A stretch of 64,000 nucleotides of DNA from Candidatus Krumholzibacteriota bacterium (GTDB lineage: Bacteria; Krumholzibacteriota; Krumholzibacteriia; Krumholzibacteriales; Krumholzibacteriaceae): the NCBI GenBank assembly GCA_016932415.1, contig JAFGCX010000030.1, forward strand, positions 4,498-68,497, written 5' to 3'. Both the position numbers and the translations under genes were made by a program. Shown in pieces: positions 1-64,000 of the stretch. Each line of letters opens with the position of its first letter. The first letter of the stretch is position 1. The notes under the pieces were generated by a model that saw only the letters and a list, made by a program, of their open reading frames with translations, was not told where the DNA came from and did not search any database.

Positions 1-1716
1 AAAAATAAAATACAGATTGTCAAACTGCATGGCTCTGTCGTCCTGAGTGAAGGGAAATATTTTACGAAAGGTTTAATAACGACACTGGAATCCATTTCAC
101 GGGAAATACCTGTCTGGAAAGCTTCGTGTTTATCGAAAAACATTGAAGAAAATGGATTGGTTTGTATTGGATATAGTGGAAATGATTCATTCGATATAAA
201 TCCCGTATTAAGAGCAGGCAGGAATTCAAAAATTGCCTGGGTGTTTCGCAGACAACCTGATCCAGAGGACTACAGGGAAGCAATCCAGACGTTGGAGATG
301 TCCCCGAAGTCACAAGCTATTGTGTCAGATATACCCACTTTTCTAGGCGAAAAACAAAAGCTTAAAATGCCTGAAAATGACTTCGCTTTTAAACCAGTAG
401 TGAACCTTTCCGAGAGATTTCATCCTTCAATTGTTTTGGGCAAAATATTGGAAGAATCAGGAGAATATGAAGAAGCGAAGGAATACTATCTGAATGTCAT
501 TACGCTGTCGACAGGGAGCAATTATTGGATGGTTGAGATATTGGATTTACAAAGATCATGGGCAGTCTGCTATTATGAGACCGGTGATTATGATAAGACT
601 CTTGAATTGTTATCAGTTGGTCAGATGATGTTGCTTGATTACAAGAAAAGAGTATCAGAAAAAAAGGGTGGAATTCTTCCAGCAGAGAAGATGTTGATCC
701 TGGAAGAGGAACTCTTATATGGCGAAGAATTCATGGTAACTTATAAAATGCTCAATAACATGGAAAAAGTACAATCCATGGAAAAAACTCTGTTTAAAAC
801 TTTGAATGAATTGGAAAAATTGTCTGGCCCGCAGACCACGCACAGATCCCGCCTGCTGTTTAATAGCATTTCAGTAGATTTTCACCTTGTGGAGACTCTG
901 GGCAAAACAGATTTTGTTGAAGCGAAAGAGTATCTTGAAAACAGTCTTGAAATGAAGAAAGAGATCGGGGATCTGATAGGTACGATATTGGTATTAGGGA
1001 AGCTGAGCATTATTAATCTGTACCTGGGGGATATACCGGCAGCTCAGGATGTCCTGCTAAAGTGTATTGTTACTATCAGAAAGGCAAATACATATGTCGC
1101 GACAGATTTTCCCCAAAAGATAAAATCGATATTATCAGTGGTATTCTTTCAGCATTTTACTGCCGGGTATTGTCCGGTGAATACCAGGGTGAGATGGGAT
1201 ACGATTGATAAAAAACTCATGCAAAAATTTGAGAATTCTCTAAATGATCTGTTGTTCAATATACCTGTCGAAAATCTAGATAGAAAGGGCTTCATAGAGT
1301 TTATCGAAAGAGAAAGCGATTTGAATCATATTCTGCGATCGATCAGAAATTCTGTCTTAAGAAAGGATAATTTATTAAAAGATGAGGTAGATGAATTCGT
1401 CAGAAAGTATGGAATATCTGTAATTACGCCAGATGACAAGATTCTTCAATATCGTGCAGTTCTTGAAATAATGAATCCTGAAGATACGAATGGTTACTAT
1501 GCCACAAAATATGGGCAGTGGGAGGCGATCGGTTCACAATATGAAAAGGCAGGAGATTACTTTCAAGCTGCGGCAAGTTATCAAAATGCTCTTGATGGTG
1601 CTGAAAATATGATGATTGATATAATGTTCACTCAAGTTGTAAAAGATCATGGGATAGAATATCTTAAGCAAGCAATTGATCGAGTTTCTTCAAAAATAGG
1701 GATGTCTGGAATGTGA
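1..1716 (+). CDS. SIR2-like domain / TPR protein, 5'-truncated by window edge
   Basis: The frame is open from base 1, so the true start lies outside the window. The first residues read VKLHGSV, and about 45 residues later comes LVCIGYSGND-FDINPVL; these are the typical C-terminal motifs of the SIR2_2-like NAD-binding domain. The rest is helical with TPR-like pairs (for example ESGEYEEAKEYYLNV, and AGDYFQAAASYQNAL near the C-terminus). SIR2 domains joined to TPR-type sensors occur in anti-phage NADase systems, so a defence role is plausible but inferred. The catalytic Asn/His region is upstream and cannot be checked. Base composition is much more AT-rich than the core of the window, consistent with transfer. 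Confidence is high for the domain and moderate for defence. Confidence 0.75.
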   Translation, partial: KNKIQIVKLHGSVVLSEGKYFTKGLITTLESISREIPVWKASCLSKNIEENGLVCIGYSGNDSFDINPVLRAGRNSKIAWVFRRQPDPEDYREAIQTLEMSPKSQAIVSDIPTFLGEKQKLKMPENDFAFKPVVNLSERFHPSIVLGKILEESGEYEEAKEYYLNVITLSTGSNYWMVEILDLQRSWAVCYYETGDYDKTLELLSVGQMMLLDYKKRVSEKKGGILPAEKMLILEEELLYGEEFMVTYKMLNNMEKVQSMEKTLFKTLNELEKLSGPQTTHRSRLLFNSISVDFHLVETLGKTDFVEAKEYLENSLEMKKEIGDLIGTILVLGKLSIINLYLGDIPAAQDVLLKCIVTIRKANTYVATDFPQKIKSILSVVFFQHFTAGYCPVNTRVRWDTIDKKLMQKFENSLNDLLFNIPVENLDRKGFIEFIERESDLNHILRSIRNSVLRKDNLLKDEVDEFVRKYGISVITPDDKILQYRAVLEIMNPEDTNGYYATKYGQWEAIGSQYEKAGDYFQAAASYQNALDGAENMMIDIMFTQVVKDHGIEYLKQAIDRVSSKIGMSGM

Positions 1717-1736
1717 TGATATTCGCCTGCCCCCCC

Positions 1737-1765
1737 TTGACCGACCTGCCAAAAAACGATATACT
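1737..1765 (+). promoter_or_regulatory. Sigma-70-type promoter for the exported protein gene at 1921
   Basis: TTGACC (1737-1742) and TATACT (1760-1765) are separated by exactly 17 bases, close to the vegetative consensus. The site lies 155 bases upstream of the next start codon. Not tested for activity. Confidence 0.55.
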
Positions 1766-1920
1766 AGAAACAGGTATAAATCACTAAATTATCATGAAAG
1801 GAACTGACAGGGAAGATTGCTAATGATCTCTGAAAAACCATCTCGCCTTTCCGGGCGATCTGCCTCTGACGCGAGCCTCGGGCCGTGCCTCTATCTCCCT
1901 GCCGGCAGGGGGGAAGCGTC

Positions 1921-4005
1921 ATGAAAGTCCGATCGAGTTCGCTCGTTATAACAGGCATCTTCATCTTTATCATCATCTTCATGCCCCTGACCTGCGCCAG
2001 GGGGCAGGTGCTGAGCCTTTGGGCGAACGAGCAGAGGACAGCAGCTTGCGTCACTGGCGTACCGGTCATGGCGCCTTATGATATCTACGTTTTTCTCGAC
2101 CCGGGGGCCGGAGGGGCGATGGCGGTCGAATACCGGATCGACAGCCCGCCAGGGACACACTCGATTATCGGCACGGAGAACGGCGATTTCATCTCCTGCT
2201 CGATGGGAGACCCCTTTCTGGAAGGAGTATCCCTCGCGTTCAGCACATGCCAGATAGATCCCGTATGCCTTCAGAAGCTCACAGTGCTTCCGCTGTCGGC
2301 CGATGTCGCGTATTTCAACTTTGCCCCACACGCAGATACCGGCCTGCTCGCTGTGGCGACCTGCGAAAGCGGGTATCCGAAAGAAGCGGCAAGCGCCTTA
2401 AATCAATTCGTCTTCAACTACTGCGAGCATACGCCTCCCTATATATCGGCGATAGAAGCTTACAGCCCGATATCGATAAGGGTCGATTTCAATCCCTGCG
2501 TCAACACGTGGGCTTCGCGTTCCTACTATACCCATTTCACGATGTACGATGTCTCATCTCCGGCTGATACAGCGCGGTTCATAGAGGCGTACCAGGAAGT
2601 CGATACCTCCGGAGCCCTTTACCTTGTAACGGAAGCTCCGATGGTCGAGGGCACGACATACCGCCTGGAAGCGGATGATGTCTGCTGCGACTGCAACGGG
2701 TGCGGCGATTCGTGGCTCGAATGGACTTATGGCGGAGGCTTCAGCGATCTGCCAGACCTCGATATAATAACATTCCGGACACCGGAGGTCATGCCCGATT
2801 CGTGCGCTTCGATCCCGATTGAATTCCTCGTTGTCAATAACGGCAGCGCCGCGGCGAGCGAGTTCGACATCCTTATCGAGTATTACGATTACCCCGGCAT
2901 CTATCTTACACTTTTCCACGATACATACTTCGACCTCGGTCCGGGAAGCTCGGTGGGAGGCACGATATATATCGACTCGCCCGATTATCTCGACAAGCAG
3001 TTCTCTTTCCTCATAAAGACCGACACCGGTGGCGAAGTCGAGGAATGGATCGAATTCAACAACAATTACGCTTCGGCAAATCGCAGCCACAACCCGTCGA
3101 TCATATCGGTGGAAGACTGCCCCGGCGACTATGGCGGAATGGTGACGCTGCGGTTCAGCTCCTCCTTTATCGATGATATTTTCTCCGGCCCGAGGGTCGA
3201 TTACGAGATATACAGAAGGGACCTACTCGGCGCGGCATGGACATGCATCGACACTCTTCCCGGCACTGACGACCCCGAATACGAAGTGATCGTCGCGACC
3301 GAGGCAGATTCCACTCAGGAAGACGGCGTCGTATGGTCGGCTTTTATGGTGAATGCTCTTGTCGATTACGGAGCGGAGTCATATATGTCGTGCCCCGATT
3401 CGGGGTACTCTGTGAATGATCTCGGCGAAGTCGCCACCGCTCTAGTCTCATCTTCGCTCAGCATCGAAGGAGACCTCATCGTTCTTGCCTGGGAAGTCTC
3501 TTCGATCGATCGGCCTCAGGGGGCCGCCTTCAGGATCGAGAGATCGGAAGGGCAGGGGCCGTTCGAGATGATAGAGGACGCCGTCATCACAGCCGAAGGG
3601 ATGAACTTTCGATTCAATGACAGGGATGTCGTTCCAGGAAAATCGTACAGATACAGGGTATATTCTCTCGATGGAAGCGGGGAGCGGCGGCTGCTCTTTG
3701 AGACGCAGAGCGCCTCGATCTCAGCTGCGCCGCTTGTCCTGACGCAGAACAGCCCGAATCCGTTCAACCCGTCGACAGAGATCAGGTACTGCCTCAGCGC
3801 GAGGTCATTCGTTAACCTCAATATCTACGATGTGAGCGGAAGGCTTGTCATCTGCCTGGTCAGCGAAACGGTCGGCTCCGGCTGGCATACCGCCTCGTGG
3901 AACGGGATGGATAGCGCCGGAGGCAGGGCAGCTTCGGGAATATATATATACAGGATCGAAGCGGGGAAGGAGAGGGTCTCGAAAAAGATGGTCCTTCTCC
4001 GCTGA
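1921..4005 (+). CDS. Secreted protein with CARDB-like and FlgD-like C-terminal sorting domain
   Basis: The ATG at 1921 follows a purine-rich stretch and opens a signal peptide (MKVRSSSLVITGIFIFIIIF, then PLTCARG); an in-frame start 36 bases upstream would put a charged tail before it. About 695 residues. A Cys-rich N-terminal half (CCDCNGCG) is followed by a CARDB-like beta domain near residues 290-395 (IPIEFLVVNNGSAAASEF) and an FnIII-like stretch. The last ~85 residues carry NSPNPFNPSTEIRY and GIYIYRI, the FlgD-like Ig / type IX-like sorting domain of FCB-group secreted proteins. It is probably exported and surface-anchored or released. No enzymatic motif was recognised. It converges on the next gene across a shared hairpin. 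Confidence 0.8.
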   Translation: MKVRSSSLVITGIFIFIIIFMPLTCARGQVLSLWANEQRTAACVTGVPVMAPYDIYVFLDPGAGGAMAVEYRIDSPPGTHSIIGTENGDFISCSMGDPFLEGVSLAFSTCQIDPVCLQKLTVLPLSADVAYFNFAPHADTGLLAVATCESGYPKEAASALNQFVFNYCEHTPPYISAIEAYSPISIRVDFNPCVNTWASRSYYTHFTMYDVSSPADTARFIEAYQEVDTSGALYLVTEAPMVEGTTYRLEADDVCCDCNGCGDSWLEWTYGGGFSDLPDLDIITFRTPEVMPDSCASIPIEFLVVNNGSAAASEFDILIEYYDYPGIYLTLFHDTYFDLGPGSSVGGTIYIDSPDYLDKQFSFLIKTDTGGEVEEWIEFNNNYASANRSHNPSIISVEDCPGDYGGMVTLRFSSSFIDDIFSGPRVDYEIYRRDLLGAAWTCIDTLPGTDDPEYEVIVATEADSTQEDGVVWSAFMVNALVDYGAESYMSCPDSGYSVNDLGEVATALVSSSLSIEGDLIVLAWEVSSIDRPQGAAFRIERSEGQGPFEMIEDAVITAEGMNFRFNDRDVVPGKSYRYRVYSLDGSGERRLLFETQSASISAAPLVLTQNSPNPFNPSTEIRYCLSARSFVNLNIYDVSGRLVICLVSETVGSGWHTASWNGMDSAGGRAASGIYIYRIEAGKERVSKKMVLLR

Positions 4006-4033
4006 TTCAGGCCACCCGCCAGATCAAACACGC

Positions 4034-4075
4034 AAAAAAAACAGGGAGGTGATTTTTCACCTCCCTGTCTGTTAT
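4034..4075 (-). terminator. Intrinsic terminator between convergent genes
   Basis: A perfect 12-bp stem (4041-4052 with 4057-4068) closes on a TTTT loop. The A run at 4034-4040 becomes a U tract for the minus-strand gene ending at 4093; on the plus strand only a weak T-rich tail follows. It probably acts in both directions, more strongly on the minus strand. Confidence 0.8.
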
Positions 4076-4092
4076 TTCACATTATTATTCGA

Positions 4093-5955
4093 TCATCTTC
4101 TCCGGCCGGAGCTGCCTCCCGATGACGAAGACCTCGACGAGCTGCCTCCCGATGACGAAGACCTCGACGAAGAGCTGCTCGATGAAGACCTGGCCGTGCT
4201 GCTCGATGATGAGCTGCTCGAACTGCTCTTTCTCACCGAACTGCTCGTCTCTCTCTCGGTCTTCTTCGTCCCGCTCGATCGGGTCCTTGTCGGCGAACTG
4301 TTTTTTCTCGTCGTAGTAGAAGATTTCGAATTGGAAGAGCTCCCCGTTCTGTCTCTCGTCGTTGACGATCCGGAGCGGGTCGCGTCCCTTTCCTTGCTTC
4401 CGCCGGAGCGGCGGTCGATCGTATTGCCCCTGGTGTTCGGGTTGATCGCCGGGTCGCGGTCCCGGGTATTCGTTCTCGTCCTCGTTGTCGCGGGATCGTA
4501 TGTCCGGCGGGTCGTCCTCGCGTCCCCGGCAGTTCTTACCCTGCGGGCGTCGCCGTGGATCACCTGCCGTTTGACGTCCCTGTCATAAGTCGTTCTCGTC
4601 GCCGGCCTGATTCCGGTGATGCTGGCGTCCCTGACGCGGCTGCTTACCGCCGAGCCGCCGATCGTCCTGTCGCGGACTGTGCCGGATGGGATCCTCGCGT
4701 CAGGGCTGAGAGTCTTCGTCCTTCTCGCGTCACGGCTGTCGGCGATCCTGTCCCTGCGGTTGTTCGTCCTTGTGACCATCGCGTAGTCGATCGAGCGTTT
4801 CTTGAAATCGCGGGCTCCGTACAGCGGCCTTCTGTCGCGGTGGTAATAGTCGCTGTAGCACGGATAGCCGCAGAAGCCGCCGTACCCGTACCAGCTGTTC
4901 CACGCGTAGTAGTTGTACCTGTAGTCATACCATGAGTAGAACGGAATGTGGTGATAGTAGAAATCGTTCCACCCGAAGGAGAAGTAGAACCCTCCGCCGT
5001 ACCACGGATCCCAGTAGTCCCATCCCCACGGATCATAGTTGTAAGCGTACCATGACCTGTACTGCGGGTAGTAGAAACCGTACGGATAATCATAATCGGT
5101 ATAATATATCGACAGGTAGACCTTGCTGTCGTCGTACGTGTCGTAATCTCCCCAGTCGTTGGAGAGATTGTCGTCGTAGTAGTTCAGCGCGTAATCGCCG
5201 TCATCCGAGTCATCCACATGCTGGATGCTGAAAAGCGGGGGGAAGGGATAGACTGGATCCTGTTCGTAGATCATCTTCTCTATCACTACCTCGGGGCATT
5301 CCTGCGCGTACGGATCCTCTATGCTCCCCTCGCCGTGGCACCTCGAGCAGAGATAGCGCGGATAATCGACCTCGCGGTTGATATAGAAATAGGTAAAGTC
5401 GGAAGCGGGCGCGACACCCTGGGCGTCATCGACTATCATCTCGTCGATCTGGTTGAAAGCGAGAAAAGGATCGATATCGACCCTGAGCTGCTCGCCCGGC
5501 GCAGCGTCTCTGTTACCGGCAAGGTAGAGCAGCTCGTTGCCGTTGATCCTGTCGGCGTCGGTCACGGCTATCGCGTGTATATATTCTATGCCTGTTTTAC
5601 CTCTGACTTCCCATGATATCCCCTTGCCCTTCTCGGGAAGGAAATATACTTCCTCGCCTTTCGATCTGCGGATTCTTCCGTCTTCAGGGTAGAGGAGCTG
5701 TATCATACCCTCGCTGTCTATATTATAGATGATGACGTAGGCGTCTCTGCTTGTGCGGAAGGTCAGGTTGATGTCCCGGCCCTCCCTGAGGACCGAACCT
5801 TTGCCTCCGACGAGCCGGATCGCCACGTCTACATCTTCACGGGCGACGGTATCCCTCGCGGGCGTTGCCCGTGTCACCTCAACAGGCGAAGCATCCAATA
5901 CGCTCAATGGGACGATAATAAAAGCCAGAAGGAAGAGCAGTAGCTTGCGGTTCAT
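4093..5955 (-). CDS. Exported DUF4384-like protein with aromatic-rich middle and Ser-rich tail
   Basis: The start at 5955 (MNRKLLLFLLAF) was chosen because GGAAGGAG lies eight bases upstream and a signal peptide follows; an earlier in-frame ATG at 6006 lacks both. About 620 residues. The N-terminal ~150 residues contain the DUF4384-like pattern FRTSRDAYVIIYNIDSEG and IQLLYPEDG, a beta domain of envelope proteins. A CxxCxG element (CSRCHGEG) follows, then a segment extremely rich in Tyr, Trp, Gly and Asp, then an Arg/Thr-rich stretch, and finally about 60 residues of Ser with Arg, Gly and Lys. The low-complexity parts are probably disordered and extracellular. Function unknown. Confidence 0.75.
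   Translation of the reverse strand: MNRKLLLFLLAFIIVPLSVLDASPVEVTRATPARDTVAREDVDVAIRLVGGKGSVLREGRDINLTFRTSRDAYVIIYNIDSEGMIQLLYPEDGRIRRSKGEEVYFLPEKGKGISWEVRGKTGIEYIHAIAVTDADRINGNELLYLAGNRDAAPGEQLRVDIDPFLAFNQIDEMIVDDAQGVAPASDFTYFYINREVDYPRYLCSRCHGEGSIEDPYAQECPEVVIEKMIYEQDPVYPFPPLFSIQHVDDSDDGDYALNYYDDNLSNDWGDYDTYDDSKVYLSIYYTDYDYPYGFYYPQYRSWYAYNYDPWGWDYWDPWYGGGFYFSFGWNDFYYHHIPFYSWYDYRYNYYAWNSWYGYGGFCGYPCYSDYYHRDRRPLYGARDFKKRSIDYAMVTRTNNRRDRIADSRDARRTKTLSPDARIPSGTVRDRTIGGSAVSSRVRDASITGIRPATRTTYDRDVKRQVIHGDARRVRTAGDARTTRRTYDPATTRTRTNTRDRDPAINPNTRGNTIDRRSGGSKERDATRSGSSTTRDRTGSSSNSKSSTTTRKNSSPTRTRSSGTKKTERETSSSVRKSSSSSSSSSSTARSSSSSSSSRSSSSGGSSSRSSSSGGSSGRRR
4111..4170 (+). repeat. Perfect 30-bp tandem duplication in the Ser-rich tail
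   Basis: Bases 4111-4140 recur unchanged at 4141-4170, directly adjacent. The unit length is a multiple of three, so the duplication adds ten residues (a Ser-Ser-Gly-Gly-Ser type repeat) at the C-terminus of the minus-strand protein without a frameshift. Confidence 0.95.
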
Positions 5956-6050
5956 AACCCTCACTCCTTCCAGGGGGTGTTCGAAATTCTGTTCCCGCGA
6001 TTCCAACTGGCACGGTGGCGCGGCGAACGGTACTACTATACTTCATATAG

Positions 6051-6079
6051 ATTATAGTAGTTTTATGGCGAATTGACAA
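6051..6079 (-). promoter_or_regulatory. Sigma-70-type promoter of the DUF4384-like gene
   Basis: On the minus strand TTGTCA (6079-6074) and TATAAT (6056-6051) are separated by 17 bases, a near-consensus promoter about 95 bases upstream of the start codon. An 8-bp inverted repeat, CTACTATA/TATAGTAG (6033-6040 and 6053-6060), overlaps the -10 and could be an operator. Confidence 0.65.
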
Positions 6080-6293
6080 GTCAAACCTCTTTTGCCGGCT
6101 CTTCCCGGCGCCTCGGCTGAGGGCCCCGAAACCCTTTGCCCGGCATCGATTCGCGGCAGGTCCGATCCGTCATTTGACGCCTCTATTATATTAGACGTCG
6201 GGAAGAGGTGAAAAGTTTCCATTTTTTGCCCTCCCGCGTGTCCGGGGCGTCAACCGGAGCGGTAAGTATAATTTCTGTCGAAGTGAAACTAAC

Positions 6294-6320
6294 TTGACCG
6301 TTTACGGGTAGAATGATAAT
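6294..6320 (+). promoter_or_regulatory. Candidate promoter of the tol operon
   Basis: TTGACC at 6294-6299 and GATAAT at 6315-6320, with a short 15-base spacer, lie just upstream of the strong ribosome site of tolQ. It is the only promoter-like pair near the operon start. Confidence 0.4.
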
Positions 6321-6352
6321 GTGCGCGTTGAAATGGAAAAAGGAGGACCACT

Positions 6353-7051
6353 ATGGGGTATGACGGGATGCCGCTCTTTCTTCAGATGTCGGGAAGCTTT
6401 ACAGATCTGATTGCCAATACGGGGACGCTGGCGAAGACGATACTCGCTCTTCTGCTCGTGCTCTCGGTCGTCTCGTGGACGATAATCTTCGAGAAGATAA
6501 GGTTTTTCAGAAAGGCTTCGAAGCAGAGCGGAAGATTCAGGCGTATATTCGAGGAAGAAAGATCTATCGCCTCTCTCACTGAAAAGACGAAGGGGATGAG
6601 TGAATCGCCCGAGGCGGCGATGGCGGGGTATATCGGAAAAGAGATCGGGAGCGGCGAGCTCAGCGACATGAAAAATCTCGACAGCTATATCGACGCCGGG
6701 ATGGATTCGATCATCTCGGACTGGGAATCATACCTTATATTCCTTTCAACGACCGCTTCGGTCTCTCCCTTTCTCGGTCTTCTCGGGACGGTGTGGGGGA
6801 TCATGAGCTCCTTTCTCAGCATGGGCGTAAGGGGCTCGGCGAACCTCTACGTGATAGGCCCGGGGATCGCCGACGCGCTGATAACGACGATCTTCGGTCT
6901 TGGCGCTGCTATTCCCGCGGTGATCGGGTATAACTATATCCTTCGCGTGGTAAGGAGAAAGGAAGAGGAACTCTCTTCTTTCTCGGTTCGTCTGAGAAGC
7001 CGCATCCTCGACGGCCGCTACAGCGATATCGGCCAGTCAGGCGGAAGGTAG
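6353..7051 (+). CDS. tolQ: TolQ/ExbB-family proton channel subunit
   Basis: 232 residues, preceded by AAGGAGGA at good distance from ATG. Three membrane spans are visible: residues ~20-42 (TILALLLVLSVVSWTIIFEK), ~120-145 (the FLGLLGTVWGIM signature of the MotA/TolQ/ExbB family) and ~165-190 (GPGIADALITTIFGLGAAIP). With the next gene it would form the inner-membrane proton-driven motor. Because tolA-, tolB- and pal-like genes follow, the Tol-Pal role (outer-membrane constriction at division) is preferred over TonB energisation, although one motor could serve both. Confidence 0.93.
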   Translation: MGYDGMPLFLQMSGSFTDLIANTGTLAKTILALLLVLSVVSWTIIFEKIRFFRKASKQSGRFRRIFEEERSIASLTEKTKGMSESPEAAMAGYIGKEIGSGELSDMKNLDSYIDAGMDSIISDWESYLIFLSTTASVSPFLGLLGTVWGIMSSFLSMGVRGSANLYVIGPGIADALITTIFGLGAAIPAVIGYNYILRVVRRKEEELSSFSVRLRSRILDGRYSDIGQSGGR

Positions 7052-7063
7052 AGGGAGGCAGGG

Positions 7064-7462
7064 ATGAAACATAAAAGATACTCATCGATGGCTGATATAA
7101 ATATCACCAATCTTGTCGACGTGATGATGGTCATGCTAATCGTTTTCATGCTTACAGCTCCTTTTCTCCAGGCCGGCGTGAAACTGAACCTCCCCGAAGC
7201 GGAGGCGAAGGTGATCGAGGAACAGGAAGGGATCACAGTCTCAGTCGACGAGGCTGGTGAGATCTTCATAGGCAAGGAGAAGGTAGCCTGGCGCGATTTT
7301 TCGGCCGAGCTAAAGAAAGCTCTCGAGACGAACGCCCCGAGAGTCTTTCTCAGGGCCGACAAGGAGACGAAATACGGACACGTGATGAGAGTCATCGCTC
7401 GAATAAAGATGATGGGGATTGAGGATCTCGGTCTTATAGCCGAGCAGGAAGATAGCGGTTGA
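7064..7462 (+). CDS. tolR: TolR/ExbD-family protein
   Basis: 132 residues, 12 bases after tolQ with GGGAGGCAGGG as ribosome site. It starts with a short cytoplasmic segment, then one membrane span (ITNLVDVMMVMLIVFMLTAP) in which the Asp of NLVDVM is the family's protonatable residue. A periplasmic domain with the ExbD/TolR pattern VFLRADKETKYGHVMRVI follows. It works with TolQ to convert proton-motive force into motion of the TolA-like protein. Confidence 0.93.
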   Translation: MKHKRYSSMADINITNLVDVMMVMLIVFMLTAPFLQAGVKLNLPEAEAKVIEEQEGITVSVDEAGEIFIGKEKVAWRDFSAELKKALETNAPRVFLRADKETKYGHVMRVIARIKMMGIEDLGLIAEQEDSG

Positions 7463-7483
7463 TCCGCTAAAGGGCAGGGGACG

Positions 7484-8110
7484 ATGAGGTTATCCTTACT
7501 TATTTCGATCCTGGTACATGTCATACTGCTGTTCGCGCTGGTCTACATGTTCAATGTAGTGCCGGACATGCGCCTTCCGAAGAAGATCTATTCGGTGAAG
7601 ATACTCCAGCCGATCATAAGGAAGGCCGAACCCGAGCCCGAGGTGAAGACCGAAGTCAAGAAAGAAGCCCCCGCCCCCGCGAAACCGAAACCAAAGAAAA
7701 AAGACGAACCGAAAAAAAAGGTCGAGGAGAAAAAGCCTCCCGAACCGGTGAAGGAAGAAAAGCCACTCGACGTATCGGTGGACAAGGTGGATGAAGCCAC
7801 GTCGTCGATGACGGTCGACGCTCCGCGCTTTCCATTTTCGTATTATCTCTCGGCGATAGAGCGCAAGGTATCGCAGAACTGGTTTTCGTCCGCATCCGAA
7901 AGGGGGACGGGGATCTCTTGCGTCGTCTACTTCAGGATGAACCGTAACGGCAGCGTGGCCGACGTGAGGATCGAAGAGAGTTCGGGAAATTCATATTTCG
8001 ACAGATCGGCTCTGCGGGCGATTAAGAGTTCCGCGCCTTTTCCGCCGCTGCCGAGAGCTTTCACCGAGCCGTGGCTCGGGATACATTTCACATTTATTCA
8101 GAAAGATTGA
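7484..8110 (+). CDS. tolA: TolA/TonB-like periplasm-spanning protein
   Basis: 208 residues. One N-terminal membrane anchor (residues ~5-24) is followed by a Lys/Pro/Glu-rich extended segment (~45-95) such as AKPKPKKKDEPKKK. The C-terminal domain has the TonB/TolA pattern GSVADVRIEESSGNSYFDRSALRAI and PFPPLPRAF. It should link the TolQR motor to TolB/Pal. It is short for TolA and the C-terminal domain is TonB-like, so it could also energise the TonB-dependent receptor at 25.2 kb; the tol context favours tolA. Confidence 0.85.
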   Translation: MRLSLLISILVHVILLFALVYMFNVVPDMRLPKKIYSVKILQPIIRKAEPEPEVKTEVKKEAPAPAKPKPKKKDEPKKKVEEKKPPEPVKEEKPLDVSVDKVDEATSSMTVDAPRFPFSYYLSAIERKVSQNWFSSASERGTGISCVVYFRMNRNGSVADVRIEESSGNSYFDRSALRAIKSSAPFPPLPRAFTEPWLGIHFTFIQKD

Positions 8111-8127
8111 ACGGGAAGGGCGGCGAA

Positions 8128-9387
8128 ATGAGGAGAGAGTCTTTAATGAGGGTTTTTATAGCGGCCGCGGCGCTGGTTCTGCTGTTTCCAACGGTGGCAG
8201 CCTCGCAGACAGACATTCATCTCAGCACCGAAAAGTCCGGCGGCGGGACGATACCGATCGTGATCAGGGATTTCGAAGCGCAGACGCCGGCGGGCGCCGG
8301 CGTGGCGGCGTATATATCGAAAGTCCTAGAAAAGGACCTTCTCTTTACCGATATCTTCGAACCGATGCGTTTCGTCGCGGGCGCCGACACCTTTTCGGAT
8401 ATGCGTACCGCATCGGCGATAATCGAGGGCACGCTTGCCGTCGATTCGGGGAAATATTCCCTCGAGGCGAGGCTTCTCGACTATTCAAGCAGGGAAGTGA
8501 TATTCACCAAGCGCTACACCTTCGCCAGCGAAGCAAGACGCTCGATAGCGCATCATCTCTGCGACGAGATACTCTTCTTCCTCGCCGGAGAGACGGGTGT
8601 AGCGACGACCCGAATACTCTTCACAAGAAGGGAAGGAGATTTCAAGAATCTCCACGTGATAGATTATGACGGCTACGGCGAGCGCCCGGTGACAAGCGAC
8701 GAACTGGTCGTATCTCCCGAATGGGTCGATCACGAAAGGTTCTGTTTCACCTCGTACAGGAGGGATAACCCCGACTGTTACCTCATCGATCCTGCAAGGA
8801 ACACCAGGACGAATATATCCCACCGGAAGGGGATAAATATCGCCGGGAGCTATTTCCCGGCCCGGGACGAACTGGCCATGACGCTGAGCCTGAAGGGCAA
8901 CAGCGAGATATATCTCATCAGGCCGAGCGGCGAGATCGTGTCGCGGCTTACGACAAACAGGGCGATTGACTGTTCGCCTTCGTGGTCTCCGAACGGCAGG
9001 GAGATCGTCTTTGTCTCCGACCGGACGAGGAACCCTCAGATCTACGTGATGGACAGGTACGGAGGCAACGTCAGGCGCCTGACGCGAGACGGCAATTATA
9101 ACACCTCTCCGGCGTGGTCTCCCGCGGGGGACCTGATCGCCTATGTATCTAGGGAAAGTTGGCTCTACAGGCTCCGCGTGATCTCGCCGGACGGATTGTG
9201 GGAGGAGACCGTCTTCGAGGACATGCTGAGTTACGAGGATCCATGCTGGGCGCCGGATGGAAAACATCTCGCAGCGTCGGTGAAGTTCGCCGGCGAGCCG
9301 TGGATAGTCGTGATAGATATCGAATCGGGATCGAAGAGGAGGCTTGCAAGGGGAGAATCCCCCTCGTGGTCGCCTCTGGCGAGGTAG
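8128..9387 (+). CDS. tolB: TolB, Tol-Pal periplasmic beta-propeller
   Basis: The start at 8128 (MRRESLMRVFIAAAALVLLF) is preferred over an upstream in-frame codon inside tolA because a purine-rich site precedes it and a signal peptide follows. About 419 residues. The N-terminal TolB domain (IPIVIRDFEAQTP) is followed by PD40/WD40-like blades with repeated 'SPSWSPNGREIVFVSDRTRNPQIYVMD'-type strands (CSPSWSPNG, TSPAWSPAG, EDPCWAPDG). The protein is periplasmic, binds Pal and the TolA-like protein, and is co-transcribed with them. Confidence 0.92.
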   Translation: MRRESLMRVFIAAAALVLLFPTVAASQTDIHLSTEKSGGGTIPIVIRDFEAQTPAGAGVAAYISKVLEKDLLFTDIFEPMRFVAGADTFSDMRTASAIIEGTLAVDSGKYSLEARLLDYSSREVIFTKRYTFASEARRSIAHHLCDEILFFLAGETGVATTRILFTRREGDFKNLHVIDYDGYGERPVTSDELVVSPEWVDHERFCFTSYRRDNPDCYLIDPARNTRTNISHRKGINIAGSYFPARDELAMTLSLKGNSEIYLIRPSGEIVSRLTTNRAIDCSPSWSPNGREIVFVSDRTRNPQIYVMDRYGGNVRRLTRDGNYNTSPAWSPAGDLIAYVSRESWLYRLRVISPDGLWEETVFEDMLSYEDPCWAPDGKHLAASVKFAGEPWIVVIDIESGSKRRLARGESPSWSPLAR

Positions 9388-9440
9388 ATTCGCGCCGCCT
9401 GTCAAAACTTAAAATATTTGTAAAAAAAACAAAATATCTG

Positions 9441-9469
9441 TTTTCAATATATCGGCCAGAGGGTATTAT
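9441..9469 (+). promoter_or_regulatory. Possible internal promoter upstream of pal
   Basis: TTTTCA (9441-9446), a 17-base spacer and TATTAT (9464-9469) lie in the unusually AT-rich 154-base gap between tolB and pal. It would allow extra expression of the abundant lipoprotein Pal, as in other bacteria. Sequence match only. Confidence 0.4.
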
Positions 9470-9541
9470 AAACCTCGATTAATCTGATGGTAAGGCTGAA
9501 GGTAGCGGCCTTGATAACATAAACAGGGAGGTTGAGCTCTC

Positions 9542-10057
9542 ATGACTAGATTCAGCTACTTGATCCTCGTACTGGCGCTGGCAGCGCTGATGATTCTTCC
9601 CGCTTGCGCTAAAAAAGAGATGACACCTATCGAGGACATCGAACCGGCGGAAGATATCGCGCCTCCGCCACCGCCTCCTCCAGTCCTTGAGGAAGTCGAG
9701 GAAGAACCGGTCGTCGAGGTGGAACCGATAGTTCTCGAGGACATCTTCTTCGATTACGACAAGTTCAGCATCAAACCGGAGTACAAGGATATCCTTACGA
9801 TGAACGCCGAGATCCTGATGGATAATCCTGAAGTCAATCTTCTGGTTGAGGGACATTGCGATGAACGCGGCACGAACGAATACAACCTCTCGCTCGGCGA
9901 GAAACGGGCCAAGGCTATCCTTGATTTTTACGTAGCCTACGGCGTCAGCGCCCGCAGGCTCTCGCTTGTCAGCTATGGAGAGGAAAAGCCTTTCAACAGG
10001 GGACATGACGAGAACGCGTGGAGCATGAACCGCCGCGCGCACATGGTGCTCAAGTAG
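9542..10057 (+). CDS. pal: Pal, peptidoglycan-associated OmpA-like lipoprotein
   Basis: 171 residues, preceded by AGGGAGG. The signal peptide ends in the lipobox LPAC (Cys22), so the mature protein is lipidated in the outer membrane. A Pro/Glu-rich linker (residues ~40-60) precedes the OmpA C-terminal domain, with FFDYDKFSIKPE and the peptidoglycan-binding stretch EGHCDERGTNEYNLSLGEKR. It anchors the outer membrane to peptidoglycan and completes the Tol-Pal set. Confidence 0.95.
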   Translation: MTRFSYLILVLALAALMILPACAKKEMTPIEDIEPAEDIAPPPPPPPVLEEVEEEPVVEVEPIVLEDIFFDYDKFSIKPEYKDILTMNAEILMDNPEVNLLVEGHCDERGTNEYNLSLGEKRAKAILDFYVAYGVSARRLSLVSYGEEKPFNRGHDENAWSMNRRAHMVLK

Positions 10058-10066
10058 CCCTCGTAA

Positions 10067-10894
10067 GTGAAGGAAATTATTTTGCGAAGGGGATTGATCT
10101 TCGCGGTCATCACGATCGCGGTTTTGAATAACGGGTGCTGGGGGCGCAAGTTTTTTCGCGCCCCCGGCGTTACCATGGAGACGTCGGCGAAAGTCGATTC
10201 GCTGATCGACGCCAACATGACCCTCCAGAGGCGCGTCTATTCCCTCGAACAGGCTGTATCGGGACAGAAAGAATATTCAAGATCGGTCAATGCCCAGAGG
10301 AAGCTCGATCTCGAGGAACTCAAGGATCAGATGAACGTGATCATGCAGATGCTCGATGAATCAGGGAGCGCCTCGGCATGGAAGCCTCCGAAAAGGGAGG
10401 TTGTGGCACAGCCGCGGACAGGCCAGGAGGCCACGCGGCCCGATTCATCGTCGACCGGCCATGGAGTAGAGATTCAGCCCGATTCCAGCGCGATCGAACC
10501 TGCCGCCGCCATTCCCGGACCTGAAGAGATGTACAGGCAGCTTTATCTCGATTTCAGCAGGATGGAATATCAACTGGCGATCGAGGAGTCGGACGATTTC
10601 TTCAGGGAATATCCCGACCATCCGCTCGGCGAGCAGGTCAGGTTCATCCGCGGGGAATGTTATATCGAAATGGAGAAGTATTTCGACGCGCTCAAGGAAT
10701 TTTCCTCGATACTGCAGCAATATCCCCAGGGGAAAAAGATCCCCTCGGCGCTTCTCCGGATGGCTGTTTCTTACCACAATATCGGAGACGACGACCTTGC
10801 CGCGGGAATAGCCAGGAGGCTGCTCAGGGAATATCCCGGAAGCGAAGAGGCGGCCGTCGCGAGAGAGCAGTTCGGCGAGATTCTCGGAGAATGA
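10067..10894 (+). CDS. cpoB: CpoB/YbgF-like TPR lipoprotein of the Tol-Pal operon
   Basis: 275 residues from a GTG at 10067. A TTG at 10082 has the better ribosome site (AAGGA about eight bases upstream) and still leaves a signal peptide, so the start is uncertain. A lipobox-like NNGC occurs early. A coiled coil (~40-105) precedes a Pro/Ser linker and TPR repeats (~150-275) such as YFDALKEFSSILQQYPQGKK, the layout of CpoB. CpoB coordinates peptidoglycan synthesis with Tol-driven constriction in the model organisms. Confidence 0.85.
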   Translation: MKEIILRRGLIFAVITIAVLNNGCWGRKFFRAPGVTMETSAKVDSLIDANMTLQRRVYSLEQAVSGQKEYSRSVNAQRKLDLEELKDQMNVIMQMLDESGSASAWKPPKREVVAQPRTGQEATRPDSSSTGHGVEIQPDSSAIEPAAAIPGPEEMYRQLYLDFSRMEYQLAIEESDDFFREYPDHPLGEQVRFIRGECYIEMEKYFDALKEFSSILQQYPQGKKIPSALLRMAVSYHNIGDDDLAAGIARRLLREYPGSEEAAVAREQFGEILGE

Positions 10895-11033
10895 CCGGAG
10901 GGAGCACCCGAGGACCCGGGGAAATCGTTTTTATGACCGGAATTACCTGTCACCAGTCAAGCGGGACTCATCAAGCTGTTGAAAATCAGGGTCTCCCCGA
11001 CGGGGTGGAGATCGCTGCGGTGTTCGTTTTATT

Positions 11034-12284
11034 ATGGAACATATCCTCCTGATCGTATCAGTTGTAATCTTTCTCGCCCTCTCGGCCTTCTTCTCCGGAG
11101 CCGAAACGGCGATATTTTCACTGCCCGGATCGTCGCTCTCGAGAATGAAAAAGGGAAATAACAGGGAGCAGTGCATCGCCTCGATGATGAAAAATCCGAG
11201 GATGCTGCTTGTTACTGTCCTATTCGGCAATCTTCTCGTCAATATCGCCAATACGAGCATCGTAACAGCCCTCGCCATCAGGATTATGGGAGACAGCGGT
11301 CCGGCCGTAGCGACTATCGTCATGACACTTCTTATCCTGATATTCGGAGAGATAACGCCGAAGAGCCTGGCTTTGAAACATTCGGTGCCGCTGGCGCTGG
11401 CTGTCGCGCCGGTGCTGAGATTTTTGATGTATATCTTTACTCCCGTAAGGGTAGCTCTGGGATATATCGCCGATATCACGGTGAAAAGCAGCCGCGCCCT
11501 TCTTGGCGAGAGCAGGGAGGAATACCATTCCCACGAACTTGTCGATGCCGTTGAGATGGCTGGCAACGACGGCCTTTTCGACGATTTCGAGAGCAAGATA
11601 CTTACCAATCTTTTTCAGTTTACCGATACGGCTGTATACGAGATCCTGACTCCGCGGGTGGAAGTATTCTCGCTCAGCGCCGATACTACTCTTCAGGCAG
11701 CGGCGATCGAGGCAAGAAGCAGGGGATTCACGAGGATCCCCCTTTACGAGGATTCGGTGGAAAAGATCATCGGGATCTTTCACGCGAGGGATCTGTTGAG
11801 GTATGAGAAGAATGAAAAGCTTACGCTGCGTGATATCATGCGCCCGGCCGATTTTATCCCCGAGACGAAGAAAATAAGGGACCTGCTCGGAGAATTCATC
11901 GCTGACAGAAAGCATGTGGCGATCGCGGTCGACGAGCATGGCTCTTTCGAAGGTATAGTGACTCTCGAGGATATGCTCGAAGAGATCTTCGGGGAGATCC
12001 GGGACAGGCGCGAGCCTAACGTCGATGAGTTCAACCGCATAGATGAGGATCATATAGTCGTCGAGGGAGCGATGAGGCTCGAAGACCTCAATTCCGAGTT
12101 CGGATCGACTCTGGATTCACGCGAGGTCGAGACGGTCGGAGGATACCTGATCGAGGCGATAGGGCGGATTCCGAGAGAGGGAGAGACCTTTACATTGGGC
12201 CCGTACCGCTGGCTCGTGCTGTCGGCGGAGATGAAGAAGATCAACAAGATCAAGCTGGAAAGAACAAGAGGGGACGTCGATTAG
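11034..12284 (+). CDS. CNNM/CorC-family membrane protein with CBS pair
   Basis: 416 residues. The N-terminal DUF21 transmembrane region (residues ~1-190) includes FFSGAETAIFS and the family motif FGEITPKSLALKH. Two CBS domains (~205-330) and a C-terminal CorC_HlyC domain (~340-410) follow. These proteins are annotated as hemolysin-like or Mg2+/Co2+ efflux factors; the CNNM transport function is known for some members only. The gene ends one base before the start of a paralogue, so the two are surely co-transcribed. Confidence 0.85.
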   Translation: MEHILLIVSVVIFLALSAFFSGAETAIFSLPGSSLSRMKKGNNREQCIASMMKNPRMLLVTVLFGNLLVNIANTSIVTALAIRIMGDSGPAVATIVMTLLILIFGEITPKSLALKHSVPLALAVAPVLRFLMYIFTPVRVALGYIADITVKSSRALLGESREEYHSHELVDAVEMAGNDGLFDDFESKILTNLFQFTDTAVYEILTPRVEVFSLSADTTLQAAAIEARSRGFTRIPLYEDSVEKIIGIFHARDLLRYEKNEKLTLRDIMRPADFIPETKKIRDLLGEFIADRKHVAIAVDEHGSFEGIVTLEDMLEEIFGEIRDRREPNVDEFNRIDEDHIVVEGAMRLEDLNSEFGSTLDSREVETVGGYLIEAIGRIPREGETFTLGPYRWLVLSAEMKKINKIKLERTRGDVD

Positions 12285-12285
12285 G

Positions 12286-13254
12286 ATGACGCTGTTCGAT
12301 TCGCTGATAATTATGGCCGCTTCTATACTGCTCGCCGGGTTCTTCTCCGGTTCGGAAACGGCGCTGATATCGTGCAGCAAGGTCAAGTTGAGAAGCAGGG
12401 CCAAGCTCGGATCGTGGAGAGCGAGTATCCTTGAAAGACTGATCCAGGACCCGGAGAAGTTTTTCAGCATAGTCCTCGTCGGCACGAACATCTCAGTGAT
12501 TATCTGCACGGCGACGGCGACCGCCCTGGCTGTCTCGAGATTCGGCGATTCCGGGCCGCTTATAGCGACAATAGTCATCACGCCGCTGATCCTGATATTC
12601 GGAGAGGTAATACCCAAATCGATATATCTCGACCATGCTGACAGGTTCTCGATAATCGTCGCTCCATTCCTGAAGGCCCTTACATTCATTCTCTGGCCGG
12701 TAATTATGCCGGTCACACTGTTCGCGCGCCTGATGACAGGCAGACTGAAAGAGAGCGAGAAGGGGTCGTATATCATCTCGACACGCGAAGAGTTGATATA
12801 TCTCTACAGGCGGGGCAACGCTTCGGAAGAGGTCAAGAAAAGGGAAACGGAGATGATCGACAAGGTCTTCAGGTTTGGAATGATCAAAGCCTCTGACCTG
12901 ATGGTCCCCGCTTCCGAAGTGATCTCCTTTCCTGTGACAGCTTCGATCGACGAGGTGGTAGAGGAAGCGAACCGTCATCCTTATACCAGATACCCGCTCA
13001 CCTCTCCCGACGACGGGAGTATAGTAGGAGTCATCTCACTCTTCGACCTGCTCGGGCTCGATGGAGGAGAAAGCCTTGAAATGGTCATGCATGAGCCTTT
13101 TTTCGTCGACAGCGATATCTTCGCCAAGAGGCTTCTTCTTACGTTGAAGAACAATCCGGATCATTTCGCCATAGTCACGGATAATGGCCGGACCGCCGGA
13201 ATAATCACTCTTGAGAATATCCTGGAGAATATCGTGGGCGATATCGCCACGTAG
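12286..13254 (+). CDS. Second CNNM/CorC-family membrane protein, lacking the CorC_HlyC domain
   Basis: 322 residues. It has the same start (FFSGSETALIS), the same FGEVIPKSIYL motif and a CBS pair (~200-320), but it stops after the CBS region, so the C-terminal CorC_HlyC domain of its neighbour is absent. It probably forms a hetero- or homodimeric divalent-cation transporter with or beside the upstream paralogue. The tandem arrangement suggests an old gene duplication. Confidence 0.85.
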   Translation: MTLFDSLIIMAASILLAGFFSGSETALISCSKVKLRSRAKLGSWRASILERLIQDPEKFFSIVLVGTNISVIICTATATALAVSRFGDSGPLIATIVITPLILIFGEVIPKSIYLDHADRFSIIVAPFLKALTFILWPVIMPVTLFARLMTGRLKESEKGSYIISTREELIYLYRRGNASEEVKKRETEMIDKVFRFGMIKASDLMVPASEVISFPVTASIDEVVEEANRHPYTRYPLTSPDDGSIVGVISLFDLLGLDGGESLEMVMHEPFFVDSDIFAKRLLLTLKNNPDHFAIVTDNGRTAGIITLENILENIVGDIAT

Positions 13255-13341
13255 CCAGCCGGCTGCGGGCGCGTAGAACTTCTTTACCCTTTATCGGGCA
13301 GAATCGCCGCGAACTATTTGATCCCCGTGAAAGACCTGAGG

Positions 13342-14865
13342 TCAGTCCAGCGCTCCGGTGACCTTTTCAACCTCTTCAAGTATCTCGCACGATCTGACAA
13401 GCTCTTTCATCGCCGTGTGGTCGGGATAAAGAGGTCTGTCGATATCGAGGAATTTGACGTGCCTCCTTATTACTTCCTTTGCTTTCGTGACGCCCTTTCC
13501 GAATGAATAATCACGGAAATCGAGCGCCTGGGCCGCCGCCATCAGCTCGATGCCCAGGACCCCGTAAGCGTTGTCGAGGATCTGGAAGTTCTTGATCGCC
13601 GTATTCATGCCCATCGAGACGAAGTCTTCCTGGTCGGCCGCGGCCGGGATCGAGTGGACGGAGGCCGGCATCGAGAGGATGCGTTGTTCGACGATCTGCA
13701 TATCGGCGGTGTACTGGCTGAGCATCAGGCCGGAGAACATACCGGCCCCTTTCGTCAGAAAAGCGGGAAGTCCGACGCTCAGGGCGGGATTGTTGAGGCG
13801 GTTCATCCTTCTTTCCGACATCACGCTGACCATAGTTATCGCCGCGCTTATCATATCCATCGGAAGCGAGACGGGAGTTCCCTGGAAGTTCGCGCCGGAA
13901 AGCTGAAGGTTTTCGTCGGGGAAGAAGATCGGGTTGTCACCAACGCCATTGAGCTCTATCTCGACCTGGGATCGGGCGTACTCGAGAGCGTCATGCGCGG
14001 CGCCGATGACCTGGGGAGTCGACCGCATCGAGTAGGCGTCCTGGACCTTGCATTTTATCTTTCCCTCCACGAGGTCGCCGCCCTCGACGAGTTTCAGTAT
14101 CGCCGCGGCGCATCTCTGCGCGCCCTTGAACCCCCTGATCCGGTGCAGCTGGGGGCTGTACGGTTTCATGTTCGCTTTAAGCGCTTCGAGCGACATCGCT
14201 GCCGCGATCTCTGCCTGCTTGAGCCACCTGTTCGAATCGTAGAGCATTATCGCGCTCATCGCGGTGAGAAGGTTCGATCCGTTGATGGTCGCCAGTCCGT
14301 CCCTCGCTTTGAGCCCTGGAACGGGGATACCCGCTCTCTTCATCGCTTCGGCCCCTTCGAGAAGCTCTCCCTTGTAGTAAGCCTGACCCTCGCCCATCAT
14401 CAGAAGGGCTATCTGCGACATAGGGGCGAGGTCGCCGCTCGCGCCGACCGACCCTTTCTGACAGACGAACGGAGTAACGTCCTTGTTGAGCATCTCGACG
14501 AGAGTGAGGGTTATCTCGGGCCGGTTTCCCGAGTTGCCGTGCGCGTGAACGTTGATCCTGCCCGCCATCGCCGCCCTGACGTACTCTAGCGGCGCCGGAT
14601 CGCCGATTCCCGCGGCATGATTGTATATGAGGTATTTCTGGAAATCCTGGATCTGGTCGTCGTCGAGTACTACTTCGGAAAATTCCCCGATCCCCGTGTT
14701 GACTCCATACATGATCTCTTTCGCGACGATCTTTTTTTCGAGCATCGCGCGGCAGACCTTGATCCGTTCTATGGCATCGGGAGAGAGGATGACTTCTTCG
14801 CGATCTCTCGCGATCCTTACCAGTTTTTCAATCGTCAGTTCAGATCCATTTAGAGTGACAGCCAA
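13342..14865 (-). CDS. hutH: Histidine ammonia-lyase family (MIO-containing lyase)
   Basis: 507 residues from a TTG start, with AGGGGGT upstream. The MIO prosthetic group would form from Ala142-Ser143-Gly144 in GSVGASGDLAPMSQ. Tyr53 (YGVNTGIG), His83 (NHAAG) and the Glu of DQEDFVSMG match catalytic positions of histidine ammonia-lyase, which turns histidine into urocanate. Some active-site surroundings (NFQGTPVSLPMD) differ from typical HutH, so another aromatic lyase or an aminomutase is possible. The presence of ftcD at 35.4 kb supports histidine breakdown, but hutU and hutI are not in the window. Confidence 0.8.
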   Translation of the reverse strand: MAVTLNGSELTIEKLVRIARDREEVILSPDAIERIKVCRAMLEKKIVAKEIMYGVNTGIGEFSEVVLDDDQIQDFQKYLIYNHAAGIGDPAPLEYVRAAMAGRINVHAHGNSGNRPEITLTLVEMLNKDVTPFVCQKGSVGASGDLAPMSQIALLMMGEGQAYYKGELLEGAEAMKRAGIPVPGLKARDGLATINGSNLLTAMSAIMLYDSNRWLKQAEIAAAMSLEALKANMKPYSPQLHRIRGFKGAQRCAAAILKLVEGGDLVEGKIKCKVQDAYSMRSTPQVIGAAHDALEYARSQVEIELNGVGDNPIFFPDENLQLSGANFQGTPVSLPMDMISAAITMVSVMSERRMNRLNNPALSVGLPAFLTKGAGMFSGLMLSQYTADMQIVEQRILSMPASVHSIPAAADQEDFVSMGMNTAIKNFQILDNAYGVLGIELMAAAQALDFRDYSFGKGVTKAKEVIRRHVKFLDIDRPLYPDHTAMKELVRSCEILEEVEKVTGALD

Positions 14866-15044
14866 CTTCGACCCCCTGTTTTACGGTTTTAACTTCACCG
14901 GAGCGTGGCGATCATCCCGTGATCACGCCCCGGTAGTCTATATATCATCGAAACCGGGCGAAGGCAAGAAGCAAAATAAAAGAAATATCCATTACCGGTC
15001 CGGCTGGCTGGCCGGTTGGGGAAACACCTCAGGCCATAAGGCCG

Positions 15045-15356
15045 TTAATTTCTGTAAACCTCTATTATAAAAGCAATTACGATAAAAGCTATCCCCACGA
15101 TATTGACGGCTGTCCCCGTTTTGCTAATCCGTTCCGCCTTTGATCCGTCGAGGCGAAGGAGCGAATGGAATGCGGGCGCCTTGAGCAGATTGGATGCGCC
15201 TATCAGAAAAAACGATATTGCCCAGACGGGGACCCCGCCTATCACCATCATCTTTCTCGCCAGCGAGAGGATCCCCATCACTGAAAAGACGACGGCCCAG
15301 AAAAGGTGCCCGCCACCCGGTTTTTTTATCCTGTCCGATTCATTTACTTTCGTCAT
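15045..15356 (-). CDS. Small membrane protein of unknown function
   Basis: 103 residues with three probable membrane spans (around residues 18-38, 40-56 and 80-100). The N-terminus is polar (MTKVNESDRIKKPGGG). I do not recognise the family. It lies alone on the minus strand between hutH and the nuclease gene. Coding is supported by the clear hydrophobic periodicity and an ATG start; the name is left open. Confidence 0.6.
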   Translation of the reverse strand: MTKVNESDRIKKPGGGHLFWAVVFSVMGILSLARKMMVIGGVPVWAISFFLIGASNLLKAPAFHSLLRLDGSKAERISKTGTAVNIVGIAFIVIAFIIEVYRN

Positions 15357-15380
15357 GATGAACTGCCTGCTTCAACTCCT

Positions 15381-15406
15381 CCGGCAACCGCCCGCCCAGT
15401 TGCCGG
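15381..15406 (-). terminator. Hairpin downstream of the nuclease operon
   Basis: A perfect 8-bp stem, CCGGCAAC/GTTGCCGG, with a 10-base loop lies just beyond the stop of the minus-strand gene ending at 15420. No U tract follows on that strand, so termination is uncertain; it may only protect the 3' end. Confidence 0.35.
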
Positions 15407-15419
15407 TGAATATTTTTAT

Positions 15420-16424
15420 CTACTCAAGCCTCAGGGGACTCTCCTCGTCGACACATATCCTGAAAAAGTTGCAGTAGCGGCAATGCGGCCCCTGGTTCAT
15501 CGCGAAGTGCCGGTGGGGCAGGGGCTGATTGAGATGAATATTCCCATCGACAAGAAGTGAGGCCATCTTCGAGATGCCTTCCTTTATATGCTCTCTGAAG
15601 GAGTCGATGTTTTCCCCGCTTATCTTATGCTCGATATGCCTCCCTGATCCGAGCAGGTTCACCTCGTAGAGGCGGATCGTGTCGACCGGGTTTTTTCCGA
15701 TGACTGCCGCGTAGTATCCGTACACTCCGAGCTGGACTCCCGCCTTTCCTTTATCATCTTCGTCATCGCCGCCGTTTTTTCCGCTGAACGTCTTCCAGTC
15801 GACGATATTGAAAGTACCGTCGTTGCCGGTGAAAATGAAATCGGTCTTCGCGAAGACGTTTGCGCCCTCGAAGACGAAGACCTGGGCGAACTCGCCAAGA
15901 TCTATATTCTCAATGATCCATCCTGTCCGGTCGGTCTCGAAGATGATCCCGAGAATATCCGAACGAAGAAGGGTCTCGACCCCCTGTATCGATTCACGTA
16001 AGGTCTTTTCAATCCTTTCTTCGGAAAGATCCCGGCCGTATTCATGTTCGAAGAGGGCGAGCCAGTTGATGTTGAGCCATTCGCCGCTTTTTTTCGGCTC
16101 GGTGAGGTAGAGCCTCCGCCGCGAAAAATCGAGCTGCTTCTTAAACCTCTCCTCAAGATAACCGGTCACGTCTTCCGCCGCGGGGATCCTTCCCTTCACG
16201 CGCGTCGACTGAAGGACTTTCGTTGCTATGTAGTGGACCAGTTGCCCCCTCCAGAGAGGGAGCGATACCAGGCGCTTGAGTTTGAACGCTTCCCGTCGAA
16301 GAGGAGAGGATGATCTCTTCCAGCCTTCCCAGCTGAGGTAATAGTGGAAGTAATATTTTCGCGCGCATTCGTTAAACAGAGACTCGCGCGAGATCGACCA
16401 GCTGAATTGGTTTTGAAATGGCAT
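15420..16424 (-). CDS. RecB/Cas4-like PD-(D/E)XK nuclease with probable Fe-S cysteines
   Basis: 334 residues. FSWSISRESLFNECARKYYFHYY is the typical start of RecB-family (PDDEXK_1) nucleases. TDFIFTGNDGTFNIVDWKT carries the catalytic D...D-x-K motif (about residues 190-208). The early Cys (NECARKYY) and a C-terminal group in HCRYCNFFRIC match the four-Cys [4Fe-4S] arrangement of Cas4/AddB-like nucleases. No CRISPR array or cas gene is nearby, so a general DNA-repair role is preferred. Its ATG directly follows the TAG of the preceding gene, indicating translational coupling with it and acpS. Confidence 0.8.
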   Translation of the reverse strand: MPFQNQFSWSISRESLFNECARKYYFHYYLSWEGWKRSSSPLRREAFKLKRLVSLPLWRGQLVHYIATKVLQSTRVKGRIPAAEDVTGYLEERFKKQLDFSRRRLYLTEPKKSGEWLNINWLALFEHEYGRDLSEERIEKTLRESIQGVETLLRSDILGIIFETDRTGWIIENIDLGEFAQVFVFEGANVFAKTDFIFTGNDGTFNIVDWKTFSGKNGGDDEDDKGKAGVQLGVYGYYAAVIGKNPVDTIRLYEVNLLGSGRHIEHKISGENIDSFREHIKEGISKMASLLVDGNIHLNQPLPHRHFAMNQGPHCRYCNFFRICVDEESPLRLE

Positions 16425-16886
16425 CTATTTGTCGAATACTCCCCTGCAGATCCTGTTCTCTATCCTGTACGGTTCGAACTCGTAATCGAACTTCATCTGT
16501 TTCTTGCCTCTCAGAGCGACGCCCTTGTTGGTGTACATGTAGAGGTGGTATCTTCCTCCAGCCTTCTGCTGGGAGAGTTTCTGAAACTCATCGTTTTTAA
16601 AGATCCACGCTCTGAGCGTACTGAGATCGACGCATGAGACATAATCGGCGGTGTTCTTTGCCGGCACCCACCAGTCCAGCGCCATCTTCCCCTTGCCGCC
16701 TGCCTTTTTTGGTTTAAGGTTCGTCGTTACGAGAATAGACCAATTGCGTCTCGGCCTTTTCAGGGTCACAACCAGATCGATCCCGTTCTTTCCATGGCTG
16801 CAGAGAATCCCTTCCCTGAGCAGGAGCGAATTGACAAAGAGCTTGCCGCTCACCCCTATCATGCTTTTCGGCACTTCCTGCATCAC
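16425..16886 (-). CDS. Unknown protein coupled to acpS and the nuclease gene
   Basis: 153 residues, not recognised with confidence. The N-terminal half alternates hydrophobic strands and charged turns (LFVNSLLLREGILCSHGK, GIDLVVTLKRPRRNWSILVT), with D and K spaced as in degenerate restriction-endonuclease-like folds; that is only a suggestion. The C-terminal half is basic and aromatic. The start overlaps the acpS stop by four bases, and its TAG directly abuts the ATG of the nuclease gene, so the three form one translational unit. A partner role with the nuclease is possible. Confidence 0.6.
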   Translation of the reverse strand: MMQEVPKSMIGVSGKLFVNSLLLREGILCSHGKNGIDLVVTLKRPRRNWSILVTTNLKPKKAGGKGKMALDWWVPAKNTADYVSCVDLSTLRAWIFKNDEFQKLSQQKAGGRYHLYMYTNKGVALRGKKQMKFDYEFEPYRIENRICRGVFDK

Positions 16887-17266
16887 TGACCTCCTTCCAG
16901 GATCACAATAGCCTGGGCATATTCACCGTCGTGGGTGAGGCTGAGATGCGTCGCGGTAACGCCGCGCTTTTCGAGGGCAACCGACACCTTGCCGGAAACA
17001 GAGAGATCCGGTTTCCCGTTCTCATTTTTGACAACGCCGACTTCTTTAAGCGAGATGCCGCGCCCCCAGCCTGTTCCAAGCGCCTTGAAAAAGGCTTCGC
17101 GGGCGGCGAATCTCGCGGCGAAGAACTGGGCGTTATCCCTTCGATCCGCGCTTTCGTCGATCTCACGATCGGTGAAGATCTTTCCCAGAAAACGTCTTCC
17201 ATATCTATCTATCAATCCCCGTATCCTGGAGATCGATACTGAATCGATTCCAATTCCGATTATCAT
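16883..17266 (-). CDS. acpS: Holo-[acyl-carrier-protein] synthase
   Basis: 127 residues. MIIGIGIDSVSISRI holds the metal-binding Asp of GID, and FAARFAAREAFFKALGTG holds the catalytic/metal-binding Glu; both are AcpS signatures. The enzyme transfers the 4'-phosphopantetheine of CoA to acyl carrier protein in the cytoplasm, which fatty-acid synthesis needs. Length is normal. It is the first gene of a tight three-gene unit with an unknown protein and a nuclease. Confidence 0.95.
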   Translation of the reverse strand: MIIGIGIDSVSISRIRGLIDRYGRRFLGKIFTDREIDESADRRDNAQFFAARFAAREAFFKALGTGWGRGISLKEVGVVKNENGKPDLSVSGKVSVALEKRGVTATHLSLTHDGEYAQAIVILEGGQ

Positions 17267-17403
17267 TTCATTCCTGCGGCTATTTATGGTAGCTTTTACA
17301 GCGTTGTTCTGATAAATCCGTAGCTTGCAAGAACGATATCACTATTTTGAGATTTGTTAAATAAAAAACCACTGGTCGCGGGGATTATTTTCAACAGGTA
17401 AAG

Positions 17404-18282
17404 ATGTTCATACAGTACGACGAACCTGTCTACAGGCCTCCAAGCGAAGCGGGCTCTCTGATACTTCAGGCGACGAGCGGATGCTCTCACAATCGATGCG
17501 CTTTCTGTCAGATGTATAAAGGAAAGAGATTCGCTGTCAAGGAATGGAAAGTACTGAAGGGTGAGATAGATGCCGCGAAAAGATACCTGCCGGAGACGGC
17601 GAGGATATTCCTGGGCGACGGGGACGCTTTCGTTCTCGCCACTGAAAAGCTCGAACGGATCCTCGACTATCTCGCCGGATCCTTTCCCCGTCTGCAGAGG
17701 GTGAGCGCTTACGCGAACCCCTCAAATCTCCTGGGCAAGTCGGTCGGCGAGATGACGCGCCTGAGGGAGAAAGGCCTGAAGATAATTTATTACGGCGTGG
17801 AAACGGGAGATCCCGAGCTTCTCCTGATGACAGGCAAGGGGGCGACTCCCGGCGAGATGATCGAGGGTTGCGCCAAAGCCCGCGAAGCGGGGCTTAAGAT
17901 CTCGGCCACGGTGATAACGGGTCTTGGTGGGAGCGAAAGAAGTCTGCGCCACGCGAGGATGACCGGAGAGCTGGTAAGCAGGCTGGAGCCAAGATATCTC
18001 TCGGCCCTTACCCTTATGCTCGGTCCTTTCGAAGAAGAATACATAAAACTCTTCGGACCAGGGTTCCGGATGAACACTCCCGCCGAAGACCTGCTCGAAC
18101 TGAGGGAGATGATATCGCGTCTCGAGAATGACAGATGCATCTTCAGAAGCAACCACGCTTCAAACTACCTCGCCCTGAAAGGGACGCTTCGCAAGGACAG
18201 GGAGGCGCTCGTCGCCACGATAGACCGGGCGCTCGATGATCCGGGAAGGTACCTCAGGAAAGAATGGATGAGGGGGCTTTGA
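17404..18282 (+). CDS. Radical SAM protein, unassigned
   Basis: 292 residues, with AGGTAAAG before ATG. The cluster motif is GCSHNRCAFCQMY, that is C-x4-C-x2-C; this spacing is typical of one uncharacterised radical SAM group with the pattern GCSxNxCxFCxMYKxKxF. Further family motifs are FLGDGDAF, YYGVETGDPELL and TVITGLGG. It should cleave SAM with a [4Fe-4S] cluster, but the substrate cannot be told. It is transcribed away from acpS and has no operon partner. Confidence 0.8.
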   Translation: MFIQYDEPVYRPPSEAGSLILQATSGCSHNRCAFCQMYKGKRFAVKEWKVLKGEIDAAKRYLPETARIFLGDGDAFVLATEKLERILDYLAGSFPRLQRVSAYANPSNLLGKSVGEMTRLREKGLKIIYYGVETGDPELLLMTGKGATPGEMIEGCAKAREAGLKISATVITGLGGSERSLRHARMTGELVSRLEPRYLSALTLMLGPFEEEYIKLFGPGFRMNTPAEDLLELREMISRLENDRCIFRSNHASNYLALKGTLRKDREALVATIDRALDDPGRYLRKEWMRGL

Positions 18283-18295
18283 AACGCGGCGTTAA

Positions 18296-19258
18296 TCACC
18301 TTGAGGAGAAGAGCCTTCGCAGCCATGAATCGGAGAGGTACGTGTCGTACCCGACCCTGACGCCGCCCCAGCGTTCCTTGTAATCGATAAGGCTGTGCGC
18401 GTAGGAAGGGGAAGCGCCGAGGTTGATCTTCCTTATACCCATCGATATCCCGACGTCGATCGCTTCGGAGAGCAGGATATGGTTCGGTTTGAACCTCCTG
18501 TATTCATAATCCGAGACTGTCTGCCAGTTGAACAGGGTTCCGGCATAGATGAAGTTGATGCAGGACCCGACCATCCTGTCACCGAACATCAGGCAGTTCC
18601 AGTAAAGCATCTCCGTGTTGCTCAGATGCTTCAGGATGCTGTTGAAGAAATGTTTGCTGTATAGAGGCTTGATACTGCCGTGCCTCTTCTCGGTCATCTC
18701 GTAAAGCCTGTAGAAGGCGTTCAGTTGTTCCCGGGTCTTTATGCAGATTATTTCGGTGTCGGCTTTCTGCCCCGCCCTGATATGGCCGTTTATCTTTCTG
18801 TCGGGTGGCGTATGCTCTTCGTTATCGTCGAGGTAGATGATATGGGTGAACGTCTCGCTGTGATCGAGAAACGGTTCGCTCATCCCTGAAAAATTCCTGT
18901 CGAAGTCTGTGATCGCTATCCTGGAGAACCTTCTCTTTTTAAGATATTTCACCAGGTGCAGGTAGAACTCGTCCCTGGTCGAGCCGTTGACTCCATCGGC
19001 CATGACTACTTCGCCATACGTTCCGTACGGCATCGAGTAGAAAGATTTAAAGCCGAAGTCTCTGGTGATGACAGCCGGCATGCCGGCGATCAGCAGATCG
19101 CCCTCGTAACCGCAGAGAAATTCAGCATGCGTTCCCGGAGAGAGTCCGTCGACGCACGTATCGACCCAGTAATGGCTGTGAAAGAAGGAACTTTCCGCGG
19201 TCAGCTTCTCCCATGCAGGAACGTCGAGTGATTTTCGGTCGATTACCCTGAACTCCAT
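18296..19258 (-). CDS. FemAB-like GNAT-fold acyl/aminoacyl transferase
   Basis: 320 residues. The N-terminal pattern SSFFHSHYWVDTCVDGL, the central YRLYEMTEKRHGSIKPLYSKHFF and the C-terminal LLSEAIDVGISMGIRKINLGASP are typical of the FemAB/GNAT-like family that acts on cell-wall or exopolysaccharide precursors (the GNAT_5/FemAB group often near PEP-CTERM or exopolysaccharide loci). The acceptor is unknown. The gene stands alone, divergent from the pilin operon. Confidence 0.7.
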   Translation of the reverse strand: MEFRVIDRKSLDVPAWEKLTAESSFFHSHYWVDTCVDGLSPGTHAEFLCGYEGDLLIAGMPAVITRDFGFKSFYSMPYGTYGEVVMADGVNGSTRDEFYLHLVKYLKKRRFSRIAITDFDRNFSGMSEPFLDHSETFTHIIYLDDNEEHTPPDRKINGHIRAGQKADTEIICIKTREQLNAFYRLYEMTEKRHGSIKPLYSKHFFNSILKHLSNTEMLYWNCLMFGDRMVGSCINFIYAGTLFNWQTVSDYEYRRFKPNHILLSEAIDVGISMGIRKINLGASPSYAHSLIDYKERWGGVRVGYDTYLSDSWLRRLFSSR

Positions 19259-19644
19259 AAATTCTCCGGCGTGGAAGGGATTCTATACGGAAAAGTCGCG
19301 ATTGACGGGCGAGCGGTCCAAATGAGGTCTCGCTTTCTCCTCCTCTGACGAATGTAATAAATGAATCGAGGTTAGTCAATGAACATAAGAGATATTCAGG
19401 ACCATCCCCGGCCGTCCGTATTCCAGAGCGGCGTACCTGCTCGAATCGCCTTTCGATGCAAAAATGAAAGGCCATTCGCATATGGCAACTGTTTTGCGGA
19501 ACTGTCAATGCCGGGTTACATTTAAAAGCTCAAGAAGAACTTCCCGGATACGATCGGAAACACGATTATTTGGCATGAATCTTTCTATTCAGCTCTGATG
19601 GTTGATAAATAATACGTATCCCTTGATTGGTTACGGTGTAAAAA
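19259..19644. other. Divergent intergenic region upstream of the pilin operon, 386 bases
   Basis: It holds a sigma-54-like promoter at 19483-19498 and AT-rich sequence before the first pilin start. No credible ORF was found. The 147-base leader after the sigma-54 site shows no obvious terminator. Confidence 0.55.
19483..19498 (+). promoter_or_regulatory. Sigma-54-type (-24/-12) promoter of the pilin operon
   Basis: TGGCAACTGTTTTGCG matches the -24/-12 consensus TGGCAC-N5-TTGCW, with GG and GC separated by exactly ten bases. It lies about 150 bases upstream of the first prepilin gene. Type IV pilin genes are often sigma-54 dependent. No enhancer-binding regulator gene is present in the window. 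Confidence 0.6.
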
Positions 19645-20118
19645 ATGAGAAAGAAATTACGGAACGATTCGGGATTTACGATGGCTGAACTGATGGTTGT
19701 TGTCCTGATAATAGGACTTATGGCCATTCTTTCGATGCCGGCATTCGGCAGATTCATACAGAACTGGCGGCTGAACGGCGATGCCGAGCAGTTTGCGGTC
19801 ACTTTGCGAAGCGCCCGTTCTTCAGCGGTTATGAAGAATATAGATGTCGTCTTTTCATTCGATATGACAAACGATAATTATTCCTATTTCGAAGACAGCG
19901 ATCGCAACGGCAACAGGTCCTCAGACGAGTTTCAGAGCGCGACATATACGCTCTCGCCGGGAGTGAGGATCGTCGGGCATACATTTTCCTCGTCGAAGCT
20001 TACATTCGGGTCGAAGGGAAATACGAGGGAAAGCGGTACGATAACGCTTCGAAACCCGGCCAACAAGAACAAGACCGTCCGGATATTCGGAGGGACGGGA
20101 AACATCACGGTCGATTAG
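19645..20118 (+). CDS. Type IV minor pilin / GspH-like prepilin
   Basis: 157 residues. The class III signal is MRKKLRNDSG/FTMAELMVVVLIIGLMA: prepilin peptidase would cut after Gly, with Phe+1 and Glu+5. The rest is a small globular domain (RSARSSAVMKNIDVVFSF) of the GspH/FimT type. It is the first of four genes that all encode prepilin-like proteins, which indicates a minor-pilin (priming) complex at the pilus tip. Confidence 0.88.
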   Translation: MRKKLRNDSGFTMAELMVVVLIIGLMAILSMPAFGRFIQNWRLNGDAEQFAVTLRSARSSAVMKNIDVVFSFDMTNDNYSYFEDSDRNGNRSSDEFQSATYTLSPGVRIVGHTFSSSKLTFGSKGNTRESGTITLRNPANKNKTVRIFGGTGNITVD

Positions 20119-20136
20119 AGTAAGGAACGGAAGATC

Positions 20137-20520
20137 ATGTTTAAATCGGAAAAAGGCGCGGGACTGGTAGAGATCATAATTGCTATTCTTATTTTCGGCG
20201 TGGGGATATCCGCCGCTCTCAGGATACTTCCATCGAGCAACTCCGCCACGTCAAGAGCCGGGAACCTTACCATAGCGACGAACCTCGCCCAGCAGAAAAT
20301 CGAGGAACTTATGAGCTATCCGTATTCGAGCGCGGATCTGACGAATGGATCCCATACCGATCCTGAAAATCCCCTCGATATCCACTATACGAGAAGCTGG
20401 AATGTAGTCGATGACGATCCCGTGTCTGATATGAAAAGACTGACTGTCATGGTAAGTTACCAGACAGCGAGCAGAGACAGCATCGCGACAATGAGCACCT
20501 ACCTTACATCAAGGCGGTAA
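20137..20520 (+). CDS. PilV-like minor pilin
   Basis: 127 residues with AAGGAACGGAAG upstream. The signal is short, MFKSEKGAG/LVEIIIAILIFGVGI. Glu+3 after the Gly is at an unusual distance: most PilV proteins have Glu at +5, so the cleavage point may differ. The pattern ATNLAQQKIEELMSYPY is typical of PilV. It is the second gene of the minor-pilin operon. Confidence 0.82.
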   Translation: MFKSEKGAGLVEIIIAILIFGVGISAALRILPSSNSATSRAGNLTIATNLAQQKIEELMSYPYSSADLTNGSHTDPENPLDIHYTRSWNVVDDDPVSDMKRLTVMVSYQTASRDSIATMSTYLTSRR

Positions 20521-20526
20521 CCCGGA

Positions 20527-23520
20527 ATGCGAATAATAAGATTAAACAGATCGATGATCGGAACAGAGGCCGGATTCACACTTGTCGAGATGATGCTCAG
20601 TATAGTCATAATGGGTTTCGTCCTTATAGCGATATCCGGCGTGTTCATGCTTTTTCAGAAGAGCGCCGCTACGACATCGGATTTCTCCGATGCGCAGCAG
20701 AACGCCAGAATAGCTATCGACTATGTGACCGGCGAGTTGAGACAGGCCGGTTCCCAGACAGATTATTTCCGCGGACAGAGGCCGATAGTCCACGCCGGTC
20801 CATACCAGGTGGCTTTTAACGCCGATATCGATGACGGGCGGGTGATAGACGGGCAGGCGCCCCTTTCAGCGATAAACATAAGCATGGCTCCCAATACCGT
20901 TCCGGTATCGGGATCGACGATATATTCACCCTCTGCCGATTATGACTCGGAAGCCGAGACGGTCGTCTTCACTCTCGATTCGACCGGAGACGGAGTGATC
21001 ACCACCGCCGACCGCGGCGACGATCCGGAAGAGACCGGTCTGAACAGCAATCTTTTTGTCCTCAAGAAGACGGTCTACGGATACAACGCTTCCGGTAAGA
21101 ACGAAGTCCGTGAATCGGATCTCGCCATCGTGCGCGGACCGAATTTCGCGCCGACATGGATGACTCCCGAACCGATCTTCCAGTACTATTACGATCATGA
21201 TGAGGATGTCAATACCCCCGACAGGCTCTGGGGCGATACTGACGGAGACGGCGAGCTTGATACGGCGGAGATCATGGCAGTGACCGATCTTCCCCAGAAT
21301 TTTCTCAGCAATATCCAGAGGGTCAAGATAACCGTAATGAGTGAATCGAACAGGTATGACAAGAAATACGAGACGAACGGTGGATTTCTCAACGTGACGA
21401 TGAATTCCGAAGTATTCGTCAGGAATATGTCCCGGACCAGTTCAATGGTCAGGGGCAAGGTCTTCCACGACGCCGACAGCGACGGCATTATCGACAACGG
21501 CGAATCAGGTATCCCCGGAGTCACCGTCCGGCTCGCCGGCCAGAGCAGAAGCGTCATCACCGACAATTTCGGATCTTTCTACTTCGCCCTTCCAGCCGGA
21601 GCGTATTCGATCCAGGAAGTCGATCCTCCCGGCTACACGTCGACGACGGCGAACCTTGTCTCGATAACACTCGTTTCGGGACAATCGTCGATCATAAACT
21701 TCGGTGATATTTCGAGTCTGCCGATCGGAGCGATTGTAGGGGTCGTATACGAGGATCTCGACAAGAGCGGCACGAAGAACGGACTCGAGAGTGGCATCGA
21801 AGGAGTGCTAATCTCCCTCGACAGCGGCGCCCAGACTTACACGAACGCTTCCGGATATTATTCGTTCACCGCCGAGCAGGGTAACTATACGGTCGTCGAA
21901 GCAGATCCGGTAGGGTATTCATCGACGACTCCAAACTCCGCCTCGGCGAACATCGTCGCCGACGGCGATACGGTGAGGGTCGATTTCGGCGATTACGCCG
22001 GACCGACGACAGGAACTCTCGAAGGATACGCATTCCTCGATATTAACGAGGATGGAGTGCGAAACTCGATGGAAGAAGGCCTGCCGAATGTCACGATAAA
22101 GGTCTCGACCGGAGACAGTACGATGACCAACTCGAGCGGGTACTATATATTCAACCTCGAACCGGATGTGTACACGGTCGAGGAAAGGGATCCGGTTGGA
22201 TATACCTCCACCACAGTCAACAAATATACCGATGTAAAGATAACTGCCGATACCACCGTCGTGCGTAACTTCGGCGATATCCTCGAAACGAGGCAGGATT
22301 TCGTGGAGATACATATCTCCAACACTGACCGCGTCCTTTCGGTAAGTACGGCGAACCTCGGGGAGGACGAAAAGTATGATACCGATATCATACTCGGCAC
22401 CGCCCTTTCCGGTGGCATCGGGAACATGCTTGTCTTCCATAACGAGTGGGAGACTTCGGCGACTCCTGTAAGCGAGCTTTTCAATTCCGATCCGGTCTAC
22501 AGGCGCGATGCCGGCGACAATATCAATACGATGAACCAGTTCGATTTCAACAGCGACGCCGTGCCTGATATATTGACCGGGCTCAACACAAGCACAGACA
22601 GGAATATCCAGGTCTGGTTCACCCAGGATGGAGGGATCCTTTCGAACAGTCCCGATAAGGCGTATTACGCGAGCGGGCTGAACGAGGTGATGGACAGCAA
22701 GCTTGCCGATTTCGATCTCGATGGTGAATTCGATCTCGTGATCGGACTGAAAGACCCGATCGGTATAACCGGCGCTTTCGAGGTCCTCCTCGGCAGCGGC
22801 GATGGAGATTTTTCTTCCAGGGAGTACGTTACCGACGCCGGTCCTGTCGATGATTTCAAGCTCGGAGCGATCTGGGCCGTCGAGACAGGCGATGTCGATG
22901 GAGATGGAGACCAGGATATCATAGTCGGGTCGCACGTGACTCCGGTCACCGGGTACATAGACGTATACCTCAATACCGGGTACGCTTCCGCCAATTTCAC
23001 TTGGAGCGCGAGGTACGCCTCATGGGGAGCGGTCAACGACCTGAAGATGGTCGATATGAAGGAAGACGACGACGGCGACCCCGATATAGTAGCGGGGATC
23101 TCGGTCGGTCCGAATATTGGGCTGGTATTCCTCTATCTTAACGAAGCAGGAGTGTACGGGATCGCTGATACGACGGGATACGCCTTCGGTCCGGAGGAAG
23201 TACACAATATGCCGGACGATTTCGTCTTCGCTAACGGAGAGGTGCTTAGCATCGCGGTCCTTCAGGTCAATAACGATATATTCCCCGATATCACCTATGG
23301 CACGAGGAGCAGTTCACTCTATACCGGTGATATCTATGTTCTTCCCGCTTACGGCACTTTGCCTGAATTCGGGTTGAAGATCAATACTTCCGAACTCGGC
23401 GAGATCATATCGATCGACGTAGCCGATTTCAACAAGGACAGCAGTCCTGATATCGTCGTTGGAACAAGATCGTCCGCGACGCAGGGAAAACTGGTAGCAT
23501 TTTTCGGCAGTGGTATCTGA
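20527..23520 (+). CDS. PilW-like minor pilin fused to three SdrD-B domains and FG-GAP/VCBS repeats
   Basis: 997 residues, about three times the usual PilW length. A class III signal (TEAG/FTLVEMMLSIVIMGF) and the PilW motif SDAQQNARIAIDYVTGELRQAG open the protein. From about residue 306 come three SdrD-B-type domains of ~93 residues, each with G-x-V-(F/Y)-x-D-x-(D/N)-x-(D/S)-G and ending in (V/I)NFGD. The last ~400 residues carry FG-GAP-like Asp repeats (FDLDGEFDLVIG, GDVDGDGDQDIIVG, DFNKDSSPDIVVG), probably a Ca-binding propeller. The pilin part would anchor it at the pilus tip, exposing an adhesin-like stalk and head. Confidence 0.88.
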   Translation: MRIIRLNRSMIGTEAGFTLVEMMLSIVIMGFVLIAISGVFMLFQKSAATTSDFSDAQQNARIAIDYVTGELRQAGSQTDYFRGQRPIVHAGPYQVAFNADIDDGRVIDGQAPLSAINISMAPNTVPVSGSTIYSPSADYDSEAETVVFTLDSTGDGVITTADRGDDPEETGLNSNLFVLKKTVYGYNASGKNEVRESDLAIVRGPNFAPTWMTPEPIFQYYYDHDEDVNTPDRLWGDTDGDGELDTAEIMAVTDLPQNFLSNIQRVKITVMSESNRYDKKYETNGGFLNVTMNSEVFVRNMSRTSSMVRGKVFHDADSDGIIDNGESGIPGVTVRLAGQSRSVITDNFGSFYFALPAGAYSIQEVDPPGYTSTTANLVSITLVSGQSSIINFGDISSLPIGAIVGVVYEDLDKSGTKNGLESGIEGVLISLDSGAQTYTNASGYYSFTAEQGNYTVVEADPVGYSSTTPNSASANIVADGDTVRVDFGDYAGPTTGTLEGYAFLDINEDGVRNSMEEGLPNVTIKVSTGDSTMTNSSGYYIFNLEPDVYTVEERDPVGYTSTTVNKYTDVKITADTTVVRNFGDILETRQDFVEIHISNTDRVLSVSTANLGEDEKYDTDIILGTALSGGIGNMLVFHNEWETSATPVSELFNSDPVYRRDAGDNINTMNQFDFNSDAVPDILTGLNTSTDRNIQVWFTQDGGILSNSPDKAYYASGLNEVMDSKLADFDLDGEFDLVIGLKDPIGITGAFEVLLGSGDGDFSSREYVTDAGPVDDFKLGAIWAVETGDVDGDGDQDIIVGSHVTPVTGYIDVYLNTGYASANFTWSARYASWGAVNDLKMVDMKEDDDGDPDIVAGISVGPNIGLVFLYLNEAGVYGIADTTGYAFGPEEVHNMPDDFVFANGEVLSIAVLQVNNDIFPDITYGTRSSSLYTGDIYVLPAYGTLPEFGLKINTSELGEIISIDVADFNKDSSPDIVVGTRSSATQGKLVAFFGSGI

Positions 23521-23553
23521 TCAGTACTGTCTGCCGAAAAGGATCGGTGCGAT

Positions 23554-24816
23554 ATGGATAAGATGAATTTAAGAAAATCAGGCGGAGAGAAGGGAAATAT
23601 ACTTGTCATCACCCTTATAATCCTTTTTGCCGTCTCGGTCATCGGCGGAACGCTCGCCATGGTCTCATCGATGAATCTGAAGATCGCCGGAAACCAGAGG
23701 ACGACGGTGCAGTCCCTTTTCGTCGCCGAGGCTGGCATTAACGAAGCGATCCACAGGCTTTCGATGTCGAATCCCACGAACGTCACCATTGCCGGCTGGA
23801 CTGGAAACGCGGCGATCGGAGACAGTGAACCGTATGATCCGAACTGGAAGGCGAGGATATATCTTACCTCTCCAGGGTCGGCTCCGGCGAGCGCCGGGTC
23901 GATATATTCGACCGGCACGCTGCAGAGCACCAGTACTCCGTACATGGAGTACAGCGCCGCGAGTGGTACCGATGACGTACTGACTATCGAACACAAGTGG
24001 AAGGACCGCGACGGCGATGGAGCGCGCGACGTCAACGAGATCGTCCGGTACGATCCGATGAAGATACCGCCGGAGAATTTCGCTTCGGGGTTCCCGGTAG
24101 AGGTCATAACGGTCAGTGGTACGGCGGCGGGGGGCAGGAGAGTGCTTGAGGCTGAAGTCGTCAAGAGGACCATGGTCGCCCGCACGCTCGGCGCCCTTTA
24201 CGTCGACAAGGCAGTCAAGCTTACAGGTAACTGTGCCTTCTGCGGATTCAACCATTCGGTCGATATTCCCCCTTTTACCGAACCTAACGCTTGTTTCGCC
24301 TATCATCTTCCAAACGGTAACCTTCCCGGCGTGACCGCGACGGGAGACGAAGTAAAGACGCAGGGAAGCGCCGACGTCGTGGGAGATCCGGCGCCTATCG
24401 ACAACGCCGCGACGAATCCATTCTATTCCCTTGCCGAGGTTCTTGGTATCTCGGATGCCGAGGTAGCGAGCATGCTTGCCAGCGCGGATAACACATCGAT
24501 AGCCAATCCGTTGAACGGGATAACGTATATCGACGGTGACGCGAGCATAACCAGTAACCTGGTCGGAGAGGGCCTGCTCTACATCACTGGAGATCTTCAC
24601 GCCGCGGGAAGCTTCAATTTCAGGGGGCTTATCTATGTCGAAGGGGATGTCCATTTCACGGGAACGCCCTGGGTCCTCGGAAGCATGATCGTGCGCGGCA
24701 CATCCGACTTCAACTTCAGTTCGGGAAACGCCGCCGTGCTTTACAGCCAGGACGCGATCTCGCAGGCACTCGGTTCCTCGATGCCGTGCATGATGCTGTC
24801 GTGGAAGGAACGATGA
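23554..24816 (+). CDS. PilX-like minor pilin with long C-terminal domain
   Basis: 420 residues. The N-terminus KGNILVITLIILFAVSVIGG plus the following AGNQRTTVQSLFVAEAGINEAIHRLS is the PilX_N/PilX signature of minor pilins. A domain with GGRRVLEAEVVKR follows. The C-terminal ~150 residues show beta-helix-like strands (YIDGDASITSNLVGEGLLYITGD as a pattern of VEGDVHFTG turns). It completes the H-V-W-X minor-pilin set, which primes pilus assembly in model systems. A terminator follows at once. Confidence 0.85.
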   Translation: MDKMNLRKSGGEKGNILVITLIILFAVSVIGGTLAMVSSMNLKIAGNQRTTVQSLFVAEAGINEAIHRLSMSNPTNVTIAGWTGNAAIGDSEPYDPNWKARIYLTSPGSAPASAGSIYSTGTLQSTSTPYMEYSAASGTDDVLTIEHKWKDRDGDGARDVNEIVRYDPMKIPPENFASGFPVEVITVSGTAAGGRRVLEAEVVKRTMVARTLGALYVDKAVKLTGNCAFCGFNHSVDIPPFTEPNACFAYHLPNGNLPGVTATGDEVKTQGSADVVGDPAPIDNAATNPFYSLAEVLGISDAEVASMLASADNTSIANPLNGITYIDGDASITSNLVGEGLLYITGDLHAAGSFNFRGLIYVEGDVHFTGTPWVLGSMIVRGTSDFNFSSGNAAVLYSQDAISQALGSSMPCMMLSWKER

Positions 24817-24852
24817 TCGCGGCCGCGCTGCCGAATCAATAAAAACCTTTAT

Positions 24853-24880
24853 GGCCCGGCCAGGCGCCGGGCCGTTTTTT
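24853..24880 (+). terminator. Intrinsic terminator of the pilin operon
   Basis: An 8-bp perfect GC stem, GGCCCGGC/GCCGGGCC (24853-24860 with 24866-24873), has a CAGGC loop and is followed by GTTTTTT. Confidence 0.9.
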
Positions 24881-24972
24881 ATCCTCTGGGGCTGGCTGAC
24901 GTGGCAGGGAGTTCTCTTTTCTGTCTGGCCGTGAGCCAGCGGGCTTTCACCCCCATGGGTTCTTCACCCTAT

Positions 24973-25002
24973 TGACCATATTCACGACGGCATGGTACAA
25001 TT
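24973..25002 (+). promoter_or_regulatory. Promoter of the TonB-dependent receptor gene
   Basis: TTGACC (24973-24978) and TACAAT (24997-25002) are separated by 18 bases. Transcription would begin near 25009 and give a leader of about 145-170 bases that contains the possible pseudoknot. Confidence 0.5.
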
Positions 25003-25017
25003 TAATCGTGAAAAGCG

Positions 25018-25078
25018 ATGCGTCTGCCGCCTGCTGATAACGCATCACAATATGAAAGGCTCACTGCGCGGCGGCAGA
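25018..25078 (+). ncRNA. Possible pseudoknot leader of the TonB-dependent receptor mRNA
   Basis: GATGCGT (25018-25024) pairs perfectly with ACGCATC (25041-25047). The loop holds CTGCCGCC (25025-25032), which pairs perfectly with GGCGGCAG (25071-25078). The two helices are directly adjacent, so they could stack as an H-type pseudoknot. I do not recognise a known riboswitch class; the cobalamin consensus is not present. Regulation is inferred only from position. Confidence 0.35.
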
Positions 25079-25152
25079 GCGTTCCATTAATATCTGAATA
25101 TATCTCATTTGGCTTACATATAATCCACGGATGAAATTTTGATTGCGCTGCC

Positions 25153-27495
25153 ATGGACGGTCGCATGGGGATTACCATGAATGGCCCCGGCCGTGTACTG
25201 CGCGTTGCAGCATATATCGCCCTTATATCGATCGCCTCTCATTTCGAGGCCGCGTTGGCTGGAGAGGGAGGAGAAATCGTAATAACGGGGCACCTTAGCG
25301 ACTGTCAGACAGGCGAGCCGGTAAGCCTTGCCGTGATCGATCTGTTCGAGACCGGGGCGACGACGCTGAGCGGTAATGACGGGTCTTTCGAAGTCGTTCT
25401 TCCAGCCGGAGCGGCGCTTGCTCATATCGCGATAACTCATGTCTCGTTCGAACAGATCCCTTTCATGGAGCTGAGAGCGGACGGTCCCCTCGATCTTGCG
25501 ATCTGCCTGGAGACAAAGCTATACGAGATCTCAGGGATCGAAGTGTACGCCGAGGTCCATCCGGAGAGGATGAGCGTCTCTCCGAGGATAGAGATGAAGG
25601 CGGATGATCTCTCCAGCGGGACCCTTTCGCAGGCAGACCCCCTTTACGCCCTGAAAGACCTGCCGGGAGTATCTTCCGGCGCCGATTTCGACGGACGCTT
25701 CAGCATCTATGGCTCTTCACCCGACGCGAACGCCTTTTTCCTCGACGGGCTCTATTATTCATCGCCATATCACCTCGGTGGCCTCTGCAGCATATATGAC
25801 CCGTCCAATATAAAGGGTTTTTATTTTTCCCCCGTTCCTCTTTCCGCCTCTTCCCATGGTGCCACCGGGGCGGTGATCGAAGTGGAGACATACGATGGCG
25901 CGGCGGAAGAAGAGGGCAACGAGTTTTCCCTCGGGCTGCTAAGTTCTTCGGTCGCTTCGAGAAGATCTTTCTCGGAAGGGGCGGTCACCACATCGGTCCT
26001 CGCCAGGAGAAGTTATATCGACCTGCTCTACGACGCATTCGGAGGAGCCTCCAACACGCAGCTTCCCAATTTCTACGATATCCAGACGAATGTAGTCAGA
26101 AGGATCGGCGGAAGGAGATACCTGAAACTCGGACTCCTTGTCTCGGGCGATGAATCGAGGATGAGCATGGAGGGTTCTTCAGCAGAGGGCGAAACAGCTT
26201 CAGATGTCACATGGTACAGGAGCATTTCGAGCATGTCATTGGCCTACGGTTATGACAGGAGCAAGGGCGCGGCGTGGTGGGGCAGGGCGATGATCGGCTA
26301 CCAGCCTTACAGGTCCAATTTTGATATGAGCGGCAATGATCTTGAGAGTATGGGATGGTATGGAGGAAGGACGACTCTCAGGATCGACGTGGGAAGAAGT
26401 TACGGCAGGGGAACGATTTCGGGGGGGCTCTATTCGTCCGTTTCGATGATCGAATACGAGCTTGATTTCGGAAGGGGGTTCTGGCTCGCCAGCAGGAACG
26501 AGAACTCGGCGGTAAGGCTCGATAACGACGGGTATGCATTTGTCGCCGACGGGGACAACAGGTGGGGATATACGGGAAGTTACGCCGAGATGACCTGGGC
26601 CTGCGACAGGATCGCCGTCCAGGCGGGATTGAGGGGCGAATATTATTCAAGGACAGATGAGAGTTCTCTCAGCCCGAGGATATCGCTGCAGGGAAGGATC
26701 GGGGAGAAGACGGTCGTACTCGCCTCGGGCGGCGTATTTTCGAGGGATGGCGCCGAGGATTTCGGCAATCCCGCTTCGATCGGTTCGCATCTGAAGACGG
26801 AAAAAGCGGCTCAATTCAACATGAGCCTGAGAAGGGAACTCCCCGGCGGAGTGCTCGTCCAGGCGGGTGGTTATCTCAGGAGCGAATGGGACCTTCCCGT
26901 CGAAGCCGATCCGGTGATCCACGAAAGCATGGGGAAGGGAAGAAGCAGGGGATTGCAGATCGGGATGGAATTCGTGTCGAAAGGCTGGGAGACCGTGATG
27001 AGCTATTCATATAACAGGGCCGAGCGGATCGATTATCCCCATACGCTGACTTTCAGGCCCGACCTGAGCGACGGAAAGGTGAACGGTCTCGTACCGGCGT
27101 ACGACAGCCCCTATTGGTACGCCTCTCCATACCAGCAGAAACATTCGCTGATGATCGAGGCGGGCAGACAGATGACGGAACATTTCAGCCTTTCACTGGC
27201 GTGGAATATCGGATCAGGCAGGCCGTACACGCCGATAGGCGAGGTATATCAGAGGGACGCGGGGGGGTATATCGCTTCGGAGGGCGCGAGGATGTCGGCG
27301 ACGCTGCCTTCTTTCCAGCGTCTCGATATCCATGCCGAGTGGCGCTGGGAGAGCGCCGCTCTCTTTGTCGAAGTACTCAATATCACCAATCACACCAACG
27401 TATTCAACCAGCGGTACAACGAGGACTACTCGGCGAGGACCTGGTTCCGCGGTCTTCCAGTGATGCCGGCCTTCGGACTCAGGGTGTCTTTCTGA
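25153..27495 (+). CDS. TonB-dependent outer-membrane receptor with carboxypeptidase-like N-terminal domain
   Basis: 780 residues from the ATG at 25153; ATG 25177 (after GGGGATTACC) may be the real start and gives a neater signal peptide. After the signal, a CarboxypepD_reg-like domain (~35-120: ITGHLSDCQTGEPVSLAVIDLF) precedes the plug (~145-250: LYALKDLPGVSSGADFDGRF, NAFFLDGLYYSSPYHLGG). The 22-strand-type barrel ends in aromatic PAFGLRVSF. It imports a substrate using TonB/ExbBD energy. The substrate is unknown; a structured leader precedes it. Confidence 0.85.
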   Translation: MDGRMGITMNGPGRVLRVAAYIALISIASHFEAALAGEGGEIVITGHLSDCQTGEPVSLAVIDLFETGATTLSGNDGSFEVVLPAGAALAHIAITHVSFEQIPFMELRADGPLDLAICLETKLYEISGIEVYAEVHPERMSVSPRIEMKADDLSSGTLSQADPLYALKDLPGVSSGADFDGRFSIYGSSPDANAFFLDGLYYSSPYHLGGLCSIYDPSNIKGFYFSPVPLSASSHGATGAVIEVETYDGAAEEEGNEFSLGLLSSSVASRRSFSEGAVTTSVLARRSYIDLLYDAFGGASNTQLPNFYDIQTNVVRRIGGRRYLKLGLLVSGDESRMSMEGSSAEGETASDVTWYRSISSMSLAYGYDRSKGAAWWGRAMIGYQPYRSNFDMSGNDLESMGWYGGRTTLRIDVGRSYGRGTISGGLYSSVSMIEYELDFGRGFWLASRNENSAVRLDNDGYAFVADGDNRWGYTGSYAEMTWACDRIAVQAGLRGEYYSRTDESSLSPRISLQGRIGEKTVVLASGGVFSRDGAEDFGNPASIGSHLKTEKAAQFNMSLRRELPGGVLVQAGGYLRSEWDLPVEADPVIHESMGKGRSRGLQIGMEFVSKGWETVMSYSYNRAERIDYPHTLTFRPDLSDGKVNGLVPAYDSPYWYASPYQQKHSLMIEAGRQMTEHFSLSLAWNIGSGRPYTPIGEVYQRDAGGYIASEGARMSATLPSFQRLDIHAEWRWESAALFVEVLNITNHTNVFNQRYNEDYSARTWFRGLPVMPAFGLRVSF

Positions 27496-27633
27496 ATTTC
27501 ATCCCCGCTTCAGGAAAAGGCTTGATTAAATCGGCAGGCTGTATTACCTTGATGCCGTTTCGCTGCCGAAAAGATCTTCGGAGAGCGAGATCCGCCTTGA
27601 TAAGGTCTATTACCATAGCAGTGAAGGTGTCAA

Positions 27634-28248
27634 ATGCCGAAATTACTATTGATCATTATCAGCGCCGTACTTGTCAATAACTTCGTCCTGCAGAGATTTC
27701 TCGGTATCTGCCCGTTTCTTGGCGTATCGAAAAGGGTGTCGACAGCTCTCGGGATGAGTGGAGCGGTGCTGTTCGTAATGACGATGGCTTCCGTCTCGAC
27801 ATGGCTGATCTATCACTACATCCTGGTCCCGGCCGACTCGGCCGGCCATTTCGTTCTGATAGCCGCCGATCTGACATTTCTGAAGACGGTGACATTCATC
27901 CTCGTGATCGCCAGCCTCGTTCAGCTTGTGGAGCTGGTCCTTCAGAAACTCAGCCCCACTCTATACCAGGCGCTGGGGATATTCCTCCCGCTGATAACGA
28001 CGAACTGCGCGGTCCTCGGAGTGGCCGTACTCAATATCCAGAAGGAATACTCCCTGCTCGAAACGACGATCTTCGGAATAGGCGCGGCGCTCGGATTCGG
28101 CCTCGCTATGATCCTTTTCTCCGGGTTGAGAGAGAGGATAGATCTCTGCGACACGCCTGTCTCTTTCCGCGGGACAGCGATCGGGCTCGTCACAGCGGGA
28201 CTGCTTTCTCTTGCCTTCATGGGATTTACAGGACTGGTTAAAATATAA
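27634..28248 (+). CDS. rnfA: RnfA, membrane subunit of the ferredoxin:NAD+ oxidoreductase
   Basis: 204 residues with six membrane spans. GICPFLGVS (Cys26) and [11 protein letters not shown] (Cys125) hold the two cysteines that, with two in RnfE, bind the intramembrane [2Fe-2S] cluster. The ribosome site is GAAGGTG. It is the first gene of rnfABCDGE, the gene order of Proteobacteria, not the CDGEAB order of Clostridia. The complex couples reduced ferredoxin oxidation by NAD+ (or the reverse) to Na+ or H+ translocation. Confidence 0.95.
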
Positions 28249-28259
28249 GATAGATAGCG

Positions 28260-28280
28260 GTTCCGCCGGGGAGGCGGAAC
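28260..28280 (+). other. Intercistronic hairpin between rnfA and rnfB
   Basis: GTTCCGCC and GGCGGAAC (8 bp) with a GGGGA loop stand in the 82-base gap between rnfA and rnfB. No U tract follows, so it is not a standard terminator; it could affect mRNA processing or the ratio of RnfA to the other subunits. Confidence 0.55.
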
Positions 28281-28330
28281 ATCGATGAAGAAACAGACGA
28301 CTGATCGTCAATACGGAGGAAGAACCTGAT

Positions 28331-29170
28331 ATGCTGAGTGCTGTTATCGCTCTTGCCGCTCTCGCGCTCCTGGCCAGCTTCGGACTGGCGGTGGCCGCCC
28401 GTATTTTCGCCGTGGAAACCGATCCGAGGATCGAGCTTGTGGAGGATGCTCTTCCCGGGGCGAACTGCGGCGCCTGCGGCTACCCCGGTTGTTCAGGACT
28501 GGCAAAGGCCATAGTCGAGGGGAAGGCTCAGGTAGGAGACTGTCCCGTCGGAAACGATGATACCCGCAAAAAGATATCAGAGATAATGGGGATCTCATTT
28601 GAAGGGGGACAGGTCCGGATGGTCGCGATGGTCATGTGCAAGGGCGACGACCAGGTGGCGGGGAAGAGGTTCTATTACAACGGCATATATGATTGCGCGT
28701 CCGCGGCGCTTATTTTCGGCGGAGACAAGAGCTGTTCGTACGGCTGCCTGGGGCTCGGAACGTGTGCCGGGATATGCCCCTTCGGGGCGATAGAGATGCT
28801 TCCCGGTGGACTGGCCGAGGTCGATCCGGATAAATGTACCGGATGCCGCCAGTGCGTGGAAGCCTGTCCAAAGGGTATCATCAGGATGGTGCCGGCAGCG
28901 AGGGATGTGCATATCCTCTGTTCCTCCCACGACAAGGGAGTCGCAGCGAAAAAGGCGTGCAAGACGGCGTGCATCGCCTGCCAGAAGTGCGTGAAAGCGG
29001 CGCCCGAGGGAAGCATCGTGATGGAGGATTTCCTCGCCGTGGTGAATTATGATATGGAGATACCGCGTGAGGTGGCGCAGGAGTGCCCGATGAACACGAT
29101 AGTAGTGAGGGCGGCCAAGTGCGATGATCCGCCCTGCGAGAAGCAGGCAGCAGGGGGAGGTGGCGCCTGA
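28331..29170 (+). CDS. rnfB: RnfB, Fe-S electron-input subunit
   Basis: 279 residues after AcGGAGGAAG. One N-terminal membrane helix is followed by the [4Fe-4S] domain NCGACGYPGCSGL with a further Cys, then ferredoxin motifs CAGICPFGAI, CTGCRQCVEACPKGII and CKTACIACQKC. This is the ferredoxin-accepting subunit facing the cytoplasm. The C-terminal tail is Cys-containing (CDDPPCEK) and ends in glycines. Its TGA overlaps the rnfC ATG by one base. Confidence 0.95.
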   Translation: MLSAVIALAALALLASFGLAVAARIFAVETDPRIELVEDALPGANCGACGYPGCSGLAKAIVEGKAQVGDCPVGNDDTRKKISEIMGISFEGGQVRMVAMVMCKGDDQVAGKRFYYNGIYDCASAALIFGGDKSCSYGCLGLGTCAGICPFGAIEMLPGGLAEVDPDKCTGCRQCVEACPKGIIRMVPAARDVHILCSSHDKGVAAKKACKTACIACQKCVKAAPEGSIVMEDFLAVVNYDMEIPREVAQECPMNTIVVRAAKCDDPPCEKQAAGGGGA

Positions 29171-30495
29171 TGAGCAGCAGAGGATTTTTCGGAGGAGTGC
29201 ATCCCGCTTATAACAAGACGATGGCAGAGAGCCGCGCGATCGTCGAGATGCCGCTGCCCGGCGAGCTGGTAGTATATTTTTCCCAGAATCTCGGAGCTCC
29301 ATCCAAGCCGATTGTCAATAAGGGGGACGAGGTCAAAAAGGGCCAGGAGATCGGCGCGTCGAGCGGATTCGTATCGACGCCGGTGCACGCTCCCACTTCC
29401 GGGAAGATAATATCGATAGAGAAAAGGCCGTCGCCGGTAGGAGCCGATATACTGGCTGCAGTCATCCAACCGGACGGCAAGGACGAATGGGCTCCGGAGT
29501 GCGATAAGGAAAGGGCGAGTTCCGATCTCGACAGGGAAAAGATCAGGAACCTGATCCATGACGGTGGGATCGTAGGGATGGGAGGGGCGACCTTCCCCAC
29601 TCACGTCAAACTCTCCCCGCCCGAAGGGAAGAAGATAGATACTCTCATTATAAACGGGGCCGAATGCGAACCGTACCTTACCGCCGATCACCGCGTGATG
29701 CTTGAGAGGGCGAAGGATGTCCTCGACGGAGCGTCCCTTTTCGCGCTGGTAATAGGGGTCGGGAAGATCGTCATCGCGATAGAAAAAAACAAGCCGGACG
29801 CCATAAGCGTAATGCGCAACGAGATCAGCGGAAGAAAAGGTTTCAGCGTCGAGGCGATGGATGTCATATATCCGCAGGGAGCTGAAAAGCAGTTGATCTA
29901 CGCCCTGACCCGGAGAAAAGTACCGGCGGGGGGTCTTCCGATGGATGTCGGCGTCCTCGTGCAGAATGTCGGAACGGCCGCCGCGGCGTATGAAGCCGTC
30001 AGGTTCAACAGGCCTCTGATACAGAGGGTCGTTACCGTGACCGGAAGCGGAATAAAGGAACCGGCAAACGTGATGGCGAGGATAGGGACGAAGTTCGGAG
30101 ATCTTATAGAGTTCTGCGGAGGGATCGAAAAAGATACGATCAAAGTCATCAACGGTGGACCGATGATGGGGATCGCCCAGCATTCACTCGAAGCGGGGAT
30201 GACGAAGGGAACGAGCGGACTGGTCCTTCTGACTGAGAACGAAGTCGGGCAGTACGTCAGCGATCCGTGCATAAGGTGCGGCCGCTGCCTGGAAGTCTGT
30301 CCCATGCGCCTCAATCCGTCCGACCTGAGTATATACAGCGAGCGGATCAGGTTCGATGAGGCTGGAGAATATAATGTCATGGACTGCATAGAATGCGGTT
30401 GCTGCGCCTATGTCTGTCCGTCGAGAAGGCCTATGGTCCATCATTTCAGAAGAGCGAAAGCCGAGATCAGGAATAAAGCCAGAAAGGCGATTTAG
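29170..30495 (+). CDS. rnfC: RnfC, NADH-binding peripheral subunit
   Basis: 441 residues. The N-terminal barrel-sandwich-like region (MPLPGELVVYFSQNLGAPSKP) leads into the FMN/NADH domain (GGIVGMGGATFPTHVKL, INGAECEPYLTADHR), an SLBB-like part, and two [4Fe-4S] motifs, CIRCGRCLEVCP and CIECGCCAYVCP. It exchanges electrons with NAD(H) and passes them to RnfD/RnfG. Length is normal for RnfC of anaerobes. It begins within the last base of the rnfB stop. Confidence 0.95.
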   Translation: MSSRGFFGGVHPAYNKTMAESRAIVEMPLPGELVVYFSQNLGAPSKPIVNKGDEVKKGQEIGASSGFVSTPVHAPTSGKIISIEKRPSPVGADILAAVIQPDGKDEWAPECDKERASSDLDREKIRNLIHDGGIVGMGGATFPTHVKLSPPEGKKIDTLIINGAECEPYLTADHRVMLERAKDVLDGASLFALVIGVGKIVIAIEKNKPDAISVMRNEISGRKGFSVEAMDVIYPQGAEKQLIYALTRRKVPAGGLPMDVGVLVQNVGTAAAAYEAVRFNRPLIQRVVTVTGSGIKEPANVMARIGTKFGDLIEFCGGIEKDTIKVINGGPMMGIAQHSLEAGMTKGTSGLVLLTENEVGQYVSDPCIRCGRCLEVCPMRLNPSDLSIYSERIRFDEAGEYNVMDCIECGCCAYVCPSRRPMVHHFRRAKAEIRNKARKAI

Positions 30496-30524
30496 CCGGT
30501 CCGGCCGATATCTGGAGGTATTTT

Positions 30525-31670
30525 TTGGAAGAGAATATCGAGGGCATCGATCCTCAGAAGGAACGCAAAAGCGGCGGCGACCCTCCAGCCGGGGGAGAAA
30601 AGCCTTCCGCCTCCGCGGACGAAAGCGCTACCGCGAAAAAGCCGGCGCCGAAACCTAAAAAGAAGGATGAATCGGGGCCGAGATTTCTCGTCAGTTCTTC
30701 GCCGCATATGCATGATGGCCGCACCGTAAGCTCCGTGATGAGGCTTGTGATATATGCGCTTCTCCCGGCGAGTCTTTTTTCGGTATATCTTTTCGGGATC
30801 GACGCCGCGAGGGTGATCGTGATATCGATCGGTTCAGCGGTGATATTTGAACTTCTCGCTCAGAAGATGATGAAGAAAGCGGTGAGGATCGGAGATTTCA
30901 GCGCCGTCCTTACAGGACTGCTCCTCGCCCTTAACCTTCCCTCGGCCAGTCCGTGGTGGCTGATAGTTACTGGAAACTTTTTCGCGATCGTCATCGCGAA
31001 GCAGCTCTACGGAGGGCTTGGCTATAATCCGTTCAATCCGGCCCTGATCGGCAGGGTCGTCCTGCTTATATCCTTTCCCGTTCATATGACCGCTCGCTGG
31101 GTGACAAGTTCTGCCTGGGGAGTCGATGGGGTGACGACGGCGACTCCTCTGGCGGCGGCCAAGGAAAGCCTCGCCACTCTGGGTCATATAGACGTAGCGT
31201 TCGGGAGAGAAGAGATAATCAACCTGCTTATAGGATTCCGTCCGGGGTGTCTCGGCGAAGTATCCGTAGTACTGCTCCTTGCCGGCGGGTTGTTCCTGAT
31301 ATTCAAAAAGGTGATAAGCTGGCATATACCGGTTTCGTACATCGGTTCGGTATGGCTTATGACCGGCATCTTCCACCTGGCCGATCCGACCCGTTTCGCC
31401 GATCCGACATTCCACGTCATAAGCGGCGGTCTTTTTCTCGGAGCGATATTCATGGCCACGGATTACGTGACCAGTCCGGTGACGAAGAAAGGGATGCTTA
31501 TATTCGGCGCGGGATGCGGAGTAATAACAGTGATAATAAGGCTCTTCGGCGGATATCCGGAGGGTGTCAGTTTCGCGATATTATTAATGAATGCCGCGAC
31601 GCCTCTTATTGACAGGTGGACGAAGCCGAAGGTCTTCGGCGCCGTCAAACCTGAAAAGGCGGCTGCCTGA
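30525..31670 (+). CDS. rnfD: RnfD, flavinylated membrane subunit with extra N-terminal tail
   Basis: 381 residues from a TTG start with TGGAGGTA six bases upstream. The membrane part has RnfD/NqrB motifs; the covalent FMN should be on Thr207 of DGVTTATPL, which aligns with the NqrB DGFSGATPL site. The first ~50 residues are an unusual soluble Lys/Pro/Ala/Glu-rich tail absent from most RnfD proteins. ApbE at 33.1 kb would attach the FMN. The protein carries electrons across the membrane during ion pumping. Confidence 0.93.
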   Translation: MEENIEGIDPQKERKSGGDPPAGGEKPSASADESATAKKPAPKPKKKDESGPRFLVSSSPHMHDGRTVSSVMRLVIYALLPASLFSVYLFGIDAARVIVISIGSAVIFELLAQKMMKKAVRIGDFSAVLTGLLLALNLPSASPWWLIVTGNFFAIVIAKQLYGGLGYNPFNPALIGRVVLLISFPVHMTARWVTSSAWGVDGVTTATPLAAAKESLATLGHIDVAFGREEIINLLIGFRPGCLGEVSVVLLLAGGLFLIFKKVISWHIPVSYIGSVWLMTGIFHLADPTRFADPTFHVISGGLFLGAIFMATDYVTSPVTKKGMLIFGAGCGVITVIIRLFGGYPEGVSFAILLMNAATPLIDRWTKPKVFGAVKPEKAAA

Positions 31671-31699
31671 AAGCGTTCGATAATGGAGGTACCTGTTCG

Positions 31700-32335
31700 A
31701 TGAAAGAGATCTTCAGACTCTGTATGGTGCTTACTCTCATTGCGGCAGTCTCCGCGGGCGTGCTGGCGTTTGTAAGTGAAAAGACTGCCGAACCGATAGC
31801 CAAAGCCGCGCTTGAAGAGAAGATGAGCGCGGTGCGCGCGATACTTCCTCCCTTTGACAACGAGCCGGACAAGGATATCGTAAAGATAGCGAAGGAGGAC
31901 GGAAGTATCGTCGAGATATATCGGGGCCGCAAGGAAGGGGCGATCGTCGGCGTCGCTTTCGAAGTCGTGTCTCCCGATGGATATTCCGGAGATATCAACT
32001 TCATGGTCGGAGTGAATATCGACGGCGTCGTCCAGGGGATAGAGATATTGAAGCATCTCGAGACTCCAGGTCTCGGGGCAAAGATAACAGATGCCGATTT
32101 CAAGGTGAAATACAGTGGGAAAAGCCTGACCGATCCGGAGAACTGGGCAGTGACGAAGGACGGTGGCACATTCGTGCCTATCACCGGAGCGACGATCTCA
32201 TCGCGGGCAATAACGAAAGCCACCCACGGCGGCCTGGAATTTTTCGCGAAAAACAGGGAGGGGATCCTCTCTGATGGAGATGCCGGACAAAAAACTGAAA
32301 ATAATACTGAAGAAAACAAGGGAGGCGATCAGTAG
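31700..32335 (+). CDS. rnfG: RnfG, FMN-carrying periplasmic subunit
   Basis: 211 residues after AATGGAGGTACC. One N-terminal membrane helix anchors a periplasmic FMN-binding domain. ITGATISSRAI holds Thr165, the expected site of covalent FMN. GVNIDGVVQGIEILKHLETPGLG is a family motif. The C-terminal tail is rich in Asn, Glu and Lys. It takes part in transmembrane electron transfer with RnfD. Confidence 0.94.
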   Translation: MKEIFRLCMVLTLIAAVSAGVLAFVSEKTAEPIAKAALEEKMSAVRAILPPFDNEPDKDIVKIAKEDGSIVEIYRGRKEGAIVGVAFEVVSPDGYSGDINFMVGVNIDGVVQGIEILKHLETPGLGAKITDADFKVKYSGKSLTDPENWAVTKDGGTFVPITGATISSRAITKATHGGLEFFAKNREGILSDGDAGQKTENNTEENKGGDQ

Positions 32336-32337
32336 AG

Positions 32338-33036
32338 ATGAGAGCCTGGAACGAGTTCATAAAAGGTTTCTGGAGTGAAAATCCTGTCTTCAGGCTGGTC
32401 CTGGGGCTCTGTCCGACCCTTGCCGTGACTACGTCGGCGATCAACGGTATAGGTATGGGGCTGGCGACTACTTTCGTGCTCGTCTGTTCTAACGTCGTCA
32501 TATCGGTCCTTCGCTCGGTAATTCCGAAGAAGGTCCGGATACCGGCCTTCATCGTGACGATCGCGACATTCGTGACGATAGTCGATCTGGTGATGAACGG
32601 CTATTTTCACGCTCTTCACAAGAGCCTGGGACTCTTCATCCCCCTGATCGTCGTAAACTGCATAATTCTCGGCAGGGCCGAGGCGTTCGCTTCGAAGAAC
32701 CCGATCGGGATATCGCTGATCGACGGGTTGGGAATGGGATTCGGTTTTACCCTCTCCCTGGTCGTTCTCGGCTCGGTGCGGGAGCTTATAGGTAACGGCT
32801 CTGTCTTCGGCGTCAGTGTATTCGGCGCTGGTTACGTCCCCCTTCTTCTTATGATCCTTCCGCCGGGCGCTTTTATTGTTTTGGGAATACTGCTTGGCCT
32901 GATGAATAAGGCGGAGATATCCCTTGCCCAAAAGCAGGGACGGACTCCGGCGATAAGGAAAAAACATGATTGCGCTACCTGCGTCCTTCATCAGAAATGG
33001 TTCGATTTCGGACCGGACAGCGATGAGACGCAGTGA
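32338..33036 (+). CDS. rnfE: RnfE, membrane subunit, with C-terminal Cys pair
   Basis: 232 residues, two bases after rnfG, with GGAGGCG inside the rnfG end. Six membrane spans. GLCPTLAVTT (Cys25) and VVNCIILGRAEAFA (Cys108) are the cluster ligands that partner RnfA Cys26/Cys125. The C-terminal cytoplasmic tail contains DCATC, a CxxC pair not required in the family; its meaning is unknown. It is the last gene of the rnf operon. Confidence 0.94.
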   Translation: MRAWNEFIKGFWSENPVFRLVLGLCPTLAVTTSAINGIGMGLATTFVLVCSNVVISVLRSVIPKKVRIPAFIVTIATFVTIVDLVMNGYFHALHKSLGLFIPLIVVNCIILGRAEAFASKNPIGISLIDGLGMGFGFTLSLVVLGSVRELIGNGSVFGVSVFGAGYVPLLLMILPPGAFIVLGILLGLMNKAEISLAQKQGRTPAIRKKHDCATCVLHQKWFDFGPDSDETQ

Positions 33037-33039
33037 AGT

Positions 33040-33055
33040 AAGGCGGCGGCCTTTT
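33040..33055 (+). terminator. Weak terminator after rnfE
   Basis: AAGGC/GCCTT (5 bp) with a GGCG loop, running into TTTT. Short, so uncertain, but it stands at the right place between rnfE and the convergent apbE. Confidence 0.35.
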
Positions 33056-33081
33056 AAGAGATATAGCCGATCGTGAGCGGA

Positions 33082-34110
33082 TCAGTCGAGAAGAAGGGAC
33101 TTTCCAAAATTTCCCGTGAATTCGAAGGTGTCATCGACGAGAGCGTATACCACTTTTACGCCCGGTATCTTTGCCGCGGCCGCCGCGCCCGCTTCGGGGC
33201 CGAGGACGAACATCCCCGTTGAAAGAGCGTCCGCTGCGAGGGCGCTTGGAGCGACGACTGTGACGGCAAGTATATGATCTATGGTTCGGCCCGTCGATGG
33301 ATCTATTATATGTCCGTACTTCTGTCCGTCGATCATGATGAAGTTCTCGTAATTGCCTGATGTGGCGACACCCTCGTCGCGCAGAAGAAGTTTTCCCACG
33401 ATCCCCTCTTCTCCGTGCGGTTCACGGATTCCTATGGACCAGTAATCGCGCCCCTTTGGAGAGCCTATCGCGAACATATTGCCGCTCAGATTCACAAGCG
33501 CGCTTGTCACTCCATGCTCCTTGAGGATGGAAGCGCATCGGTCGACGCCGTACCCCTTGCCTATGCCGGCAAGATCGATCTGCATCCCAGGGGGAAGGGT
33601 AACGGTCATCTCGTCCCTGTCGAGGATCACGCGGTGATAACCGACGATCGCGAGCGTGGAGTCGATCTCCTCGCTGGACGGGAGTCTTGGTTCGCCACCC
33701 TGGAATCCCCAGAGTTTCACCAGGGGCCTTGCGGTGATATCGAAAGCTCCACTGGTCAACCGGGAATATTCGAAGGCAGCCTCAATTATCTCGAAAAGTT
33801 CGTCCGATACCCTGACCGGACCATCCTTTGACCTCCCGTTCAACATCGAGATCTCGCTCTCGGAGATCCAGTTGCTCATCACGCTCTCGATACGGTGAAG
33901 TTCGTGAAGCGCTTCTCCGGCCGCTTCCGAGGCTTCCTTTTCGCCGAGGCCATAGATAGTGATGACAGCCTTTGTGCCCATCACGAAGGTCTCTTTCGAA
34001 TAAGGGGACTGATCGGAGCATGAGGAAAGGAAAAGAAGCGAGGCGGAGGCATAGATGATAACGGCTGCCCGCTGTATTCTCTTCATACCTGATATTGCGT
34101 TATTATCCAT
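33082..34110 (-). CDS. apbE: ApbE, FAD:protein FMN transferase
   Basis: 342 residues. The signal peptide ends in lipobox LSSC, so it is a lipoprotein; ATG 34086 would give a shorter signal and cannot be excluded. DLAGIGKGYGVDRC and GHIIDPSTGRTI are the flavin- and Mg-binding motifs. The enzyme transfers FMN from FAD onto Thr residues of RnfG, RnfD and similar proteins in the periplasm. Its position right after and convergent to rnf supports this. It overlaps pgi by eight bases. Confidence 0.93.
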   Translation of the reverse strand: MDNNAISGMKRIQRAAVIIYASASLLFLSSCSDQSPYSKETFVMGTKAVITIYGLGEKEASEAAGEALHELHRIESVMSNWISESEISMLNGRSKDGPVRVSDELFEIIEAAFEYSRLTSGAFDITARPLVKLWGFQGGEPRLPSSEEIDSTLAIVGYHRVILDRDEMTVTLPPGMQIDLAGIGKGYGVDRCASILKEHGVTSALVNLSGNMFAIGSPKGRDYWSIGIREPHGEEGIVGKLLLRDEGVATSGNYENFIMIDGQKYGHIIDPSTGRTIDHILAVTVVAPSALAADALSTGMFVLGPEAGAAAAAKIPGVKVVYALVDDTFEFTGNFGKSLLLD

Positions 34111-35380
34111 TCGCCCCCGGTTTTCCGAGAAGTTTGAACATCCTTGATTTATATTCCTCGACCCCCGGCTGATCGAAAGGGTTGACGTCGATAAGCCTTC
34201 CAGTGATGGCTACGACGAGTTCGAAAAAGACGAAGAGGTTGCCGATCGCGTCGGGAGTTATCGACGGGATCTGAAGAGTAAGTACGGGAAGGCCTCCGGA
34301 GATATGGGCGGCTCTTGTCCCTTCGAACGCTTTCCTGTTTATCTCGCCGAGGGAACGACCGGAGAGATAGTTGAGATTGTCGAGATCGGACTGTTCTTCC
34401 GGAACGGTGAGGTCTCTTAACGGGTGCGCCGCGACGAGGAATGTCTCGAGGATGTCGCGGGCTCCTTCCTGCAGCAGCTGCCCGAGGGAATGAAGGTCGG
34501 TAGTCATCACGGTCGAGGCGGGAAAGAGGCCCTTGCCGTTCTTCCCTTCCGATTCTCCCGCCAGCTGTTTCCACCACTCGCAGAAAACGGCCAGTTCGGG
34601 GTGGAATGTCGACAGCACCTCTATCGCTGTTCCTTTGTCATGAAGCAGATATCTAATCAGGGCGTACCTGACGGCTATATTCGATTTGTCCAGGGCGGTA
34701 TATCTTTCCAGTCCCGAAGCAGCGCCAGCTATCATTCCGGCAACGGGGATACCGGCGGCTGCGCAGGGGAGAAGCCCGACCGGAGATAGGATACTGAACC
34801 TTCCCCCGACATTTCCCGGGATGTCGAATATCCTCCATCCGTTCTCTACGGCCATCTGGCGAAGCGCCCCGCGGCTCGGATCTGTGATCGCGATGATCCT
34901 GCCGTCGATGCCGTCCCGGCCGAATTTCTCAATCAGTTTTCTTTTCAGCAGCCTGAAGGCTATGGCCGGTTCGGTCGTCGTTCCCGATTTGGAGATGACG
35001 CATATCGAGAATCGTTTTCCATCGAGGTGCGAAAGAAGACGGTCGTGATAACCCGGAGAAAGGTTGTTACCAGCGAAATAGACGGGGAAAGCGGCTTCGG
35101 TCGGAAGAGCCTCGATCGCCGCCCTGGCGCCGAGATAAGATCCTCCGATCCCCACGACGACCAGGCAGTCGTTCTCGTCCTGTATCCGTTTGCCGGTTTC
35201 GGTGATACTGGCCAGATCGCGTTCAGGAGTGGCGGGAAGATCGAGCCACCCGAGCATCTCTCTGCCGGCGCCCTCTCTTTTCAGCAGGGAGTCGAGCGCT
35301 TCGATGGCCGACGGCATACGCGCGTCGAAATCGGCCTTGTCTATGTAGGAAAAGAGGTTTTCAGCATCGAGAGTTATCAC
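34103..35380 (-). CDS. pgi: Glucose-6-phosphate isomerase
   Basis: 425 residues from GTG at 35380, with AAAGGAG at good spacing. VVGIGGSYLGARAAIEAL and CVISKSGTTTEPAIAF are the phosphosugar-binding motifs; the catalytic Glu lies in the NVGGRFS region, and His/Lys in the C-terminal half. It interconverts glucose-6-phosphate and fructose-6-phosphate in glycolysis and gluconeogenesis. The length fits the short bacterial type (about 420-450), not the 550-residue enterobacterial one. Confidence 0.94.
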   Translation of the reverse strand: MITLDAENLFSYIDKADFDARMPSAIEALDSLLKREGAGREMLGWLDLPATPERDLASITETGKRIQDENDCLVVVGIGGSYLGARAAIEALPTEAAFPVYFAGNNLSPGYHDRLLSHLDGKRFSICVISKSGTTTEPAIAFRLLKRKLIEKFGRDGIDGRIIAITDPSRGALRQMAVENGWRIFDIPGNVGGRFSILSPVGLLPCAAAGIPVAGMIAGAASGLERYTALDKSNIAVRYALIRYLLHDKGTAIEVLSTFHPELAVFCEWWKQLAGESEGKNGKGLFPASTVMTTDLHSLGQLLQEGARDILETFLVAAHPLRDLTVPEEQSDLDNLNYLSGRSLGEINRKAFEGTRAAHISGGLPVLTLQIPSITPDAIGNLFVFFELVVAITGRLIDVNPFDQPGVEEYKSRMFKLLGKPGANG

Positions 35381-35400
35381 TTCTTGCTCCTTTACGCGCG

Positions 35401-37068
35401 TCAGGAAATTGCCTTTTCAGTAAGACGCATCGTTTCTTCCGTATGCCTGACGACTTCTTCGCGCAGGCTGACAGCTTTGTCCATCGTCTCTTTCTTGAAT
35501 TTTTCGTCTATTATCCCTGGAAGGTTTATCATTACGTTGAGATAGGCGCCTTCGGCCGCCGTTCTTGCCGTAAGGGCGGCGACGCCGGCGTCGCTGACGG
35601 AGTTCCTGTTTCCTTTCTCCGCCACTATCCTGGCTAGTTCCGCCGCTTTCATCGAGCGCTCAAGCACTCCGAGAGGGATAAGAGTCGCTTCCTTCGTCAT
35701 CTCTTCTATCGCGGCGTCGCGGGCGGCTTTTTCCTCGTCCGTCTTTTTCTTCATCCTCATCGCTTCCATCACTCTGTTGAAAGCGTCAGTGTCGCGGTCG
35801 ACATCGGCGAGGAACTGGTCCTTGAGCTGCTGTGCCTGGAGGCTCACTTCCTCCATCTCCCCGAACGCCTCCTCGTACCCTTTCTTCCCATGGGTCAGAG
35901 CTCCGACCATCGCCGAAAGGGCCCCGCTGAGCGCTCCGCAGAGGGCGGCGACGCTTCCACCGCCGGGAGCGGGGGCATCGGTGGAGAGGATGTCGCAGAA
36001 CCTGACCGCTGACATCGCTACAAGGCTGTCTTTCCTTTTGAACTGGTACTCGATGATCTTTTTGTCCGCTTCGAACGGGTAGAGATCGCTGAGTCCCATC
36101 GAGAGGTTCGCTATATGGATCAGTTCCGATTCAGGCACGCCGGTGAGTCTGCCCATCTTTTTCAGATAATATCTTCCCGCTTCCACCATCGCGGCGAGGG
36201 GGATCAATCCGACCAGTTCGCTTCCCGTGACCCTCGCTCCGTGTTCAGCGGCTATCCTCGAGCATTCGTCAAAGACGAGATGGGGAGGGGTGACTTTGTA
36301 GTTGGTCAGGTTGATCGATACCTGGGCCCTTCCGAAATCATCCATGTACCATCCGACAGCCTTGCATTCCCTGAAAAGGCCCTTTTCGCGAAGAGCATTT
36401 CCCTTTTCGTCACGGGCTATCTTGTTACCTTCGTCTCTTTTCAGGCGGCCTTTCTCCCTGATTGCGAAAGCGATCTCTTTCGCCACGGCGGTGTCGCGGG
36501 TATTGAGGTTGACATTGTAGGCGATCAGGAACTCCCTGGCGCTTACCGCTGTCGCTCCCGCGCCGGGCAGGAACTCGGCCGGACCGCAATCAGGTTTCCA
36601 CTCGGGATCTTTCAGTTTCTTGCTCAGTCCTTCGTACTCGCCCGCGCGCACGTCGGCGAGATTACGCCGCTCAGGCCTCGACGCGGCGTACTCATAGAAA
36701 TAGACGGGGATACCAAGCTGGTCGCCGACTCGTTTGCCGAGGCGGCGGGCCAGTTCGACGCAGTCGTCCATGGTGACTCCCGTGACGGGGACGAAGGGGC
36801 ACACGTCTGTCGCGCCCATGCGGGCGTGCGCGCCGGAGTGGGTCGACATGTCGATCACCTCGGCGGCTTTTTTTATCGTCCTGAAAGCCGCTTCCACGAC
36901 CTCGTCAGGGGGGCCTATCATCGTTACTACAGTCCTGTTGGTGTCTTTTCCCGGATCGACATCGAGCAGGAGTACTCCATCGACGCCCCTGATCTCGTTT
37001 GTAATGAGGTCGATCTTGGCCATATCACGGCCTTCACTGAAGTTGGGTACGCATTCGACCAGTCTCAT
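35401..37068 (-). CDS. ftcD: Bifunctional glutamate formiminotransferase / formiminotetrahydrofolate cyclodeaminase
   Basis: About 555 residues from ATG 37068, chosen because AAGGAG precedes it and MRLVECVPNFSEGRD is the conserved start; a longer frame adds a non-conserved tail. Residues ~1-330 are the formiminotransferase (TNRTVVTMIG, HSGAHARMGATDVCPFVPV). Residues ~355-555 are the cyclodeaminase (APAPGGGSVAALCGALSGAL). Together they move the formimino group from formiminoglutamate to tetrahydrofolate and release ammonia. With hutH at 13.3 kb this indicates histidine degradation feeding folate C1 pools. Confidence 0.95.
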   Translation of the reverse strand: MRLVECVPNFSEGRDMAKIDLITNEIRGVDGVLLLDVDPGKDTNRTVVTMIGPPDEVVEAAFRTIKKAAEVIDMSTHSGAHARMGATDVCPFVPVTGVTMDDCVELARRLGKRVGDQLGIPVYFYEYAASRPERRNLADVRAGEYEGLSKKLKDPEWKPDCGPAEFLPGAGATAVSAREFLIAYNVNLNTRDTAVAKEIAFAIREKGRLKRDEGNKIARDEKGNALREKGLFRECKAVGWYMDDFGRAQVSINLTNYKVTPPHLVFDECSRIAAEHGARVTGSELVGLIPLAAMVEAGRYYLKKMGRLTGVPESELIHIANLSMGLSDLYPFEADKKIIEYQFKRKDSLVAMSAVRFCDILSTDAPAPGGGSVAALCGALSGALSAMVGALTHGKKGYEEAFGEMEEVSLQAQQLKDQFLADVDRDTDAFNRVMEAMRMKKKTDEEKAARDAAIEEMTKEATLIPLGVLERSMKAAELARIVAEKGNRNSVSDAGVAALTARTAAEGAYLNVMINLPGIIDEKFKKETMDKAVSLREEVVRHTEETMRLTEKAIS

Positions 37069-37174
37069 TTTAATTATCACTCCTTGTCTTGTGACCGGAT
37101 ATCTGGCAATATGTGGGAAGGATAATTGCATAGCGCTGACAGGTCAAGAGGGTTTGAACACGGAAGAGTCTAAT

Positions 37175-37954
37175 ATGAGATTTTATCTCAGCGTACCGCT
37201 GGATAAGCTGGAGGAAAAAATCGATTTCGTCAGAAAGGAAGGGTTCCTTCCCGAAGTAAGGATGACGAATGTCGATCATATGATGAGTATATCGTCCGAG
37301 ACGCTTTCGCGGATCAGGAAGACGCTCTCATCCTTTTCATTCACGCCTCTTACACATGGACCTTTTTTCGGGGTCGATGTGGCTGGAATAGACAGGAATA
37401 TCTCGGAATATTCCGTCCGGTGCCTGATCCACGGGCTTGAGATCACAGCCGCTATCGGCGGGGGAATAATGGTTATGCATACCGGATACCTTCCCCAGTT
37501 CTCAACCGGGGGCAGAAGGCATTGGTTCAGGAACTGGTCGGAGAGGATGCCTGAAGTCCTGGAGAAAGCGGAAGAACTCGGCGTGATGATCGCCCTGGAG
37601 AACACGTGGGACGACAGGCCGGAGATCCTCGAACATCTGGCCGGACTGCTTCCGGGCGACAATGTGAGATTCTGCCTCGATACGGGACATGTCAACACGT
37701 TCTCTCATCTTCCGCTGAAGAAATGGTGGGACGCCATCGGAGACAGGGTAGTAGTGATCCATCTGCATGATAATGACGGCTCATCAGACGATCATCTCCT
37801 TCCAGGCAACGGCACATTTGATTTTTCCGAACTGGCCGGGTATCTTAAGACTCTGGATGACATCCCTCTTCTGGACCTCGAGGTAGATCTGGCTGACGCG
37901 GCTAAAGCTAAAGAATATCTTGCCGGGATCTTTTCCCGGATTTGGCGGAGGTGA
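37175..37954 (+). CDS. Xylose-isomerase-like TIM-barrel protein (sugar phosphate isomerase/epimerase family)
   Basis: About 259 residues from the ATG at 37175; the longer open frame upstream is the antisense of ftcD and is ignored. The AP_endonuc_2 fold is shown by LTHGPFFGVD, VMHTGYLPQ, LGVMIALENTWDD, RFCLDTGHVN and VIHLHDNDG, with metal-binding Glu, Asp and His in order. The reaction is unknown; relatives include epimerases, dehydratases and endonuclease IV. It ends two bases before the rmuC start. Confidence 0.8.
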   Translation: MRFYLSVPLDKLEEKIDFVRKEGFLPEVRMTNVDHMMSISSETLSRIRKTLSSFSFTPLTHGPFFGVDVAGIDRNISEYSVRCLIHGLEITAAIGGGIMVMHTGYLPQFSTGGRRHWFRNWSERMPEVLEKAEELGVMIALENTWDDRPEILEHLAGLLPGDNVRFCLDTGHVNTFSHLPLKKWWDAIGDRVVVIHLHDNDGSSDDHLLPGNGTFDFSELAGYLKTLDDIPLLDLEVDLADAAKAKEYLAGIFSRIWRR

Positions 37955-37956
37955 CT

Positions 37957-39258
37957 GTGATTGATATACCGGGCTGGGTGACCGCCCTTCTTCTGGCGGT
38001 AAATATCGTTCTTCTTCTGGTGATCCTGCGGAAAAACTCAGGTGCGGGTGCCGGGAGCCAGCAGGGAGAGATACGGGAAGAGTTCCGCCGGTCGAGGGAC
38101 GAATCGGCGACGATGTCGAAAAATCTCAGGGAAGAGATCGGCAGGATACAGAAAGATACGACAGAAACTCTTGTGAAGACCCTTGACGGGATAGGCAGGA
38201 GCCAGACCGGCCAGCTCGAGATCGTCTCTAAGCGGATCTCGGAACTCACCGAATCAAACGAGAATACCATCGCCCGCCTTCGTTCGACAGTAGACGAGAA
38301 GCTGAGGGAGATGCAGGATAGCAACGAGAAGAGACTCGACAGGATGCGCGAGACTGTCGACGAGAAGCTCCAGTCCACTCTTGAGAAAAGACTGGGGGAA
38401 TCGTTCAACCTGGTAAGCGAACGGCTCGAGGCTGTTCAGCGCGGGCTTGGCGAGATGCAGAACCTGGCGACCGGGGTAGGAGACCTTCAGAAAAGCCTTA
38501 CGAACGTCAAGACAAGAGGTGTCTGGGGAGAGGTTCAGCTCGGAGCGATTCTCGAACAGATCCTCACTACCGATCAGTACGAGAAGAATGTTAAGACGAA
38601 AGCGGACTCGGCGGAACTGGTCGAGTTCGCTATAAAACTTCCTGGTCCGGACGATCGACCGCAGGAGTACGTCTATCTTCCGATAGATTCGAAGTTCCCG
38701 CAGGAGGATTATATAAGGCTGGTCGACGCTTCCGAAAAGGGAAATGCTGACGAAGTGCAAAAAGCCGTAGTATCTCTCATGCGGGTCGTGCACAGCTTTG
38801 CCAGAGATATCCGGGACAAGTATCTCGACCCGCCCCGCACGACCGATTTCGCCATCATGTTTCTTCCGACCGAAGGGCTGTACGCCGAAGTCCTGAGGCA
38901 GGCTGGCGAGGTGGAGAAGCTTCAGAACGAATACAGGATCGTAGTAGCCGGGCCGACGACACTGACCGCGATCCTGAGCAGTCTCAGGATGGGATTCAGG
39001 ACGCTGGCGATAGAAAAACGCTCCAGCGAGGTCTGGAAGATCCTCAGCGCCGTAAAGACGGAGTTCGGAAGGTTCGGCGAAGTGCTCGCCAGGGTCAAAC
39101 GCCAGCTCAGCGCCGCTTCGAACACGATCGAGCAGACAGACGTGAGGACGAGGCAGATGAACAGGAAACTCAGGCAGGTCGAGGAACTGCCAGCAGGAGA
39201 GGCTTCAGATATTCTTGAACTCGAACCTGGCGATATCGAAGACGATCCGGAAGTATAG
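37957..39258 (+). CDS. rmuC: RmuC-like DNA recombination protein
   Basis: About 433 residues. A GTG at 37957 is chosen because GGAGG ends five bases before it and it directly follows the upstream stop; a TTG at 37942 is the alternative. An N-terminal membrane helix (VTALLLAVNIVLLLVIL) is followed by a long coiled coil (~35-170) and the RmuC domain (RGVWGEVQLGAILEQIL, YLPIDSKFPQEDY, FLPTEGLYAEVL). RmuC limits recombination at inverted repeats in E. coli and has a PD-(D/E)XK-like core. Confidence 0.9.
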   Translation: MIDIPGWVTALLLAVNIVLLLVILRKNSGAGAGSQQGEIREEFRRSRDESATMSKNLREEIGRIQKDTTETLVKTLDGIGRSQTGQLEIVSKRISELTESNENTIARLRSTVDEKLREMQDSNEKRLDRMRETVDEKLQSTLEKRLGESFNLVSERLEAVQRGLGEMQNLATGVGDLQKSLTNVKTRGVWGEVQLGAILEQILTTDQYEKNVKTKADSAELVEFAIKLPGPDDRPQEYVYLPIDSKFPQEDYIRLVDASEKGNADEVQKAVVSLMRVVHSFARDIRDKYLDPPRTTDFAIMFLPTEGLYAEVLRQAGEVEKLQNEYRIVVAGPTTLTAILSSLRMGFRTLAIEKRSSEVWKILSAVKTEFGRFGEVLARVKRQLSAASNTIEQTDVRTRQMNRKLRQVEELPAGEASDILELEPGDIEDDPEV

Positions 39259-39327
39259 GGGTGCTTGTCTTTTATTGAGTTTTGTGACGAGGAGGATGGA
39301 ACAAAATCATATCAATAGGGGGATGAT

Positions 39328-40005
39328 ATGAAGGTATCTGATTATTTTGCCGCCCGATCTGTCAGGGCGACGGGGGTCGTGACTTTCTTTCTTTTCGCGG
39401 CGGGGTGCGCCGCTCCATTTTCAGATTTTCAGAGCGCTAGGACTGTGGGCCGCGGCAAGGCGGAGATAACGGGGCATTACTGCGCCGCCTCTGTATCGGG
39501 AGAAAAGCTCCAGGACCAGCTGGGAGTCCAGGCCGGTATGGGGATATCGGACAGGGCTGATCTGCGGGTGAGGTACGAGAATATAAATCCCGTCGGCAGT
39601 AGTATCGATCCGATCGGGGCCTTTGGATTCGGTCCGAAATGGGCTCTCGATCCCGATCATGTCGCCTTCTATCTGCCGGTCGGATTCGCTTTTGGCGAGC
39701 ACGTGGAATCATCAAAAACATGGGAGGTCCACCCGACCCTTCTTACGACGCAGAAACTCGGCAGCAGCGTCGAGATAAACATCTCTTTGAAACTTCTGCT
39801 AGGCCTTGACGACCAGGCTCCCGATCACAGGGTAGCGGCAAATGTCGGGCTCGGCATAGGTCCGGACAGGACCTGGCTTCTTTTAAGACCGGAGGCCGGA
39901 ATAATGTTTAGCACAGGAGGAGGAGACCCTTTCTATCATTTCGGAATAGGGATATCATTTTCGGGAACGGACAAGAGACGTTCGGAAATGATCAGGGAAG
40001 AATGA
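39328..40005 (+). CDS. Predicted outer-membrane lipoprotein of unknown function
   Basis: 225 residues. The signal peptide ends at a lipobox-like FAAGC (Cys27). The rest alternates short beta strands with Gly and aromatic residues (VGLGIGPDRTWLLLRPEAGIMF) and is typical of small outer-membrane beta-barrel-like proteins. No named family was recognised. It is 32 bases upstream of the selenoprotein gene and may be co-transcribed with it. Confidence 0.7.
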   Translation: MKVSDYFAARSVRATGVVTFFLFAAGCAAPFSDFQSARTVGRGKAEITGHYCAASVSGEKLQDQLGVQAGMGISDRADLRVRYENINPVGSSIDPIGAFGFGPKWALDPDHVAFYLPVGFAFGEHVESSKTWEVHPTLLTTQKLGSSVEINISLKLLLGLDDQAPDHRVAANVGLGIGPDRTWLLLRPEAGIMFSTGGGDPFYHFGIGISFSGTDKRRSEMIREE

Positions 40006-40037
40006 TCATCAGGCGATGCCCTGGGTGAGGAGAAAAA

Positions 40038-40274
40038 ATGCGGATATCGATAACGTATTGCGTTGTATGAGACTACCTGCCATATGCTTCCCGTGTGGAA
40101 GAGGAGTTGAGATCGGCATTTCAAGGAATCGAGGTCAAGCTCGTCGAAAGCGGCGGGGGAGTCTTCGATGTCAAGTTCGATGGCAGACTGATCTTCAGCA
40201 AGAAAAGTACGAAGGAGAACAGGTTTCCTGAAAGCGGCGAGATCACAAGACTGGTCGAGGCGCAGATCGGTTGA
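40038..40274 (+). CDS. SelW-like (Rdx family) selenoprotein with in-frame UGA
   Basis: The frame from ATG 40038 (GAGGAG six bases upstream) to TGA 40272-40274 is open for 78 codons except one TGA at 40068-40070. It sits in YCVV-U-DYLPYASRVEEEL, the CxxU redox motif of SelW/SelT/SelH-type thioredoxin-fold proteins. The C-terminal part GGGVFDVKFDGRLIFSKK and RFPESGEI matches the family. A bacterial SECIS candidate lies just after the UGA. It is probably a small cytoplasmic thiol/selenol redox protein with unknown partner. Standard gene finding would miss it because of the internal stop. Confidence 0.88.
40087..40101 (+). promoter_or_regulatory. Candidate bacterial SECIS apical hairpin
   Basis: CTTCC (40087-40091) pairs with GGAAG (40097-40101) around the loop CGTGT. 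The loop begins 22 bases after the UGA, inside the usual 16-37-base range, and has a G in its first two positions, as bacterial SECIS elements need for SelB binding. Confidence 0.55.
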
Positions 40275-40280
40275 AAGGTC

Positions 40281-40763
40281 ATGGGTGGTAACAAAATAGA
40301 ATTCAAGCCGATCGGGCTCGTGCGTACGCCGTTCCAGCATGTAAGCGGGATGCCGATACAGGCTTCTCGTTCCGGGGGCGCGGAGGGGACCGTCGAGGTC
40401 TTCGACGAATACGCCGGCGGGCTTGCCGACCTCGACGGATTTTCACATATAATCCTTCTCTATCATCTTCACATGTCAGAGGGGTACAGTCTCAAGGTGA
40501 TCCCCTTTCTCGATGATCAGCCAAGGGGGCTTTTCGCGACGCGCGCCCCAAGGCGTCCCAATCCGATAGGGCTGTCGGTGGTTCGGCTCGTGGGAATCGA
40601 TGGAAGGATAATCTCTGTCGTCGACGTCGATATGCTAGACCGGACGCCTCTGCTCGATATCAAGCCTTTCGTCGGAGAGTTCGATTCCCGCCAGGACCTG
40701 AAGACCGGCTGGCTCGAGGAAGCGGGAAAGAAAAATATCAGATCGGATGAAAGGTTCAGGTAG
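40281..40763 (+). CDS. trmO: TrmO/TsaA-family tRNA methyltransferase
   Basis: 160 residues, starting six bases after the selenoprotein stop. The UPF0066/TrmO signature includes FKPIGLVRTPF, LDGFSHIILLYHLH and ATRAPRRPNPIGLSVVRLVG. The family uses SAM to N6-methylate t6A37 in tRNA-Thr(GGU) in E. coli; many bacterial members are short single-domain forms like this one. Its target here is inferred. Confidence 0.9.
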   Translation: MGGNKIEFKPIGLVRTPFQHVSGMPIQASRSGGAEGTVEVFDEYAGGLADLDGFSHIILLYHLHMSEGYSLKVIPFLDDQPRGLFATRAPRRPNPIGLSVVRLVGIDGRIISVVDVDMLDRTPLLDIKPFVGEFDSRQDLKTGWLEEAGKKNIRSDERFR

Positions 40764-40914
40764 AAATGAGTGGCCGGTCACGGGAAGGGAGATAAGGAAC
40801 AGGGAGAGATTTTAGGGAGGATTATGCCATTTGCAGGATCTGTCTTCGAGGGGCAGATTATCCTTGCAGAGGGGAAATCCATCGAATATTATTTCATTTA
40901 TATATCTTCTCCGT

Positions 40915-40941
40915 TTGACATCAATAACGGAGTACTATATT
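40915..40941 (+). promoter_or_regulatory. Candidate promoter of the MFS gene
   Basis: A perfect TTGACA (40915-40920) with TATATT (40936-40941), spacer 15 bases, lies 60 bases upstream of the MFS start in an AT-rich stretch. Confidence 0.45.
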
Positions 40942-40999
40942 GTCTTGCGAATGCGTGGAGAATGATGAGTAGCAACTTTTTTACGGAGGTAGCGGTTTT

Positions 41000-42481
41000 A
41001 TGGAACTTGTTCAGAAAAGACTAAACGACTCCAAGGCGCTGAGATGGATGGTGCTGATACTGATAAGCACGCTGCTCTTTTCGACATACTGGTTCCAGGA
41101 TTGCATGGGCCCGCTGAAGGGTCTGATGGAGAGCCAGCTCGGATTCGACAGCAGCCAGTTCGGCACGATAGTGGCATCTACGACCTGGGCCAACCTCGCT
41201 CTGATGATCATTCTCGGCGGAATGGCTCTCGATAAGTGGGGGATCCGTAAGACAGGTACGTTTTTCGCGATCCTTGCCGGAATCGGAGCTTTCATAGTCG
41301 CTCTTGCCAGTGCCGGAAAGTTCGGTACGAACGAGAAGACCATGATGATATGGATGATGATCGGAAGGATCCTCTTCGGTACCGGTCTTGAGACGGTATG
41401 CGTAATGGTGTCGAGGACGATCGTCAAATGGTTCAAGGGGTACGAACTGGCCCTCGCGATGGCGATAAATGTCGGCTTCGGACGTCTCGGTTCAGCCGGC
41501 GCCAACTTCTTCGGCGTCGATATCGCCGGAGGTAACGTATCGACGGGACTGCTTTTCGCCGCTTCCCTGGTCGGGATTTCGGTCATTGCTTTCCTCGCAT
41601 ATCTGATGTTCGATGTCAAGTTCGACAAGAGAGAACTTGAGATCACCGGGAAGGTCGAATCTTCCGGAGATTCCCAGTTCAAATTCAGCGATCTTGGAAA
41701 ACTTCTTACCGATAATTCTTTCATGTTTATCGCCCTTCTCTGCGTCGCTTTTTACGCGGCTGTCTTCCCATTCGTCATGTACGCCCCCGATCTTCTGATC
41801 AACAAGTTCGGGTTCACGAGCACCCTGCCTGATATGGCGGGGATGGGGTTCTGGATGAAGGTGAAGGAATTCTTCCATAACGGTCCGAAGGTGACGAGCC
41901 TTATCCCTCTCGGGACGATCCTCTTTACCCCTGTTTTTGGATCAGTCGTGGACAAGAAGGGAAAGGCTGCTACCCTGATGATCCTCGGGTCATTTCTTCT
42001 GATTTTCGCGCACCTTTCGCTATCGGTCTTCAACAGCGTTACGCTCGGGTACTTCGGTCTTCTCGCCCTGGGAATAGCTTTTTCCCTTGTTCCCGCCGCG
42101 ATGTGGCCTTCGGTCGCCAAGATCGTCGCTGAAAACCGTCTGGGCACGGCGTACGCGACGATGTTTACCATACAGAACTATGGTCTGGCCGCCTTCTTCT
42201 GGGGAATAGGCAAGGTCCTCGATCTGGTCAATCCTAAGATCGTCGCCCAGATTCAGAGTACAAGGGACAATCTCCTTGAGCAGGGAGTCTCGATGCAGGA
42301 GATCCCGGCGAGGATCGACGCGCTCAAACTCTCTGGAGAGATACCTCCATATAACTACACCTACCCGATACTGATGCTTGTCGGGCTCGGGATCATTTCG
42401 ATATTCCTCGCCTACCAGCTCAAGAGGGCTGACAAGAGGCAGGGATATGGCCTTGAGATGCCGACCGGTCACCAGATGTAG
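41000..42481 (+). CDS. Major facilitator superfamily transporter
   Basis: 493 residues after ACGGAGGTAGCGG. Twelve membrane spans. MFS loop motif A appears as GGMALDKWGIRKTG and again as GSVVDKKGKAA in the second half. The arrangement resembles the MFSD1-like group of bacterial carriers, some of whose relatives move dipeptides, but the substrate cannot be told from sequence. It has its own promoter and terminator, so it is a single-gene unit. Confidence 0.85.
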   Translation: MELVQKRLNDSKALRWMVLILISTLLFSTYWFQDCMGPLKGLMESQLGFDSSQFGTIVASTTWANLALMIILGGMALDKWGIRKTGTFFAILAGIGAFIVALASAGKFGTNEKTMMIWMMIGRILFGTGLETVCVMVSRTIVKWFKGYELALAMAINVGFGRLGSAGANFFGVDIAGGNVSTGLLFAASLVGISVIAFLAYLMFDVKFDKRELEITGKVESSGDSQFKFSDLGKLLTDNSFMFIALLCVAFYAAVFPFVMYAPDLLINKFGFTSTLPDMAGMGFWMKVKEFFHNGPKVTSLIPLGTILFTPVFGSVVDKKGKAATLMILGSFLLIFAHLSLSVFNSVTLGYFGLLALGIAFSLVPAAMWPSVAKIVAENRLGTAYATMFTIQNYGLAAFFWGIGKVLDLVNPKIVAQIQSTRDNLLEQGVSMQEIPARIDALKLSGEIPPYNYTYPILMLVGLGIISIFLAYQLKRADKRQGYGLEMPTGHQM

Positions 42482-42525
42482 ATCGGATTGAATAAGAATA
42501 AAGAATCGTCGATCGGATGATTCGA

Positions 42526-42561
42526 AGCGGAACGGAGGTCAGCTCCGTTCCGCTTTTTTTT
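42526..42561 (+). terminator. Intrinsic terminator of the MFS gene
   Basis: A 12-bp perfect stem (42526-42537 with 42543-42554) has a 5-base loop and an eight-T run at 42554-42561. Confidence 0.93.
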
Positions 42562-42695
42562 CACTGCCACTGGTCAGGGAGTGTTTTTGCAGGTTTTTTA
42601 TTAGACCTCGGGCCACGGAAATTGTATTCTGATACTGTCTGCCCCGCTCTGGAAAGGTGCGGAATGCTCTGGTCCGGTAAAAGGAGGAGGATACG

Positions 42696-43460
42696 ATGAT
42701 CAGACGGCGAGCAATACTCTTTCTCACCATGCTATTTTTCCTATCGATGATGATCACGAGCACTCCCTCGATATCCTTGGCCGGGACGGCCTTCGACATG
42801 GATAATCTCAGGCTGGATCTTGGCGGTGGGCTCAGCTTCTACAGGATGTCGAGGATCAATGACGAATATATAGAATGGATATCTGGCGCAATCGGCATCT
42901 TTGATGAAAAGATCGAGCGGGGACCAGCCCTGTCGGGAACGATCGGATATCGGATCATGCCCAGGGTCTCGCTAGATATCGGGCTGACTTTTCTGCGTGG
43001 AATAAGCGCCAACGATTCGCAGGTCGAATGGCAGGATCTCTATGGAGACGCGCATTATTATGATTTCGAATCGGAACTGAGGACTTCTCTTCTGGCAACA
43101 GAGATCAAGGCTAAATATTATTTCCCGTTCGATGGCGTGGAACTCTTCGCCGGGGGAGGGATAGCGTGGTGCCATGGAAAGACCATCATAGATGTCGGAT
43201 ACGAAAATCTCGGTCCGGAAGGTTATAAGTTCACTTCAAATGGTCTCGGGTTTGTAGCCTCGCTCGGGGGATTCTGGGAGATCTACAGGCCGGTATCGTT
43301 TTTCTATGAAGCCGGTTACAGGTTTTACAGGACAGGAGACCTCAAGGACAGCAACGGCAAGAGGTGGAAGTTGGACGTTCTCGAAGATGCCCCGGTGATG
43401 AATCTTGATTTCAGCGGATATTTTTTCGCCGGCGGGATCTCGATCTCTCTTTCAAGGTAG
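42696..43460 (+). CDS. Outer-membrane beta-barrel protein
   Basis: 254 residues with AAAGGAGGAGG upstream. A signal peptide ending near SLAG is followed by alternating amphipathic strands with Gly and aromatic residues (LDLGGGLSFYRMS, GTIGYRIMPRVSLDIGLTF, VELFAGGGIAWCHG) of the OmpA/OMP_b-brl type, and the last residues are GGISISLSR. The function is unknown. Confidence 0.75.
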   Translation: MIRRRAILFLTMLFFLSMMITSTPSISLAGTAFDMDNLRLDLGGGLSFYRMSRINDEYIEWISGAIGIFDEKIERGPALSGTIGYRIMPRVSLDIGLTFLRGISANDSQVEWQDLYGDAHYYDFESELRTSLLATEIKAKYYFPFDGVELFAGGGIAWCHGKTIIDVGYENLGPEGYKFTSNGLGFVASLGGFWEIYRPVSFFYEAGYRFYRTGDLKDSNGKRWKLDVLEDAPVMNLDFSGYFFAGGISISLSR

Positions 43461-43470
43461 GATATTCTTC

Positions 43471-44046
43471 GTGCCGTTAAAAAGAGTATACATCGCGGAG
43501 AGAAAGGAATGGCGCAAGTGGCTTGAGACGAATCATGGCACGGAGCCGGGGATATGGCTGGTCTATTACAAAAAAGCTTCCGGTAAAGCGAGAATAAGCT
43601 ATGACGACGCCGTCGAGGAAGCGATATGCTTCGGCTGGATAGACTCGACGGTCAAGAGGATAGATGAAGAAAAATATATGCAGAAATTTACGCCGAGAAA
43701 GCCTGTCAGCGGATGGTCGAGGCTGAACAGGGAGAGAGCGGAAAAGATGATAGCGTCTTCGCTTATGACAGAAGCGGGATTGGAAAAGATCGAATCGGCG
43801 AAGAAAAATGGCATCTGGGAGAGTGATGGGAAGAGGATCATCGATCCCGATATCATTCCGGGGGACCTTGAGGCTGCCCTGTCGAAAAGAAAAATGGCTC
43901 TTGAGAACTTCCGGAATATGGCTCCGTCGTACAGAAGGAATTTCATCGGGTGGATAGAAGCAGCAAAGAGGGAAGAGACCCGCCGCGGGAGAATAGCCGA
44001 GACAGTCGATTCAGCGGAGCGAAATGAGAAGCCGGGGATGAAATAA
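43471..44046 (+). CDS. YdeI/OmpD-associated family protein
   Basis: About 191 residues from GTG 43471, chosen because AGGA lies eight bases upstream; the longer frame overlaps the previous gene. AERKEWRKWLETNHGTEPGIWLVYYKK, in shorter pieces EWRKWLETNH and GIWLVYYKK, with EAICFGWIDSTVKRID and FTPRKPVSGWSRLN, is the family signature. E. coli YdeI is linked to resistance to some antimicrobial peptides; the mechanism is unknown. Confidence 0.85.
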   Translation: MPLKRVYIAERKEWRKWLETNHGTEPGIWLVYYKKASGKARISYDDAVEEAICFGWIDSTVKRIDEEKYMQKFTPRKPVSGWSRLNRERAEKMIASSLMTEAGLEKIESAKKNGIWESDGKRIIDPDIIPGDLEAALSKRKMALENFRNMAPSYRRNFIGWIEAAKREETRRGRIAETVDSAERNEKPGMK

Positions 44047-44092
44047 TCGGTAAAACGGTTGATTCCAGGCGGGAAATCATCTAGAATATTCG

Positions 44093-44120
44093 GGCCGCGT
44101 TCGCCGCGGCCGGTTCTTTT
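44093..44120 (+). terminator. Terminator-like hairpin after the YdeI-like gene
   Basis: GGCCGCG/CGCGGCC (7 bp) with a TTCGC loop, followed by GGTTCTTTT. It lies in the 173-base gap before the M3 peptidase gene. Confidence 0.55.
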
Positions 44121-44219
44121 ATAGCGAAGAAAGGCTCTCCGCCGAGCGAGTGACAGCCAGCGGAACAGCCAGACGGGATATCTGCTTCGGCAGTCCACAT
44201 TTAATCAGGGAGCGCAAAA

Positions 44220-46322
44220 ATGCGAAAACGCCTTCTCCTTCTGTTCGTCGTCGCCTTGATGGTCCTTTCATGCGCGGCGAAGGATCAGAATCCGTTCTTC
44301 TCCGAATTCGATACGACATTCGGAGTGCCACCCTTCGACAAGATAAAAGAAGAACATTATATCCCGGCCTTTACCGAGGGGATCAGGGTCCATGATGAAG
44401 AGATAGCGGCGATAATCAACAACAGCGATCCTCCGACTTTCAAGAATACCATAGAAGCTCTCGAGACTTCGGGTTCGATGCTTACCAGGGTCGCGAACGT
44501 CTTTTTCGCCCTTAATTCGGCGAATACAAACGAGACGATGCAGGGAATCGCGAAGGAAGTGGGACCACGGCTTGCCGAGCACCAGGATAATATCTCCCTT
44601 GACGAGGATCTCTTCAGAAAGGTCAAGGCGGTATATTCAAAGATAGATGAATCCGGTCTTGATACCGCGCAGAGAAGGCTTCTCGAAGATTATTACAAGG
44701 GATTCGTAAGGGGAGGGGCTGATCTCGATGAAGAGGGAAAGGCCAAACTGAGGGAGATCAACCAGGAACTCTCCCTCCTCGGGCTTCAGTTCGCCGAGAA
44801 TGTTTTGAAAGAGACGAACGCTTTCGAGCTTGTGATAGATAAAGAGGAAGACCTCGCCGGGCTCCCCGACGTCATCATCGCGGGCGCATCGGAAGCGGCC
44901 GCCCAGAAGGGGTACGAGGGCAAGTGGCTCTTCACGCTGCAGAAACCGAGCATGATACCTTTTATCCAGTATTCGGAAAAACGCGGCCTGAGGGAGAAGA
45001 TATACAAGGCTTACTATCACATGGGTGATAACGACAACGAATTCGATAACAAGCAGATCCTTTCGAAGATCGCGGCGCTCAGGGTGCAGAAAGCGAATCT
45101 CCTCGGATACAGGACATACGCTCATTTCATCCTTGAAGAGAATATGTCGAAGAACCCCGATAACGTCTTCGCTTTTCTCGACAAGCTCTGGCCCGCGTCG
45201 CTCAGAAAAGCCAAGGAGGAAGCCGCCGAGCTCCAGGCGATGATCTACAAGGAAGGCAAGGATTTCAAGCTGGAGAGTTGGGACTGGTGGTACTATTCGG
45301 AGAAGGTGAAGAAAGAAAAGTACGATCTCGATGAAGAGATGTTAAAACCGTACTTCGTGCTTGATAACGTCATCGACGGGGCTTTCGGAGTAGCAAACAA
45401 GCTCTGGGGGATCACATTCACGGAGAGGAAGGACATCCCGAAATATCACAAGGATGTCAAGGTCTTCGAAGTCAAGGAAGCGAACGGAGATCATATAGGT
45501 ATCCTTTACACCGACTATTTTCCACGCGAGAGCAAGAGAGGCGGCGCGTGGATGGGAGCTTACAGAAAACAGTCGGATACGGACGGGAAAATGATCACGC
45601 CGGTGATCACAAATGTCGGCAACTTCCAGAAACCGACCGCGGACCAGCCCGCGCTCCTTACATGGGACGACGTCCTTACCCTCTTCCATGAATTTGGCCA
45701 CGGACTGCACGGTCTTCTCACCAACTGTACTTATGAAGCACAGTCAGGCACCGCGGTAGCGACCGATTTCGTCGAGCTTCCATCGCAGATCATGGAGAAC
45801 TGGGCGGGGGAGCCCGCGGTACTCGCCACCTACGCGAAACATTACAAAACCGGAGAGATCATTCCCGATGAGCTCGTGGAGAAGATGAAAAAGTCAAGCA
45901 AGTTCAACCAGGGATTTGCCACGACTGAATATCTCGCCGCGTCGTATCTTGATATGTACTGGCATTCCCTTTCGGTTCCGGTGGAACACGACGTCAGGGA
46001 ATTCGAGAATAAAGCTCTCGAGGAACTCGGTCTTATACCGGAGATCAAATCGAGATACCGCTCGACCTATTTCAGGCATATTTTCTCCGGCGGTGGAGAT
46101 TACGCTGCGGGATATTTCAGCTATATGTGGGCCGAGGTCCTCGACCAGGACGCCTTCCAGGCGTTCAGGGAGACCGATATTTTCAACAAGAAGCTTGCCG
46201 AATCGTTCAGGGAGAACATCCTCGGAAAAGGTGGATCGGAAGACCCGATGGTCCTTTACAGGCGTTTCAGGGGAGCAGATCCCTCCATCGAGCCGCTTCT
46301 GAAGAAAAGAGGATTGATCTAG
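44220..46322 (+). CDS. M3-family zinc metallopeptidase lipoprotein (oligopeptidase / Dcp type)
   Basis: 700 residues. The signal peptide ends in lipobox LSC (MVLSCAAKD), so it is an exported lipoprotein. The zinc site is HEFGHGLHG with the downstream Glu in the ENW region (PSQIMENWA). YFPRESKRGGAWMGAY is a further M3A motif (oligopeptidase A / peptidyl-dipeptidase Dcp). It should degrade peptides in the periplasm or at the cell surface. Most Dcp are cytoplasmic or periplasmic; lipidated forms are known in Bacteroidetes-like lineages. A terminator follows. Confidence 0.93.
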   Translation: MRKRLLLLFVVALMVLSCAAKDQNPFFSEFDTTFGVPPFDKIKEEHYIPAFTEGIRVHDEEIAAIINNSDPPTFKNTIEALETSGSMLTRVANVFFALNSANTNETMQGIAKEVGPRLAEHQDNISLDEDLFRKVKAVYSKIDESGLDTAQRRLLEDYYKGFVRGGADLDEEGKAKLREINQELSLLGLQFAENVLKETNAFELVIDKEEDLAGLPDVIIAGASEAAAQKGYEGKWLFTLQKPSMIPFIQYSEKRGLREKIYKAYYHMGDNDNEFDNKQILSKIAALRVQKANLLGYRTYAHFILEENMSKNPDNVFAFLDKLWPASLRKAKEEAAELQAMIYKEGKDFKLESWDWWYYSEKVKKEKYDLDEEMLKPYFVLDNVIDGAFGVANKLWGITFTERKDIPKYHKDVKVFEVKEANGDHIGILYTDYFPRESKRGGAWMGAYRKQSDTDGKMITPVITNVGNFQKPTADQPALLTWDDVLTLFHEFGHGLHGLLTNCTYEAQSGTAVATDFVELPSQIMENWAGEPAVLATYAKHYKTGEIIPDELVEKMKKSSKFNQGFATTEYLAASYLDMYWHSLSVPVEHDVREFENKALEELGLIPEIKSRYRSTYFRHIFSGGGDYAAGYFSYMWAEVLDQDAFQAFRETDIFNKKLAESFRENILGKGGSEDPMVLYRRFRGADPSIEPLLKKRGLI

Positions 46323-46369
46323 GGGCGGTGATTGATCAGGTACCTGGTTGAAAAAGAACGAGTCTTTCG

Positions 46370-46405
46370 AGGGGACCTGGGCGCTTTTAACAGGTCCCCT
46401 TTTTT
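46370..46405 (+). terminator. Intrinsic terminator of the M3 peptidase gene
   Basis: A 10-bp perfect stem AGGGGACCTG/CAGGTCCCCT (46370-46379 with 46391-46400) is followed by TTTTTT. Confidence 0.88.
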
Positions 46406-46444
46406 CGCTGAAAAGAACCGCTTCGGCGTACGGCGCGGGAGAGC

Positions 46445-46900
46445 GTGACGGTGAGAAGGAAAAAGATCGAGATAAGAGCTTTCAGGGAAAACGACCGCGC
46501 GGAAGTGGTCGATCTGTGGCGCAGGTGCAATCTGACCGTACCGTGGTACGATCCGTCGAAAGATATCGACAGGAAACTCCAGGTAGATCCGGAGCTTTTT
46601 CTCACGGGCCTTATAAGCGGCATGGTGATCGCTTCGGTTATGGGCGGGTATGAAGGGCACAGGGGATGGATCAACTACCTCGCCGTGCATCCCGAGTACC
46701 GGGGAATGGGATATGGACGTGAGATGATGGAAGCGGTCGAGGCAATGATCGCCGAAAGGGGATGTCCGAAGATCAACCTGCAGGTGCGCTCTTACAATAA
46801 AGGCGTGATAGAATTCTACAGAAAACTCGGGTACCGCGACGACGAAGTGGTAAGTTTCGGCAAGAAGATCGTGGTTGATTCAGAAGAACCGCAGAAGTGA
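46445..46900 (+). CDS. GNAT-family N-acetyltransferase (YpeA-like)
   Basis: 151 residues from a GTG. INYLAVHPEYRGMGYGREMMEAVE has the acetyl-CoA motif R-x-x-G-x-G; NLQVRSYNKGVIEFYRKLGY completes motif B. The sequence resembles E. coli YpeA. The acceptor is unknown. It converges on the ThiS-like gene with only 17 bases between the two stop codons. Confidence 0.85.
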   Translation: MTVRRKKIEIRAFRENDRAEVVDLWRRCNLTVPWYDPSKDIDRKLQVDPELFLTGLISGMVIASVMGGYEGHRGWINYLAVHPEYRGMGYGREMMEAVEAMIAERGCPKINLQVRSYNKGVIEFYRKLGYRDDEVVSFGKKIVVDSEEPQK

Positions 46901-46917
46901 AGCTTTGGCCGCGAAGA

Positions 46918-47118
46918 TCAACCGCCATGCGCGAGGTGGAAGACTGTCACTGACTCTCCGTCCTCGATCAGGTGCGTCTCGTAGTCGTCTTCGGGGATAA
47001 GCCTGTCGTTTACAGTCACAGTGATAAGAGCGTAATCATATCCCATCTCATCGAGAATATCCTGTACGGTCATGCCAGGTCTCCATTTGACCCTGTCTCT
47101 TTGATTGACTGTTATCAT
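46918..47118 (-). CDS. ThiS/MoaD-like sulfur carrier protein
   Basis: 66 residues with a beta-grasp pattern and the C-terminal Gly-Gly (VTVFHLAHGG) that is adenylated and thiocarboxylated. It lies four bases after a ThiF-like activating enzyme and in the same operon as a tungsten/molybdenum oxidoreductase. No thiamine gene is near and no moaD is seen in the cofactor cluster, so a role as MoaD (sulfur donor for molybdopterin) is plausible; ThiS in thiamine synthesis is the alternative. Confidence 0.85.
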   Translation of the reverse strand: MITVNQRDRVKWRPGMTVQDILDEMGYDYALITVTVNDRLIPEDDYETHLIEDGESVTVFHLAHGG

Positions 47119-47122
47119 CTTA

Positions 47123-47761
47123 TCATACCTCGCCGCGCGCGATTATCTCGATAGCGAGATTGGCCTGCATGTTGGCGGCAAGGGCTACCCTTGCCGAGCA
47201 TAACCCGATATCGGAGCCGGTCGTCTCATCGCCGATAATATGTATCTTTCCAGAAGACCTGATGACGATGGAAGAAGAATCGCCTATTCCCGATATGCCG
47301 CTCGCGCAGATCAGGTGCCTCTCTGGAAATAACCCGCACCACGTCTCTATCAACCAGTGTTTGCTCTCGGCGTCGTCGAACGCCTCTATAAGAAGATCCG
47401 CGCCGGAGAATATCTCGCCTACTGAAGCGGGAGTGATCCTTGCCTGGTGAGATATTATCGAGATCTCAGGGTTGATCTCCCTCAGGTGAGCGGAAAGCGC
47501 TTCGACCTTTGGCTTTCCCAGATCTGAGCGGAAATAGTATTGCCTGTTGAGATTTGAAAGTTCCACGACGTCGAAATCGGCAATGATCAGCTTTCCCGCC
47601 CCAGCCCTGGCGAGGGCTATAGCGGCGTTCGATCCGAGCCCTCCGCACCCTGCTATTCCGACGCAGCTCTCAAGCATCTTTTCGGTCGAGCCTGGCACGT
47701 TACGCTCGAAGACGGGAGATATCTTTTTTCTTTCCACGCGTTTCTCCGGCTCAGGAGCCAT
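47123..47761 (-). CDS. ThiF-family (E1-like) adenylyltransferase, short form
   Basis: 212 residues. VGIAGCGGLGSNAAIALARAG is the ATP-binding motif (in short GCGGLGSN), and FDVVELSNLNRQ is the Arg/Asp finger of the E1 family. It is shorter than MoeB/ThiF with no Zn-binding CxxC pairs, which matches the thiF family-2 type. It should adenylate the C-terminal Gly of the ThiS-like protein next to it. The tungsten-enzyme operon suggests it serves pterin cofactor synthesis. Confidence 0.87.
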   Translation of the reverse strand: MAPEPEKRVERKKISPVFERNVPGSTEKMLESCVGIAGCGGLGSNAAIALARAGAGKLIIADFDVVELSNLNRQYYFRSDLGKPKVEALSAHLREINPEISIISHQARITPASVGEIFSGADLLIEAFDDAESKHWLIETWCGLFPERHLICASGISGIGDSSSIVIRSSGKIHIIGDETTGSDIGLCSARVALAANMQANLAIEIIARGEV

Positions 47762-47799
47762 CGATCGTTACATGTTGCCGGTTCATGATCTCCGCTGGA

Positions 47800-49800
47800 T
47801 CATTCCTGGTCGTCCTTTATGATCGCGACAAGCTCGGGAAGATCGATTCCGAGCTCCTTGAGCCTTGCGATCGTCGGTACGCCGTTATTCGTCCAGCCCC
47901 TGCGTTTGTACGCCGCGTCGACGACCTTGTTGTACTGATCCATCCGGAATTTTCTTGTTATCTCCATCTTTTCTTCAGTGCTCTTGCCCGACGGATCGAT
48001 GCCGATGATCTCTTTCATCTGCCTGTCGTAATACTTGTCCGCCCGCGATTCGTACTCTTCCTTCGTCACAGGTCCGACAGCTCTGTACGGAGGCATGTCG
48101 TCCTTTCGAGTACCGAATCCGAGCATCCTGATCATTATCCTCTCGAGGTTATGTACCCTGGCTGATTGAGCAAGCATCTTTTCCTCATCGAGTGCGATGC
48201 CGGTCATTCCCTCGTGGAATTTGAAGAAATCCTCGACGTGGCCGGGGACCTTCGCCGCTTCCTGCGGTTTGTACTTCTTGTTATCGAGCGGTACAATATC
48301 GTTCCAGAGAAGCTTGCAGAGGCCGTGCAGGCCGAACCAGGTCCGCCACAGCGGATAATAATAGAGGGCTTCCGCCTTGTCCTCGAAGGTGGGGATCTGG
48401 TTGTTGACCATATCCATGAAGATCAGCCATGCTTCGTCATGCTGAGGACCTTTTACCGCCATTGTATAACCGGCCTGCTGCGCGAGGGATTCCTTGCAGA
48501 CATACTCGGAATATTCAAGCCCCTTGACCTCCATCCCTATATCCTGCAGGAACGCAGCGTCTGCGCCGAGTTCCCTGATCCATTTTTCTTTCAACCACCG
48601 GATACCCATCCCGACCTCAACGCCGAACCCTTCACCTCGGGCCATCTCGTGGAGGCACTCGAGGACCTCGTCCTTCGCCCCGAACTTCAGCTCCTTGCCG
48701 CCTGTCTCTTTCGTCGTGATCACGCCGTTCTCAAACGACTCCATCACGAAAGCCATGCAGGTGCCGACCGAGATCGTATCTACGCCGTACGTGTCGCAAT
48801 AAAAGTTGAATTCGGCCACGAAATCGGCATCGAAACATCCCATGTTGGCCCCGGCCGCAGCCGTTTCGTATTCAGGGCCGTCCACCATCACGACATCGCC
48901 TTTGTACGGCCCAGTCTTCAGCACGAAGCCGTCGATCGTCTTGGCGCACGCCATCGTGCATCCTTTCCAGCATCCGTCAGGAAAATCCTGCGTAAAGTAT
49001 CTGGCTTTGAGAATGCTCGAACCGATCTTGTACGTCTCCTTATGAGAACCATACTTGTAATTGAGGACGGGGAGGAGGTCGTATTTATCCATGACATCGA
49101 CGATGTTCGCCGTACCGACCTGCCTCATCCTGCACTGGTCCTTGTCGAGAGTCGCCATCTCGGCGGTTATCTTCATGCCGTAATCCCTGATCATCTTAGG
49201 ATCGACCGGATGGTTCAGGTCGTCTATTATCTCGATGGCGCCGGTAGGACAGGTATAAGCGCATGATGTACAGCCGATGCAGTGAGGATCGACTTCACCG
49301 AACGGCATCGCGATATGACGGTCTATGCCGCGGCCGGCAAAATCGATTATCCGTTCCATCGCGAATTCGTCGCACCCGCGCACGCAGCGGCCGCAAAGGA
49401 CGCATGCTTTCGGATTCTCGTCGGTGAGGTCGCTTTTGTATTTCTTGCTGTCGGTTGCGCCGCACATCTTTGCCAGGCCCTGGATGACCGGGACGTTGGG
49501 CCAGCGCCCGAGATACATTTCGGCGAGGTTCCTTCTGTGAGTTTTGACTCTTTCGGAAGCTGTCTCGACTCTGATAGCAGTCCGGACGGGATAGTTGCAC
49601 GATGTGACCATCCTCTTTTTTCCATCCTCTTCGATCTCGACGACGCAAAGCCTGCAGACTCCGGCGGGCGTAAGGTCCTTGTGGTGACAGAGGGTAGGCA
49701 CCTTGATCCCGCTTTCCCTGAGGATTTCGAGCAGGAAGGCATCTTTTTTTACTTCGATATCTTTTCCGTCGATATTGATATTGATCTTTGTCGTAGCCAT
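47800..49800 (-). CDS. NuoG/HydA-like Fe-S module fused to aldehyde:ferredoxin oxidoreductase domains 2-3
   Basis: 666 residues. Residues 1-75 are a [2Fe-2S] plant-ferredoxin-like domain (Cys38, 49, 52, 68), as in NuoG/HydA. Residues 130-190 carry two [4Fe-4S] motifs, CVLCGRCVRGC and CIGCTSCAYTC. From ~210 to ~640 it is the AFOR_C part of AOR: cluster ligands Cys277, 281 and 285 (GCWKGCTMAC) with Cys495 (GLHGLCKLL), Glu310 in PEYETAAAGA, and His454 in KGPQHDEAW, which match active-site residues of the tungsten enzyme. AOR domain 1 is missing here but present at the start of the upstream gene. The ATG overlaps that gene's TAA. Confidence 0.93.
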   Translation of the reverse strand: MATTKININIDGKDIEVKKDAFLLEILRESGIKVPTLCHHKDLTPAGVCRLCVVEIEEDGKKRMVTSCNYPVRTAIRVETASERVKTHRRNLAEMYLGRWPNVPVIQGLAKMCGATDSKKYKSDLTDENPKACVLCGRCVRGCDEFAMERIIDFAGRGIDRHIAMPFGEVDPHCIGCTSCAYTCPTGAIEIIDDLNHPVDPKMIRDYGMKITAEMATLDKDQCRMRQVGTANIVDVMDKYDLLPVLNYKYGSHKETYKIGSSILKARYFTQDFPDGCWKGCTMACAKTIDGFVLKTGPYKGDVVMVDGPEYETAAAGANMGCFDADFVAEFNFYCDTYGVDTISVGTCMAFVMESFENGVITTKETGGKELKFGAKDEVLECLHEMARGEGFGVEVGMGIRWLKEKWIRELGADAAFLQDIGMEVKGLEYSEYVCKESLAQQAGYTMAVKGPQHDEAWLIFMDMVNNQIPTFEDKAEALYYYPLWRTWFGLHGLCKLLWNDIVPLDNKKYKPQEAAKVPGHVEDFFKFHEGMTGIALDEEKMLAQSARVHNLERIMIRMLGFGTRKDDMPPYRAVGPVTKEEYESRADKYYDRQMKEIIGIDPSGKSTEEKMEITRKFRMDQYNKVVDAAYKRRGWTNNGVPTIARLKELGIDLPELVAIIKDDQE

Positions 49801-52800
49801 TATATCACCTCCACCGCGTCGAAGTTGCAGCTTTCATAACAGATCCCGCATTTAATGCATTTATCGCCGTCGATATGATGCGTTTTTTTCTTCTCGCCCG
49901 TTATGGCGTCGACCGGGCAGTTGATCGCGCAGAGGGTGCAACCCGTGCAATTCTGCGCGTCGATGCTGTACTTGATGAGCGCCTTGCATCTGCCACCGGC
50001 GCATTTCTTTTCGTCGATATGCTGCTCGTATTCTTCCCTGAAATATTCAAGGGAGCTGAGCACCGGATTTGGAGCAGAGCCGCCGAGCTGGCAGAGGCTT
50101 GTGTCCCGCACCGTCCGGCACAATTCTTCAAGAGCTTCGATATCACCCGTCTTTCCTTCGCCGCCGCATATTCGCGTCAGCAGGATCTTCATATGGTGTA
50201 GTCCTTCGCGGCAGGCGGTGCATTTTCCGCAGGATTCATCGGCGAGAAATGCGATTGAATCCCTCGCGACATCGATGATACATGTTCTGTCGTCCATCAC
50301 GCTCAGAACACCGGACCCGATCATCGATCCCGCCTCCATCAGAGAATCGAAACCGACAGGCAGGTCGAGTTTTTCCGCGGGAATGATCCCCCCGGAAGGT
50401 CCTCCAGTCTGAACAGCCTTGAAAACCCGGCCGGCGGGGACTCCTCCTCCTATATCCTCGATGATTTCGCGAAGAGTCGTGCCCATCGGGACCTCAACGA
50501 GGCCGGTGTTATTTACAGCGCCGGTGAGGGAGAAGACTTTCGTTCCGGAAGATCCGTCCCAAGCCGATCTGCTTACATCGCCCATGCCGATCGAGGAGAA
50601 CCAGGAGGCTCCGCGATCTATTATCACCGGAACAGTCGCCCATGTCTCGACGTTGTTAAGGATCGTCGGTTTGCCCCTGAAGCCCGATTCGAAGTTGTGC
50701 AGATATTTCGGCCTCGGTTCGCCCGCTTTCCCCGACATCGAAGCGAAAATAGCGCTCGATTCGCCGCTGACGAAGGCGCCCGCCCCGCGATGGATATTGA
50801 TATCGAAACAGAGGTCGCTTCCGAGAATGTTATCGCCGATAAGCCCGTAATCGACGCACTGGTCGATCGCTTTCCGCAGCCTCTCGATGGCGAGGGGGTA
50901 TTCTTTCCTCGTATATATATATCCCGCGGTCGCTCCCGTCGCAAAGGCGCCTATCAACATTCCTTCGATCACCGAGTGGGGATCGCCCTCTATGATGCTT
51001 CTGTCAGAGAAAGCTCCAGGGCCTCCTTCATCCGCGTTACAGACGAGATATAACTCTTCATCCTTTTCCGCCGCCGCCTTGACCGCTGATTCCCATTTGA
51101 TGCCTGTGGGAAATCCGCCGCCGCCCCGGCCCCTTATGCCGGAAGCGATGATTTCTTTAATGACATCCTCTTTTTTCCCGCCCGCCAGGACTTTTCTCAA
51201 AGCGGCGTATCCTCCGCGGGCGATATAATCGTCGATCTGTTCAGGATCGACGAGTCCGCGGTTCCTCAGGGCGACGAGCTGCTGTTTGCTGAAGAATCCA
51301 ATATCTTCGATCTTCGGACAAGCCTTGCCCGAGACAGGGTCGGTGTAGAGAAGCCTTTCGACAGTCTTGCCTTCGACAAGGGCGTCGATGATATCCCCGG
51401 CATCCTTAAGGCCTGCCTTCTGGTAGAATATGCCGTGAGGCTGCACGAGGATGATCGGTCCATTGGCGCATATCCCATGACATCCCGTGCCTGTCACGAG
51501 ATAATCCTTTTCCAGTCCTTTTTCCTTAATGACTTCTACAAGCCTGTCGCGGATGGCGGGGCCTTTCGCCGATACGCATCCGGTCCCAGTGCAGACCATA
51601 AGGATCCCCTTGTAACCGGAGCTTTCTTTTTTCTTTCTGGCGCTGATCCTGTCGAGGTCCTCAGGGGTTATCCGGATGGCGGTCATGTCAGAGTCTTCCC
51701 TGGCTGCAGGTGATCCTTTTTTGCCCTTTTCGACATTCTTAAGAAGCTTCGCTACGTCTTTAGCCTGCACGTTGCCGTATAGTTCTTCGCCTATCCTCAC
51801 CACCGGGGCGATGCTGCATGCTCCGAGGCAGGCCGCCTCCTCAAGGCTGTATTTCATATCACCGGTCGTTTCTCCAGCCTTGATGCCAAGGGCGCGCTCG
51901 AACGACTCGAGTACTTTCGCTGAACCTTTCACGTGGCAGGCCGTGCCCATGCAGACCTGGACGATCGTCTTGCCTTTCGGTTCAAGGCTGAATGCTTTGT
52001 AGAATGTGGCGATATGATAGAGGTGCGCTTTCTGCCTCCCCGTCTTTTTACATATTTCATCGATGGCAGTCTTCGAGACGTATCGGAAACGATCCTGTAT
52101 GTCCTGCATCATCTCGACGACATATTCAGGGTCGCTCTGCCACTTCTCAATGATCCCGATTATCGCGTCGAGATCCTTTTTGGAAGTCTGAACGGCGATC
52201 TTCTTTGGGGTGACATCTTTCGCGGCCTTGCTTTCTTCGATCCTCCAGGCGGGAGTTATCTGCCTGTTCTTAAGAACGAGCGCCTTGATATTCTTGTCCC
52301 TGAAGACCGTTCCGATACCGCCTCTTCCCGCCTGCTTGATTCTGGGAAGAGCCCTTCGCCAATCGAAGAAGGAGAAGTTCAGCACTCCCATGTGAGTATG
52401 CTGCGCTCCGCGGCCAGCGGTGACGCAGGCGATATTTCTCATGTCGAGCTCATCGTCGGCGTACATCTCGGTCAATTCTTCAGCAAGGAGATGCGAATCT
52501 ATGCTTTCTTCCGGAGCTGTCTCTATCGATACCCTGCCTGTGACGGCATCGATGACTACTATCACATCTTCGGCCGCTTTGCCGGTGACGACAAGAGCAT
52601 CGAATCCCGAGAACTTAAGATACGGCCCGAACCAGCCGCCGACGTTGCAGTCCATCACAGATTTGGTAAGGGGGGAGAGGGAGGTGACAATCGTTTTCCC
52701 TGAACCGGGAAAAGATGTAGTCCCTCCGAGAGGCCCCTGGGAGAAACAGATCGGGTTGTTATTGTCGTTCCATTTCGTCTCTGCCGTTATCTCCTGGAAC

Positions 52801-53003
52801 ATAAGCCAGAGGTCGAATCCCTTTCCACCGGTCCAGAGTTTCTTCATCTGGTCTGATATTGGAAGGATGGTCACTTCGTTCTTATCGAGATCGACCCTCA
52901 GAGCCCTGCTGGCGTATCCTCTATCAAGATCGATCACTTCAAATGTAAACTCGCAAAGCGACTTATGCGCCTTTTTCATCTTCAAAAGATCTTTATCCGG
53001 CAT
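49800..53003 (-). CDS. AOR domain 1 fused to NuoE, NuoF and ferredoxin modules (NADH diaphorase)
   Basis: 1067 residues; AGGAGG precedes ATG. Residues 20-248 are AFOR_N (GYASRALRVDLD, LWTGGKGFDLWL, QAGRGGIGTVFRDKNIKA). Residues ~278-425 are NuoE-like with [2Fe-2S] Cys351, 356, 392, 396. A second thioredoxin-like [2Fe-2S] domain (Cys471, 476, 508, 512) starts the HydB-type NuoF. The FMN site is RGRGGGGFPTG, the NADH site NADEGGPGAFSDR, and the [4Fe-4S] SCGKCTACREG with Cys971. Two C-terminal [4Fe-4S] motifs end it (Cys1019-1029 and 1049-1059). It should accept electrons from the aldehyde-oxidising site and pass them to NAD+. Confidence 0.93.
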   Translation of the reverse strand: MPDKDLLKMKKAHKSLCEFTFEVIDLDRGYASRALRVDLDKNEVTILPISDQMKKLWTGGKGFDLWLMFQEITAETKWNDNNNPICFSQGPLGGTTSFPGSGKTIVTSLSPLTKSVMDCNVGGWFGPYLKFSGFDALVVTGKAAEDVIVVIDAVTGRVSIETAPEESIDSHLLAEELTEMYADDELDMRNIACVTAGRGAQHTHMGVLNFSFFDWRRALPRIKQAGRGGIGTVFRDKNIKALVLKNRQITPAWRIEESKAAKDVTPKKIAVQTSKKDLDAIIGIIEKWQSDPEYVVEMMQDIQDRFRYVSKTAIDEICKKTGRQKAHLYHIATFYKAFSLEPKGKTIVQVCMGTACHVKGSAKVLESFERALGIKAGETTGDMKYSLEEAACLGACSIAPVVRIGEELYGNVQAKDVAKLLKNVEKGKKGSPAAREDSDMTAIRITPEDLDRISARKKKESSGYKGILMVCTGTGCVSAKGPAIRDRLVEVIKEKGLEKDYLVTGTGCHGICANGPIILVQPHGIFYQKAGLKDAGDIIDALVEGKTVERLLYTDPVSGKACPKIEDIGFFSKQQLVALRNRGLVDPEQIDDYIARGGYAALRKVLAGGKKEDVIKEIIASGIRGRGGGGFPTGIKWESAVKAAAEKDEELYLVCNADEGGPGAFSDRSIIEGDPHSVIEGMLIGAFATGATAGYIYTRKEYPLAIERLRKAIDQCVDYGLIGDNILGSDLCFDINIHRGAGAFVSGESSAIFASMSGKAGEPRPKYLHNFESGFRGKPTILNNVETWATVPVIIDRGASWFSSIGMGDVSRSAWDGSSGTKVFSLTGAVNNTGLVEVPMGTTLREIIEDIGGGVPAGRVFKAVQTGGPSGGIIPAEKLDLPVGFDSLMEAGSMIGSGVLSVMDDRTCIIDVARDSIAFLADESCGKCTACREGLHHMKILLTRICGGEGKTGDIEALEELCRTVRDTSLCQLGGSAPNPVLSSLEYFREEYEQHIDEKKCAGGRCKALIKYSIDAQNCTGCTLCAINCPVDAITGEKKKTHHIDGDKCIKCGICYESCNFDAVEVI

Positions 53004-53339
53004 TGATTCGGCCTCCTGTAAGGTTTATTTTTTTCAGGATTCCAAATATACACCGTTTCGACCGGTTTTTAAAGGAGAAAATCGATGACTCAACCTTCGA
53101 TTGAGCAGGCTGCCGGAAAATATTATAAAAATATAATGCTATGATAATATGGATGTTAGAAGGTTGAAACCTCTGGGGTTCCGTTATCTGCCGCAGCAAT
53201 TTTGCGTTATGTACAAAATAACATAACGGTTGACAAAAGGAAATTTTATGATATTTATTAATTCAGTAATAGATGAAACTGTAGGTGATATCTTAATAAA
53301 AAGGTAAAAGCCGAGAGAAAAAGCAGGTCTGGAGAAGAA
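53004..53339. other. Divergent control region between the AOR operon and wtpA, 336 bases
   Basis: It is AT-rich and holds the ModE-box-like palindrome at 53205-53228, a TTGACA just after it (53230-53235) for the wtpA side, and several AT-rich -10-like sequences (for example near 53125-53150) for the minus strand. An inverted repeat CTCAA/TTGAG occurs at 53087-53103. No ORF was found. Confidence 0.6.
53205..53228. promoter_or_regulatory. Candidate ModE/oxyanion operator
   Basis: CGTTATGT-N8-ACATAACG is a perfect 8-bp inverted repeat. It resembles the ModE box (CGTTATAT-type arms) and lies between the AOR operon and wtpABC. TTGACA starts two bases after it, so a bound regulator would cover the wtpA promoter. 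A ModE-like HTH protein is encoded at 56264. Confidence 0.6.
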
Positions 53340-54374
53340 ATGATCAATGTCATTTCGGGAAAATCCCGCGAGAAAAAAGGCGTCATCTTTCCGCCTTTTG
53401 CAGTTGGAAAGGCGATATTCAGGGGGATACTTCTCTTTTCGTTGATCCTGATCATTTCCTCCTGTACGAGGACAGGTGGCACAAAAGAGAAAAAACTGAC
53501 GATCTTTCACGCCGGTTCCCTTTCTGTCCCGTTCAAGAGGATCGCCGAGGCATATCAGGCCGAACATCCAGGCGTGAAGATATTGATCGAATCGGCGGGA
53601 AGCAGGGTCTGCGCGAGAAAGATAAGCGATCTTGGCCGCAGATGCGATATCATGGCTTCGGCCGACTATACGGTGATCGATGACCTTCTCATACCTGACC
53701 ATGCCACGTGGAGCATAAAATTCGCAAGCAACGAAATGGTGATAGCTTTCCACGAGGATTCGAAAAGATCGGTCGAGATCGATTCTGAAAACTGGCTCGA
53801 TATCCTCCTCGATCCCGATGTCGCTTACGGCAGGTCCGATCCAGATTCAGACCCCTGCGGTTACAGGACTGTTTTAACAGTCAGGCTGGCCGAGGCTTTT
53901 TACGGCAGGGAAGGATTCGCGAGAGATCTTCTGGCAAAGGATCAGAGGTATATCAGGCCGAAGGAGGTCGATCTTCTTGCCCTTCTGGAAGCATCTGCGA
54001 TCGATTACCTTTTCATCTACAGATCGGTCGCCAGCCAGCATGGCCTGAAGTATCTCATGCTGCCATTCGAGATAAACCTCAGGGAGGCAGCGCTTGCGGA
54101 ACACTATAAAACAGTCTCGGTCGAGATAACCGGAAAAGAACCAGGCAGCTCGATCACTAAATACGGAGCGCCGATGATCTACGGCGTGACGATCCCTCTG
54201 AACGCTCCGGAGACCGACCTTGCCATCACGTTCCTCGAATTCCTCCTCGATCCTGAAAAGGGACTTGCTATCATGGAGGAATGCGGACAACCGTCGGTCG
54301 TTCCTTCGCCGGCGGAGACGTACCGCTTTATCCCCGACCGGTTGAAACGGTTCGCCACAGAACCTGGGACCTGA
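53340..54374 (+). CDS. wtpA: Tungstate/molybdate ABC transporter, substrate-binding lipoprotein (WtpA type)
   Basis: 344 residues. Lipobox ISSC (Cys42) after a membrane-like signal. LTIFHAGSLSVPFKRI and the later GRSDPDSDPCGYRT are typical of the WtpA family, which binds tungstate and molybdate with six oxygen ligands; ModA proteins lack the DPCGYR motif. The oxyanion would be collected in the periplasm. A ModE-box-like site and a TTGACA promoter precede it, and permease and ATPase genes follow. Confidence 0.9.
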   Translation: MINVISGKSREKKGVIFPPFAVGKAIFRGILLFSLILIISSCTRTGGTKEKKLTIFHAGSLSVPFKRIAEAYQAEHPGVKILIESAGSRVCARKISDLGRRCDIMASADYTVIDDLLIPDHATWSIKFASNEMVIAFHEDSKRSVEIDSENWLDILLDPDVAYGRSDPDSDPCGYRTVLTVRLAEAFYGREGFARDLLAKDQRYIRPKEVDLLALLEASAIDYLFIYRSVASQHGLKYLMLPFEINLREAALAEHYKTVSVEITGKEPGSSITKYGAPMIYGVTIPLNAPETDLAITFLEFLLDPEKGLAIMEECGQPSVVPSPAETYRFIPDRLKRFATEPGT

Positions 54375-54379
54375 GAGGC

Positions 54380-55216
54380 ATGGCGAAGTCACGAAAGGAT
54401 CAAATGGGGCAGGTGAAAAAGGGGATCAGAAAAACGCGGACGGTAGAGCCGCTCAACCTGCTGTTCGCCGCGCTCGGCGGATTGATCCTGCTTTTTATAA
54501 TTGCTCCTCTTGCCGGTCTCTTTCTTAACGTGACGCCGGAAGAGCTTGCCGATACGGCGCGTGAGGGTGAGGTGAGGACGAGCATATGGCTTACCCTTGC
54601 CACATCGATGGGGGCTACTCTCATCTTTTCTATAGCTTCGGTCCCGATGGCCTATCTTCTCGCCCGAAAGCGTTTTCCCCTGAAGGAACTGGTGAACGGG
54701 ATCATCGATATCCCGGTCGTCATCCCGCATTCAGCCGCCGGGATAGCCCTGCTCGGAGTAATATCGAGGAACACTCCCCTCGGTTCTCTTGGCGAGAAAA
54801 CCGGCATCCCATTCGTTGGCGGATACGCGGGGATAATGATAGCGATGGCTTTTGTAAGCGTACCATATCTCGTAAACGCGGCGCGCGATGGCTTCTCCGC
54901 AGTTCCGGTGGAGCTTGAAAAAGCGGCGTTGAATCTCGGAGCTTCACCTTTCCGAGTCTTCCGTACTATCTCGATGCCGCTCGCCTGGAGATCGATTCTC
55001 TCCGGGCTGATACTGATGTGGGCGAGAGGGATGAGCGAATTCGGAGCGGTTCTTGTGATCGCCTATCATCCCATGATAACGCCGGTATTGATATATGAAC
55101 GGTTCGGCGCCTTTGGATTGAAATACGCAAGGCCCGTATCCGTTCTTTTCATCACTATATGTCTCGTCTTCTTCATCGCGATGCGGATGATCGCAAGGAG
55201 CAGGGATGATGCTTGA
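54380..55216 (+). CDS. wtpB: Tungstate/molybdate ABC permease (WtpB type)
   Basis: About 278 residues from ATG 54380 (ATG 54404 has AAGGA four bases upstream and is as likely). The longer frame reaches back into wtpA and is not used. The permease fold has five to six membrane spans and the ATPase-docking EAA motif PVELEKAALNLGASPFRVFRTISMPL, in short EKAALNLGASPF. It pairs with WtpA and WtpC for oxyanion import across the inner membrane. Confidence 0.9.
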   Translation: MAKSRKDQMGQVKKGIRKTRTVEPLNLLFAALGGLILLFIIAPLAGLFLNVTPEELADTAREGEVRTSIWLTLATSMGATLIFSIASVPMAYLLARKRFPLKELVNGIIDIPVVIPHSAAGIALLGVISRNTPLGSLGEKTGIPFVGGYAGIMIAMAFVSVPYLVNAARDGFSAVPVELEKAALNLGASPFRVFRTISMPLAWRSILSGLILMWARGMSEFGAVLVIAYHPMITPVLIYERFGAFGLKYARPVSVLFITICLVFFIAMRMIARSRDDA

Positions 55217-56264
55217 AGTAAGGGGGCTGTCTAAAAAACTCGGAGATTTTCAGCTCGACGATATCTCTTTCACAGTCGAGACGGGGGAATATTTCGTCCT
55301 TCTCGGAGCTTCGGGAACGGGAAAGACAGTCCTGCTGGAGACCCTCACCGGGATCATCCGCGCCGACCGAGGCACTATCACGCATGGCGGCATCGATATC
55401 ACAGATGAGAAGATCCAGAAGAGGAAGATCGCGATTGTGTTCCAGGACCAGGCTCTCTTTCCGCATATGTCGGTCAGGCAGAACCTCGCCTACAGCCTTC
55501 GCGCGAGGGGGATAAAAGGTGCTGCTGAAGCGGAAAGGATCAGTCAACTCGCCCGATCGATGGAGATCGAACCACTCCTCGATCGCAGGCCCGGGGCCCT
55601 TTCCGGCGGAGAGGCGCAAAGGGTCGCTCTGGCGAGAGCGCTCGCTTCCGAACCGGATTGCATTCTTCTCGACGAACCGCTTTCATCGCTCGACAGCAAC
55701 ACGCGCAAGAAGATAAGGGCGATCCTAAGACGGTTGAACCGAAATGGAATAACGATCATCCATGTTACCCATGATTACGAAGAAGCGATCTCGCTCGCCG
55801 TCAGGATCGGGGTGATGGAACGCGGGTCGATAGTCCAGGTAGACACCCCGGAAAATATCCTGCGCCATCCGAAATCTGAATTCGTAGCCGGTTTCGTCGG
55901 GATAAAGAACTTTTTCAGGGGAAAGATCAGGCGCGGCGCGAGCGGCGCTCAGCCAGAATTCATAACGGGCGGAGCGAACTTTACCGTCTCTACGGATATC
56001 GCCGGGGGGGACGCTTTCGCGATAATCAGGAGCGAGGATATAGTCCTGACCAGTGACAAGCCTTCCCATAACGATATGAATATCCTCAGTGGCAGAGTGA
56101 CAGATATAAGCAGGGTGCGGTCCGGTATCGAGATCGTCGTTGATTCTGACGTGGAGATATCGGCTGTCATACCGGCTCAACGGTTCGATGATGGAGCGAT
56201 AGGGATCGGGAGCGACCTTTATCTTTCCTTCGGAGCGGACCAGGTAAGGATAATGGAGGTCTAG
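55206..56264 (+). CDS. wtpC: Tungstate/molybdate ABC ATPase (WtpC type) with TOBE domain
   Basis: 352 residues, overlapping wtpB by 11 bases. Walker A GASGTGKT (34-41), signature LSGGEAQRVALARAL, Walker B CILLDEPLSSLD and H-loop HVTHDYEEA are all present. The C-terminal ~120 residues form a TOBE-like domain that senses oxyanion in ModC/WtpC relatives and could give trans-inhibition. It ends at the TAGTG overlap with the HTH gene. Confidence 0.93.
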   Translation: MMLEVRGLSKKLGDFQLDDISFTVETGEYFVLLGASGTGKTVLLETLTGIIRADRGTITHGGIDITDEKIQKRKIAIVFQDQALFPHMSVRQNLAYSLRARGIKGAAEAERISQLARSMEIEPLLDRRPGALSGGEAQRVALARALASEPDCILLDEPLSSLDSNTRKKIRAILRRLNRNGITIIHVTHDYEEAISLAVRIGVMERGSIVQVDTPENILRHPKSEFVAGFVGIKNFFRGKIRRGASGAQPEFITGGANFTVSTDIAGGDAFAIIRSEDIVLTSDKPSHNDMNILSGRVTDISRVRSGIEIVVDSDVEISAVIPAQRFDDGAIGIGSDLYLSFGADQVRIMEV

Positions 56265-56629
56265 TGTCGATGGAACCCCGGGCGAAACTCTTCCTTTACG
56301 ATTCTGAAAGGGGAGGGCTTTTCGGCGATGGGAGGTACGAGCTGCTCGACGCGGTGCGCGAGCACGGTTCGCTCCAGGAGGCGGCGAGAAGGCTCGGAAG
56401 AGGATATCGCAAGGCCTGGGAAGATATAAGAAAGGCGGAGAAGGCGCTTGGCCGAAGGCTTGTGGACCGCTCCAGGGGAGGGCGCGATGGGGGATCTTCG
56501 CGGTTGACTGTTTTCGGGACAGAGCTTCTGGACGCGTGGAAAAGATACAGGAGGGCGGTCGACGGCGATATAGAAAACGCTTATGAAAGATTTCTCAGAA
56601 AACTCGTAGAAGGAGAATATGATGAGTGA
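56264..56629 (+). CDS. ModE-type winged-helix regulator without molbindin domain
   Basis: 121 residues from GTG 56264, overlapping the wtpC stop; GGAGG is five bases upstream. The HTH core LLDAVREHGSLQEAARRLGRGYRKAWEDI is the ModE N-terminal domain (in short GSLQEAARRLG). The C-terminal molybdate-binding Mop/TOBE repeat of E. coli ModE is absent, so it may sense oxyanion indirectly or need a partner. It probably acts on the palindrome at 53205 and regulates uptake and the tungsten enzyme. Confidence 0.85.
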   Translation: MSMEPRAKLFLYDSERGGLFGDGRYELLDAVREHGSLQEAARRLGRGYRKAWEDIRKAEKALGRRLVDRSRGGRDGGSSRLTVFGTELLDAWKRYRRAVDGDIENAYERFLRKLVEGEYDE

Positions 56630-56810
56630 GGAAGAACTAGGCAGGGTGATCGATGCGGCGGTCGAGACGAAAGATGGAAGGAAAAAGCTCTCATGCGCGA
56701 AAGCTTTCATAATCGCCGACGATTACGGGATCAGGCTCAGCGATATAAGCAGGTATTGCAACAGGAATGATATAAGGATCTCCAATTGCCAGCTCGGGTG
56801 TTTTAAATGA
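56619..56810 (+). CDS. Small Cys-containing protein of the molybdenum/tungsten cofactor operon
   Basis: 63 residues, overlapping the HTH gene by 11 bases and the next gene by four. It has three Cys (KLSCAK, YCNR, NCQLGC), the last pair near the end in SNCQLGCFK. A helical, acidic start is followed by DISRYCNRNDIRI. I have a sense that similar short sequences occur fused or near MobB-like proteins in anaerobes but cannot confirm. Coding is supported by tight overlaps at both ends. Function unknown. Confidence 0.65.
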   Translation: MMSEEELGRVIDAAVETKDGRKKLSCAKAFIIADDYGIRLSDISRYCNRNDIRISNCQLGCFK

Positions 56811-57244
56811 AGGTGATAGTGATATCAGGTTCGCATTCGAACGTGGGAAAGACAGGACTGGCACTGAAGATCATATCGATCCTCGAAGACGCAGTTCATG
56901 TCAAGATAGGTCATGGGACGCGCAAGGAGGGACTTGGAAACCGGTTCTATCCCGAGGGGACAGCGTTAGAAACTGTCGCCGCCGAAAACAACGGCCGCCG
57001 GTACCTCGTGATCGAGAGCAACAGGATACTGCGCGAGATAGATCCCGACCTGGCGATCTTTCTTGCCGGCGGCGAGGATAAACCGACGGCGAAAGAAGCG
57101 AGGAAGAAGGCCGATATAATCCGGGGAAAGGGTCTCAGAGGCGAAGAGGTCGACAGGATAAGCGAATCGCTTGGAGTCGATCGGAAGGTCGCGCTGGAGA
57201 TCATAAGACTCGCAGGATCTTTCGAAGAGGAACATGGAAAATGA
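56807..57244 (+). CDS. MobB-like P-loop NTPase of the cofactor operon
   Basis: 145 residues. IVISGSHSNVGKTGLALKI is the P-loop (GSHSNVGKT, residues 8-16). LVIESNRILREIDPDLAIFLAGG corresponds to the 'ESN.L' part of MobB-type GTPases. The C-terminal third is helical. MobB helps attach GMP to molybdopterin; with moeA downstream the role fits, but no mobA lies in the window. AOR-type enzymes use a non-nucleotide bis-pterin, so its role here is open. Confidence 0.8.
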   Translation: MKVIVISGSHSNVGKTGLALKIISILEDAVHVKIGHGTRKEGLGNRFYPEGTALETVAAENNGRRYLVIESNRILREIDPDLAIFLAGGEDKPTAKEARKKADIIRGKGLRGEEVDRISESLGVDRKVALEIIRLAGSFEEEHGK

Positions 57245-58422
57245 TATCGTACGAAGAAGCTCTGAAAATAGTGATCGGCGCGGCTGATCTGACGGGGAAT
57301 GAGACTGTTCCCCTGATAGAGAGCGCGGGAAGGGTCCTCGCGGGCGATATCCGCAGCGATATAGATATGCCTCCGTTCAATAAATCGGCGATGGACGGTT
57401 TTGCCGTCAGAACCGAGGACCTCCGAGCTGGCGCCAGTCTCAGGATCATCGAGACGATCCCGGCAGGCGTCTATCCGAAAAAGAGCGTGGGAAAAGGCGA
57501 ATGCTCGAGGATCATGACCGGCGGCGCCGTCCCCGATGGAGCAGGCCGCGTGGTAATGGTCGAGCATACCGAAGAGGCTGACGGTCATATGACTGTCACT
57601 AAAGAAAGTTCAGCGGTTAATATATGCTTCAGGGCTGAGGATATCCGAACAGGTGATCTGGTCCTTGAAAAGGGGACGATAATCGACCCCCCCAGGGTCG
57701 CTCTTCTTGCTTCGGTAGGCTGCGATCCCGTCGAAGTCTTCCGAAGGCCAGTCATGGGGATCGCCGCTACCGGAAGCGAACTCGTCGAGCCGGACGAAAA
57801 GCCTGAAGGCGCGATGATAAGAAACAGCAACGGGTACCAGCTCTTCAGCCAGGCTGCCCGCGCCGGGTTCGATCCGCGTTATCTCGGGATCGTCGGAGAT
57901 ACTCCGGAGGCGGTCGGGGAGATAATAGAAAGAGTATCCGGCGGGGTCGATCTGCTTATATTCTCGGGCGGAGTCTCCATGGGTGATTACGATTTTGTCC
58001 CCGGCGTGCTGAGGGAAAAGGGATTCGAACTTTATTTCGAAAAGGTCGCCGTCAAGCCCGGAAGGCCTATGGTCTTCGGCCGAAGGGGCAAGACCGCGGT
58101 CTTTGGATTGCCCGGGAATCCAGTTTCGACTTTCATCCTTTTCGAACTTTTCGTCAAGCCGCTTGGATTCGCCATGATGGGCTCAAAGTACAGGCACAGG
58201 GAGGTGAGGGCCGTTCTGGCCGGGGCGATAACAAGAAGGAAGACTGGAAGGCGTTCACATATTCCTGTCAGGTTCGTCTCGCCCGGCGTAGTCGGGCCGG
58301 TGGAATATCACGGTTCGGCCCATATCCGGGCTTTCGCCGCGGCTGATGGTATCATAGCGATCGAGACAGGTGTTTCAAGAGTGGAGGCGGGAGAGGAGAT
58401 CGACGTCATCCTCACCTGCTGA
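57241..58422 (+). CDS. moeA: MoeA, molybdopterin molybdenumtransferase
   Basis: 393 residues. It overlaps the P-loop gene by four bases. DMPPFNKSAMDGFAVR, RIMTGGAVPDGAGRVVMVE, FSGGVSMGDYDFV and FGLPGNPVSTFI are all MoeA signatures. It inserts molybdate or tungstate into adenylylated pterin. In tungsten-using organisms a MoeA paralogue may be metal-selective; nothing in the sequence decides this. Confidence 0.95.
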   Translation: MISYEEALKIVIGAADLTGNETVPLIESAGRVLAGDIRSDIDMPPFNKSAMDGFAVRTEDLRAGASLRIIETIPAGVYPKKSVGKGECSRIMTGGAVPDGAGRVVMVEHTEEADGHMTVTKESSAVNICFRAEDIRTGDLVLEKGTIIDPPRVALLASVGCDPVEVFRRPVMGIAATGSELVEPDEKPEGAMIRNSNGYQLFSQAARAGFDPRYLGIVGDTPEAVGEIIERVSGGVDLLIFSGGVSMGDYDFVPGVLREKGFELYFEKVAVKPGRPMVFGRRGKTAVFGLPGNPVSTFILFELFVKPLGFAMMGSKYRHREVRAVLAGAITRRKTGRRSHIPVRFVSPGVVGPVEYHGSAHIRAFAAADGIIAIETGVSRVEAGEEIDVILTC

Positions 58423-58442
58423 GTCGACGGCAGCGCCGGTTG

Positions 58443-58480
58443 AAAAAAAAGGGGCCGGCCAGAAATACCGGCGCCCCTTT
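58443..58480. terminator. Bidirectional terminator between moeA and porin
   Basis: A GC-rich stem near 58449-58480 (AAGGGGC paired with GCCCCTT and CGG/CCG inside) is preceded by eight A, which gives a U tract for the minus-strand porin gene, and ends in CTTTG on the plus strand. One bulge is likely. Confidence 0.65.
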
Positions 58481-58498
58481 GACCTGAAATGAATCACT

Positions 58499-59533
58499 TT
58501 AAAACCTGTGAATGATCCCGATTGACAGCCCCGTCGGGTTATCGCCGATCTCGGGAACTACGATCTCGCCATGGCCGCCACCTGTGCAGGCGTAATCAGC
58601 TTCCGGATCGTTAATCGCTACCGACCAGGCGCCATAGAATTTCGTGTTGTCGCCAGCGGGAAGATCGATGCCCGCAGTCACGATTTTCGCCCCCGTATCA
58701 TCGACCTTGTCGCCGTCGACGACGAGGCCGCCTGTCACATTATATTGAGCTTTCAGTATCATCTTTTCATGAGCCTTGAAACTCGCGCCTAGCCCGAATG
58801 TCTTTCGACCGACATCCCTTGCGCCGTTGATATTGGCGAGGCGCTCGAAAGATCCTACCAGCCGGTACTTCTCCCAGCTGTAGCTTCCGGCAAGGCGAAG
58901 GCCGTTTTCCGACCTGTCGTCGAATTCAGTCAACGCCGTTCCATGCTGTTCATACGATATTCCGGCAAAGACGGCAGATTTTTCGTAGATCATGCTCGCG
59001 CTAAGAAACGAAGTCTCATCTTCCCCTTCTTCGGGGACTATCAGGACGAAACCGTTTATGCCTCTTAAGTCAGGAGTCTTGTAGGCGATGGCGTTGTCGA
59101 CTCTGAGATTGAATCCGTAACCGCCGACGCCGGCGATATTCCTTGTGTCTCCAATATAGTTGCTGAAAAGATCGATCTTTCTGTACAGCATCTTTGATGG
59201 AGTCTCTTCGCGGCCGAAATATACTTTTCCGAAATCACCGGAGATGCCGGCGAAGGTCGCCCTGCTGGCGAAATCCTTTCCCGTCTCATCGAAATTGACC
59301 TGGTTTTCTATCTGCCAGAAGAACGAGAGGTCGTTGTCGAGCAGAAGAGACCCTTTGAACCCGATTCTCGAAGTATTACTAGATACATAGATGCTCGATT
59401 CATCTCCGTCGCTGAGGTTGTCAACAGAGACGTGTACGTATCCGTAAATCTTCGTTTCGAGCTCGCCGGCCGAAGCGCCGGAATGGAATATCGCTGTGAT
59501 AAGGAACGTGGCCATAAGGACTCTTTTAAACAT
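58499..59533 (-). CDS. Gram-negative-type porin
   Basis: 344 residues with GGGAGGCGG upstream. Signal peptide MFKRVLMATFLITAIF...ASAG. KIYGYVHVSVDN, TSRIGFKGSLLLDNDLSFFWQIE and GDFGKVYFGREETPS match general porins (Porin_4), and the C-terminal residue is Phe (IGIIHRF). It forms an outer-membrane channel. It lies inside the tungsten/molybdenum cluster on the opposite strand, so it could be the route for oxyanions, but that is only positional inference. Confidence 0.87.
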   Translation of the reverse strand: MFKRVLMATFLITAIFHSGASAGELETKIYGYVHVSVDNLSDGDESSIYVSSNTSRIGFKGSLLLDNDLSFFWQIENQVNFDETGKDFASRATFAGISGDFGKVYFGREETPSKMLYRKIDLFSNYIGDTRNIAGVGGYGFNLRVDNAIAYKTPDLRGINGFVLIVPEEGEDETSFLSASMIYEKSAVFAGISYEQHGTALTEFDDRSENGLRLAGSYSWEKYRLVGSFERLANINGARDVGRKTFGLGASFKAHEKMILKAQYNVTGGLVVDGDKVDDTGAKIVTAGIDLPAGDNTKFYGAWSVAINDPEADYACTGGGHGEIVVPEIGDNPTGLSIGIIHRF

Positions 59534-59574
59534 CGAACCGCCTCCCTGCAGTTTTTATTTTACGTCCAGACCAA

Positions 59575-59710
59575 TTCGCGGGACGTTTAATCAACAGACC
59601 GGCACTGATGCTTTCATATCAGCTAAAAGATGTCAACCGGTTTTCATTATCCGCGGCCATGTTCACGAAAAGGTGAGAGACGCCTGTCAGCGGCGGGCAA
59701 CCTGATAAAA
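59575..59710 (+). promoter_or_regulatory. Possible structured leader upstream of moaA
   Basis: Between the porin and moaA the strand holds several pairings: CTGAT/ATCAG near 59606-59622, CCGC/GCGG around an inner TTCAC-GAAAA-GGTGAG hairpin near 59651-59695, and a GGGCAACC at the end. Such compact folding before moaA recalls the Moco-RNA riboswitch position, but I cannot confirm its consensus by eye. Confidence 0.3.
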
Positions 59711-59794
59711 TTGAAAAAATATCCAAGACTAATCACTTTCCAATTGTTATATTGGCTGATGGTGGTGACCTTAAGCAGAAGGAATCGAAGGGTA

Positions 59795-60610
59795 ATGTTG
59801 ACAGACAGGTTTGGAAGAAAAATCGATTATCTTCGGATATCGGTAACCGACCGGTGCAACTATCGCTGCGTCTACTGCATGCCGGAATCGGGGATCTCTC
59901 TCAAATCGCACGAGGCGATCCTCAGTTTCGAATCGATAGCGGCTATAGCGGAAGAGGCGGCCCGTCTCGGAATTAAAAAGATCAGGCTGACCGGCGGCGA
60001 GCCGTTGGTCAGGAAGAATATTGAACGCCTCGTCGGGATGCTCGGTAGGATCGAAGGGATCGAAGACCTTTCAATGACGACAAACGCTGTCTATCTCAGC
60101 GAAAACGCTGCTGCCAGACTGAAGGGAGCGGGGCTCGGCCGCGTCAATATCTCCCTCGACACTCTCGACACTGTCCGCTTCGGAGAGATCACACGGGGCG
60201 GCGATATCGCCGATGTCCTCGCCGGTATAGAGGCGGCGAAAAAAGCTGCGTTGGATCCGGTCAAGATCAACATGATTATTTTTGGCGATACTTCTCTCGA
60301 TGAAGTGGAGACGATGCGCCGATTCTGCAGGGAGAAGGGGCTTGTCCTTCAGACTATCAAGCATTTTTCCCTTTATAACAGGGATGAGATGATCGGCGAT
60401 GTCGATCTTTTCGACAGGCCCGCTCCATGCTCCGACTGCAACAGGCTGAGGCTGACCGCTGACGGATTTTTAAAACCTTGTCTTTTTTCTGATGACGAGA
60501 TTAAAGTCGACATGAATAATATCAAAGAATCGATTCTCAAAGCTGTCTCGGAAAAACCACTGCAGGGTACTGCCTGCTGCACGAGATCGATGTATCAGAT
60601 CGGAGGATAG
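59795..60610 (+). CDS. moaA: MoaA, GTP 3',8-cyclase (compact form)
   Basis: About 271 residues from ATG 59795 (GAAGGG just upstream); the longer frame is untranslated leader. TDRCNYRCVYCMPE is the radical SAM cluster, RLTGGEPLVRKN follows, CSDCNRLRLTADGFLKPC binds the second [4Fe-4S] cluster and GTP, and the C-terminal Gly-Gly (MYQIGG) is present. It is about 50-60 residues shorter than common MoaA because the segment before the second cluster is reduced. It makes the first intermediate of molybdopterin from GTP. Confidence 0.92.
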   Translation: MLTDRFGRKIDYLRISVTDRCNYRCVYCMPESGISLKSHEAILSFESIAAIAEEAARLGIKKIRLTGGEPLVRKNIERLVGMLGRIEGIEDLSMTTNAVYLSENAAARLKGAGLGRVNISLDTLDTVRFGEITRGGDIADVLAGIEAAKKAALDPVKINMIIFGDTSLDEVETMRRFCREKGLVLQTIKHFSLYNRDEMIGDVDLFDRPAPCSDCNRLRLTADGFLKPCLFSDDEIKVDMNNIKESILKAVSEKPLQGTACCTRSMYQIGG

Positions 60611-60613
60611 GAG

Positions 60614-61063
60614 ATGGATTTTTCGCATATCGATCAGGAAGGAAAAGTGAAGATGGTCGATATCTCGGGCAAAGCGCTCGTCAAACGCACTGCCGTGGCT
60701 GCCGGCTCGATCAGGATGAAGACAGAGACGATAGCGATGATTTCAGATCGGCTGCTGAAGAAAGGTGATCCCATAGCGACGGCGAGGATCGCCGGGATCA
60801 TGGCAGCTAAAAGGACTTCTGATCTTATCCCCCTCTGCCATCCCCTTCCGATCGATAACATTAATATCGAATTTGATATTCAGGAAGAGAGGATAGAGAT
60901 CGAGGCGACCGTCGTCAATGCGGCGAAGACAGGCGTAGAGATGGAAGCCCTCACGGCGGTCTCGGTGGCTGCGCTCGCAATATATGATATGTGCAAAGCG
61001 GTCGACAGGGATATGATCATCGGAGATATCGTTTTAAGGAGCAAGAAGAAGGAAGAGCTGTGA
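60614..61063 (+). CDS. moaC: MoaC, cyclic pyranopterin monophosphate synthase
   Basis: 149 residues starting three bases after moaA. MVDISGKALVKRTAVAAG, DLIPLCHPLPIDNINIEF and VEMEALTAVSVAALAIYDMCKA are MoaC motifs (in short LCHPLP and MEALTAVSVA). It converts the MoaA product to cPMP. It overlaps the MOSC gene by four bases. Confidence 0.96.
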   Translation: MDFSHIDQEGKVKMVDISGKALVKRTAVAAGSIRMKTETIAMISDRLLKKGDPIATARIAGIMAAKRTSDLIPLCHPLPIDNINIEFDIQEERIEIEATVVNAAKTGVEMEALTAVSVAALAIYDMCKAVDRDMIIGDIVLRSKKKEEL

Positions 61064-61500
61064 AAGGGACATTTACAGTCGTGTCGGTGAATATCTCGAG
61101 GGAAAAGGGAGAACCGAAGATCCCTGCTGGGGAGATCGTCCTGCTCGAGGGGCACGGGATCGAGGGGGACGCTCATGCGGGAGACTGGCACAGGCAGGTA
61201 TCGCTGCTTGCCGAAGAGGATATCGCCTTTATGAAGGAGAAGCTCGATACTCTTGGCCCGGGAGATTTCGCCGAGAATATAACCACCCGGGGTGTCGATC
61301 TGGCGGCGCTTCCCGTGGGGACGGTCCTTTGCATCGGCGATGTCTGTCTTGAAGTGACGCAGATCGGGAAGGAATGCCACAGCGGTTGCGCGATCCTTGA
61401 GCAGACAGGGGAGTGTATCATGCCGAAAAGGGGGATATTCGCGAAAGTATTGAAAGGCGGAGTGATCAGGGATGAGGATACTGGTACTTACGATATCTGA
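61060..61500 (+). CDS. MOSC-domain protein
   Basis: 146 residues from GTG 61060 (overlap GTGA with the moaC stop; GGAAG five bases upstream). HGIEGDAHAGDWHRQVSLL and the Cys motif IGKECHSGCAIL are typical of single-domain MOSC proteins next to moaC/mogA in anaerobes. MOSC domains bind the pterin cofactor or carry sulfur on a Cys; the specific role here is unknown. It overlaps the next gene by 29 bases. Confidence 0.9.
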   Translation: MKGTFTVVSVNISREKGEPKIPAGEIVLLEGHGIEGDAHAGDWHRQVSLLAEEDIAFMKEKLDTLGPGDFAENITTRGVDLAALPVGTVLCIGDVCLEVTQIGKECHSGCAILEQTGECIMPKRGIFAKVLKGGVIRDEDTGTYDI

Positions 61501-61939
61501 CAGGGCTTCGCGAGGTCAGTACGAAGACCTCTCCGGCCCGGCGATCGAGAAAGCGCTGTCGGAGAGGATCGCGTCGGCCGATATCGACAGGGCCGTGATC
61601 TCCGACGACAGGGATGGAATAGAGAAGAAATTCGCCGAATCATCGTCGTATGATGTGATCGTGACAACCGGCGGAACGGGGCTCGGTCCGAGAGACAACA
61701 CTCCCGAAGCGACCGAATCTTTCTGCGACAGGATGATCCCGGGGATCGCCGAATACTTAAGGAGAGAATCATGCGTCCAGACGGTGAACGCCGTCATCTC
61801 GAGAGGGACCGCCGGAATGAAAGGCAGAACGATAATAATCAATCTGCCGGGGTCTGTAAAAGGCGCTTCGTTCTGCGCTGAGCTTTTAGCCGGCGTGATT
61901 CCGCACGCCGTCAGGATGATAGAGGGCGGCGGTCACTGA
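61472..61939 (+). CDS. mog: MoaB/MogA-type molybdopterin adenylyltransferase
   Basis: 155 residues. VLTISDRASRGQYEDLSGP, VTTGGTGLGPRDNTPEA and NLPGSVKGASFC are the family motifs. It adenylates molybdopterin before MoeA inserts the metal. MogA and MoaB share these motifs, so the exact name is uncertain. In tungsten-dependent archaea MoaB does this step. Confidence 0.92.
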   Translation: MRILVLTISDRASRGQYEDLSGPAIEKALSERIASADIDRAVISDDRDGIEKKFAESSSYDVIVTTGGTGLGPRDNTPEATESFCDRMIPGIAEYLRRESCVQTVNAVISRGTAGMKGRTIIINLPGSVKGASFCAELLAGVIPHAVRMIEGGGH

Positions 61940-61994
61940 GAGAGAGGCTGATCGTCGAGGCCGCGCGGGTCGAATAACTGCAAGGGAGAGGATC

Positions 61995-62441
61995 ATGGAA
62001 GAGAAAGTAAAAGTCGGCATAATCATCTGCGACCGGTATCGCCGATGTGCCGGCGGGAAATGCTTCAGGTCCCTTAAGAACAGAGAGGGAGCGTTCGCCA
62101 GATATAGGGGAAAAGATGTAGAGCTCGTCGGATACACAAGCTGCGACGGTTGCCCTGGAGGGAATGTCGAATATACCGTGGACGAGATGATATCAAACGG
62201 CGCCAATATCGTTCATCTCGCGACCGGCCTGATCGTGGGATATCCCCCCTGCCCGCGCATCACCGCTTTTTCAGATTATATAACGAAAAAATACGGCCTC
62301 GAGGTCGTATACGGGACGCATCCGATACCCGAGAAATACCTGAAGGTCCACAAAGAACTCGGCACCTGGAAAGGTCCGAAGTGGGACGAGATAACCGCCC
62401 CGGTGATGACTGATGAAGAGACGCGCCTGGCGTACGATTGA
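61995..62441 (+). CDS. CGGC-domain protein
   Basis: 148 residues with GAGAGGATC near the start. CDRYRRCAGGKCFRSL and TSCDGCPGGN are the CGGC-domain patterns, with several Cys that may bind metal. YPPCPRI provides a further Cys. The family is uncharacterised but common in anaerobes. It stands at the end of the moa genes and may be co-transcribed with them. Confidence 0.8.
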   Translation: MEEKVKVGIIICDRYRRCAGGKCFRSLKNREGAFARYRGKDVELVGYTSCDGCPGGNVEYTVDEMISNGANIVHLATGLIVGYPPCPRITAFSDYITKKYGLEVVYGTHPIPEKYLKVHKELGTWKGPKWDEITAPVMTDEETRLAYD

Positions 62442-62547
62442 AACGGCGGATCTTTTTCAATTATGATCTGATTATCATCTGCTGATATGTCGTTTGAGGA
62501 TTTGAGGCTGACGGTCTTAAAAGCAGCCCATACCAGTTCAATCCGTC

Positions 62548-62576
62548 AGGTCACCTGTTTTACACGCAGGTGACCT
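62548..62576. repeat. Inverted repeat downstream of the CGGC gene
   Basis: AGGTCACCTG (62548-62557) and CAGGTGACCT (62567-62576) form a perfect 10-bp stem with a 9-base loop. There is no T run, so it may be a terminator-like or recombination-related hairpin. Confidence 0.6.
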
Positions 62577-62721
62577 CAAGCCATATTTCAGGCACCACCC
62601 ACCATATTTTATCAAATAAATCAAAGAGATAGGGAATTAGGTGGTAGGAACTGGTGGCCTCATTATAGCCTAAGAGCTGGAAAAGGCACCGGGAGGGCAC
62701 CAGTTTGACAAAACCAGATTT

Positions 62722-62810
62722 TATTGATTACAAATTAGATGGGTTGTAATTGATAATCTTTATGTGATATAATGCGAAACGGTTTTGGGACTCTTTGGAG
62801 GGGGATCATC
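62722..62810 (+). repeat. Promoter/leader repeat, copy 1
   Basis: TATTGATTACAAATTAGA begins the copy. It includes TTGTAA (62744-62749), an 18-base spacer, TATAAT (62768-62773), and later GGAGGGGG followed by ATCATC (62805-62810). Copy 2 at 62983-63072 has the same elements in the same order and spacing. After ATCATC the frame here stops within 17 codons. Confidence 0.7.
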
Positions 62811-62982
62811 TTAAATATAATTTCAGTATATTGGGTTTCTGAAAGTCATATATAAACTGGCAGATCGTGCTTGGTTCTGGTCCAAAGATGGGGGCAAGAG
62901 CCCTTTCAAACTACTCGTTTAGAAGTCATGGCTTAGTATAGAGGGGAAAGGTAAAGGGCATCACATTGCAAGCCTCTGATCC

Positions 62983-63072
62983 TATTGGTTACAAATTGGA
63001 CGCGTTGAAATTCTATTTGTTAATATGCTACAATGACTCTTACATATCGGTTTAGCAGGGGGGTATATCATC
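62983..63072 (+). repeat. Promoter/leader repeat, copy 2
   Basis: TATTGGTTACAAATTGGA begins it, then TTGAAA (63005-63010), an 18-base spacer, TACAAT (63029-63034), AGGGGGG (63057-63063) and again ATCATC (63067-63072 region). It leads directly into the VCBS-repeat gene. Confidence 0.7.
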
Positions 63073-64000
63073 AAAAGAAAAACGAATATATTTAGACGTG
63101 TTATAATAGGCTGCGCATGTTGTTTCTTTGTGTCTGGATTCAATGAATCATATGGATTTGATCCTATATTCAATTCGAGGGCTTGTTACGTACTAGGGGA
63201 ATATAACGACGATATCATGGACAAGAGGTCAGACGTATGCTCGGCTGATTTGGATGGTGATGGAGATTATGATTTGGCAACACTAAATATTATGACTGGT
63301 TTTGAGATTTTAATGAATAATGGTGATGGAACTTTCTCTCCAGGAGTCTCTCAAGGCTATTTAATATTTGGTTTAACAATATGTTCAGCCGATTTGGATA
63401 GGGATGGAGATAATGATTTGGCTGCTGCGGGTCCAGCAGGCCTTTCTATTTTAATGAACTTTGGTGATGGCACCTTCTCTCAAACGGTTTATGAATTATC
63501 GGGAAATGGAGCAATAGATATTTGTGCCGCAGATTTTAATGATGATGGTAATCTTGATATAGTAACCGCATATTGGAATTCTGATATTGTATCTATTTCT
63601 AAAAACAATGGTGATGGCACGTTCTCTCCATGTGTCAATTATGATGTTGGTGATGAGCCACGGTCTGTATTCGCTGCCGATGTTGATGGAGATGGAGATA
63701 ATGATTTAGCTGTGGCGAACAAACTCTCTGACAACATTTCTATTCTAAAGAACAATGGCGATGGGGCTTTCACCCCATTTGGTGGCTGTAGTGTTGGCCT
63801 TGAACCACAATCTGTGTTTTTAGCCGACATGGATGGTGATGGGGACAATGATATGGCCGTTGCAAACGGGGCTTCCGACAATGTTTCCATTTTGACGAAT
63901 TGTGGTGATGGCACATTCTCTCCGGCTGTTAATTGTGTTGCCGGAAATGGGCCTCGTGAGGTGTTATTGGCCGATTATGACGGAGATGAAGATCTCGATC
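63070..64000 (+). CDS. Secreted VCBS/FG-GAP-repeat protein, 3'-truncated, no ordinary start codon
   Basis: The frame is open from 63037 to the window end. Residues IKRKTNIFRRVIIGCACCFF look like a signal peptide, followed by at least six repeats of ~45 residues with ADxDGDGDNDLAVAN and xILxNNGDGTFSP, typical of Asp-rich Ca-binding FG-GAP/VCBS propellers. No ATG, GTG or TTG precedes the signal peptide in frame after the stop at 63034-63036; an ATC at 63070 stands six bases after AGGGGGG. Either an unusual start or a mutation/assembly error is involved. AT-rich unlike the core. Confidence 0.7.
   Translation, partial: MKRKTNIFRRVIIGCACCFFVSGFNESYGFDPIFNSRACYVLGEYNDDIMDKRSDVCSADLDGDGDYDLATLNIMTGFEILMNNGDGTFSPGVSQGYLIFGLTICSADLDRDGDNDLAAAGPAGLSILMNFGDGTFSQTVYELSGNGAIDICAADFNDDGNLDIVTAYWNSDIVSISKNNGDGTFSPCVNYDVGDEPRSVFAADVDGDGDNDLAVANKLSDNISILKNNGDGAFTPFGGCSVGLEPQSVFLADMDGDGDNDMAVANGASDNVSILTNCGDGTFSPAVNCVAGNGPREVLLADYDGDEDLD

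Follow-up and report, generated by a model that had tools for sequence, protein, structure and literature searches.

Aldehyde oxidoreductases (AORs) are single-chain tungsten enzymes that hold two pterins between their domains. In the published WOR classification, WorL is defined by the presence of both InterPro domains. The closest described systems are the class IV, or Wor-Bfu, enzymes (Wor-Bfu of A. mobile, WOR1 WorABCSL, PDB 9mqx; E. limosum WOR1), which are encoded by five separate genes in the order CBASL or SLCBA, with WorL as one intact chain and WorS as a separate ferredoxin (PMC13328260, PMC9304861). In the class II WorLS enzymes, which are ferredoxin-linked WORs, the AOR is a single chain and the ferredoxin has a gene of its own. 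The literature searched, which excluded subscription papers, contained no account of a split AOR.

In the window, the whole 64,000-nucleotide stretch of a Candidatus Krumholzibacteriota contig analyzed here, an AOR is divided between two genes that overlap by one base (TAATG). Their coordinates, strand and reading frames agree with the original prediction, which had described an AOR frame interrupted by an NADH-diaphorase cassette, and the Pfam matches to both AOR domains are significant (Table 1). The same search found no AFOR_C in the gene 1 product (P0002) and no AFOR_N in the gene 2 product (P0001). Further Pfam matches were Complex1_51K (NuoF, 1.8e-39), SLBB, NADH_4Fe-4S and Fer4 in gene 1, and Fer2_4 at residues 4-82 of gene 2. 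The BfuB domain comprises an N-terminal [2Fe-2S] region, an FMN/NADH site, an N3-type [4Fe-4S] site and a C-terminal 2x[4Fe-4S] region, and Cys351, Cys356, Cys392 and Cys396 of the BfuC domain are near-invariant in an alignment with relatives. We consider it probable that the two genes encode an electron-bifurcating, Bfu-type tungsten AOR in which WorL is permanently divided and the W-bispterin site is built from two chains.

Table 1 Features of the split AOR locus and its surroundings in the window
Feature	Position	Strand	Evidence
ThiS-type sulfur carrier, Gly-Gly end, same operon	46918..47118	-	TIGR01683 45.7 bits, cut-off 37.45
ThiF-family adenylyltransferase, same operon	47123..47761	-	exceeds NCBIfam cut-offs NF006395, TIGR02354
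Gene 2 (P0001)	47800..49800	-	BfuA-AFOR_C fusion, 666 aa
AFOR_C = AOR domains 2-3, gene 2 residues 210-652	47845..49173	-	PF01314 2.3e-86
BfuA/WorA-like module, [2Fe-2S] + two [4Fe-4S], gene 2 residues 4-190	49231..49791	-	PF13510 + Fer4
Gene 1 (P0002)	49800..53003	-	AFOR_N-BfuC-BfuB fusion, 1067 aa
BfuB/HydB/NuoF domain, gene 1 residues 464-1064	49812..51614	-	683 bits to HydB 7t2r_B
BfuC/NuoE/HydC-like [2Fe-2S] thioredoxin-fold domain, gene 1 residues 284-424	51732..52154	-	PF01257 (2Fe-2S_thioredx) 1.9e-50
AFOR_N = AOR domain 1, gene 1 residues 33-245	52269..52907	-	PF02730 1.7e-45
WtpA-WtpB-WtpC tungstate importer, divergent, upstream	53340..56264	+	WtpA TIGR03730 303 bits, cut-off 243
ModE-type DNA-binding regulator	56264..56629	+	TIGR00637 1.7e-19, under cut-off

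In profile alignments, AFOR_N matches residues 3-211 of the P. furiosus AOR (1AOR; 3.7e-55) and AFOR_C matches from residue 240 onwards. AFOR_C carries the AOR cluster site and the catalytic Thr, Glu, Tyr and His: Thr243, Glu313, Tyr427 and His448 (PfAOR numbering), named as conserved in aldehyde-oxidising WORs (PMC13328260), are found unchanged in each of the 13 split AFOR_C sequences compared, and the four AOR cluster cysteines are invariant in the split proteins as well. The halves are complementary and keep the expected ligands, which supports the claim that the AOR is complete once they are joined. The cluster motif reads CX3CX3C...C (CWxGCxxxC) in the window and in all aligned split relatives, whereas CX2CX3C is usual; the CX3C first spacing also occurs in three intact relatives that were inspected. 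The criteria of the AOR/WOR (WorL) family (both domains, active-site residues, cluster cysteines) are therefore met, but on two chains. Since WorL is defined by both domains, we infer that the split form may escape classification. Among AlphaFold2 single-chain models, that of the gene 2 product (pTM 0.74) matched AmWorL (9mqx_D) best in Foldseek, and also AmWorA (9mqx_A), while that of the gene 1 product (pTM 0.59) matched bifurcating HydB/WorB chains, with 8a6t_B (1.5e-55) and 9mqx_B (1e-54) among its top matches.

The genome of the window contains a second AOR, which is complete (590 aa; G000:C10:136316-138061). Such a gene had been named in advance as a possible refutation that would turn the halves into unrelated paralogous domains; it lies in a clade distant from the split one, however, and so does not make them unrelated. 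Pairing of the split proteins with this AOR was rejected on the same two counts, its completeness and its distant clade. In two incomplete genomes (G093 and G094), no AFOR_N or AFOR_C was found besides the split ones. A complete AOR elsewhere in the genome, together with the strong divergence of the split subfamily, would also suit halves that are degenerate leftovers, retained for a structural or docking role and no longer forming a functional pterin site. We regard this as very improbable, because the split subfamily shows no variation at its active-site and cluster residues, each half is conserved across phyla, and tungsten-import and sulfur-carrier genes accompany the split AOR.

The accompanying genes are arranged on either side of the pair (Table 1). 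ThiF and ThiS follow gene 2 in that order on the same strand, and homologues of each adjoin 16 split-AOR loci. On the other side, WtpB and WtpC are best matches but remain under their cut-offs, and only WtpA exceeds a curated one. That the metal is W rather than Mo is inferred indirectly, from the adjacent WtpABC. A 145-aa ORF adjoining the Wtp genes (56807-57244, plus strand) has a P-loop-like start (GSHSNVGKTG) and is MobB-like by eye, with no Pfam or NCBIfam match. The operon contains no separate WorS gene and no extra catalytic subunit.

The insert is an electron-input block, as had been proposed, but it is not a plain NADH diaphorase: its content corresponds to the whole ferredoxin/NAD BfuABC core. 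All cluster cysteines of HydB (7t2r_B) align with cysteines of P0002 that are conserved in aligned relatives, and at the level of these predicted ligands the Bfu family criterion of a BfuBC core with six clusters (B1-B5, C1), FMN and an NADH site is satisfied. The BfuA part has 9mqx_A, the BfuA/WorA of A. mobile WOR1, as its best PDB match (2.6e-36). It contains only [2Fe-2S] and two [4Fe-4S] motifs, and the NuoG-type His/Cys ligands are missing, as they are in 9mqx_A. The domain order first read from the DNA is supported by Pfam, with one correction: the part labelled NuoG/HydA-like lacks the His-ligated NuoG/HydA cluster. The motif tally is one Fe-S cluster in BfuC, four to five in BfuB, three in BfuA and one in the AOR, or 9-10 in all, close to the figure of up to nine put forward earlier.

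We infer that the insert is a full electron-bifurcating core, and bifurcation itself is argued from predicted cluster content only. The C-terminal 2x[4Fe-4S], the C1001/C1006 pair and the N-terminal [2Fe-2S] are kept by the window protein and 13 of 13 aligned relatives, and clusters B2-B5 are lacking in non-bifurcating homologues (PMC9304861). This retention counts against a two-chain tungsten aldehyde:NAD+ oxidoreductase without bifurcation, in which the NuoEF part just hands electrons to NAD+ and the ferredoxin-like clusters are a mere wire or a relic, a reading that we find distinctly unlikely. It does have some backing: direct NAD+ reduction by an AOR, via a different subunit, is known from A. 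aromaticum (PMC13328260), and an NAD-only form seems viable within the split group itself. Two loci (L045:10001-12361, plus strand; L168:8896-11280, minus strand) carry an in-frame shortened gene 1 that lacks the equivalents of P0002 residues ~347-573 and everything after ~1003. Lost with these are the BfuC cluster region, the N-terminal [2Fe-2S] domain of BfuB and the C-terminal clusters; AFOR_N, part of NuoE and the FMN/N3 core are kept in one frame. These proteins look like NAD-only derivatives and, being without most of the bifurcation clusters, indicate that bifurcation need not extend to all members.

When genome contigs were scanned with gene 1, the protein or parts of it turned up at many loci. 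The arrangement recurs across numerous bacterial phyla and in two genomes of archaea; at least 34 loci keep the parts in the same order, as four, three or two genes, and in every case AFOR_N is separated from AFOR_C at the same interdomain site. The four-gene form (AFOR_N / BfuC / BfuB / BfuA-AFOR_C) occurs in some Cloacimonadota, Armatimonadota, Aegiribacteria and one Thermoplasmata chromosome; the three-gene form (AFOR_N-BfuC / BfuB / BfuA-AFOR_C) in CSSED10-310, Fermentibacteria and other Cloacimonadota; and the two-gene form in Syntrophomonadaceae, others, and the phylum of the window (including Krumholzibacteriota locus L005), where 17 of 80 genomes carry the split enzyme. Only the oddness of the layout could suggest an assembly or annotation artefact, namely a chimera or a frameshift of a normal AOR beside a hyd operon. 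The same architecture, looked for in other genomes, recurs in dozens of independent assemblies, in all three gene configurations and in one chromosome-level record (CP070751, L023); this refutes the chimera explanation and leaves it practically no probability. No joining of AFOR_N to AFOR_C, change of order or BfuB-BfuA fusion was seen in the split operons parsed from ORFs. An apparent single-polypeptide fusion of all parts, a 1783-aa frame in one genome (G015, L061/L072), was discarded as a long upstream-open frame; the real genes there are the usual two. Separately, one two-gene locus (L139:8399-11122, minus strand) has an unusually diverged gene 1 of 907 aa, whose BfuB part is ~40% identical and forms a long branch in the BfuB tree.

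Searches of Cloacimonadota and Thermoplasmatota with gene 2 yielded many matches to the AFOR_C part only, lying inside frames of 700-800 aa. The loci sampled from these (13 Cloacimonadota and 15 Thermoplasmatota loci) encode intact AORs of the same subfamily, ~50% identical to the window halves in AFOR_N and 51-60% in AFOR_C. Only 15-22 residues separate the AFOR_N and AFOR_C matches in these proteins. AFOR_N thus runs straight into AFOR_C in the intact relatives, and the cassette sits exactly at that boundary, so the inference that an AOR frame has been interrupted by an electron-input block is supported by uninterrupted homologues. In the sampled Cloacimonadota, a small ferredoxin lies directly upstream of the intact AOR gene; that of locus L124 has 16 Cys, like WorS. 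No Bfu genes adjoin the intact AORs in the sampled loci. The Cloacimonadota search, which scored just the top candidates of each genome, revealed no genome with an intact form alongside a split one, as would suit alternative versions of a single enzyme. The uncharacterized intact subfamily (710-800 aa; e.g., L124:7267-9399) is itself large, is present in many Thermoplasmatota genomes and is remote from all solved AORs.

Against canonical AORs, each half falls in one remote clade with long stems (stem branches 2.2-2.8). The N-half and C-half trees match, and the halves move together even in the archaeal cases: with intact relatives added, the bacterial split enzymes group together (96), while the Thermoplasmata enzyme L023 has its two halves inside one group of archaeal intact forms and L166 has its two inside another (99-100). 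This shared AOR lineage of the two halves in each enzyme is good evidence for their working as one unit. A single split clade, implying one origin of the split, was not rejected when Cloacimonadota supplied the only intact forms (p 0.525) but was rejected after those of Thermoplasmatota were included (p 1e-85); the archaeal pull is present in each half analyzed separately. The BfuB parts of L023 and L166 nevertheless group in the BfuB tree with those of other AOR cassettes and are separated from HydB-type proteins (99). With one split clade rejected and the same pull in both halves, we favor transfer of the cassette into resident genes over the alternative of repeated cassette loss. In L166 (G310:C47), the first ~165 columns of AFOR_C, beside the cassette, are bacterial-split-like (8 vs 4 diagnostic sites), while the remainder is archaeal (27 vs 3; Fisher p 0.0005). 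This mosaic was spotted after looking and is only a lead; it would fit cassette transfer into a resident intact AOR via recombination in the flanking AOR sequence.

The enzyme probably arose when a BfuCBA cassette entered a two-subunit WorLS enzyme at the junction of AFOR_N and AFOR_C, with later gene fusions reducing four genes to three and then two. Because four-gene forms exist, the separation of the AOR halves probably predates these fusions. We further suggest, with somewhat less than even confidence, that BfuCBA is an insertable module which, at one WorLS interdomain site, converted a ferredoxin-only enzyme into a bifurcating enzyme with a two-chain site and was later recombined into archaeal intact AORs.

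Based on these data, we propose a plausible scheme for the split enzyme, in which chain assembly, electron route, direction and aldehyde activity are all inferred. AFOR_N would ride on the BfuC-BfuB chain and AFOR_C on the BfuA chain, and the two chains would form a heterodimer, or a higher assembly, with the W-bispterin between AFOR_N of one and AFOR_C of the other. The two electrons of aldehyde oxidation would pass from W to the AFOR_C [4Fe-4S] cluster, and onwards via the three clusters (two [4Fe-4S], one [2Fe-2S]) of the fused BfuA part, which might thereby do the job of the separate WorS ferredoxin of the intact relatives, to the BfuBC core. There, FMN and the clusters may split the electrons between NAD+ and ferredoxin, and the reverse direction is possible. 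Bifurcation would permit oxidation at low aldehyde and high acid, as has been argued for A. mobile WOR1 (PMC13328260, PMC9304861). The Bfu-linked enzyme could instead be an acid reductase drawing on ferredoxin and NADH, or perform other WOR chemistry on a non-aldehyde substrate, as BamB does. Bfu enzymes are reversible, the WOR relative BamB is a benzoyl-CoA reductase, and the split subfamily, on its long stems, is remote from characterized AORs; yet the enzyme keeps the Glu/His/Tyr/Thr set characteristic of aldehyde-oxidising WORs, and BamB ranks near the bottom of the PDB matches, so that we judge this alternative unlikely but of real weight.

An AOR with its domains on separate polypeptides in many phyla suggests that the W-pterin site can assemble from two chains, and the intact sister enzymes give the 'before' picture of the split. 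With its bifurcation core wired to the catalytic subunit, the enzyme makes a compact model for studying Bfu electron routing, for which L045 and L168 would be naturally occurring variants that have lost bifurcation. The published WOR classifications rely on an intact WorL and a WorS, and we infer that split enzymes may have been overlooked.

The window enzyme belongs to the same AOR subfamily as the class II WorLS enzymes and the intact relatives, some of these operons also containing ThiF/ThiS, and differs in being split. With class IV WOR it has in common the AOR fold and the BfuABC core, its BfuA part being closest to 9mqx_A, and NAD and ferredoxin sites are implied. The class IV definition of five subunits with intact WorL and WorS is nevertheless not met: WorL is in two pieces, one fused to BfuC-B and the other to BfuA, and there is no WorS. 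The class II benzoyl-CoA reductase BamB-I likewise links an AOR-like subunit, BamB, to a BfuABC-like BamIHG, but BamB is intact, extra HdrA-like subunits are present, and the sequence match to the window halves is weak. Type 1 Bfu enzymes (FeFe-HydABC, Nfn-Bfu; PMC9304861) also carry a catalytic domain on the BfuA C-terminus. In these, BfuA bears the whole domain; in the window it bears AFOR_C only, with AFOR_N on the BfuC-B chain, and the Type 1 criterion fails. The known Wor-Bfu enzymes are listed as Type 2, with extra subunits (PMC9304861). The window enzyme meets the Type 2 criterion of a BfuA without the A3 and A5 clusters but not that of a third-substrate site on separate subunits feeding BfuA, since its halves are fused to BfuA and BfuC-B; it is neither a Type 1 nor a Type 2 Bfu enzyme as defined.
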